Source: Natronomonas aquatica
Lineage (GTDB): Archaea > Halobacteriota > Halobacteria > Halobacteriales > Haloarculaceae
Direction: 5' to 3'
Assembly: GCF_024449025.1 (NCBI RefSeq)
Contig: NZ_JAHLKM010000022.1
Location: 1 to 33,999, forward strand
Length of the DNA: 33,999 nucleotides
In this document: positions 1-33,999 of the stretch, piece after piece
Layout of the letters: each line of letters starts with the position of its first letter
Numbering within the stretch: the first letter of the stretch is position 1
Program-made: the position numbers and the translations under genes
Notes under the pieces: generated by a model
What the model was told of the DNA's origin: nothing
What the model saw: the letters and a program-made list of their open reading frames with translations, nothing else
The model's database searches: none

Positions 1-954
1 ACTCTGCTCGATGGCTGCTAAAGACGGGACGACCACCTGCCACCGCTACTGTACAGCGTACGTCGTCTCGAACGAGAAGCCGGTGACGTTAGCGATGACG
101 TACGTCCGCAACGACGAAGACGAGGCTGACGCGGTCGAGCGTGTGCTCGCCCGCGTCGAGAACTATCCCTTCGAGATCGACCTCCTGCTTGCCGACAGCG
201 GATTCTACAACGAGCGCGTCATCCGTCGTGCTCGTGACATCGCCGCAACGGTCGTTCACGTACCCAAGAAGGGCGAGCGGATGAAGGACAAACTCGACAC
301 CCACAAATCGTACATGACAACCTATCGCATGTACAAGGACAGCGAGCGGGAACTGCGCTTCCCGCTCGCGGTCGCTGTCTCCTACCAGAACGGTGATCGA
401 GGCAAGCATGGCGAGGTTGTCCGAGGCTACGTCGCGTGCGGCGTGACTGATCGATCAGCAAAGCAGGTCGAACGCCTCTATCGGAAGCGGTCAGGCATCG
501 AAACGACCTATCGATTACTCCGGCAAGCACGCGGGATCACGACGACGCGTGATCCCGTCGTGCGGTTTGCAATCATGCTCGTCGCGGCATTGCTGGAGAA
601 CCTGTGGCTGGTGCTGCGGTGGGCGGTCGTCGCCCGCCCACAGCGGGGCGGGCGCGACCTACCCGAGGAGTTCACGTTCAAGACGTTCTGTGGCTGGATT
701 CGTCACGAGCTCGAAGAGGAGTTACGCCGGCGGTGGAAGATCAAAGCGAACGGGGTTGGCGTGCCGGCGTCACAGGCGTCGGCCGCGGGCTGACAGGTCA
801 GCCCACGGCCTGTTCGGTGGGCGGTAAGCGACAGCTGTCGGCAGAGACCGCCGAAATCTGGGTGAGATCGTCTGTCCGGGGCGGTGGATTGGAACGGTCT
901 CGATCTCCGCCGCGGTAGCAGCCGAGACTGACCGTCAAATCATACAGAAAGTGA
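1..954 (+). mobile_element. Right part of an ISH3-family insertion sequence (left end outside window)
   Basis: The window opens inside an insertion sequence whose transposase ends at 793. About 160 bp of non-coding DNA follows, up to a point where the sequence becomes AT-rich and a different reading frame begins. The right terminus is placed near 950-955, at the stretch ending in CAGAAAGTGA, by composition only. The matching left inverted repeat is not in the window, so this end is approximate. Confidence 0.6.
2..793 (+). CDS. ISH3-family (IS4 superfamily, DDE) transposase, 3' part
   Basis: DDE transposase of the ISH3 group, which cuts and pastes its own insertion sequence. The reading frame is open to the window edge, so the first ATG at 11 is probably internal and an N-terminal part (ISH3 transposases are near 390 aa) lies upstream. 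Counting from that ATG, the second catalytic Asp is in ADSGF (D62). The IS4-type YREK signature is Y157, R160, E164 followed by R171 in place of Lys. The first catalytic Asp may be in KDGTTT or further upstream. The C-terminal half is basic and Arg-rich. The protein looks intact within the window. It is GC-richer than the DNA to its right, as expected for a haloarchaeal IS inserted into an AT-rich island. Confidence 0.85.
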   Translation, partial: LCSMAAKDGTTTCHRYCTAYVVSNEKPVTLAMTYVRNDEDEADAVERVLARVENYPFEIDLLLADSGFYNERVIRRARDIAATVVHVPKKGERMKDKLDTHKSYMTTYRMYKDSERELRFPLAVAVSYQNGDRGKHGEVVRGYVACGVTDRSAKQVERLYRKRSGIETTYRLLRQARGITTTRDPVVRFAIMLVAALLENLWLVLRWAVVARPQRGGRDLPEEFTFKTFCGWIRHELEEELRRRWKIKANGVGVPASQASAAG

Positions 955-1160
955 CTATTTGGTGGTGTTCAGGCAGCATTCTCTCGACTCGTTCGGGAAG
1001 TAACGATAATGGCTGGAAGACCAACCAACAGACAATTGCGGAGATCGAACGCATCTTGCTTGACGTGTTGGTGAAAGAACACGATCTCGGCCATATCATC
1101 CAAGAAAACGACGAGTTCGTAGATACAATCCGCAATTATCTCATTCAAAACCATGGCTGA
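951..1160 (+). pseudogene. Short ORF, possible C-terminal remnant of type I restriction subunit HsdR
   Basis: The last 45 or so residues are acidic and helical (from NQQTIAEIERI to IRNYLIQNHG) and resemble the C-terminal tail of HsdR-type restriction subunits. The first 20 residues look like random translation across the insertion-sequence border. The GTG at 951 is only the first possible start; the frame stays open back to 828 through the insertion sequence. Its stop (TGA 1158-1160) overlaps the start of the metallopeptidase gene by 8 bp, which suggests the two were once translationally coupled. DUF45-type peptidases often follow hsdR in haloarchaeal type I restriction operons. The HsdR assignment is an inference from this tail and context, with no catalytic motif left to test it. 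Confidence 0.4.
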
Positions 1161-1875
1161 GACGCAACAACGTGTGGTCGATTTGTTGGGTGACTCCGTT
1201 GAGTACGATTTGAGCCGTAGTTCTGATGCCACCAAACCTCGAATTGATGTAGATATTCACGGCGTCACGGTTGTTGTTCCTGAATCTACGGAGATTCATC
1301 CAGCGGAATTGCTCAAGGAGAACGCGGCATGGGTTATCGAAAAGAAACAACGATACGACACCTACCGCGAGCAGATTCCAAACCGAGAGTACACGGAAGG
1401 AGCTGTGTTCCCATATCTCGGAGAGGAATGTGAAATCATAGTTGAAACCCGGTCGTCGTCAGATGTTGATGATGGCACCTTACGGCTTGCACAGCATCAC
1501 GTTGAGGAAACCTCGATAAAACGCGCTCTCGAAACACTCTATCGGAGAAAAGCGCGCGAGATGTTCGAGAAGCAAGCTGAGTACTATGCGAAAGCCATGG
1601 GGGTAGAATACGGACAGATTCACATAAGAAATCAGAAGACCAAGTGGGGATCATGCTCGACAAGCGGTACACTCAGTCTGAATTGGCGGCTGATGATGGC
1701 CCCTCAAGAGATAGTGGATTATATCGTGATCCACGAACTCGCCCACCTCCAAGAGCCGAACCACGATGACTCATTCTGGTCACTCGTCGCGGAATATGAT
1801 CCAGAATATGAAGCCCACAGCCGGTGGCTGGAAGAGCATAGTACTGAATTGATATTCTCTGAAGATGATCTCTAA
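1153..1875 (+). CDS. YgjP-like (DUF45 / M48-type) zinc metallopeptidase
   Basis: A 240-aa predicted zinc metallopeptidase of the YgjP/DUF45 family. The zinc-binding HExxH is HELAH (H194, E195, H198), followed by H204 in the NHDDSFW segment that normally supplies the third ligand. The upstream WGSCS (165-169) and SLNWRL motifs are typical of the family. The N-terminal 120 residues form the usual beta-rich domain. No signal peptide or membrane helix is visible, so it should act in the cytoplasm. The natural substrate of this family is poorly defined. In archaea and bacteria it often sits beside type I restriction-modification genes, which fits the possible hsdR tail it overlaps. Codon use is AT-richer than in the core genome, consistent with horizontal transfer. 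Confidence 0.85.
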   Translation: MAETQQRVVDLLGDSVEYDLSRSSDATKPRIDVDIHGVTVVVPESTEIHPAELLKENAAWVIEKKQRYDTYREQIPNREYTEGAVFPYLGEECEIIVETRSSSDVDDGTLRLAQHHVEETSIKRALETLYRRKAREMFEKQAEYYAKAMGVEYGQIHIRNQKTKWGSCSTSGTLSLNWRLMMAPQEIVDYIVIHELAHLQEPNHDDSFWSLVAEYDPEYEAHSRWLEEHSTELIFSEDDL

Positions 1876-2030
1876 GTATCATACCCGCTGAGTAGATCTG
1901 TTATGCACTGCTTTTTCTCCGCATTGGCAAGATGATATTATGATAAACTGTACCGAGACCTCCTTTTATTTCGATTGAGTTTCTTTGAGCGATACGGAGG
2001 CTCATAATCAAATGCTGGACAGGAAAATAC
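1876..2030. other. AT-rich spacer between metallopeptidase and zinc-finger protein genes
   Basis: No ORF or strong repeat is seen. It contains T-rich tracts, including CTTTTTCTCC near 1910 and CCTTTTATTTCG near 1962. These could end the upstream transcript and supply a promoter for the gene at 2031. Confidence 0.4.
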
Positions 2031-2855
2031 ATGGATATTGACCTGCCATCGGATAAGAACGAGTCAGATGATGACTCAATCTTTGACGGAAGGATTGATC
2101 TTTACGAAGCCTACTGGCTCTACGTTGACGGTGTCCGATGTGTTGGGCCACTATTAGAACAGTCTGCCGCAACAAAAAACGACACAGAAAGTTCTCCGCT
2201 TGCTCGCCACTATAATCACTTCTACGAAAAGAAACAAGAGCATAAGCGGCAATGCAAGAGCCTACCGGGGAATCTTCCAAAGTACAAACGTCACTTTGGC
2301 GAACCCCGTGGCGATGTTCAGAAAGTTCCACGAGATAATTTAGATGAACTCGGAATTGAGTGGAATGAGGGAGATGACCCGATCTGGCTCCCTCCTGAAT
2401 ATGAACTCCCGCCGGTTTGGGAAGACGATCTGGAGGGTATGGACAAAGCAGAACTAAACAATCTCGTCAGATCGCTTCGTTCAGAGAACCAGAAACTCCG
2501 GGAAGAGCGTGATCAACTGAAACAGAAGTTGGCAAAGATCAGCGAATCGATCTCAAATTATCTCAGCCTGCACGAATCCAACGAACCACAGCAAGCGACA
2601 TCGCCTCAAACTTGCGAAAAGTGTGGTCGAACGTTTGATTCAAAGGCCGCAAAACATGGCCATTCCTCTCATTGCGATGGTTCAGTTCCAACTGATAGTC
2701 AAGATCCACCGACACAGCCAGAGGCCAAGGAGTTAGCACAGCTCGCCGAAGAATTGCCTGAACTAAGTGAAGAGCAATCGTCCGAGGATTACGAACATCT
2801 ATCTGCTGAAGAAGAACTGGAAAATCTCAACCATCTGCTACAGGGAAGCCTATAG
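2031..2855 (+). CDS. Hypothetical coiled-coil protein with a C2H2-like zinc finger
   Basis: A 274-aa protein of no family I recognise. Residues 1-130 are acidic with several aromatic patches (YEAYWLYVDG, IWLPPEYELPP). Residues 137-177 form a strong heptad-type coiled coil (ELNNLVRSLRSENQKL and on). A single zinc finger follows at 195-215: CEKC, then H and C ligands in KHGHSSHC. The tail (220-274) is very acidic and Glu-rich. This layout suggests a dimeric nucleic-acid- or protein-binding factor, but that is inference. There is no membrane segment. The gene is alone on its strand, with its own upstream spacer, and converges on the helicase gene at 3053. Its AT-rich codon use marks it as part of the accessory island. 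The first ATG was taken as the start. Confidence 0.7.
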   Translation: MDIDLPSDKNESDDDSIFDGRIDLYEAYWLYVDGVRCVGPLLEQSAATKNDTESSPLARHYNHFYEKKQEHKRQCKSLPGNLPKYKRHFGEPRGDVQKVPRDNLDELGIEWNEGDDPIWLPPEYELPPVWEDDLEGMDKAELNNLVRSLRSENQKLREERDQLKQKLAKISESISNYLSLHESNEPQQATSPQTCEKCGRTFDSKAAKHGHSSHCDGSVPTDSQDPPTQPEAKELAQLAEELPELSEEQSSEDYEHLSAEEELENLNHLLQGSL

Positions 2856-2998
2856 CGCGCTTCTCTGCGGGTTTGAAAAGTCAATATCAAAACTGATGTT
2901 CGTCAGCGATAAGTGGGGGAGTCACAGCAGATTCTGATCTCAGCAGGTATAGACACCAGCTATCCCTACTGCGCCTTATTGGCGTCAATATTGGAACG

Positions 2999-3041
2999 TT
3001 TGAACTCACCGGTACAAGTATATAGTAGGGCTGAGTTCAAA
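2999..3041. terminator. 10-bp perfect inverted repeat between convergent genes
   Basis: TTTGAACTCA (2999-3008) is repeated as its exact reverse complement TGAGTTCAAA (3032-3041) around a 23-nt loop. It lies in the 197-bp space between the convergent genes ending at 2855 and 3053, where a bidirectional terminator is expected. A boundary mark of the integrated element is also possible. Confidence 0.45.
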
Positions 3042-3052
3042 TGATTGAAATA

Positions 3053-5218
3053 TTATATATCTAAGACTCCGCTTGGAGCGTAGTCGGCGGAGAATAAATG
3101 AGCATTATACGGACCAGCTTCTTCTTCAACATTAAGAAATGGCTGATCCGAGAACTTCCGAAACGTGGTATAAATGTGGTTCTTGCTGACGCTTATCGGG
3201 ATCCTTTCTTTAATTTCAGATGCCGTTTCTTGCCCACCGGACTCAACCAAGTGGCTGAGAATCTGCTTCTGTTTCTTACCGAACGGTATGACATCGTCAA
3301 TCTTCTCGTCAACATATTCGTCCGGAAGTACATTCGTCATTACATATACCGTCGCTTCATCATCGGGATCCTGAGGTGAACGAGCATACCTCCCGCAGGC
3401 CTGTAGTACCCCATCGCGCTGAATATCTCCAAGGATTGATTCTGCAAGGTCAGCGTCTGGTCCTACCCACGATTGTCCCCGATAGTCTTCGTCAATCTCA
3501 CGTTTTGGGATGGCACTTTTGTCGAAGAGTGCGAGCCAGTCTTTGATATGATCGCTACTCGGACTGATACATCCCGCGATCAACCCGATCCGTTCTGAAC
3601 TGAAGTCTTCGATTGACTTTTCTGCTCCAAAATGGATCGTGTCTGGAGAGTCAATCCCTGAGTCACACAACTGGTCGTGTAGATCCGATTCAAACGTGTT
3701 CGCTGTGACGCCGGTTCTGAAATCGTCGCCATACTTGCGCGAGAGTTCATCACATATAATTCCGACTTTATTATGATTATACCCATTGTTCGTCCACGTA
3801 TTCTTGTTGTCTCCGACCTGTACAATATGTAGATCACGCTGATTTCGACGCCATCTATGTAGATTCTCAGAGCTAACAATCTGCTCTGAGTCAATCGAGG
3901 GAGTAGTATATGCTTTCCATTTCGGCATTGTCGGATGCGCGTCAAGCCCGACCACGCTTCGTGCTTCGTAGAAATCAGGGATCGATTGTATCAATCTCAG
4001 TCTATAATCGTCATCTATAACGATTCGAATAATCACTTCATGTTTAGGTCCATCATATCCACCATTGAGTACAGGGTACTCGTGACGGACCTCGCCGACC
4101 CATCGGTCGTGATTCCGCTCTTCAGCTGAGATGAGAGCTTTGACTATGCCCGGCGTTAGCGCGTGTGCATCACTATTACACTGAAACCACTCAGCATCAG
4201 GGGCTTCCAAAGTATCTCTGACCTCGCTGAGAGCTTCGTCCGTACCAATACCCCCGACTACTCTCACAGCCAGATCTTCCCATCGTTGAATAGGAGCGTC
4301 AATCTCTGTGAGATAGCTATTGACAGTCTTTTCTAACTCTATCTTTGTCATATCAATAGTGAAGTCGGGACGTTCATCGATGATGACGTTGCAATCTTCG
4401 ACGAGGCGGGGAACCTGAGCGAAGTTGTGGGTTGCGTGCAGAACATCGTACCTAACCTCGTCATCGTCGTTAATTGGGATGCCTTCCCATTGTGTTGAGG
4501 AGCGGCAATCATCTTCGTCACAACATGGCATTTGGCCATCACAACGCCGCTTGAATTCACCGTGCGCAACAGATAGTGGAAGCCCCCGGCCATCGCACAT
4601 ATCTCTGAACCATTTCGACGGCTCCCTTCCGTCTGGTGCGGTTATTGAGCCATTTTCTTTGTCATTATGTGAGTCGTAATCGCCCCTCGCAACCGGGCAA
4701 GCGTCGCCCCGCCCATAGAGACGTTTAGCTGATGCCGACGAGCTTTCGCTTTTTGAGAACGCATCGTCGCGGGCGTCGGTTGTCCCCGAAAGTAAGATAA
4801 CTGGCTGACCACCGGTGGTATCTTCACACGATCTCCATCGCTTTGTGCTTGCGGCGTGTGTTTTTCCAGAAGAAGTTGGAGCTTTGATCACGGCGTTCTC
4901 ACCGTTTTTCATCATCGCTTGGAGCTTCTCGGTGAGTGATTTTCGGATCTCACCTGTGCCAGCGCCTTCATACACGACGCTGTATTTTCCATCTGCCTTC
5001 TTCAACTGGCCATTCTGTACGGCTTTCTTGATGGCTTTCGCGGCGCTACCATTGTCGCCGATATTGGTGGTGATTGTTTTTATTGAACTAACGATACTTC
5101 CGCGTGGTAACGCATCTCCCGTACTGAACTCTAATGAAGTGCTATATGCGTGATTGAATATTTCCCTCCATTCGATTTTCTTGAGGCCGGTGCCAGCGTT
5201 TTGATGTTCATATGACAA
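3053..5218 (-). CDS. XPD/DinG-like SF2 helicase with cysteine cluster and terminal HTH domains
   Basis: A 721-aa ATP-dependent helicase-like protein. Motif I is APTSSGKTH (113-121; K119, T120). Walker B is IIDER (D281, E282) in place of DEAH. Motif VI is QACGRYARS, about 80 residues before the end of the ATPase part. Between motifs I and II lies a run of cysteines (C174, C208, C226, C232, C233, C238) followed by the HATHNF segment just before motif II. This order matches the Fe-S domain of XPD/DinG helicases. The N-terminal 80 residues and C-terminal 70 (from KKQKQILSHL) look like winged helices. The codon at 5218 is TTG. No in-frame ATG occurs before residue 102, so either TTG is used or the start lies between 5218 and the stop at 5255. 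It is probably the replication or DNA-processing enzyme of the element. Family placement is inferred from motif order. Confidence 0.65.
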   Translation of the reverse strand: MSYEHQNAGTGLKKIEWREIFNHAYSTSLEFSTGDALPRGSIVSSIKTITTNIGDNGSAAKAIKKAVQNGQLKKADGKYSVVYEGAGTGEIRKSLTEKLQAMMKNGENAVIKAPTSSGKTHAASTKRWRSCEDTTGGQPVILLSGTTDARDDAFSKSESSSASAKRLYGRGDACPVARGDYDSHNDKENGSITAPDGREPSKWFRDMCDGRGLPLSVAHGEFKRRCDGQMPCCDEDDCRSSTQWEGIPINDDDEVRYDVLHATHNFAQVPRLVEDCNVIIDERPDFTIDMTKIELEKTVNSYLTEIDAPIQRWEDLAVRVVGGIGTDEALSEVRDTLEAPDAEWFQCNSDAHALTPGIVKALISAEERNHDRWVGEVRHEYPVLNGGYDGPKHEVIIRIVIDDDYRLRLIQSIPDFYEARSVVGLDAHPTMPKWKAYTTPSIDSEQIVSSENLHRWRRNQRDLHIVQVGDNKNTWTNNGYNHNKVGIICDELSRKYGDDFRTGVTANTFESDLHDQLCDSGIDSPDTIHFGAEKSIEDFSSERIGLIAGCISPSSDHIKDWLALFDKSAIPKREIDEDYRGQSWVGPDADLAESILGDIQRDGVLQACGRYARSPQDPDDEATVYVMTNVLPDEYVDEKIDDVIPFGKKQKQILSHLVESGGQETASEIKERIPISVSKNHIYTTFRKFSDQPFLNVEEEAGPYNAHLFSADYAPSGVLDI

Positions 5219-5244
5219 GTGTAATTTGGTGGAAGTAAGACGCG

Positions 5245-5283
5245 ATTCGGCTGTTCACAATTTTAATTGTGACGTGGCCGAAT
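5245..5283. promoter_or_regulatory. Nested palindrome overlapping the helicase promoter
   Basis: The core is an 18-bp perfect palindrome, TCACAATT-TT-AATTGTGA (5255-5272). It is flanked by a second perfect pair, ATTCGGC (5245-5251) and GCCGAAT (5277-5283). Read on the minus strand the core includes a TATA-like TTAAAATT about 45 bp before the helicase start at 5218, so a protein bound here would control or block that promoter. A replication-initiator site is the alternative. Confidence 0.6.
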
Positions 5284-5341
5284 TGCTTATATTGCCTACA
5301 GAGAGGGATTCTCGCTTCGAGAGTTTCCTTCCAATTCGGCC
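5276..5341. repeat. 10-bp inverted repeat pair GGCCGAATTG / CAATTCGGCC with internal hairpin
   Basis: GGCCGAATTG (5276-5285) recurs as its exact reverse complement CAATTCGGCC (5332-5341). Between them sits a small hairpin TCTCG-CTT-CGAGA (5310-5322). The ATTCGGC word therefore occurs three times within 100 bp, in both orientations, like an array of binding sites. Confidence 0.55.
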
Positions 5342-5609
5342 GTACTGCTGGCTGCTGTATATATGTTTGGAATAGTAAATATGTCCCCTAATTTCAGCCA
5401 AATCACCCCCGTATTGTACGCGACCGGCTACTAAAGATACGCGGGTGGGGGGGTCGATTGGTGTTCTAACTGGAAGTATTATTACTATAGCACATACCTC
5501 CATACGTTCCGTTTCATACCGGGTGCGAACCACCAGATTTAGCCACGAACGTCGCCCCCCGCTTGGCATCTACTCTATATTGTTTCGTACCCTTCTATTT
5601 TCGATAAAA

Positions 5610-5849
5610 TCACTCGTCAGCTATATGCCAGAGCTTCATTCGTTCCGTGACTGCTACACTCTCCGCCTTATCGCTGTCCTCCAATGATGTGAGACGCCGT
5701 AGCGCCGTCCGTGGGGAGCATCCTACCCTGTCAGCAACTTCTCCCGTTCGAACCCCGGACCCATCGTCCAATTCCTGTAAGGCAGTTAGAACGTCATTTT
5801 CGCTATATTCGCGCGGGCGTCCGTTCCCGGAATCGGAACTATCAGTCAT
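5610..5849 (-). CDS. Small winged-helix transcriptional regulator
   Basis: A 79-aa DNA-binding protein. After an acidic N-terminus, residues 17-75 form one winged helix: ENDVLTALQEL, TGEVADRVGCSPRTALRRL as the HTH, then a short wing ending in MKLWHIADE. Such small HTH proteins are common in haloarchaeal plasmids and proviruses, where they act as repressors or copy-control factors. The ATG at 5849 was chosen because the in-frame extension upstream to 6035 is antisense to the zinc-protein leader and has poor composition. The gene diverges from the operon starting at 6011; a perfect inverted repeat (5876-5905) sits just upstream of it and is a natural candidate for its own operator. Its targets are inferred from position only. 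Confidence 0.75.
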   Translation of the reverse strand: MTDSSDSGNGRPREYSENDVLTALQELDDGSGVRTGEVADRVGCSPRTALRRLTSLEDSDKAESVAVTERMKLWHIADE

Positions 5850-5875
5850 TAGATCTCGATAATAGCGGCATACAG

Positions 5876-5905
5876 TTAGTTCTGGCGCAATAAGGACAGA
5901 ACTAA
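5876..5905. promoter_or_regulatory. Perfect 9-bp inverted repeat in divergent promoter (candidate operator)
   Basis: TTAGTTCTG (5876-5884) pairs with CAGAACTAA (5897-5905) around a 12-nt centre. It lies in the divergent region between the winged-helix gene (start 5849) and the zinc-protein operon (start 6011). This is the expected place for a shared operator. Confidence 0.6.
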
Positions 5906-5958
5906 GTGATTGGAGGAAAGACATGCAAGTGTCGAAGTCATCCGTCGTGCGTAGAAAT

Positions 5959-5984
5959 GCGCCCCCTGTTGGAGCAGGGAGCGC
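5959..5984 (+). promoter_or_regulatory. Strong GC-rich hairpin in the leader of the zinc-protein operon
   Basis: GCGCCCCCTG (5959-5968) and CAGGGAGCGC (5975-5984) pair over 10 bp with one mismatch around the loop TTGGAG. It is GC-rich compared with its AT-rich surroundings and lies 5 bp before a second hairpin. Confidence 0.55.
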
Positions 5985-5988
5985 GGGT

Positions 5989-6010
5989 GGCTTCGATTGG
6001 ACCCGAAGCC
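5989..6010 (+). promoter_or_regulatory. Hairpin abutting the start codon of the SWIM protein gene
   Basis: GGCTTCG (5989-5995) and CGAAGCC (6004-6010) pair perfectly around an 8-nt loop. The last paired base is the one before the ATG at 6011, and a further T88-A pair would draw the A of the start codon into the stem. In an mRNA this could hide the start codon. If translation began at the GTG at 5906, the hairpins would instead be coding. Confidence 0.55.
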
Positions 6011-6556
6011 ATGCAAAACGAATACTCGGCGGCACTTGAACGTGCCGTCACGGAAGACTGTATCGACGTTGAGAAACGCGACGTGCGCGCACTCACAGAG
6101 TATATGTCTACGCTCCCGTTCGGGGGTAGCCTGTACTCCGTAACCACAGAAAGCGGTTCTGAGTACCTTGTTGATCTTCTTGAGGGACGTTGCACCTGTC
6201 CAGATTACGAGTACAACCTCCCAACTGACGACGGACGGGAGTGGTGTAAACACCTCAGTAGAGTCGCTTTCGCCACAGGTGAGCGAGCAATTCCGGAGTG
6301 GGTAAATCCTGAAGTAGTAGACCCACAACTCGGAGGGCATACCAAGACTACCGTTCGTGACGGCCTTCTCACACACTCTCCCTTATCGAGGTCGGACTCT
6401 GATGCCACCACAACGGCGGCAGACATGCTCCAGACCGATGGTGGTATAGCGTCCATCTCTGACGACTCGGACGTGTGTGCGAACGGTAGCGAGCATTGTG
6501 ATGGTCCTGACGGTGACGGACTTCCCTGCTTCGAGTGCTATGAGGTGGACGAATGA
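6011..6556 (+). CDS. SWIM zinc-finger protein
   Basis: A 181-aa protein with a SWIM-type zinc-binding motif CxCx(n)CxH: C61, C63, C79 and H81, within YLVDLLEGRCTCPDYE and EWCKHL. SWIM domains bind DNA or partner proteins. In haloarchaea such small SWIM proteins are found on plasmids and in proviruses. The middle is Ser/Thr/Asp-rich and likely disordered. The C-terminus has a second cysteine group (C146, C153, C163, C166) that could bind another zinc ion. The ATG at 6011 is preferred because it directly precedes the conserved-looking region; the frame is open upstream to a GTG at 5906. The stop overlaps the next gene's ATG by 4 bp, so the two are one translationally coupled operon. Confidence 0.75.
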   Translation: MQNEYSAALERAVTEDCIDVEKRDVRALTEYMSTLPFGGSLYSVTTESGSEYLVDLLEGRCTCPDYEYNLPTDDGREWCKHLSRVAFATGERAIPEWVNPEVVDPQLGGHTKTTVRDGLLTHSPLSRSDSDATTTAADMLQTDGGIASISDDSDVCANGSEHCDGPDGDGLPCFECYEVDE

Positions 6557-7428
6557 CGAACCATACAAACGACGAGCGAACCGTTCGCTGTCCGGTCGAG
6601 GGCTGTGACGCTACGCCTTTAGCGAGAGGGATAAATCTCCACCTTCGACGGTCGAGTGGAGGAGGACACGGCCCACAGAATGAGCTACCTGAAGAGATCG
6701 ATCTCGATAATCTCACGACAGTCGGTGAACGTGAGGTAGAGATGGACTATCCTGAGAAGCGGGATACCGAGGACGTTGCTCGGCTCTGTCCTTACTGCTC
6801 TCAGCCCTTCAGCGGTCAGAACGGTGTTCTCATTCATCTCGGACAGGTCGCAGGTCGCAAGAACCATCCCGAAGATGGTGGTGAGTTCCACTCTGAAGAT
6901 GATTTCCCGGAGGTTGAAGTTGACGAACGAGGGAACGTCGTTAGCGTTGTTGGTGAGACAAATACTCCGGAACACACCGAGACAGCGAAAGCTGGTTCTG
7001 TCCCGAATCAGCGGGTGTATCAGTTCATCGCTGACCTTCTCGCTGATGGAGAAGTCCAAACGGCCCATCGCGTTCGCAAACGGTTGCTCGGGATCGAGAA
7101 CGTTGATCGACCGTTCCGAAGCGCCCCGTCCCATCCAAACGTCTTCAATGAAATCTTGGAGTACGCATATGACGCAGAAAGGGATCAAGAGCTAACTGCG
7201 GCTCTCGAAACGCATGGAGTGATGATTGCCCTCGGGGGCGAATCTGGACTCTATACTGCCGACGAGGTTCTGGATCTGGCGGCGTATTTAGATGGGAAGG
7301 ATCTGGATTCGTGGGATCAGGCCGGGAAGCTGAAAGATTTTGTTGAGTTTCTTCGGTACTCAGCAGAGCTTCTTCAGAACGAGACGCCACCGAAGGGACT
7401 GCATGAAGAGTTCCAAGAATGGCGATGA
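6553..7428 (+). CDS. Hypothetical protein with two variant C2H2 zinc fingers
   Basis: A 291-aa protein with two N-terminal zinc fingers. Finger 1 uses C13, C18, H30 and H39; finger 2 uses C79, C82, H95 and H105. Both have an unusually long spacing between the two histidines (8-9 residues instead of 3-5). Residues 110-145 are an acidic linker, and 145-291 are helical with no family I recognise, ending in EEFQEW. The likely role is DNA or RNA binding, but the target is unknown. It is the second gene of the operon: its ATG overlaps the SWIM gene stop (ATGA at 6553-6556), and its own stop overlaps the next small gene in the same way. Confidence 0.7.
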   Translation: MTNHTNDERTVRCPVEGCDATPLARGINLHLRRSSGGGHGPQNELPEEIDLDNLTTVGEREVEMDYPEKRDTEDVARLCPYCSQPFSGQNGVLIHLGQVAGRKNHPEDGGEFHSEDDFPEVEVDERGNVVSVVGETNTPEHTETAKAGSVPNQRVYQFIADLLADGEVQTAHRVRKRLLGIENVDRPFRSAPSHPNVFNEILEYAYDAERDQELTAALETHGVMIALGGESGLYTADEVLDLAAYLDGKDLDSWDQAGKLKDFVEFLRYSAELLQNETPPKGLHEEFQEWR

Positions 7429-7586
7429 ATCCAATGTCGGTCGCCAGCCGAGTTTGCGAGTCCTGCCCTCGTTGTGGAGATGATAGCGATGTCTGGCGCT
7501 ACGAGAAGACGGAGACGAGGGTGACGAAGCTCCAGTTCTGTTGTGAGATGTGTGGGTGTGGATGGGCGGAGGTCAGACAGAGTTAG
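7425..7586 (+). CDS. Small zinc-ribbon protein
   Basis: A 53-aa protein with two cysteine knuckles, C14xxC17 (CPRC) and C40xxC43 (CEMC), plus further cysteines C11, C39 and C45. This is the layout of a zinc ribbon like that of the TFIIS/TFB class, seen also in many tiny haloarchaeal proteins. The start at 7425 gives the classic ATGA overlap with the upstream stop (7426-7428); an in-frame ATG at 7419 would add two residues. It is the third and last gene of the 6011-7586 operon. It is too short for a firm functional call; nucleic-acid binding or a protein-protein role are both possible. Confidence 0.65.
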   Translation: MNPMSVASRVCESCPRCGDDSDVWRYEKTETRVTKLQFCCEMCGCGWAEVRQS

Positions 7587-7781
7587 TTGCCCGCACTCTT
7601 ATTGCTGAGTATCCCGAGGCGATCATTCTCCGGGGGCAATTGTGTTTGTGTTGATCTTCCCGAAGAGGCTGGATTGGTTCTACTAATATATCGGACTCTT
7701 GCGTGTAGTCATACATCAGAACGCATTGAGAGGGACCTGTTGTAGTTTACAAGGCGGTCCCGGCCTTGTTTGTTCACCTGT
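7587..7781. other. Spacer between convergent zinc-protein operon and two-TM gene
   Basis: No credible gene is seen. It contains the hairpin at 7749-7769, annotated separately. Confidence 0.4.
7749..7769. terminator. Hairpin between convergent transcripts
   Basis: ACAAGGC (7749-7755) and GCCTTGT (7763-7769) pair perfectly around a 7-nt loop and are followed on the + strand by TTTGTT. It sits between genes that converge (ends at 7586 and 7782), so a terminator is the simplest reading. Confidence 0.5.
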
Positions 7782-8015
7782 CTATTCCGTGGATAGCTTC
7801 ACGACTGTAATCAAACTGGCACACGCAAGCGCAAGCAACAACCCGGCGAAGACCATACTACCAATATCTCCGGCAATGCCTTGAGGAATCCCTAAACGGA
7901 TCATGAGGCTACTAAGACTCTTCGCAAATACGTAAGCAGTCAGCAGTACAACCACTACAGCGACAACGGTCATGGAAACTATCCCGTCGATGCCTGAGTT
8001 ACTACTCCTTGGCAT
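7782..8015 (-). CDS. Small protein with two membrane helices
   Basis: A 77-aa membrane protein with two hydrophobic helices (about residues 12-32 and 50-72) joined by a short loop with Arg and Gly. No enzymatic motif is present. Small two-TM proteins are frequent in haloarchaeal plasmids and pleolipovirus-like elements, but nothing here identifies it as a virion protein and no spike gene is nearby. The ATG at 8015 is preferred to the GTG at 8018 because a TATA-like box (8039-8046) lies 24-31 bp upstream, giving a leaderless transcript. Possible roles, none shown, are membrane anchoring, immunity or toxin. Confidence 0.6.
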   Translation of the reverse strand: MPRSSNSGIDGIVSMTVVAVVVVLLTAYVFAKSLSSLMIRLGIPQGIAGDIGSMVFAGLLLALACASLITVVKLSTE

Positions 8016-8038
8016 CACGTTTTAGAATGAAACCCACG

Positions 8039-8046
8039 TATAAATT
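8039..8046 (-). promoter_or_regulatory. TATA box of the two-TM protein gene
   Basis: TATAAATT on the + strand (AATTTATA on the coding strand), 24-31 bp before the ATG at 8015. Confidence 0.55.
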
Positions 8047-8302
8047 CTTTGGGTTGAGAATGTCCGGAAAACAGACTAAACGGACGCTAATAGACGGAAA
8101 TTCAGAAAATAGTGCGCAAAACAATTAACTTAAAGAATACTGGTTTTGGACATGCCTCACTATCGACATTGTGAGCGCTTACAATAGGAGATTTAGTGGG
8201 TAGACTATTTCTGAGATTTTCGTCTCTCGTACACCCTACGTTCGGTATTGAGCATGGGGGACATTTGCAAGACAGATTATAAAATCAAATCAACGACCGC
8301 TT
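8047..8302. other. AT-rich non-coding region with a near-palindrome
   Basis: No gene is seen. The region holds TTGTGAGCGCTTACAA (8169-8184), a 16-bp palindrome with one mismatched pair, overlapped by a weaker pair CTCAC / GTGAG. The half-site ATTGTGA also occurs in the palindrome before the helicase gene. An operator of the element is possible. Confidence 0.4.
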
Positions 8303-9301
8303 TTAGTCCAAATCCAGAATCTCGCGCCGTAGCTCCCTCTTCTCACTCTCACTCCGAGCATCGTAATGTTTCTCAAGAACGTCCGGTGAGACATCCATCC
8401 GTTCACTAATCACTTCCTTTGAATGACCCTCATTCAAAAAGTTCGTAATCGCACTTCTACGAAGGGGGTGAGGCGAAACAGATCCCGGACACTTAGAAGC
8501 AGAATTGTACTTCGTCGCTTCGCAATCATCGATCTCTCGGTTATGTGGACACTCATTCGTGTACACACAAGGCCGAGTCAGGGTCGTGATCTTTTTTCGA
8601 AGCGTTGTCCGGTGCGCTCTTCCCTGTGATGATGGGAAAAGTGGTTGGCGATCATAGTCATCTACGATGTCTTTCCGCTTGCCTTCGATGTAGTCGTCAA
8701 TGATGACGCAAACCCATTCGTGAAGCGCGATTTGACGTTCGGCGGGCCGTTTGTTCTTCAACGGTGTTCCTTCTTCAGGACGATGAACGACATCGATATA
8801 CATCTCGTCGCTGTTGTAGTCGCCAACATTCAGTCCCCGAGCCGTTCCGACCCTAATACCTGTCGTCCACATCAGAGTGAACAGGACATGTCTCAGGGAG
8901 GCGTATTCGTAGGTTCGAAGATACTGCATGATCTCCGCACCCTTATCGCTACTGAGAAGGGTATCCCTCGCTCCGTCTTCGATAGTTGGCATGACGATAC
9001 CCTCGGAGACGTTCTCCATCAGATCTCGGCCCTCACACCATTTGAGAAACGTCCGAAGGACAGACATCTGATTGTATATGCTGGCGTCAGAGAGGTCTTC
9101 ACGCCGGTCTAATTTGAACTGTGAGACGCCCCAACTATCTATGTCTTCGACTTCCGTGGGCCGTTCTTCATCGGCCTCACACCACTCGATAAACTGGTTA
9201 AGTTGAGATGAATGGTTGTAGAGGGTCGAATCGGAGACATCTGGTTTGCGTTCTTTGAGATACCGTTCGATTGCATCCGCTATTTGGATAGTTCGTGTCA
9301 T
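8303..9301 (-). CDS. Tyrosine recombinase / integrase
   Basis: A 332-aa site-specific recombinase that would integrate and excise the element. It has an N-terminal SAM-like core-binding domain (residues 1-105) and a catalytic domain with R150 (TTGIR), H278-P-L-R281 (the HxxR box) and nucleophile Y313 (EKHYD). A Cys/His-rich insert (C245, C251, H253, C260, C271) just before the HxxR box is typical of haloarchaeal phage and plasmid integrases. The position normally held by the LGH histidine is replaced by an MDVSP segment, also common in this group. The ATG at 9301 fits the family start. An in-frame ATG at 9418 lies 15-25 bp after a TATA-like TTTAAATTA and would add a Cys/Arg-rich 39 residues. 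The gene ends the AT-rich island next to core DNA. Confidence 0.88.
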   Translation of the reverse strand: MTRTIQIADAIERYLKERKPDVSDSTLYNHSSQLNQFIEWCEADEERPTEVEDIDSWGVSQFKLDRREDLSDASIYNQMSVLRTFLKWCEGRDLMENVSEGIVMPTIEDGARDTLLSSDKGAEIMQYLRTYEYASLRHVLFTLMWTTGIRVGTARGLNVGDYNSDEMYIDVVHRPEEGTPLKNKRPAERQIALHEWVCVIIDDYIEGKRKDIVDDYDRQPLFPSSQGRAHRTTLRKKITTLTRPCVYTNECPHNREIDDCEATKYNSASKCPGSVSPHPLRRSAITNFLNEGHSKEVISERMDVSPDVLEKHYDARSESEKRELRREILDLD

Positions 9302-9391
9302 GACACGAACCGCAAGAAGTGAGTACGGTGGCACGAGGGGGTGCCGGGTTACACACCGATAGCAGGTGCGGCGACATCTGCGTTGCTGTAC

Positions 9392-9417
9392 GGCGGTTCC
9401 AAATCCGCCCCGACCCA
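9392..9417 (+). other. Degenerate tRNA-3'-end-like sequence, candidate attachment site
   Basis: GGCGG (9392-9396) and CCGCC (9405-9409) form a T-arm-like stem around TTCCAAAT, which is one base longer than a normal T-loop. It is followed at once by CCGACCC plus A (9410-9417), as a tRNA acceptor end would be. The 5' part of a tRNA is missing. A tRNA 3' fragment beside an integrase gene is the usual sign of an att site. The partner copy was not found in the window. Confidence 0.4.
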
Positions 9418-9447
9418 TTCGCTCTTTGTCCGTTTTTAAATTACATA

Positions 9448-9465
9448 CAGTGGGAGAGACCACTG
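9448..9465. repeat. Perfect hairpin at the island/core border
   Basis: CAGTGG (9448-9453) and CCACTG (9460-9465) pair perfectly around GAGAGA. It lies between the integrase and the end of the EamA gene at 9518. It may terminate the EamA transcript or belong to the integrase arm sites. Confidence 0.4.
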
Positions 9466-9517
9466 ACAGTCCGATAGCATCGAACGCGACGTCTCCTCAC
9501 AGACGGCCTGTTTCTAT

Positions 9518-10459
9518 CTACCGATGGCCCGGGATCGACGCATCGCCGATCGCAGCGGCGAGGGCTCTGCGTTTCAGGAGCGCGAACCCGGCGGCGACGA
9601 ACCCGAAGCCGGCATACGACAGCCAGTTGATCGACTCGCCGAGGGCGAACACGCCGACGATCGTCGCCACAACCGGGACGAGATACGCGATCAGGGACGC
9701 CTGAAACGCGCCGTGGACCTCGATGATGTAGAAATAAATGTAATACGCGATGGCCGTCGCGAACACGCCGAGATAGAGGATCGCTCCGATCGCGGCCGGC
9801 GTCGTGAGACCCCCGCCGGGGAGTTCCCCCACGCCGAGGCTGAGCCCGTGCAGGATGATAGCCCCGAGCAGCATCGACCACCCGATCAGGGGGACCCGAT
9901 CCATCGATGGGACGACCCGCTGGATGATAACGCCGCCGAGCGCCACGCTGATGACCTGGCCGACGATGATGAGACGGCCGAGCGTATCCCCGCCGAGGAG
10001 GTTGTTCGGATCCGGCTGTACCACCAGAGCGATACCGAGAAAGCCGATGCCGACGCCGATCGCCCCGCGCACGGTGAGGTGCTCACCCAGCAAGAACAGC
10101 GCCCAGGCCGCGGTGGCGATCGGCATGAGCGCCTGCATGATCCCGGCGATGCCGCTCGGCACCGTCTGTTGGCCGATAAACAGCAAGCCGGTGCCCGCGA
10201 TGAGAAACAGGCCGCCGCCGAGGATCGCGAACTGGTTGTTCCGGCCGGCGGGAACCCACTCGTCGGTCCTGACCGCCGCATAGCCGAGCAGTACCGCGGC
10301 CGCAACGTCGTACCGGAGGGCGGCGAACAGCAACGGCGGGAGGAACTCCAGACCGACGGAGATCGCCGGGAACGTCAACCCCCACACCACCGAAAGCGCT
10401 CCGAACATCGATGCGTCAAACCAGCGGGTCACGGCCCGAACTTTCATCGAATATCGCAT
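9518..10459 (-). CDS. EamA/DMT-superfamily transporter
   Basis: A membrane transporter of the drug/metabolite (EamA) superfamily, with ten hydrophobic helices in two five-helix repeats. The second repeat starts near RLIIVGQVISVALGGV. Typical EamA features are the WGLTFP stretch in helix 1, a GEHLT segment near the end of repeat 1 and GESINW near the end of repeat 2. Substrates of these carriers are usually small metabolites or amino acids, and none can be assigned. The length, about 313 aa from the ATG at 10459, is normal. Other in-frame ATGs at 10489 and 10447 are equally open, so the start is uncertain by 10 residues either way. It is the first core gene right of the island and appears intact, so integration did not disrupt it. 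Confidence 0.8.
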   Translation of the reverse strand: MRYSMKVRAVTRWFDASMFGALSVVWGLTFPAISVGLEFLPPLLFAALRYDVAAAVLLGYAAVRTDEWVPAGRNNQFAILGGGLFLIAGTGLLFIGQQTVPSGIAGIMQALMPIATAAWALFLLGEHLTVRGAIGVGIGFLGIALVVQPDPNNLLGGDTLGRLIIVGQVISVALGGVIIQRVVPSMDRVPLIGWSMLLGAIILHGLSLGVGELPGGGLTTPAAIGAILYLGVFATAIAYYIYFYIIEVHGAFQASLIAYLVPVVATIVGVFALGESINWLSYAGFGFVAAGFALLKRRALAAAIGDASIPGHR

Positions 10460-10598
10460 ATGGGTACCGATCCACCGACGGTTCGTCACGGGGTCACATG
10501 CCGTCCGTCGCTGTCGTCGAACGACGCTCGATCCGCCCGACGAATTCCCCGTCAGTCGTTCGGGGGAACGCCGTCAGAGAGGATCGCCCGATCGCCGG

Positions 10599-11444
10599 TT
10601 ACCCCTCCCGGGTGACTTCGAGAAGCCCGAGGTATCGGTGGCCGACGGGCTCGGTTACCGGGAGCCACTCGATTCGTCGATCCCCGAGGAATCCGGCGGT
10701 GCGATCGTCGAACCGGGGTTCCGTGCCGCGCTCGCGGCCGAGGAGATACGCGACCGGAAGCGGCCCGAACGCTTCGAGACGGTCGGCGAACCAGCCCTCT
10801 CCCCGAGGGCGGGCCAACGCGACGGGCTGGTCGGGGAAGACGGCGACGTCGGCGCTGGGGTCGGTGAGTTCCCTGGTCGTGGGGGCAGACAGCCCGAAGA
10901 CGGTCTCGAACTCCTCGATCGCCGCCTCGAGGTCGTCAACGCCGAGTACGACCGTCTCGACCCCGACGATCGACGACGACGTCGGATCGCCGGTGGGCCG
11001 TACGCGACGCTCCCGCGGCGTCCGATCGCTGATGAGAAACGGGAGGCTCGCCCCCGGCTCGCCCACACCGAGAAACGTGAGGTCCCACTCGACGACCGTT
11101 CCGTCCTCCCGGACACGTCGGTACGCGGACGGCCCCTCGACGTCGGCGCCCCGGCGTTCGAGCTCCGCAGTCGTGGCCTCGATGTCCTCGACGGCGATCG
11201 CCCACGCGCACGGGCCGCCGTCGCCGTGGATCGGCTCGTCCCACCACGGGGAGTCCATGTCGGGTTCGATCGTCGAGACGAGTTCGATGTAGCTGCCGTC
11301 CGGAAAGCCGACAAGCGACATGTGAGTGATGTCGTTCGAATGGTGGCCGCCGTACGCGACCTCGAGCCCGGCTTCGGTGAACGCGTCAGTGAGCCGATCG
11401 AGGTCGGTTCCGGCGACCGTTACGTGATCCACGTGTAGATCCAT
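10599..11444 (-). CDS. VOC-superfamily (glyoxalase-like) protein
   Basis: A protein of about 281 aa made of two beta-alpha-beta-beta-beta units, as in the vicinal-oxygen-chelate / Glyoxalase_3 group. The first unit begins MDLHVDHVTVAGTDLD and includes GFPDGSYIELVS. The second (after about residue 160) begins IVGVETVVLGVDDLEAA. Metal ligands would come from H in VDHV and E in YIELV, but the second unit lacks a clear His, so catalytic activity is unsure. The substrate is unknown. The ATG at 11444 is preferred to that at 11459 because it opens directly onto the conserved first strand. It is monocistronic as far as can be seen, on the same strand as the EamA gene with about 140 bp between. Confidence 0.75.
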   Translation of the reverse strand: MDLHVDHVTVAGTDLDRLTDAFTEAGLEVAYGGHHSNDITHMSLVGFPDGSYIELVSTIEPDMDSPWWDEPIHGDGGPCAWAIAVEDIEATTAELERRGADVEGPSAYRRVREDGTVVEWDLTFLGVGEPGASLPFLISDRTPRERRVRPTGDPTSSSIVGVETVVLGVDDLEAAIEEFETVFGLSAPTTRELTDPSADVAVFPDQPVALARPRGEGWFADRLEAFGPLPVAYLLGRERGTEPRFDDRTAGFLGDRRIEWLPVTEPVGHRYLGLLEVTREG

Positions 11445-11541
11445 GCCGGGGGGTAGCACGGATACCCAATAACGTTGCAGGGTGGATACACCGCCGTCGG
11501 ACGATAACCGGAGCCCGTGAGGGATAGAGACTGGTGGCGGC

Positions 11542-12420
11542 TCACCCCAGCAGTTCCTTCAGGATCCGGAGTTCCTCCGCCTCGGAGATCGCCTCCGAGT
11601 TCAGGCAGGCGTGGACGATCCGGTGGACGAGTTCCGGGTCCTCGAACACCGTCTCGGGTCTTTCGGCCGTCCTCTCGGTGGCCGCCTCCAGTTCCGCGAC
11701 GCGCTCATCGAGGGCTTCCAGTTTCGCTTCCAGATCTCCTGGCGTGTCCGTGTCTTCTCCCTTCGTGGATGACTCTTCGGCGTTTGCCGGGGTCGTCTCA
11801 GTCGCGTCCGCCGCAGTATCGGAACTGCCGTCCGCCGACGCGACGGCGGAGGCCGGCTCCCCGAGGAGCACTTCGACGAACTGTCGGCGTTCGCTCCACT
11901 CGAAGCCCTCGATACTGTTCGCCCGGTTGCCCACGGTCGTCGCGGAGACGCCCAGCCGGTCTCCGATCTCCCGTTGGGTCGCTTCAGGGCGCTCCGCGAT
12001 GGCGTCCAGAACGTCCCGCTGCTTTTCGGAGAGGTCGTCCGGCGAGACGGATACCTCCGGTCCAGCCTCGGCGTCGGTATCGGCGTCGAGGTCACCGTCC
12101 GCGTCGGTCGGCGTCGCTCCGGACTCGTCGGTCTCTGTCGGTCCGCTCGAAGGCGTCGTATCGGCCGTCGATCCAGCCTCCGGGTCGTCGACTTGTTCGG
12201 TCGTTTCTGGGTCCGATTCGGTCGCTGTCGTCGACTGATCGTCGTCCGCGGCGGGGTCCCCGTGTTCCTCGAGGACACGCTCGACCAGTTCGGTCGTCGC
12301 GCTGGGTACCATCGTGGCGAGTTCGTCGATCGACGTGTCGGGATGCTCCGCGGCGACGTCCAGAATCTGTCGGTGTCGCACCGACTGTGGGTACGGTTTC
12401 CCGTCGTCATCCGTACTCAT
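11542..12420 (-). CDS. HTH protein with acidic linkers and C-terminal coiled coil
   Basis: A 292-aa haloarchaeal protein. An N-terminal HTH-like segment (about 12-54, RHRQILDVAAEHP to LVERVLEEHG) is followed by a long, very acidic Ser/Thr/Asp linker (55-125). A clear HTH comes next (about 125-180, LSEKQRDVLDAIAERP, TQREIGDRLGVSATTVGNR). A second acidic linker and a C-terminal coiled coil (LEAKLEALDERVAELEAA) end the protein. It looks like a DNA-binding regulator that dimerises through the coiled coil; its targets are unknown. The ATG at 12420 was chosen over the open frame that runs on to 13059, because that extension is antisense to the lipoprotein gene and a TATA-like TTATTATCC lies about 30 bp upstream of 12420. 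Confidence 0.72.
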   Translation of the reverse strand: MSTDDDGKPYPQSVRHRQILDVAAEHPDTSIDELATMVPSATTELVERVLEEHGDPAADDDQSTTATESDPETTEQVDDPEAGSTADTTPSSGPTETDESGATPTDADGDLDADTDAEAGPEVSVSPDDLSEKQRDVLDAIAERPEATQREIGDRLGVSATTVGNRANSIEGFEWSERRQFVEVLLGEPASAVASADGSSDTAADATETTPANAEESSTKGEDTDTPGDLEAKLEALDERVAELEAATERTAERPETVFEDPELVHRIVHACLNSEAISEAEELRILKELLG

Positions 12421-12562
12421 GCCCTGATTGTCACCTACGTTATCGGGGGATAATAACTGTTTTGCGGGGCGGGTGCGATCCTCCGATCGCGCTCCTGTCT
12501 GCCGTCTTACGACAGCCGATTCGGGCCGGGCGTATTTCAGGACGTTTTCACAACGCACCGGT

Positions 12563-12958
12563 ATGCAACGACGCGAGGCGGTTCGAGGGGCGATCGCCCT
12601 GCTGGGGACCGTCGCGGCGGCCGGGTGTGCAGACGTCGAGGAGGTCTCGGACGGGACGACTGACCGGGCGAGCGAGGAGGCCGAGAAGACGGTCAACGAG
12701 ACGATGGAAAACGAACTCGTCCGTCCCCCGAACGCCGAGATCGAGCTGAGAGACGACAGGACGATCATCGTCCTCTCGATCGATCCGGACACGGTGGGAG
12801 TCAAGTGTGGCCTCATCGAAGGCGACGATCCGGTCGCCGAAATAAAGCAAAGCGAGCGTGCGAGGACGACCCCCGGAACGGAGATCGAAGACTGTGAGGC
12901 GGAGTTCGTCATCGCCGTCAACGAGGCTGGCGACGTCGAGATCCTCGAGGAACTCTGA
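12563..12958 (+). CDS. Small twin-arginine lipoprotein of unknown function
   Basis: A 131-aa predicted exported lipoprotein. The N-terminus MQRREAVRGAIALLG has a twin-arginine-like RR followed by a hydrophobic stretch and the lipobox AAAGC, with the lipid-attachment cysteine at about residue 22. The mature part is acidic and contains a short beta-rich domain with two further cysteines (VKCGLI and EDCEAEF) that could form a disulfide. No known domain is recognised. The ATG at 12563 fits the signal peptide, and a TATA-like GTATTT lies about 30 bp upstream; the open frame back to 12428 has no signal-like features. It diverges from the HTH gene at 12420, so the two share a promoter region. Confidence 0.7.
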   Translation: MQRREAVRGAIALLGTVAAAGCADVEEVSDGTTDRASEEAEKTVNETMENELVRPPNAEIELRDDRTIIVLSIDPDTVGVKCGLIEGDDPVAEIKQSERARTTPGTEIEDCEAEFVIAVNEAGDVEILEEL

Positions 12959-13013
12959 TCCTCGCGGATCTCACGTCCGGCGACGCGCCGAGCCCGGAAG
13001 CCCGAGTCGAATC

Positions 13014-13024
13014 TTTTTTTAATA
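13014..13024 (+). promoter_or_regulatory. TATA box of rps17e
   Basis: The T-run TTTTTTTAATA lies 25-35 bp before the ATG at 13049, as expected for a short-leader or leaderless archaeal mRNA. Confidence 0.55.
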
Positions 13025-13048
13025 CCACAGCAGTAGAGACGGTTACTA

Positions 13049-13243
13049 ATGGCCATCAAACCCGCCTACGTCAAGAAGACCGCGACGCTGCTCATGGAGC
13101 GATACCCCAAGGCGTTCGGTGACGACTTCGAACACAACAAGGAACTCGTCGAGGAACTGACGAACGTCGAGTCGAAGGGCGTTCGCAACCGGATCGCCGG
13201 ATACGTCACCCGCAAGAACAGCGTCCCCCAGGAAGCGGCGTAG
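13049..13243 (+). CDS. rps17e: 30S ribosomal protein S17e
   Basis: A 64-aa archaeal/eukaryotic-type small-subunit protein. The start MAIKPAYVKKTA, the segment ERYPKAFGDDFEHNK and the VRNRIAGYVTR end are characteristic of the short archaeal S17e. It is part of the 30S head. It precedes asd on the same strand with 121 bp between; the pairing is often seen in haloarchaea. It is full length, with its own promoter upstream. Confidence 0.95.
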   Translation: MAIKPAYVKKTATLLMERYPKAFGDDFEHNKELVEELTNVESKGVRNRIAGYVTRKNSVPQEAA

Positions 13244-13364
13244 GCGGTCGTCCCGTTACCGAACCCAACGAGGCTTCGGCTGTTTTACAGGTGTCCGTTT
13301 CGGAACCGAAACCGCCCGTCCGAGTTCCACAACCGTTTTCCTGTGGCTCGCCGTACCCCCAATA

Positions 13365-14399
13365 ATGTCTACCCGCGTAGGTGTCCTCGGCGCGACCGGC
13401 GCCGTCGGCCAACGGCTCATCCAGCTGCTCGTACCGCACCCGGAGTTCGAGATCGCCGCACTCACCGCCTCGGAATCGAGCGCGGGGCGGACCTACCGGG
13501 ACGCCGCAAAGTGGCGCGTCGACACGCCGATCCCGGACGATATCGCCGATCTCACCGTCGTCGGGACCGATCCCGAAGACGTTCCCGACGACGTCGAGTT
13601 GCTGTTTTCGTCTCTCCCCTCGGACGTCGGGGCGGCGGTCGAACCCGAGTTCGTCGAGGCCGGCTACGTCGTCTCCTCGAACTCCTCGAACGGCCGGATG
13701 GACGAGGACATCCCGCTGACGATCCCGGAGGTCAACGCCGACCACCTCGGGTTGCTCGAGGTCCAGCGGGACGAACGCGGCTGGGACGGTGCGCTGATCA
13801 AAAACCCCAACTGCTCGACGATCACGATGGTTCCGACGCTTGCGGCGCTCGATCAGTTCGGCCTCGAACGCGTCGACGTCTCGACACTGCAGGCCGTCTC
13901 GGGAGCGGGCTACTCCGGTGTCACGTCGATGGAGATCATCGACAACGTCATCCCCCACATCGGCGGCGAGGCGACGAAGATGGAGACCGAATCGCGGAAA
14001 CTGCTCGGCTCCTTCGACGGGGCCGAGGTCACGCTGCACGACGCCGACGTATCGGCCTCCTGCAACCGCGTGCCGACCCTCGACGGTCACCTCGAGAACG
14101 TCTGGGCTGATCTGGAGGCCGATCCCTCGATCGAGGCAGTCGCCGAGGCCTTCGAGTCGTACCCGGGCGTCGACCTTCACTCCTCGCCCGATCGGCTCAT
14201 CGAAGTCTTCGAGGAACCGGACCGTCCCCAGCCCCGTCTGGACCGGATGCTCGGCGACGGGATGGCGGTCTCGGCGGGCGGTATCGAGGCGACGACTCAC
14301 GGGGTCCAGTTCAACTGTCTGGCCCACAACACGATGCGTGGCGCCGCCGGCGCGAGCGTGCTGAACGGCGAACTGCTGCTCGAAGAAGGATATCTATAA
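13365..14399 (+). CDS. asd: Aspartate-semialdehyde dehydrogenase
   Basis: A 344-aa NADP-dependent enzyme that reduces L-aspartyl-4-phosphate to aspartate semialdehyde, the branch point to lysine, threonine, methionine and isoleucine. The N-terminal Rossmann loop is GATGAVGQR (9-17). The catalytic cysteine is C150 in NPNCSTI, and the conserved histidine is H242 in DGHLENV, about 90 residues later as in the family. The length and the archaeal/fungal-type pattern are normal. An inverted repeat CCACA-n10-TGTGG lies in the leader. It starts at the only well-placed ATG and ends 29 bp before the convergent CDGSH gene. Confidence 0.95.
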   Translation: MSTRVGVLGATGAVGQRLIQLLVPHPEFEIAALTASESSAGRTYRDAAKWRVDTPIPDDIADLTVVGTDPEDVPDDVELLFSSLPSDVGAAVEPEFVEAGYVVSSNSSNGRMDEDIPLTIPEVNADHLGLLEVQRDERGWDGALIKNPNCSTITMVPTLAALDQFGLERVDVSTLQAVSGAGYSGVTSMEIIDNVIPHIGGEATKMETESRKLLGSFDGAEVTLHDADVSASCNRVPTLDGHLENVWADLEADPSIEAVAEAFESYPGVDLHSSPDRLIEVFEEPDRPQPRLDRMLGDGMAVSAGGIEATTHGVQFNCLAHNTMRGAAGASVLNGELLLEEGYL

Positions 14400-14428
14400 A
14401 AGCGGGCCGGTTCGGACGCCCTTCCGGC

Positions 14429-14665
14429 CTACTCGTCGCCGAACTCGACGCCGTCGATCGGCCGCCGGTCGCCGTCCGGGTCGTCGTCTTCGTATTTGTA
14501 CACTGTGCCCTGGGCCTCGTCGGCCGTCGCGTTGTGCGAACCGTCACAGAGCGCCCCCTCGGAGGACAGCCCACAGCGACAGACGTAGAGCTGTCCGTCG
14601 TCGCCGAGATCCGATTCCTCGAAGACCGCCGGGCCGTTCTCGTCGTGTCTGACTTCCCGTGCCAT
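14429..14665 (-). CDS. CDGSH iron-sulfur domain protein
   Basis: A 78-aa protein with one CDGSH-type iron-sulfur motif, C29xC31 then C40-D-G-S-H44, which binds a 2Fe-2S cluster through three Cys and one His. The family is involved in electron transfer and iron handling. The usual Pro two residues before the third Cys is replaced by Ala (GALCDGSH). The N-terminus MAREVRHDENGPAVF and the acidic tail fit haloarchaeal soluble members. There is no membrane anchor, so it is cytoplasmic. The ATG at 14665 was chosen; upstream of it the frame is antisense to nothing informative and Arg/Ser-rich. It converges on asd and lies 47 bp from the bPH2 gene. Confidence 0.82.
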   Translation of the reverse strand: MAREVRHDENGPAVFEESDLGDDGQLYVCRCGLSSEGALCDGSHNATADEAQGTVYKYEDDDPDGDRRPIDGVEFGDE

Positions 14666-14711
14666 ACCGGCCCGTGGGCCGCCACGCTCAAAAATGGCCG
14701 TCCATCGACGA

Positions 14712-16208
14712 CTATGTGGCCGGGTTCGGCGGTTCGTCGGGCAGTTCGGCATCGATCGATCGGAGGCGCTCGCGGCGACGGTGGCTCCGACGGCGTCGGA
14801 CCATCTCCTGGAGGCGGTCGGCGACCAGCTCTCTGAGTTCCTCGGCGTGGCCATCGTCGATATCCAGCGCCCGTGGCTGGCGGTTCGTCAGGCCGCTCGT
14901 CCCGGCGGTGTCGACGACGAGCGTCGCCAGCCGCCGTCGCCGCTGGAACACTGTCCGGGAGTCGAGAACCGTCTGGACCCGGTAATACGGGACGACGGTG
15001 ATTGTTCGGGTCCAAAAGCCCTCCCGGAGAACGATGTACTCGGATCCGACGTCGTATCCGAGGTTCGCCCACTTGAGGTGTGCCGCGACGGCCGCAAGCG
15101 GGAACAGCGCGACCGTGAGATACCACGCGAACGTCAGCCTCGTGTAGGCGTCCGCGGCGAAGGCACCCCCGACGACGAGCAGCGCAAGGAGGCTGTATCT
15201 GATCAAATACCGTTCCCGGGCGCGCTTGGGCGGACGTTCGAACTCGGTCTCCTCGAAACTCTCGACGGATCGGGCGAGATCGAACACCCGATCGCGGTCC
15301 GCGAGCGGAACGGCCGACTGCGAGCCGGCCTCGCCCGGGGCGTACCCGGCGGTCTCGACGGCCAAGGAGGCGTACCCGAGCCGCCGGGCGATAACGTTCT
15401 CCGAGATCGTCAGCGTCTGGATCTTCTCGAGGGGGATCGAGCCGCTGTACCGCTGGAGCAACCCGCGTTCGTAGAGGAGTTCCTCCTCGCGTCTGCTCAG
15501 CCGGAACCCGTAGTAGTTCGCGACCGCGAGAACGCCGCTTATCACCGCCGTCACGGCGACGATCCCGACGGCCGCAAGCGGCGCGGTCACGGCCAGACCG
15601 ACGAGCGGGTCGGCGAACCGCTCGCGTAACGACGGTGCGACGACCGGCAAAAGCACCGTGACGACCGACAACAGCCGGAGGTCGATTCCGACGACCCCGA
15701 GCAACACGAGTTCCTTCGACGTGACGCTGAAAAGCTCCCGTTCGGGTGCTTCCTCGCGCGCCCCGTCCGAACTGCCCACACGCTTCCGCCGTCCCAGCTC
15801 GGACTGGAGGCGTTTCGCTTCCTCGTGGCTGACGTACCGGAGCGACGCCTCCGTCGAGGAGCCGCCGGCGGTTTCGAGGTTGATCTGGGCGATCCCGACA
15901 GCGCGCTGGAGGACGTTCCGGCTGATATCGACGTTCTGGATCCGTCCGAGCGGGATCTCCCGGTTCCGCCGGGAGACGACCCCGGAGACGATATCCAGCG
16001 TGTCGTCGGTGAGTTCGTACTCGAAGCGCTGATAGTAGACGGACTGGTAGGCGATCGCGACGAGGAACCACCCGGCGACGAGAACGGCGGCTCCGGAGAC
16101 GCCGCCGCCGACCGCCGGCGACCCGATCAGAAAGACGACGAGCACCCACGCGAGCCTGACGACCGACTCGCCCGCGCGGACCGGAACAGAGAGGGGATCG
16201 AGTTTCAT
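14712..16208 (-). CDS. Membrane protein with three bPH2 (YdbT-like) domains
   Basis: A 498-aa membrane protein of the YdbT type. Three bacterial PH-like (bPH2) modules can be seen. Each has the pattern tyrosine-rich strand, IPLxxIQ or VPYYRVQ, then a conserved hydrophobic helix and VETAG/VDTAG end (for instance IPLGRIQNVDI, IPLEKIQTLTI, VPYYRVQTVL). They are separated by pairs of membrane helices. In Bacillus the YdbS/YdbT pair is linked to resistance to antimicrobial peptides; the archaeal role is unknown. Its ATG overlaps the stop of the upstream bPH2 gene by 3 bp (ATGA-type junction at 16206-16210), so they form a two-gene operon. The open frame running further upstream to 16637 is a shadow of that gene. 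Confidence 0.8.
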   Translation of the reverse strand: MKLDPLSVPVRAGESVVRLAWVLVVFLIGSPAVGGGVSGAAVLVAGWFLVAIAYQSVYYQRFEYELTDDTLDIVSGVVSRRNREIPLGRIQNVDISRNVLQRAVGIAQINLETAGGSSTEASLRYVSHEEAKRLQSELGRRKRVGSSDGAREEAPERELFSVTSKELVLLGVVGIDLRLLSVVTVLLPVVAPSLRERFADPLVGLAVTAPLAAVGIVAVTAVISGVLAVANYYGFRLSRREEELLYERGLLQRYSGSIPLEKIQTLTISENVIARRLGYASLAVETAGYAPGEAGSQSAVPLADRDRVFDLARSVESFEETEFERPPKRARERYLIRYSLLALLVVGGAFAADAYTRLTFAWYLTVALFPLAAVAAHLKWANLGYDVGSEYIVLREGFWTRTITVVPYYRVQTVLDSRTVFQRRRRLATLVVDTAGTSGLTNRQPRALDIDDGHAEELRELVADRLQEMVRRRRSHRRRERLRSIDAELPDEPPNPAT

Positions 16209-16801
16209 CAGACTGCGTCGTCGCCCTCGGCGGCGATCGCGAGCTGTTTCAGCCGGGTCTGCAGGTCGGCGGCCCGTTCGGGTGTCAGTCCCGGAATCGC
16301 TACGTCCGCGCCCCGGGAGCCGGCGGTGTAGACGACGGTCGTCGCGAGCCCGAAGACGCGTTCGATCGGTCCCCGCCGGGTGTCGACGTGCTGGATCCGA
16401 ACGTAGGGAGCGACCGTCTCGACACGGGTAACGACCCCGCGCCGGAGATACAGCGAGTCTTCCCGGACCTGATACGTCCAGATACGGTACCTGAGAACCG
16501 ACAGCACGATCCCGATGACGACCCCGACGGCGAACACGGCGCCGCCGATCCACGGGCCGCCGACCGAAAGTACCGAGAAGGCGACGGCGGCGATGACGCC
16601 GAGGATCGCCGCCGATACTGCCGCCTGGAGCGCCCACACGCCCTGTATCTCGGATTCGAGCGTCTGTGGCGGTCCGACCAGCTCGTCGATGTCCGGGACC
16701 GACGCGTCCGTTCGTTCGGCCTCATCGATCCGCTGTACCGCCGGCGCGAGATCGTCACCGAACGGGCACTCGCCCCTCCGGTTGCCGTCCGTCTCGTCCA
16801 T
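16208..16801 (-). CDS. bPH2-domain (YdbS-like) membrane protein
   Basis: A 197-aa membrane protein with an acidic N-terminal tail (1-60), two membrane helices (about 65-105) and one bPH2 module whose core is VAPYVRIQHVDT and VYTAGSRGAD. This is the YdbS layout, and the next gene is YdbT-like, so the pair probably forms a membrane complex. The start at 16801 is supported by a TATA-like GTATATAG (16824-16831) 23-30 bp upstream, predicting a leaderless operon transcript. Confidence 0.8.
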   Translation of the reverse strand: MDETDGNRRGECPFGDDLAPAVQRIDEAERTDASVPDIDELVGPPQTLESEIQGVWALQAAVSAAILGVIAAVAFSVLSVGGPWIGGAVFAVGVVIGIVLSVLRYRIWTYQVREDSLYLRRGVVTRVETVAPYVRIQHVDTRRGPIERVFGLATTVVYTAGSRGADVAIPGLTPERAADLQTRLKQLAIAAEGDDAV

Positions 16802-16823
16802 TGATGCACCCTGCGGGCGCGAC

Positions 16824-16831
16824 GTATATAG
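16824..16831 (-). promoter_or_regulatory. TATA box of the bPH2 operon
   Basis: GTATATAG (CTATATAC on the coding strand) lies 23-30 bp before the ATG at 16801. Confidence 0.55.
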
Positions 16832-16890
16832 TTGGCCGTGTCATCGGGCCCGGTAAGCGTGGCATCGACCCACCGCCGTCGGGACGAGCC

Positions 16891-17592
16891 CTATCGCTCG
16901 AACCGACGGATCCGGTCGGCGGTCACGTCGATCGGGGCCGCGAAGTGCCGGATCGGTTCGCCGTCCGGCCGGTCGAAGTCGTTGGCTCGAAAGAGGTCGT
17001 TCGCTTCGACCTCCGCCCACGCCGGTGCGAGCCGCCACGGATCGTGATCGATATCGCCGTAGTAGACCCGTCCGCTGTCGTCGGCAGTATAAAACCGGTA
17101 TCGCTCGGTGAGAAACGCCTCGATCGAACCCGAAGCGGGTTCGCGGAAGCCTCCATCCGGTCCGTACCGGGCCCGGAACCGTGCCGGCGGCGCGTCCGGC
17201 GTTCGGCGTCGGCTCCGAAACGAGACCGTCCGGTCCGTCCCCTCCCCCTGTGTTTCGATCCGCATCGAGGCCCGGTAGTACGGCAGGCGGAACAGCGACC
17301 GGGCGATGCGGACGCCGAACCGGTCGTCGGCGTCGAGGTTGAAAAAATAGACGCCGGGTGCGCCGTCGGCGGTGACGTACGTCCGGAGGTTGAGTTCGCC
17401 GAACGCGAGGCCGACCGGCGATCCCCGCGGTCGGATGTCGGCCATCTCGAAGGGGACGACGCCGAGGTACGCGTCGCCGTCGTAGGTATCGACGGAGAGT
17501 CGATCGGGCAGTTCCGGCCCGATCCGCCCGGGGTCGACACGCCAGTGAGCAAAGAGGAGATCACGCCACCGCATGGACAGGAGGTGCCGCAT
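16891..17592 (-). CDS. DUF2071 (YqjF-like) protein
   Basis: A 233-aa protein of the YqjF/DUF2071 family. Family signatures are RWRDLLFAHWRVDP near the start, YLGVVPFEM, the central FGELNLRTYV and GVYFFNLDAD, and RLPYYRASM. The fold is related to acetoacetate-decarboxylase-like proteins; the biochemical role is not established. No signal or membrane segment is present. The ATG at 17592 gives six residues ahead of a second ATG (17574) that is the more usual family start, so the true start is uncertain by that much. It diverges from the macrodomain gene at 17694. Confidence 0.8.
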   Translation of the reverse strand: MRHLLSMRWRDLLFAHWRVDPGRIGPELPDRLSVDTYDGDAYLGVVPFEMADIRPRGSPVGLAFGELNLRTYVTADGAPGVYFFNLDADDRFGVRIARSLFRLPYYRASMRIETQGEGTDRTVSFRSRRRTPDAPPARFRARYGPDGGFREPASGSIEAFLTERYRFYTADDSGRVYYGDIDHDPWRLAPAWAEVEANDLFRANDFDRPDGEPIRHFAAPIDVTADRIRRFER

Positions 17593-17663
17593 ACGTGACG
17601 CTTCGAGCGGACCGGGGTTCGGGTTGTCGGTCCCGGAACTGGCCGCCGGAGCGCCGCCTACCC

Positions 17664-17672
17664 TTTATAATT
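17664..17672 (+). promoter_or_regulatory. TATA box of the macrodomain gene
   Basis: TTTATAATT lies 22-30 bp before the ATG at 17694. Confidence 0.55.
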
Positions 17673-17693
17673 CCTGCGGCCGATCGCCCCGAT

Positions 17694-18206
17694 ATGGAGT
17701 TCAGCGTCGTTCAGGGCGACATCGCCGAACAGTCCGCCGACGCCCTCGTCAACGCCGCGGGCACCAGCCTGCAGATGGGATCGGGCGTCGCCGGCGCGCT
17801 TCGCCGGGGCGCCGGCCCCGAACTCAACGAGGCGGCCGTCTCGAAGGGGCCGATCGATCTCGGCGCGGTCGCGGTCACCGACGCCTACGACCTCGACGCC
17901 GAGTACGTGATCCACGCCGCGGCGATGCCCCATTACGGCGACGGGCAGGCGACCCAAGAGAGCATCCGGTCGGCGACCGAAAACGCCCTCGCGGCTGCCG
18001 ACGAGCGCGGTTGTCACTCGCTTGTGATCCCGGCGCTCGGCTGTGGCGTCGCGGGGTTCGACCTCGAGGTGGGTGCCCGGATCATCGGCGAGACGATCGC
18101 GGATTATGAACCCGCGTCGCTTTCCGACGTCCGGTTTATCGCCTACAGCGACGCCGAATACGAGACTGTTCAGGCGGCGACAGCCGGGTTCCGGGGCGGG
18201 GACTGA
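17694..18206 (+). CDS. Macrodomain (ADP-ribose-binding) protein
   Basis: A 170-aa protein consisting of one macrodomain, the fold that binds ADP-ribose or O-acetyl-ADP-ribose and often removes it from proteins. Diagnostic parts are the start MEFSVVQGDIAEQSADALVNAAG with the DALVNAA motif, the GSGVAGAL loop (the glycine-rich ligand loop), YVIHAAAMP and the PALGCGVAGF second loop. The length is normal for a stand-alone domain. The ATG at 17694 has a TATA box at the expected distance; the open frame upstream to 17595 is divergent-promoter DNA. Substrate and cellular role are not indicated by the neighbours. Confidence 0.88.
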   Translation: MEFSVVQGDIAEQSADALVNAAGTSLQMGSGVAGALRRGAGPELNEAAVSKGPIDLGAVAVTDAYDLDAEYVIHAAAMPHYGDGQATQESIRSATENALAAADERGCHSLVIPALGCGVAGFDLEVGARIIGETIADYEPASLSDVRFIAYSDAEYETVQAATAGFRGGD

Positions 18207-18387
18207 GGTCGTCGGCTATCCGTCGGCTACGCCGGGTGCATCCGGAATCGATGCGATGCGACGTATCGACCCCCGTTGGTTCCCGGGCCGGACCCGCGAT
18301 ACCGGTTACAGCAACACCGGGAGGCAGTCCACTTACTGCTACGACAGTCGGTAGTATTCGGTTCTCAGTTGCATACCCCTGACGGTG

Positions 18388-18417
18388 CTTTTTAGTACGC
18401 CTACTGAAACATCAGTA
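18388..18417 (+). promoter_or_regulatory. Histidine kinase promoter with operator-like inverted repeat
   Basis: A TATA-like CTTTTTAGTA (18388-18397) lies 27-36 bp before the ATG at 18424. Right after it TACTGA-AACA-TCAGTA (18402-18417) forms a perfect 6-bp inverted repeat over the expected transcription start. A repressor bound there would block initiation. Confidence 0.5.
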
Positions 18418-18423
18418 TAGACC

Positions 18424-20169
18424 ATGGTCGATTCAGCAGGGACGCGTTCCCGGGTACTCGCCGATGGGGGCCGTGTTCCAGCCGGGATCGACTTCCAGAC
18501 ACTGTTTCGGACGATCAGCATCCCGACCATAGTCCTCGACCACAACGGCGAGATCCTCGTCTGGAACGAGGCACAGGAAGATTTGGTCGGCGTCGACCGC
18601 GAGCAGGTGGCCAACCGGGACGGGGAGATCGGCGAAGAGCTCTACGAGAGCGGCCGATCGACCGTCCTCGCCGAGAAGGTGCTGACACACCCCCACGATG
18701 CCCACGAACGATACGACACGGTTCGGATCGCCGAGGACGATTACTCGTTGCTGGTCGGGGGCGATGCGCCGGTTTTCGAGGACTACAGCACGGTCGATGT
18801 CTCCGGGGCGGGCGTTTGGTTCCTCGCCACGGCGATCTACCGCGATGGCGAACTCGTCGGTGTAATCGAATTCACCCAACCCGAACTGGCGTCCGAACGG
18901 CGAAACGTCGAGATCGATCAGCTGGTCGGCGAACTCGCTGAAACGCTTCAGGCGTATCAGGAGGGGCGCTTCGGCGTCCGAGCATCGATCGACAGCGATC
19001 TCTATATCATCGAGGAGGAACTCCTGGAACTCATCGACCGGACCAACGAACTGGGTGCTAACCTGGAGCGTATGGAGGAGCTACGCGACTCGAAGAAGCG
19101 ACTCGAGGAACTCAACACACGGCTCCAACTCGCGCTCGAGGAAACCGATACCGGGGTCTGGGAGTGGGACCTCGACACCGATGAACTGCTCTGGGACGAA
19201 GCCTCGGAGCGGCTGTACGGCTACGACGCCGGAGCGTTCCCCGGTTCCTTCGAGGCGTTTGCGGATCACGTTCTCGCCGAGGACCTCCCGTCGGTCGAAC
19301 GCCGGATCGAACGTGCGATGGTAAACGACAAACAGTTCCGGGCGGATTTCCGAATACGGTTGTCGAGCGGAGGAAAGCGGTGGCTTCAGAGCCGCGGTAT
19401 CGTCGAGTACGACGACGGCGAACCGACCCGAATGCTCGGTGTCCAGACCGACATTACAGACCTCAAGGAGTACGAACAGGAGCTCGAAGAACAGCGCGAC
19501 AACCTCGAGGTCCTCAATCAGATCGTGCGCCACGATATCCGGAACAAACTCCAACTCGTGGGGGGCTACGCGGAGATGTTGCGGACCGAGATCGGAGCGG
19601 ATGACCGGAAAGAAATCGAACAGATCACCGAGGCGGTCAGTGACGCGATCAGTATCACTACGACCACCCGGGAGGTGATGGAGGTGATGCTCCAATCCGA
19701 CGTGGATTGCCACCCCGTTCGACTGCGCCCTGTCCTCGAAGAGGAGATCGAGAACGTTCGATCGAACTACGGCTCCGCATCGATCGGGGTCGACGGCTCG
19801 CTCCCGGCCGTCGACGTGCGTGCCGACGACATGCTGGCGTCGGTGTTCCGGAACCTGCTGACCAACGCGATCCGTCACAACGACAAGGAGGTCCCGGAGG
19901 TCACCGTTTCGGCAACCGGACGCGAGGGGCACGGGAGCGTGCTTGTTCGGATCGCGGACAACGGCCCCGGGATCCCCGACGAGCGCAAACCGGAGATATT
20001 CGAACAGGGCGAGATCGGTCCCGACAGCGGTGGGTCGGGGCTCGGCCTGCATCTCGTGGACACGCTCGTCGGCCACTACGACGGCGAGGTTCGTGTCGAA
20101 GACAACGATCCCGACGGTACCGTCTTCGCCGTGGAGTTGCCGACGGTTACAGACCGGGACAGCTACTGA
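18424..20169 (+). CDS. PAS-domain sensor histidine kinase
   Basis: A 581-aa cytoplasmic two-component kinase; no membrane helix is seen. An N-terminal PAS domain (about 20-155, including IPTIVLDHNGEILVWNEA) is followed by a helical linker (160-235). A second PAS with PAC motif comes next (236-350, ending VQTDITDLKEYE). The HisKA-like box has the phospho-acceptor H370 in IVRHDIRNKLQ. The ATPase domain has the N-box FRNLLTNAIRHN (N477, N481), G1 DNGPGIPD (512-519) and G2 GGSGLG (536-541). This is the common haloarchaeal bacterio-opsin-activator-type kinase layout. No response regulator lies beside it, so the partner is elsewhere. A TATA box and inverted repeat precede the start. Confidence 0.92.
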   Translation: MVDSAGTRSRVLADGGRVPAGIDFQTLFRTISIPTIVLDHNGEILVWNEAQEDLVGVDREQVANRDGEIGEELYESGRSTVLAEKVLTHPHDAHERYDTVRIAEDDYSLLVGGDAPVFEDYSTVDVSGAGVWFLATAIYRDGELVGVIEFTQPELASERRNVEIDQLVGELAETLQAYQEGRFGVRASIDSDLYIIEEELLELIDRTNELGANLERMEELRDSKKRLEELNTRLQLALEETDTGVWEWDLDTDELLWDEASERLYGYDAGAFPGSFEAFADHVLAEDLPSVERRIERAMVNDKQFRADFRIRLSSGGKRWLQSRGIVEYDDGEPTRMLGVQTDITDLKEYEQELEEQRDNLEVLNQIVRHDIRNKLQLVGGYAEMLRTEIGADDRKEIEQITEAVSDAISITTTTREVMEVMLQSDVDCHPVRLRPVLEEEIENVRSNYGSASIGVDGSLPAVDVRADDMLASVFRNLLTNAIRHNDKEVPEVTVSATGREGHGSVLVRIADNGPGIPDERKPEIFEQGEIGPDSGGSGLGLHLVDTLVGHYDGEVRVEDNDPDGTVFAVELPTVTDRDSY

Positions 20170-20347
20170 GCGTTCCCGATCGGCAGGATCACGAGCAGGG
20201 GGCCGACGGTTCGGAGACGGGATCCGAGCCGGATACCGATGTGGGGTGATGGCTGACGGCCCCGGATACGTGTGGCCCCCCGGTCCCGCCCGATCACCCA
20301 CCGGCCGATCGAGTACTGCCGACGCAAGTATCTAATAATTCGCCGCC

Positions 20348-20352
20348 GGAGG
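20348..20352 (+). promoter_or_regulatory. Shine-Dalgarno site of the PEBP lipoprotein gene
   Basis: GGAGG ends 7 bp before the ATG at 20360. Many genes here lack such a site, so this one probably has a leadered transcript. Confidence 0.5.
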
Positions 20353-20359
20353 CAAAGCT

Positions 20360-21106
20360 ATGACTCCCGACGTATCCGAACTCACGCGCCGGTCGGTTCT
20401 CGTCGGTACGAGCGCGCTGGCGGTCGGTTGCGTCGATGGCGGCTCCGACGACGGGAGTTCCGCGGAAGACGGATCCGGGGCGGACACCGGAAACGAGGAC
20501 GCCGGCGGATCCGACGGATCACAGTCCGAAACCGACGTGTCGAACGACTCCGGGACGGACGGAGGAGCGTCCGAAGACGCGGAGTCGGACGGTTCCGACG
20601 AAACCGACACCTCCGAAAACGATAACCCGGCACGTGGGGAAATACACGGTATGGGCGATCTCACACTCACGAGTACGGCGTTCGACGACGGCGAGCGGAT
20701 GCCGGAAAAGTACGGCTACGACGCGGAAAACGTGAACCCGCCGCTCGAGATCGAGAACGTTCCGGAAGGGGCCGAGACGCTCGCGTTGGTCGTCGACGAT
20801 CCCGACGCGGTCGAACCGGCGGGGAAGGTCTGGGACCACTGGATCGTCTGGAACATCCCGCCCGAGACGACGACGATCCCCGAAGGCTGGGAGCCCGAAA
20901 CGGCGACCGAAGGCATAAACGACTTCGACGAGGTCGGATACGGGGGACCGAGCCCGCCCGATACCGAACACCGCTATCGGTTCAAGCTCTTCGCGCTGGA
21001 CACGCGTCTCGATCTCTCCGCCGAGACGGACGCCGAGGCGCTCGGGGCGGCGATGGAGGGACACGTACTCGACCGGACGCAACTCGACGGGACGTATCCG
21101 GCCTGA
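20360..21106 (+). CDS. YbhB/YbcL-type PEBP lipoprotein
   Basis: A 248-aa exported protein. The N-terminus LTRRSVLVGTSALAVGC is a twin-arginine signal with a lipobox ending in C24. A Ser/Asp/Gly-rich tether of about 65 residues follows, typical of haloarchaeal surface lipoproteins. Residues 95-248 are a phosphatidylethanolamine-binding-protein fold. Key motifs are DDPDAVEPAGKVWDHWIVWN (ligand-site Asp-Pro-Asp and His) and YGGPSPPDTEHRYRFKLFALD. Cytoplasmic relatives are annotated as Raf-kinase-inhibitor-like; the natural ligand in archaea is unknown. It is monocistronic and ends shortly before the convergent aldo/keto reductase gene. Confidence 0.88.
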   Translation: MTPDVSELTRRSVLVGTSALAVGCVDGGSDDGSSAEDGSGADTGNEDAGGSDGSQSETDVSNDSGTDGGASEDAESDGSDETDTSENDNPARGEIHGMGDLTLTSTAFDDGERMPEKYGYDAENVNPPLEIENVPEGAETLALVVDDPDAVEPAGKVWDHWIVWNIPPETTTIPEGWEPETATEGINDFDEVGYGGPSPPDTEHRYRFKLFALDTRLDLSAETDAEALGAAMEGHVLDRTQLDGTYPA

Positions 21107-21122
21107 CCGACCGGTCCGTCGG

Positions 21123-22100
21123 TCACTCGTGGCCGGAGACCGGGACCGGCTCGTAGGGCTCCTCCAGGTACGCCATGTCGCTCTCGGAGAGATCGATTTC
21201 GAGAGCTTCGACGGCGTCCTCCAGATGTTCGATCCTCGAGGCGCCGATGATCGGCGCCGTCACCCAGTCTTTGTGTAACAGCCACGCGAGGGCGATCTGT
21301 GCCATCGAGACGCCGTGGTCGGCGGCCAGTTCGCCGACGCGTTCGTTGATCTCCTCGCCGCCGTTGTCCGGGTAGGGGTGTTCCTGCGTGTAATCGTCCG
21401 TTTCGCCGCGCGTCGTCGCGGTGAACTCCTCGTGTGGGCGCGTGAGATAGCCGCGGGCCATCGGGCTCCAGGGGAGGACGCCGAGGTTCTCCCGTTCACA
21501 GAGCGGCAACATCTCTCGCTCTTCCTCCCGGTAGACGAGGTTGTAGTGGTTCTGCATGGTCGCGAAGCGTTCGAGGCCGAACCGATCGCTCGTGTGGAGG
21601 GCGTCGGCCAGCTGGTGGGCCCACATCGAGGAGGCGCCGACGTGTCGGGCCTGCCCGCGACGGACGGCGTCGTCGAGCGCTCGCAGCGTCGTCTCGATCG
21701 GGGTATCGTAGTCCCAGCGGTGTATCTGATAGAGGTCGACAGTCTCCATCCCCAGCCGATCGAGGCTGTTCGAGAGCTCCTGTTCGAGCGCCTTCCGCGA
21801 GAGCCCGCCGCTGTTTGGGTTCTGTTCGTCGATCTGGAAGTATCCCTTCGTGGCGACGACCTGGGCGTCCCGATCGTAGTCGGCGAGGGCGTCCCCGAGG
21901 ACACGCTCGCTTTCGCCTTTGGAGTACATGTTCGCGGTGTCGAAGAAGTTGATCCCCAGATCGATCGCCCGATCGACGAGTTCGTGGCCGTACTCCTCGC
22001 CTTTGACCCACTCGCGCCACTCGGGGTCGCCGAAGCTCATACAGCCGAGACAGATCTTCGAGACCTCGATGCCGGTCGAACCGAGCGTGGTGTACTCCAT
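21123..22100 (-). CDS. Aldo/keto reductase
   Basis: A 325-aa NADPH-dependent oxidoreductase of the aldo/keto reductase superfamily. It reduces aldehydes or ketones, but the substrate cannot be told. The catalytic tetrad is visible: D54 (FFDTAN), Y59 (NMYSKG), K85 (VATKG) and H127 (YQIHRWD). The C-terminal coenzyme site is PIIGASRIEHLEDAVEAL. It belongs to the YajO/voltage-gated-channel-beta-like group by its start MEYTTLGSTGIEVSKICLG. The ATG at 22100 begins exactly at this conserved motif; the open frame further upstream overlaps the ABC permease gene and is Arg-rich shadow. It lies 32 bp after the exporter operon on the same strand and might be read through from it. Confidence 0.9.
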   Translation of the reverse strand: MEYTTLGSTGIEVSKICLGCMSFGDPEWREWVKGEEYGHELVDRAIDLGINFFDTANMYSKGESERVLGDALADYDRDAQVVATKGYFQIDEQNPNSGGLSRKALEQELSNSLDRLGMETVDLYQIHRWDYDTPIETTLRALDDAVRRGQARHVGASSMWAHQLADALHTSDRFGLERFATMQNHYNLVYREEEREMLPLCERENLGVLPWSPMARGYLTRPHEEFTATTRGETDDYTQEHPYPDNGGEEINERVGELAADHGVSMAQIALAWLLHKDWVTAPIIGASRIEHLEDAVEALEIDLSESDMAYLEEPYEPVPVSGHE

Positions 22101-22131
22101 ACTGGAGGTATCCGGCCGACTGTTCAAAAAC

Positions 22132-23169
22132 CTATCCGAGCGTTTCGGGGTCGAACCCTTCCACCCACACACGGAGGACGCCGGCGAAGCCGACGGCGGC
22201 GACGACGGCGGCCCCGAGGTGGGCATACGTGGTCGCCGTCGCGCTGTCGATAGCGAGCAGCGCGACCGTCGTCGCCGGATGCTCCGGCAACAGCGCCGCC
22301 GCCGCAAAGGCCGCGAGCAACCCCAGCGAGTAGCTCAGTTGCGCGCGCTGTCGGACCGGCACCGAGAGGGCCAGGGCGGCCGCGAAGACGACGGCGACGA
22401 CGGCGACCGCGCTCGCAAACGTGACGATCGCGGCGACGTTGGCGATCGCGATGCCGTTCAGTTCCAGGAGACCGATCCAAAACAGGACCTGCAGGGGGAC
22501 GAGCGCTGCCATGACACCGGCTTTCCCTTCGACAATCTCGACGAGCGTCGCCGGCGTGACCCGCAACAGCTCCAAGGTCCCGCGTTCGATCTCCTCGGCG
22601 ATCGAGTCGACGACCACTGCCCCGCTTATGAACACCGGCAGAAAGACCAAAAGCGGGACGAGGACCGTATAGGAGAACCCGAAGTAGGGGCTCGCATCGA
22701 CCGACGGCGGCAGCGGTAGCGGCTCGAAGGAGAGGCGAGCGTTCCGCTCGGAGCGTTCGGCCCGCTCGAGTTCTTCTAAGGCCGCACGCAACTGAACGAC
22801 GACGAGTGTCTTCTGGAGGCTGGATTGTGGTGCCTCGACGTCGACGACGATCCGGCCCCCGCGGCGCTCGACGGTCGCGATTGCCTGGATCTCGTTGCGA
22901 TCGAAGGCGGCCCGGACACTGCCGTCGTAGCGGCGGGTTTGCAAGCCGTCGACGGCGGCGGCGGCCGTCACCAGTTCGTCGGCTTCCTCGCCGGTGACGC
23001 CGACGACGACGTCGTCCTCGGCGGCGTCCGGCTCGTAGATCGAAGTCAGTCCGACGACCAGAAACGACGAGAAGGCCGCGATGACGAGCTGGATGAGCAA
23101 CGCCAGCAGGATCGTCTTCTCGCGGGATAGCGACTGGAGTTCCCGCCGGGCGATGGTCCGTCTAGACAA
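22132..23169 (-). CDS. ABC-2 type permease (NatB-like), third gene of exporter operon
   Basis: A 345-aa membrane protein of the ABC-2/NatB permease type: one N-terminal membrane helix (about 20-42), a large extracytoplasmic domain (43-165) and five to six C-terminal helices (from about 170). Conserved ABC-2 features are the SREKTILLA stretch before helix 1 and VVDSIAEEIERGTLELLRVTP between later helices, which contacts the ATPase. It overlaps the preceding permease gene by 8 bp and so is translationally coupled to it. With the ATPase at 25051-25956 it should form an efflux or sodium-export type pump. The exported substrate is unknown. Confidence 0.85.
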   Translation of the reverse strand: MSRRTIARRELQSLSREKTILLALLIQLVIAAFSSFLVVGLTSIYEPDAAEDDVVVGVTGEEADELVTAAAAVDGLQTRRYDGSVRAAFDRNEIQAIATVERRGGRIVVDVEAPQSSLQKTLVVVQLRAALEELERAERSERNARLSFEPLPLPPSVDASPYFGFSYTVLVPLLVFLPVFISGAVVVDSIAEEIERGTLELLRVTPATLVEIVEGKAGVMAALVPLQVLFWIGLLELNGIAIANVAAIVTFASAVAVVAVVFAAALALSVPVRQRAQLSYSLGLLAAFAAAALLPEHPATTVALLAIDSATATTYAHLGAAVVAAVGFAGVLRVWVEGFDPETLG

Positions 23170-25051
23170 GGCGGCTCACCACCGCGACGTTGTAGGCGAG
23201 ATGGACGAGAACCGCCGAGACGAGGCCGACGACGAAGGTCGATCGGCCGCGGCTGGCGCCGAGCGCGCTCAGCGTCGACGTGAGGACGTGGAGCCCGAGA
23301 GGAGCAAACGCCAAAAGCGCGACGACGGTCGGGTCGGCCGAGCCGAGGCCGGTCTGGAAGGCCGCGTCGGCGACTCGCGACCCGGGGAGCCCGACGAGCT
23401 GGACCGCCAGTGTGACTTTCTCGGCGAGGAAGAACCCGACCCCGGCCGCCGCCCCGACCGCGAGGGTCACCGGAAGCGACCGGCCGTATCGGGCGTGGAC
23501 GAACCCCGCGTAGATCGGCAGTCCCTTGGCGAGTTCCTCGATGACGGCGATGCTCACGAACACCAGCGGGATCGAGACGGCGACCGGCAGCGCAAAGAGC
23601 ACCACGACGACGAGCAGTTCGGCGACGAAGACGAAGGGGACGAGCAAGACGACGACACACGCGACGCTCCGGGGTCGGTGGATCCGGCTCGCCAGCGCGT
23701 CGAGGACCTTGTGGGGAATCGCCCGCTGGGTGAACAGGTCCTCCTCGCGGTAGACGCCGAACCCGAACAGAAAGCAGATCGCCGCGACGAGCGTCGGCGG
23801 CCCGGTCGCGAAGGCGAACTGGCCGGGCGTGACGGAAGCGGCGGTGAGGTCCTTGATCACGAGCGTCAGCGGCGAGACGAACGCGACCGGGCTGGTCTCG
23901 GCGAAGATAGCCGGCACGAACGCGTAACTCGTCAGCACCGTCGTTATCGTGACCGTCACGAAGGTGAGTTCCTTGAACGACCGGGCAAACATGGCGCCGA
24001 GGAAGGTCGTCGCGAGGAACAGAAGCGAGAGCGGCACGACCGCAAGCACCGAGAGGGCTCCGGCTTCGCCGCCGAGCGCCCACAGTACGCCGACGATAAC
24101 GACCGTGATCGCGACCGAGACGAGTACGTACGGCAGCGTCTTACCGAGGACGATGTCGGACCGATCGACCGGAGCGACCAGGAGCAACTCCCCGCGGCGG
24201 TCGAGCCGTTCGGAGAGCATCGAACTCCCGTAGGCCTGGATGAGAAAGTTCAACGGCAACACGAACAGGAAGGCGAGCACGAGCGATTGAAACGGGAACG
24301 GCGGCTGGATATCCGACGGGGTGCCGGCGGTTTCGTCGGTGCCGAAGAGATCGAACGCGCCAAGCGAGGGAGCGCCGATCCGGCCGTCGGTTCCGTCAGC
24401 GCTATCGCCGCCCGAGGAGGTCCCGCCGGCCCCGTCGGATGGTTCCTGTCTACCCTCGGCGTCCGAACCACCGGACCCGGTCCCGTTACCATCGCGTTCG
24501 CTTCCGGTCTCGGTCCCGTTTTCGCCGTCCCCGCCAGCCTCGCCGATCGCGACAGTCTCCGTCCCGCCGCGCTCGACGTATCGGATCGTCACGACCACCG
24601 GGAACGCGGCAGTCCCGTTGGGTTCCTCGAACATCCGACGGTCGTTGTACCGGTCGATCGACTGTCGCAGTGCGGCCAGCGCCGCGCGGCTCTTTCCGGT
24701 TGGCTCGCCGCCGGATTCGGCAAGATAGATCCGGGCCCCGCTCGGACGGTCCTCGATGTAGAGGTCGTATCTGTCGTCGACGATACGGCCGCCTTCGATC
24801 GCGTCGGGGTCGGGATCGACGGCTACGAACGCCGGATCCTCGGCGACGGGGTCGTGGTAGCCGCTGTCCTCGGCGACGCCGACGCGGTAGATGCCGTCCT
24901 CGAGGGCGACACCGCCAGTGATGCCGACGAAGCCGACCGCGAGGACGAACGTGGCCGCGGCGACGATGACGGCAACGGCGCCGCGGTCGAACCCGCCGAC
25001 GCCCTTCGTCGCCTCCCAGCGCGCGATCCGAAGGAGCTTTCGCGGACGCAT
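23162..25051 (-). CDS. ABC-2 permease fused to a PrsW-like intramembrane protease
   Basis: A 629-aa fusion. Residues 1-435 are an ABC-2 permease: helix 1 at 25-45, an external domain with a Gly/Ser/Asp/Glu low-complexity stretch (165-240), then five or six helices with the coupling segment SSMLSERLDRRGELLLVAPV. Residues 455-629 carry about six further helices with a PrsW (M82-type) active-site set. E505-E506-L-A-K509 forms the EExxK motif, F540 or F541 to E544 gives FxxxE, and H617 to N621 forms HxxxN, where PrsW usually has HxxxD. H588 is an alternative ligand. The protease half could cleave a membrane protein such as an anti-sigma-like factor or a pump substrate, but no target is apparent. 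The start overlaps the ATPase stop by 1 bp. Confidence 0.8.
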   Translation of the reverse strand: MRPRKLLRIARWEATKGVGGFDRGAVAVIVAAATFVLAVGFVGITGGVALEDGIYRVGVAEDSGYHDPVAEDPAFVAVDPDPDAIEGGRIVDDRYDLYIEDRPSGARIYLAESGGEPTGKSRAALAALRQSIDRYNDRRMFEEPNGTAAFPVVVTIRYVERGGTETVAIGEAGGDGENGTETGSERDGNGTGSGGSDAEGRQEPSDGAGGTSSGGDSADGTDGRIGAPSLGAFDLFGTDETAGTPSDIQPPFPFQSLVLAFLFVLPLNFLIQAYGSSMLSERLDRRGELLLVAPVDRSDIVLGKTLPYVLVSVAITVVIVGVLWALGGEAGALSVLAVVPLSLLFLATTFLGAMFARSFKELTFVTVTITTVLTSYAFVPAIFAETSPVAFVSPLTLVIKDLTAASVTPGQFAFATGPPTLVAAICFLFGFGVYREEDLFTQRAIPHKVLDALASRIHRPRSVACVVVLLVPFVFVAELLVVVVLFALPVAVSIPLVFVSIAVIEELAKGLPIYAGFVHARYGRSLPVTLAVGAAAGVGFFLAEKVTLAVQLVGLPGSRVADAAFQTGLGSADPTVVALLAFAPLGLHVLTSTLSALGASRGRSTFVVGLVSAVLVHLAYNVAVVSRLV

Positions 25052-25956
25052 CAGACCTCCGTTGGGTCGGCGGATCGCTCTTCGTCCCGTCCGCCGGATT
25101 CGGCGATGTCGAGAAAGAGCCCTTCGAGTGTCGGTTCGACCGTCCGTAGGTCGTCGAGCTTGCCGCCGTTTTCGCGTGCGGCTTCGCGGACGCGTTCGAC
25201 GCCGTCCATCGTCTCGACGATTTGCCGGTACCGGCCGTCCTCGGCGACTGCTCCGGGAACCTCGACGGTGGTAAAGACGTGATACTCCGTCCTCCCGTAC
25301 TGGTCGCGGAGTTCCTCGAGCGGCCCCTGGGCGACGATCCGTCCCTCGTTCATGATGGCGACGCGGTCACAGACCTCCTCGACGTGATAGAGGTTGTGCG
25401 CCGAGAAGACGACGGTTCGTCCCTCCGCGGCGAGTTCCTTCGTGAACTCGATGACGTAGTTCGTCGTCAGCGGATCCAGCCCCGAGGCCGGTTCGTCGTA
25501 AACGAGGACGTCGGGATCGTTGACTAGCGATCGCGCGATCGCGACTTTCCGTTTCATCCCCTTCGACATGTCGCCGATCGCGCGATCGCGGTGGTCGAGT
25601 TCGAGTTGTTCGAGGGCGTCGGCGATGCGTTCGTCGGCGACATCGCGGGGCACGTCGTAGAGATCGGCGAAAAAGCGGAGATACGACAGTGCGGTCATTT
25701 CTTCGTACAGCGGCGACTCCTCCGGGAGGAACCCGAGCAGGCGGCGCGTCTCGCGGCTGTCGGCCGCCCGACCGTCGATTTCGACGCTGCCGGCGGTCGG
25801 TTCCAGCAGGCCGGCGAGCGTCTTCAGCGTCGTCGTCTTGCCGGCGCCGTTGGGGCCGATGATCCCGAACACTTCGCCGTCGGCGACGCTGAAGGTGCTG
25901 TCTTCGACGGCGACGAAGCCGCCGTACTCCTTGCGGAGGTTACGGACGTCGATCAC
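25051..25956 (-). CDS. ABC transporter ATP-binding protein (NatA-like)
   Basis: A 301-aa ATPase of the ABC exporter encoded by this operon. Motifs: Walker A GPNGAGKTT (34-42), Q-loop region LGFLPEESPLYEEMTA, signature MSKGMKRKVAIA (the LSGGQ variant, about 130-141), Walker B LVYDEP (D154, E155) and switch His H187 (SAHNL). The C-terminal 90 residues form the extra domain seen in NatA and drug-export ATPases, ending at LEGLFLDIAE. It is the first of three overlapping genes on this strand (ATPase, permease-PrsW, permease), a compact operon. Only the permease genes supply membrane helices, so the complex is probably ATPase dimer plus the two permeases. Confidence 0.93.
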   Translation of the reverse strand: MIDVRNLRKEYGGFVAVEDSTFSVADGEVFGIIGPNGAGKTTTLKTLAGLLEPTAGSVEIDGRAADSRETRRLLGFLPEESPLYEEMTALSYLRFFADLYDVPRDVADERIADALEQLELDHRDRAIGDMSKGMKRKVAIARSLVNDPDVLVYDEPASGLDPLTTNYVIEFTKELAAEGRTVVFSAHNLYHVEEVCDRVAIMNEGRIVAQGPLEELRDQYGRTEYHVFTTVEVPGAVAEDGRYRQIVETMDGVERVREAARENGGKLDDLRTVEPTLEGLFLDIAESGGRDEERSADPTEV

Positions 25957-26030
25957 GTTTGGAGTGACGACGCACGGATATTAAAAATCGTGCCGCGTAT
26001 CGACGCGGAGAACCGCCCTCGAACCGGCGG

Positions 26031-26270
26031 TCATCGGGTCGTTTCGACGGTGAACTCGCGTACCGAACGGAGGTCCTCGCCGCGTCCGGCCCCCTCACAA
26101 TCCTCGTTCGGACAGGCGTAGTGCCACCCGTCGCGCGTCGCCTGCCGCTCGGAGAACCGGTCGCCGCACCGCTCACAGATAAGCGCGGCCACAGAGCAGG
26201 TATCGCGGTGGAGTTCGTACTTGAGCTCGTTTGTGAACGTCCGTTTACAGTTTCTGCACGTGTAGGTCAT
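26031..26270 (-). CDS. Small protein with two zinc-binding modules
   Basis: A 79-aa protein. The first module is a C2H2-like finger (C5, C8, H21, C25: CRNCKRTF and ELHRDTC). The second is a four-ligand knuckle (C32, C35, C53, C58: CERCGDRF and ACPNEDC). Such two-module zinc proteins are conserved among haloarchaea and are mostly uncharacterised; nucleic-acid or protein binding is likely. The ATG at 26270 has a TATA-like CTTATAAC (26295-26302) 25-32 bp upstream. It sits between the ABC operon and the doxX gene on the same strand. Confidence 0.75.
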   Translation of the reverse strand: MTYTCRNCKRTFTNELKYELHRDTCSVAALICERCGDRFSERQATRDGWHYACPNEDCEGAGRGEDLRSVREFTVETTR

Positions 26271-26294
26271 ACTCGAAACTCCATCATCGATCCT

Positions 26295-26302
26295 CTTATA
26301 AC
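26295..26302 (-). promoter_or_regulatory. TATA box of the small zinc protein gene
   Basis: CTTATAAC lies 25-32 bp before the ATG at 26270. Confidence 0.5.
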
Positions 26303-26362
26303 TGCCCGTTCGTTCGTCGGCGTCTCTCGCCACCGAAAACAGCGCCTAACGCGAAATCCGCG

Positions 26363-26776
26363 TTATAACCCGATGTTGAGCGCGTAGGGCCACTGTGCGC
26401 CCGCGACCGCGAGGACGACGAGCGCGCCGCCGGTCCCATAGAGGTTTTTGAGGAACGAAGTCATCTCGTTTTCGGCGTCTTCGCCCTCCATGTTCCAGAA
26501 GTCGTGCATCGTGACGGCCGAAACGAACAAGAACAGCGCGAGTGCGCCGGCACCGATCGACGGATAGACGCCAGCCACGACCGAGAGCCCCCCGAAGACG
26601 AGTAGGCCGCCGCTTCCGAGCACCGACATCCTCGGTGCGGGCAGGCCCTTGAACTCGGCGTAGCCGGCCATCTCTTCGGCGCTCATGAAGTGGTTCAGTC
26701 CCATGAACGCCAGGACGCCGCCGAAAATCACGCGCGAAAGCAGGAATACGACGTCCGCGCCGGCAGTCTCGAACAT
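26363..26776 (-). CDS. DoxX-family membrane protein
   Basis: A 137-aa integral membrane protein with four helices: FLLSRVIFGGVLAFMGLNHF, GSGGLLVFGGLSVVAGV, GAGALALFLFVSAVTMHDF and GTGGALVVLAVAGAQ. The pattern GLNHF in helix 1 and the KGLP segment before helix 2 are typical of the DoxX family. Family members are linked to thiosulfate:quinone oxidoreductase or to catechol/quinone detoxification, often under MarR- or HxlR-type control. The ATG at 26776 was preferred over the open frame to 26869 because the extra 31 residues are polar and Arg/Thr-rich. It diverges from tyrS; a HxlR-type regulator is encoded just beyond tyrS. Confidence 0.78.
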   Translation of the reverse strand: MFETAGADVVFLLSRVIFGGVLAFMGLNHFMSAEEMAGYAEFKGLPAPRMSVLGSGGLLVFGGLSVVAGVYPSIGAGALALFLFVSAVTMHDFWNMEGEDAENEMTSFLKNLYGTGGALVVLAVAGAQWPYALNIGL

Positions 26777-26851
26777 CACCGTCCCTCCGTGGGTTCGGCT
26801 GTCTCCGCGTCGGTTCGACCGGTGGTTCGTTGTAGTAACATTACACAAGTA

Positions 26852-26858
26852 GGTACGG
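26852..26858. promoter_or_regulatory. GGTACGG element upstream of doxX
   Basis: This short word matches the half-sites flanking the promoter of the HxlR-type gene (28391-28399 and 28424-28432). It sits about 80 bp before the doxX start. A six- to seven-base match may be chance. Confidence 0.25.
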
Positions 26859-26979
26859 ATTAGAACCATTATATCACTTTGGCAACATTCGGGTCACCGG
26901 GTAACACCGATGTTATCCGCGGCGGTCCAGGTTTCGCCGTTCCGTGATACTCTGTCTCAGAGGTGGCTCCACCCGAACG

Positions 26980-26986
26980 TTTTATC
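26980..26986 (+). promoter_or_regulatory. TATA box of tyrS
   Basis: TTTTATC lies 24-30 bp before the ATG at 27010, predicting a leaderless mRNA. Confidence 0.5.
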
Positions 26987-27009
26987 GGCCGTCTCGCGGA
27001 ACCACGCCC

Positions 27010-28047
27010 ATGGACACCGCCGAACGGACCGAGCTGGTTACACGGTTCACCGAGGAGGTCGTCGAGGCTTCCGAAATCGAGACGCTGTTCGAGGAACGCG
27101 AGTCCCCGACCGCCTACATCGGTTACGCCCCGACCGGCGAGATGCATATCGGTCACTTCACCACGATGCGGAAACTCGCTGATTTCATCGATGCCGGCCT
27201 CGACGTGACAGTACTCGTCGCCGACCTCCACGCCCATCTGGACGACGCCAAGAGCCCCTTCGAGCTGTTGGACGCCCGCTCGGAGTATTACGAGACCGCT
27301 ATCCGGGCGATGATAGACGCTGCCGGAGGCGACACCGAGTCCGTTTCGTTCGTCCGCGGGACCGACTACCAGCTTGAAGAACCGTACACGATGGACCTCT
27401 ATCGGACGATAGCGGAGACGACGATCTCTCGCGCCCAGCGGGCCGGCAGCGAAGTGATCAGACAGTCAGAGAACCCCAAACTCGGCGGGCTCGTCTACAC
27501 GCTCATGCAGTCGCTGGACGTCGCAGCCCTCGAGGCTGACATCGCCTACGGCGGGATCGACCAGCGCGGTATCTACATGCTCGCCCGCGAACGGCTCCCC
27601 GAACTGGGGTACTCGAAGCCAGCCTGTGTGTTCGCCCCGCTTCTGTCCGGGCTCACCGGCGGGAAGATGTCCGCCTCCGAGGCCGGATCGAAAATCAACC
27701 TCACCGACGACGACGAAGCTGTCGGCTCGAAGATCGAGGGCGCGTACTGTCCGGCCGGCGAAATCGAGGACAACGGCGTCTTGGAGTACCTCCGCTTTCT
27801 CGTCTTCCCGGTCTTCGAGGAACGGGGCGAGCGCTTTACTGTCGAGCGCCCGGCGGAGTACGGCGGCGATCTCGAGTACGATAGCTACGGGGATCTCGAG
27901 GCCGACTTCGTTTCCGGAGACCTCCATCCGGCGGACCTAAAACCGGCGGCATCGGCCGCGATTTCGGACGTCATCGATCCCGTTCGAGAGCGGCTTCTCG
28001 CGGAGCCGGAACTGCTCGCGTCGGCCTACCCCGAAACGCACAGCTGA
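27010..28047 (+). CDS. tyrS: Tyrosine--tRNA ligase
   Basis: A 345-aa class Ic aminoacyl-tRNA synthetase that charges tRNA-Tyr. The HIGH motif is H46-I-G-H49 in PTGEMHIGH. The KMSKS loop is the archaeal form KMSAS (219-223) in GGKMSASEAG. Tyrosine-site residues are Y36, Y39 and the DQR of GGIDQRGIY. The length is right for archaea, which lack the bacterial S4-like tail. The ATG at 27010 has a TATA box upstream; the open frame back to 26944 is promoter DNA. It converges with the HxlR gene 12 bp downstream. Confidence 0.95.
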   Translation: MDTAERTELVTRFTEEVVEASEIETLFEERESPTAYIGYAPTGEMHIGHFTTMRKLADFIDAGLDVTVLVADLHAHLDDAKSPFELLDARSEYYETAIRAMIDAAGGDTESVSFVRGTDYQLEEPYTMDLYRTIAETTISRAQRAGSEVIRQSENPKLGGLVYTLMQSLDVAALEADIAYGGIDQRGIYMLARERLPELGYSKPACVFAPLLSGLTGGKMSASEAGSKINLTDDDEAVGSKIEGAYCPAGEIEDNGVLEYLRFLVFPVFEERGERFTVERPAEYGGDLEYDSYGDLEADFVSGDLHPADLKPAASAAISDVIDPVRERLLAEPELLASAYPETHS

Positions 28048-28059
28048 GCCGCGACCGTC

Positions 28060-28386
28060 TTACAGCCCGTCGACCCACTCGTCGGCCCACGCCTCGATTT
28101 CTTCGAAGACCGGACACAGCGATCGCCCCTTCTCCGTCAGCGAGTAATACGTCGCGACGGGAGCGTCCTCCTCGAGGCGGCGCTCGACGAGTCCCGCCGC
28201 CTGCAGGTCGTCGAGGACACGCGAGAGCGTCCGGGAGTTGGCGTCGGTCGATCGCTTGATCTCGTTGAACCGCTTTTCGCCCTCCTGGAGGTCGTGTAAG
28301 ACGAGCAGTCGCCACTTCGATCCGATCTGTTCCATCGACTCGACGACAGGACAGGCCGACTCGGTCTGCTTTTGGGCGTTCGACAT
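28060..28386 (-). CDS. HxlR-family transcriptional regulator
   Basis: A 108-aa winged-helix regulator. Family marks are C12 before PVVES, the GSKWRLLVLHDL helix, the recognition part SRTLSRVLDDLQAAGLVERR and the wing VATYYSLTEKG. The conserved N-terminal cysteine in HxlR proteins of the YodB/HypR type senses quinones or oxidants. The ATG at 28386 is supported by a TATA box 21-31 bp upstream; an in-frame start at 28437 lies beyond that TATA box. Its promoter is framed by perfect 9-bp inverted repeats, which suggests self-repression. The doxX gene on the far side of tyrS is a plausible target, by family precedent. Confidence 0.88.
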   Translation of the reverse strand: MSNAQKQTESACPVVESMEQIGSKWRLLVLHDLQEGEKRFNEIKRSTDANSRTLSRVLDDLQAAGLVERRLEEDAPVATYYSLTEKGRSLCPVFEEIEAWADEWVDGL

Positions 28387-28390
28387 GCCT

Positions 28391-28432
28391 GTCGGTACGA
28401 AATCCGTAAATAAATATCCACCCCGTACCGAC
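28391..28432 (-). promoter_or_regulatory. HxlR gene promoter framed by a perfect 9-bp inverted repeat
   Basis: GTCGGTACG (28391-28399) and CGTACCGAC (28424-28432) are exact reverse complements. Between them is the TATA box TAAATAAATAT (28407-28417), 21-31 bp before the start at 28386. One arm covers the expected transcription start and the other the BRE/upstream side. Confidence 0.65.
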
Positions 28433-28560
28433 GACATCGATCTCCTACCGAGTATGGCGAACAGGCGGGACCGTCCTCACACCGACGGCGGCGTCCCACA
28501 CGACCGCCTCGACCGCCGTCGGCTGTCGGCTACGTCACGGGCGGTTTGGTCCCGGCATGG

Positions 28561-28570
28561 TACTTAAATT
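28561..28570 (+). promoter_or_regulatory. TATA-like box upstream of the conserved hypothetical at 28694
   Basis: TACTTAAATT would start transcription near 28595, about 100 bp before the ATG at 28694. It excludes the open-frame start at 28571 because that lies before the transcript begins. Confidence 0.4.
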
Positions 28571-28693
28571 GTGGCCCGCCACGCGACGTTAGGCTCCGCC
28601 TTCATCGGTCGAGCTGATAGGCCCTCAGGTGGGAGCGTGACGTCGATCGCCGGAGACGACACACCCAAACCCGTGTCAGCCCTAGTAGATCGT

Positions 28694-29149
28694 ATGTACA
28701 CCGGGCGAACCGAGAAGCCCTGCTGTCTGTGTGGGTCCCCCGAGACGGCCCATCGGATCGATATCCCGCCACGGGCCGTCCAGTTTTTGAAACACGCCGA
28801 GCCTATCGCATGGCGTGACATCGAGGGCGAGGTGTCGCTGTATTTCTGTGAAAACGACTGGGAGACCGTCCGTGAGCTGGTTCTGGAAACCGGGATGAGT
28901 CCGCTCTCGCGGTGTAACGCCGGCCGGGCGTCTTTCGTCCTCCGGGAGGACTTCGAGGCGCTTTTGAACGCCACGAGGGACGAACCGAACCAGCGACCGC
29001 TCGAGCGGGAACTCCGCGAGGAGGCCGAAGAGACGCTCGAGCGTTACGCCGCCGGCGACGACCTCGTAGAAACCCGCGATCTCATCGAAGCGCGGGTCGT
29101 TGTGTGGGCAATAGAGGATCTGGGGTCGCCGGTGCCAGCCGACGACTGA
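28694..29149 (+). CDS. Hypothetical cysteine-containing haloarchaeal protein
   Basis: A 151-aa protein of no family I recognise. A CCLC group near the start (C10, C11, C13) and C52 (LYFCENDW) could bind zinc; C74 (SRCNAG) is another candidate. The middle contains the hydrophobic segment VQFLKHAEPIAWRDI. The second half is helical and Glu-rich, ending in a likely coiled coil (EREL to DLIEARVVVWAIEDL). No membrane helix is visible, so it is probably cytoplasmic. The ATG at 28694 is the best start because the only TATA-like box lies at 28561-28570; the frame is open from 28571. It converges on moaA with 18 bp between the stops. Confidence 0.6.
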   Translation: MYTGRTEKPCCLCGSPETAHRIDIPPRAVQFLKHAEPIAWRDIEGEVSLYFCENDWETVRELVLETGMSPLSRCNAGRASFVLREDFEALLNATRDEPNQRPLERELREEAEETLERYAAGDDLVETRDLIEARVVVWAIEDLGSPVPADD

Positions 29150-29167
29150 CGAGGGGGGCCGACGGGG

Positions 29168-30148
29168 TCAGGCGGTGATGTATTCCTCGTTGAACGTCCA
29201 CTCGCCGTCGTCGTCTTTGACCATATACTCCCCGTAGTAGGGGACCCTCTCATCGACCGTCTCGCGGAAGGCCTCGCGGATCTCCGGTTTCGACATCTCG
29301 CCCATGCTTTTGAGGTCGTCGTTACGGTTGAGACACCCCTTGAGATAGCCTTCGTGTGTCACGCGGACGCGGTGGCAGTTCGCACAGAAGTCGGCGTTCC
29401 CTACCGGATCGACGATCTCGACCATCCCTCCGGGAAGATCCGGATCGTCCTCGCCGACGAAATAGCGGTTTCGGCCGTGCATCTCGCGGCGTTCGATGCG
29501 GTCGGCCTGCTCGGCCAGCCACCCGTGAACGCGTTCGATGTCGATCGCCCACTCGGGGCGGCCCGCCAGTTCGGGCATGTACTCGATTAACTGGAGCTGT
29601 AGTCCCTCGTTTTCGGCGACGTGATCGACCATCTCGGGGACGTAGCCGGCGGTCTTCTCGAAGACGACCATATTGAGTTTGACCGGATCGAGACCGGCAT
29701 CCAGCGCCGCGTCGATCCCCTCGAGAACTTCGTCGTAAGCCGTGCTTTTAGTCACTTCGCGGAACGCTTTCGGCGAGAGCGCGTCCTGTGAGACGTTTAC
29801 CCGTTCAAGCCCGGCTTCTGTGAGCGCCTCAGCACGTTCGGGCAGAAAGGTACCGTTCGTCGTCATCGACGTTTCGATCGAATCAGGCGTCCGCCGGACG
29901 ATCTCCTCGAGGTCGTCTCTGAGCATCGGTTCGCCCCCGGTAAACTTCGCTTTCCGGATGTCGAACTCCGCGGCGACCTCGAGAAAGCGGACGACATCGT
30001 CGGTCGACATCTCGTCGTCGGCCGGTTCCATCGGTCCGCGCGTGTCACCGAGTCCCTCGTTGTGACAGTAGACGCAGTCGAAGTTACACCGGTCGGTGAG
30101 CGATATCCTGACCCCCGTCGTCTCCCGACCGAATCCGTCCTCGAGCAT
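29168..30148 (-). CDS. moaA: GTP 3',8-cyclase MoaA
   Basis: A 326-aa radical-SAM enzyme for the first step of molybdenum-cofactor synthesis, turning GTP into 3',8-cyclo-GTP. The radical-SAM cluster is C21xxxC25xxC28 in [10 protein letters not shown]. The second cluster is near the C-terminus, CANC and KGC with the usual spacing ([20 protein letters not shown]). GGEP follows the first cluster (TGGEPMLR). The archaeal C-terminus lacks the final GG tail typical of bacteria. The ATG at 30148 is preferred to the GTG at 30166 because TTTTAAGC (30172-30179) lies 24-31 bp upstream. It diverges from the Mrp gene across a 144-bp region. Confidence 0.93.
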
Positions 30149-30201
30149 ACCTCGAATTTCGTCCACGGGTGCTTAAAATCGACGCCATCACCCGGTGTGG
30201 T

Positions 30202-30219
30202 GTAACTTTTTTCAGTTAC
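30202..30219. promoter_or_regulatory. Perfect inverted repeat between divergent moaA and Mrp genes
   Basis: GTAACT (30202-30207) and AGTTAC (30214-30219) are exact reverse complements around TTTTTC. They lie between the moaA TATA box (30172-30179) and the Mrp TATA-like CTTATCG (30264-30270). A shared operator is possible. An 8-bp palindrome ACGGCCGT follows at 30222-30229. Confidence 0.4.
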
Positions 30220-30292
30220 GTACGGCCGTGTTCGGAACGAACGAACCGTTCGGTGTCATAACGCTTATCGACGCCTGTGCACCAATCGGAGT

Positions 30293-31339
30293 ATGGACGA
30301 AGACGAGGTTCTCGATCGCCTCTCGACCGTCGAGGATCCCGATCTGGATGACGACATCGTCTCGCTCGGACTGATCAACGACGTGACTATCGATTCGGAA
30401 ACCATCGCGATCGATCTGGCGCTCGGCGCGCCCTATTCGCCGACCGAGACGGCACTCGCCGGCGAGGTCCGAAACGCTCTCACCGATCTCGATCGGGAGA
30501 TCGACCTCTCGGCGAGTGTCGATACCGGGCTCTCGGCCGACGAGCAGATTCTCCCCGACGTTGAGAACATTATCGCCGTCGCCTCCGGGAAAGGCGGCGT
30601 CGGGAAATCGACCGTCGCGGTGAACCTCGCCGCCGGGCTCGCCGAACTCGGCGCCCGCGTCGGGCTGTTCGACGCCGACGTCTACGGGCCGAACGTGCCG
30701 CGGATGCTCGAGGCCGACGCCCACCCGAAGGCGACCCGCGAGGAGACGATCGTTCCCCCAGAAAAGTACGGCATGAAACTCATGAGCATGGACTTTCTCG
30801 TCGGCGAGGACGACCCGGTGATCTGGCGGGGCCCGATGGTTCATAAGGTGTTGACCCAGCTGTGGGAGGACGTCGAGTGGGGCGCGCTCGATTACATGGT
30901 CGTCGATCTCCCGCCGGGGACCGGCGACACCCAACTAACGCTGCTGCAGTCCGTCCCGGTCTCGGGGGCGATCATCGTGACGACGCCACAGGAGGTCGCG
31001 ATCGACGACGCCCGGAAGGGCCTGCGGATGTTCGGCGAACACGAGACGCCGGTCCTGGGGATCGTCGAGAACATGTCGGGGTTCGTCTGTCCCGATTGCG
31101 GGGGAGAACACGACATCTTCGGCAGCGGCGGCGGCGAGGCCTTCGCCGAGGACGTCGAGATGCCATTCCTCGGGTCGATCCCGCTGGATCCGGCCGTTCG
31201 GGAGGGCGGCGACTCCGGCCAGCCTGTAGTCAAAGATCCCGAAAGCGAGACGGGGGCGGCGTTCCGTTCGTTCGCCGAGCGGGCGGCGAACATGCAAGGA
31301 ATCGTCCGCCGCCGGACGGTTTCAGGACGAAAGACGTAG
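30293..31339 (+). CDS. Mrp/ApbC-type iron-sulfur carrier ATPase
   Basis: A 348-aa P-loop ATPase of the Mrp/NBP35 family that holds and delivers Fe-S clusters. The N-terminal 75 residues are a MIP18/DUF59-like domain. The deviant Walker A is [10 protein letters not shown] (98-107), with switch regions DADVYGPNV and DLPPGTGD. The cluster-binding CxxC is C266-P-D-C269. The length is normal. The start is supported by CTTATCG 23-29 bp upstream. It diverges from moaA, whose own clusters could be supplied by such carriers, though that link is only positional. Confidence 0.9.
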
Positions 31340-31406
31340 TCAGTCGACTTTCTGAGAGAGGAACCGACCACGCAACCGCCTCACAGGGGACCTGCGTTCC
31401 GTGCGG

Positions 31407-31414
31407 TTTAAGTA
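31407..31414 (+). promoter_or_regulatory. TATA box of the tRNA-Ser/ribosomal protein operon
   Basis: TTTAAGTA would start transcription near 31438. A GC hairpin, GGGGC-CCTG-GCCCC (31449-31462), follows in the leader before the tRNA. Confidence 0.5.
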
Positions 31415-31492
31415 GGCAGGTCGGGTATCGATGGATGCAATAGATGCAGGGGCCCTGGCCCCGAGTCCGAGAGGGCGAAGATACGCGTGCGA

Positions 31493-31576
31493 GTCGTGGT
31501 AGCCAAGCCTGGCCCAAGGCGCAGGGTTGCTAACTCTGTGGCGTAAGCCTCCGGGGTTCAAATCCCCGCCACGACG
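31493..31576 (+). tRNA. tRNA-Ser(GCT)
   Basis: An 84-nt class II tRNA without CCA. The acceptor pairs GTCGTGG with CCACGAC, discriminator G. The anticodon stem CAGGG/CTCTG holds the loop TTGCTAA, anticodon GCT at 31529-31531. A long variable arm follows (GTGGCGTAAGCC), then the T-arm CGGGG-TTCAAAT-CCCCG. It reads AGC/AGU codons. It lies 17 bp before rps13 and is probably cut from the same transcript. Confidence 0.93.
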
Positions 31577-31592
31577 CTAATCGAACCCATAC

Positions 31593-32111
31593 ATGAGCAC
31601 AGAAGAACCCAGCGCGGACGAGGAAGACGAAGACGAAGACATCCAGTACTTCGTCCGCATCGGACAGACCGACCTCGACGGGACGAAAAGCGTCGAGCGG
31701 GCGTTGACCGACATGAACGGTGTCGGCCGGCGTGTCGCTCGCATTATCGCCGACAGAGCAGCCGTCGATCGCAGAGACGTCCTCGGCGCGCTCGAGGAAG
31801 ACAAGATCGACGAGATCGTCGAACTCGTGGAGGGATACGCCGAGGAAGTACCCGAGTGGCTCACCAACCACCAGCGGGACTTTTTCACCGGCGAGACCAC
31901 CCACGAGACCGGCAACGATCTCGACATGAGCCGAAGGCAGGACATAAACCGGATGAAGATGATCGACTCCTACCGTGGCGTCCGACACAAGCGTGGACAG
32001 AAAGTCCGTGGACAGCGGACCAAATCCACCGGTCGGACCGAAGGCACGATCGGCGTCAACATCGAGGCGATCAAAGAACAACAGGCCGAAGAGGAGGCCG
32101 AGGACGAATAA
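31593..32111 (+). CDS. rps13: 30S ribosomal protein S13
   Basis: A 172-aa archaeal S13. The N-terminus has a short acidic extension ([14 protein letters not shown]), then the S13/S18e core [24 protein letters not shown]. The C-terminal rRNA-binding part is [20 protein letters not shown]. It sits in the head of the 30S subunit and touches the 50S. Its stop overlaps the start of rps4 (TAATG at 32109-32113), so the genes are translationally coupled. First protein gene of the operon. Confidence 0.95.
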
Positions 32112-32635
32112 TGGCGCTCGGAAACAACACCAAGTTCTACGAGACACCGAACCACCCCTTCCAGGGCGAACGGATCGCCGCGGAGGGCGATCTCCTCTCG
32201 CGGTACGGGCTCAAGAACAAAGAGGAACTGTGGCGCGCCCAGTCGGAACTCCGCGGCTACCGCCGGGAGGCCCGCCGGCTGATCGGCGAAGCCCAGGGTG
32301 ACACCGAAGTCGCCGCCGAGGCCGGTAGCGAGTTCCTCGCCCGACTCAAGCGGATCGGTGTCCTCGATGACGGAGGGAGTCTCGACGACGTCCTCTCTCT
32401 GGACGAGACCGACATTCTCGAACGGCGGCTCCAGACGGTCGCCTACCGGCAGGGGCTCGGAAACACGCCCGGGCAGGCACGGCAGTTCATCGCCCACGGC
32501 CACGTGACCGTCGACGGTGCGCGTGTGAACGAGCCGTCGACGAAGGTCGACGTGTCCGACGAGGACCGAATCGAGTTCGACGAGACGAGCCCGCTCGCCG
32601 ACGAACTCCACCCCGAGCGCGCGGAGGGACAATAA
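32111..32635 (+). CDS. rps4: 30S ribosomal protein S4
   Basis: A 174-aa archaeal S4, one of the first proteins to bind 16S rRNA. The archaeal start [14 protein letters not shown] is seen. The S4 RNA-binding domain follows near residues 100-165 ([34 protein letters not shown]). The ATG at 32111 shares its first base with the rps13 stop codon. It is followed by rps11 after 2 bp. Full length and unmodified in motif order. Confidence 0.95.
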
Positions 32636-32637
32636 CG

Positions 32638-33021
32638 ATGGCAGATCAAAACACCTGGGGCATCGCACACGTGTATGCCTCGTTCAACAACACGATCATC
32701 ACCGTAACGGACCTGACCGGCGCCGAGACGATCGTCAAGTCGTCCGGCGGCACGGTCGTGAAACAGAACCGCGACGAGGCCTCGCCCTACGCCGCCATGC
32801 AGATGGCCGAAGTCGTCGCCGAGCAGGTACAGGACGCCGGTATCGACGGCGTCCACGTCCGGGTTCGCGGCCCCGGCGGCAACCAGCAAACGAACCCCGG
32901 TCCGGGCGCACAGGCGACGATCCGTGCGCTGGCCCGCGCCGGGCTCGAGATCGGTCGCATCGAGGACGTAACCCCGACCCCGCACGACGGTACCCGGGCG
33001 CCGAAAAACGCGGGATTCTAA
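32638..33021 (+). CDS. rps11: 30S ribosomal protein S11
   Basis: A 127-aa S11 of the 30S platform. Characteristic segments are [48 protein letters not shown] (split here only by convention) and the C-terminal [18 protein letters not shown]. The length and pattern are typical of archaea. It lies 2 bp after rps4 and 2 bp before rpoD. Confidence 0.95.
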
Positions 33022-33023
33022 CC

Positions 33024-33767
33024 ATGTCCGAGGAGTACGAGGTAACGTTCATCGACCGCGACGACCGGAGCGCGCGGTTCCTCGTCCGCGGTGTGACCCC
33101 CGCTTTCGCCAACGGGGTCCGCCGAGCGATGATCGCCGACGTCCCGACGCTCTCGATCGATACGGTCCGTGTCATCGAGAACTCGTCGGTGATGTTCGAC
33201 GAACAGCTCGCGCTGCGGCTCGGATTGGTACCGCTGACCACGCCGGACGATTACCGACCGGACGATACGGTCACGCTGGCGATCGACGTCGAGGGGCCCG
33301 ACACGGCGTACTCGGGCGATCTCGTCTCCAGCGACGAACAGGTACAGCCCGCCGAAAAGAACGTCCCGATTATCGATCTCAAGGAGGGCCAGCGACTCGA
33401 ACTCGAGGCGGACGCCGAACTCGGCTACGGCAAGGACCACGCCAAACACCAGGGCGGCGTGGCCGTCGGCTACCGACACCTCCAGCGCGTCGAGGTGATC
33501 GGAGAAAAAAGCGAGTTCGAGGACGACGAGCCGGAGATCATCCGCGGCGTCATAGATGACGACGGCGAGTTGATCGATACGGAGAGCTTCGGCAACGACC
33601 TCAGCCAGCGGTACCCCGGTAAGGAACTCGAAGTCACGGACGTACCGAACGCGTTCGTCTTCGACGTCGAGACTGACGGGTCGATGTCCGTCGACGAACT
33701 CGTGTTGAAGGCGGTCGAGTCGCTGGAAGCACGCGCCGAAGAACTCGAAACCGCGGTTCAACTGTAA
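33024..33767 (+). CDS. rpoD: DNA-directed RNA polymerase subunit D (Rpo3)
   Basis: A 247-aa archaeal Rpo3, equivalent to the N-terminal part of bacterial alpha and to eukaryotic Rpb3. With Rpo11 it starts assembly of the polymerase. The alpha-like dimerisation motif is [20 protein letters not shown] and the conserved [10 protein letters not shown] follows. The domain that in many archaea binds an iron-sulfur cluster is present (about residues 155-225) but has no cysteine; the whole protein has none. Loss of the cluster cysteines is known in haloarchaeal members. It is not a bacterial sigma factor despite the shared symbol. It is the last protein gene of the operon in the window. Confidence 0.95.
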
Positions 33768-33820
33768 ACAGATGCTCCCCAACACCCTACAGATGACGTC
33801 CGCTTCGGGCCCGAACGGCG

Positions 33821-33848
33821 GTTACGCCGCGCGTTCGGCGCCCGAGAT
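33821..33848 (+). terminator. Long hairpin between rpoD and tRNA-Leu
   Basis: CCGAACG-GCGG (33821-33831) pairs with CCGC-CGTTCGG (33837-33848) over 11 bp with one bulged G (33841) and loop TTACG. It lies 54 bp after the rpoD stop. It may terminate the operon or guide processing ahead of the tRNA. Confidence 0.45.
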
Positions 33849-33898
33849 CCGACGGACCGAAAGGGGTTTTAGCCGGGGAGGAAAACACACCACTGCGA

Positions 33899-33983
33899 GC
33901 AGGGATAGCCAAGTTAGGCCAACGGCGCAGCGTTCAGGGCGCTGTCCTGTAGAGGTCCGCAGGTTCAAATCCTGCTCCCTGCA
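33899..33983 (+). tRNA. tRNA-Leu(CAG)
   Basis: An 85-nt class II tRNA without CCA. The acceptor pairs GCAGGGA with TCCCTGC, discriminator A. The anticodon stem CAGCG/CGCTG holds the loop TTCAGGG, anticodon CAG at 33935-33937. A variable arm follows, then the T-arm GCAGG-TTCAAAT-CCTGC. It reads CUG codons. It lies after rpoD, the usual haloarchaeal order before rpl18e. Confidence 0.93.
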
Positions 33984-33999
33984 TCCACTTCTCAGGAGC

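Follow-up and report, generated by a model that had tools for sequence, protein, structure and literature searches.

A candidate element-specific operator and a separate conserved noncoding block upstream of a putative replication helicase gene in a haloarchaeal integrated element

The window (the whole 33,999-nucleotide stretch of Natronomonas aquatica DNA that was analysed) is part of a 37.4-kb contig, the left end of which is occupied by an integrated element; apparently ordinary haloarchaeal chromosomal genes lie beyond it. The element, whose features are collected in Table 1, is plasmid-like. The repeats considered here lie in the 391-bp gap between the gene for a small winged-helix protein (wHTH) and that for a DEAD-like helicase. 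Relatives of the wHTH protein occur on 93 plasmid records and, in 11 loci, are encoded directly ahead of a conserved noncoding block described below, while relatives of the 291-residue Cys-rich protein are found in HF2-like haloviruses. At the contig end, an IS transposase gene (11-793) adjoins the apparently cut-off HsdR C-terminus; the related element L052 still has the protein in full. Elsewhere in the element, a 10-bp inverted pair (TTTGAACTCA / TGAGTTCAAA, 23 bp apart, 2999-3041) lies just past the helicase stop codon, and the palindrome at the integrase gene (GTTCGTGTCATGACACGAAC, 9291-9310) is centred on the likely start codon of the integrase (ATG ACA CGA ACG, minus strand) and is a possible operator for that gene.

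Table 1. Features of the integrated element and of the wHTH-helicase gap (positions in the window).
Feature	Position	Strand	Remark
Type I restriction HsdR-like C-terminus	951-1160		Resembles the HsdR end in L052
YgjP-type metallopeptidase	1153-1875		
274-aa protein			Listed between the metallopeptidase and the helicase among the element genes
DEAD-like helicase, 721 aa	3053-5218	-	C-terminal wHTH-like region
Helicase start region	5207-5230	-	AAATTACACTTG, including the TTG start, identical in L003
Near-perfect palindrome, 45 bp	5242-5286	.	Outer half-sites around an inner pair
Third copy of the outer half-site	5331-5343	+	CCAATTCGGCCGT; 5332-5341 pairs with 5276-5285
Conserved noncoding block, 85-90 bp	5388-5476	-	Common to many haloarchaeal integrative elements
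Winged-helix protein (wHTH), 79 aa	5610-5849	-	
SWIM zinc-finger protein	5906-6556	+	Divergent from the wHTH gene
Cys-rich protein, 291 aa	6553-7428	+	Recurrent cassette partner
Tyrosine integrase	8303-9310, gene to about 9303	-	Annotated start ATG within a 20-bp perfect palindrome

The gene downstream of the palindromes most likely encodes a replication helicase, as judged from its relatives. The nearest of these (55% identity) is encoded at L003 (genome G032, also locus L054) of Halobacteriales archaeon QS_6_64_34 and the second nearest (49% identity) at L004 (genome G085, also L055) of Halosegnis rubeus. Relatives at 31-40% identity are numerous, and several lie within open frames of ~1000-1500 aa. 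The N-termini of such long forms match PF09250 (Prim-Pol) in L005, primase PHROGs in L059 and, weakly, DNAG_N in L060; no Prim-Pol or primase N-terminus was recognised in the long form L061. Circular plasmids of 8.9, 10.8 and 23.7 kb also encode distant relatives. Finally, in the compact integrated element L051, which comprises genes for SWIM, wHTH, helicase, a 263-aa protein and an integrase beside tRNA-Leu, the helicase is the sole recognised replication candidate. It is because of the Prim-Pol- and primase-bearing relatives, the plasmid relatives and L051 that a role in replication is assigned to the 721-residue helicase of the window, in which no N-terminal Prim-Pol or primase domain was found. 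An AlphaFold model of this helicase was unusable (pLDDT 37). Single-sequence scans for relatives in genome and viral contigs returned no matches, and an alignment-based query added a single distant locus, L056.

In the gap ahead of this gene, outer half-sites of the form GCRATTCGGC (5242-5251 and 5277-5286) enclose the inner pair TCACAATT-TT-AATTGTGA (5255-5272), and the resulting 45 bp form a near-perfect palindrome with one additional base on one side. An earlier note on this DNA, made from the sequence alone, had described the inner pair as an 18-bp perfect palindrome. Its 8-bp arms are indeed present, but only 16 of the 18 positions are symmetric, since the central TT is not self-complementary. 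The enclosing 7-bp inverted pair is exact (ATTCGGC at 5245-5251, GCCGAAT at 5277-5283), and so is the 10-bp inverted repeat reported with it (GGCCGAATTG at 5276-5285, CAATTCGGCC at 5332-5341), whose spacing is 46 bp. The AT-rich DNA and the G-run said to follow were found at ~5357-5390 and ~5445-5455. By contrast, the small hairpin proposed between the repeats folds no better than shuffled sequences do (z = -0.04), and the claim that the density of palindromes is far above that of the rest of the window did not survive scoring: 16 of 1256 tiles reach an equal or higher value of the same score, and the top-scoring tiles lie around 25.5 kb and 22.2 kb, within GC-rich coding DNA. Compared with dinucleotide shuffles, the whole intergenic gap reaches p ~0.03 for its palindrome score, and the summed score of the 108-bp stretch 5240-5347, a stretch picked post hoc, was matched by none of 2000 such shuffles. 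As single-stranded DNA, the plus strand of 5242-5286 is predicted to form 18 pairs at -13.2 kcal/mol (z = -5.2 against shuffles).

The order wHTH gene, gap, helicase gene is kept in L003 and L004, but the conservation among related elements that the earlier note had named as a check of its idea was not found for the repeats: the palindrome words are missing from both. The 18-bp palindrome core TCACAATTNNAATTGTGA occurs once in 142 family genomes, that is, at the present locus, and the palindrome has no second copy anywhere else in this genome. For want of a second copy, a multi-copy repeat or an insertion was rejected as its identity. The inner palindrome pattern is matched in 11 viral contigs. 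At the corresponding position L003 has only a weak inverted repeat (p 0.2-0.3), while L004 carries, at a similar position, an unrelated one (CTGGCAAT-12-ATTGCCAG, p 0.04-0.065), as would be expected for fast-changing operators. Palindromes are also not enriched on either side of the conserved block in 30 loci (Fisher p 0.35 and 0.54). Missing from L003, L004 and 141 other family genomes and unenriched in these 30 loci, the palindromes are rejected as conserved origin repeats. The earlier proposal of an origin or operator is still reasonable for the region, given its setting in a wHTH-helicase gap whose arrangement recurs in two related elements, but the set of repeats is not conserved.

The conserved DNA of the gap lies instead ~50 bp from the palindrome cluster, towards the wHTH gene and thus further upstream of the helicase gene. 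Used as a BLASTN query, the L003 gap hit genome G078 at 77% over 83 bp, within an element without a detected helicase. Aligning four copies defined a block of 90 positions (5388-5476 of the window, minus strand), with the approximate consensus CCRGTTRKWACAYCA, ~25 nt, TTRGTAASYCG, then ATTTGRCYNGATTTT. A profile built from sequence only found more copies in the family. After its re-estimation from 16 copies, 25 genomes out of 243 in the order had a match at E <= 0.01, the weakest of these matches being possibly due to chance. Dozens of haloarchaeal genomes carry the block, mostly within elements that bear an integrase. Since the profile uses no gene context, the surrounding genes provide an independent check. 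In 11 distinct loci, 8 of which lie outside the four used for the first model, a wHTH gene of the same orientation has its end anywhere from 8 bp inside the block to 179 bp ahead of it (L103 repeats the window, the wHTH gene of L119 is 842 bp away and the match of L076 is weak). The SWIM gene diverges from the wHTH gene in these loci, and the 291-aa protein follows in several. A related integrase is encoded in 14 of the 18 extended block loci, within the 15-19 kb covered for each, several integrases of block-bearing elements lie beside tRNA-Leu genes, and the cargo of these elements includes restriction-modification genes. No conserved base pairing or RNA structure was detected in the block among 16 sequences. 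With the block as query, BLASTN found no match among plasmid and phage records, and neither did the block model on 10 plasmid records, a scan run without a positive control. A narrow search of the open-access literature found no published description of the block.

Integrases that are 91-95% identical across genera are encoded in L051 (15095-16189), L140 (1576-2667) and L142 (3339-4430), all beside tRNA-Leu(TAG), while the cargo of these elements differs (helicase, Eco57I-like restriction-modification genes); a recent transfer is likely. L140 (7839-8426) and L147 (7372-7992) encode proteins of ~200 aa with 32% mutual identity and no Pfam match directly downstream of the block, in the place that the helicase gene takes in other elements. 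In L062, a ~2.7-kb insert (~7385-10110) comprising the block, a 90-aa gene and an integrase interrupts an ABC-transporter permease gene, and L065 has this 90-aa gene too, together with a related integrase, beside the aEF-2 gene.

An integrase attachment site is disfavoured as the identity of the block, which lies inside the element in L051, L052 and the window, even though in L062 and L065 it lies close to the apparent end of the element. A simple helicase promoter is disfavoured as well: L062 and L065 have no detected helicase, and the helicase gene of L151 has the opposite orientation. Since it is present without a detected helicase or with a reversed helicase gene, the block is not merely a helicase promoter. 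With lower confidence, we regard it as a candidate origin or initiator-binding site, and it would make a better origin candidate than the palindromes.

The palindromes themselves are more readily accommodated as an operator that is specific to this element than as conserved origin repeats, since the repeats are missing from relatives and the conserved DNA is at 5388-5476, which shifts the candidate origin ~50 bp away from them, towards the wHTH gene. We tentatively favour the reading, which we would place a little short of an even chance, that they form an operator specific to this element, located where the replication helicase gene is controlled, the block being a separate conserved cis site and the better origin candidate. 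For the narrower proposition that a protein binds the palindrome to control the helicase gene, we have moderate confidence. The match to L003 pins down the helicase start codon; the palindrome ends 24 bp before it, and its AT-rich centre (AATTAAAATTG, minus strand) could, from its letters, hold an archaeal TATA element, so that centre and position fit an operator placed over a predicted archaeal promoter. A DNA-binding protein would then occupy the 45-bp palindrome along with the half-site at 5331-5343, and the bound protein would occlude the helicase promoter and thereby limit replication while the element is integrated. Candidate binders are the neighbouring wHTH protein, the C-terminal wHTH-like region of the helicase or a regulator encoded outside the window. 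An operator is favoured by nested symmetry well above that of shuffles, by the wHTH gene next door, which L003 and L004 share, by the unrelated inverted repeat of L004, by the restriction of the sequence to this element and by the repressor-operator control reported for the haloviruses phiH1 and phiCh1. However, the weak repeat of L003, the modest significance for the gap as a whole and the lack of enrichment in the 30 block loci count against it.

It is possible, if on balance doubtful, that the block represents an undescribed class of origin or initiator site used by many haloarchaeal integrative elements that otherwise differ in their downstream genes and in cargo such as restriction-modification systems. 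The wHTH protein encoded directly ahead of the block would be its dedicated binder, and the palindromes would add initiator or repressor specificity. A rather unlikely alternative is a bipartite origin, in which the block is the core and the palindromes are a variable site for the element's own initiator. The proximity of the conserved block and the adjacent replication-type helicase gene speak for such an origin, as does the parallel with SNJ2, whose conserved origin element comes with an inverted repeat of unconserved sequence and spacing (PMC13107129). However, the element has no recognised nicking enzyme like that of SNJ2, the block lacks a conserved hairpin and flanking inverted repeats are not a general feature of block-bearing loci.

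It is improbable, to our mind, that the palindromes are without function and arose as a chance cluster, or persist as a relic, in intergenic DNA that evolves fast. Their conservation in no relative, the lack of another copy in the genome, the gap-level p value and the coding-DNA tiles that score equal or higher would all be explained in this way. However, nested symmetry with three matching half-sites and a DNA fold far below that of shuffles, placed exactly in front of a replication gene, is not easily ascribed to chance, and the lack of a second copy gives no hint of a mobile insertion. Quite improbable is an action at the RNA level, whereby transcription from upstream would create a hairpin in the helicase mRNA leader that limits translation or elongation: folded as RNA, the same 45 nt shortly before the start codon reach -18.5 kcal/mol, and an ATATAA lies upstream of the palindrome at ~5290, but many haloarchaeal transcripts are leaderless or have short leaders, the symmetry is high in DNA terms too and the leader hairpin is not conserved in L003.

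To our knowledge, few haloarchaeal integrative plasmids have had their replication starts and control sites described. The palindromes would add one more element-specific control site, and the block offers a testable marker that finds integrative elements across Halobacteriales by DNA alone.

Three known systems bear comparison with this locus. Like the Prim-Pol/helicase proteins of archaeal plasmids, the window helicase is homologous to the C-terminal half of long haloarchaeal forms of the Prim-Pol or primase type, some of which are encoded on plasmids of 8.9-23.7 kb; unlike them, it has no primase part and starts only ~90 residues before the helicase motifs. The origin of the betapleolipovirus SNJ2 (RepSNJ2 / Rep-Arvir) consists of a conserved element and an inverted repeat that varies in sequence and spacing (PMC13107129). 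The window likewise combines a conserved cis element beside a replication gene with an unconserved inverted repeat, in an integrated element that has an integrase. However, SNJ2 uses a nicking endonuclease together with a hairpin that is conserved, whereas the neighbour gene here encodes a helicase, no Rep-Arvir (DUF7845) domain was found in the main element proteins of the window (the element being cut off at the contig end) and no conserved nick-site hairpin was seen, with no consensus pairs in the block among 16 sequences and a palindrome hairpin that is not conserved. Since neither the nicking enzyme nor the conserved hairpin was found, the likeness to SNJ2 is one of layout, not of membership. 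In the haloarchaeal viruses phiH1 and phiCh1, the replication region is under repressor-operator control (PMC6210493, PMC6471424). No sequence relation to these viruses was seen and the binding and promoter roles in the window are predicted, but as with RepR and its relatives, the gene for a small DNA-binding protein lies beside a replication gene, with the putative control sites between them.
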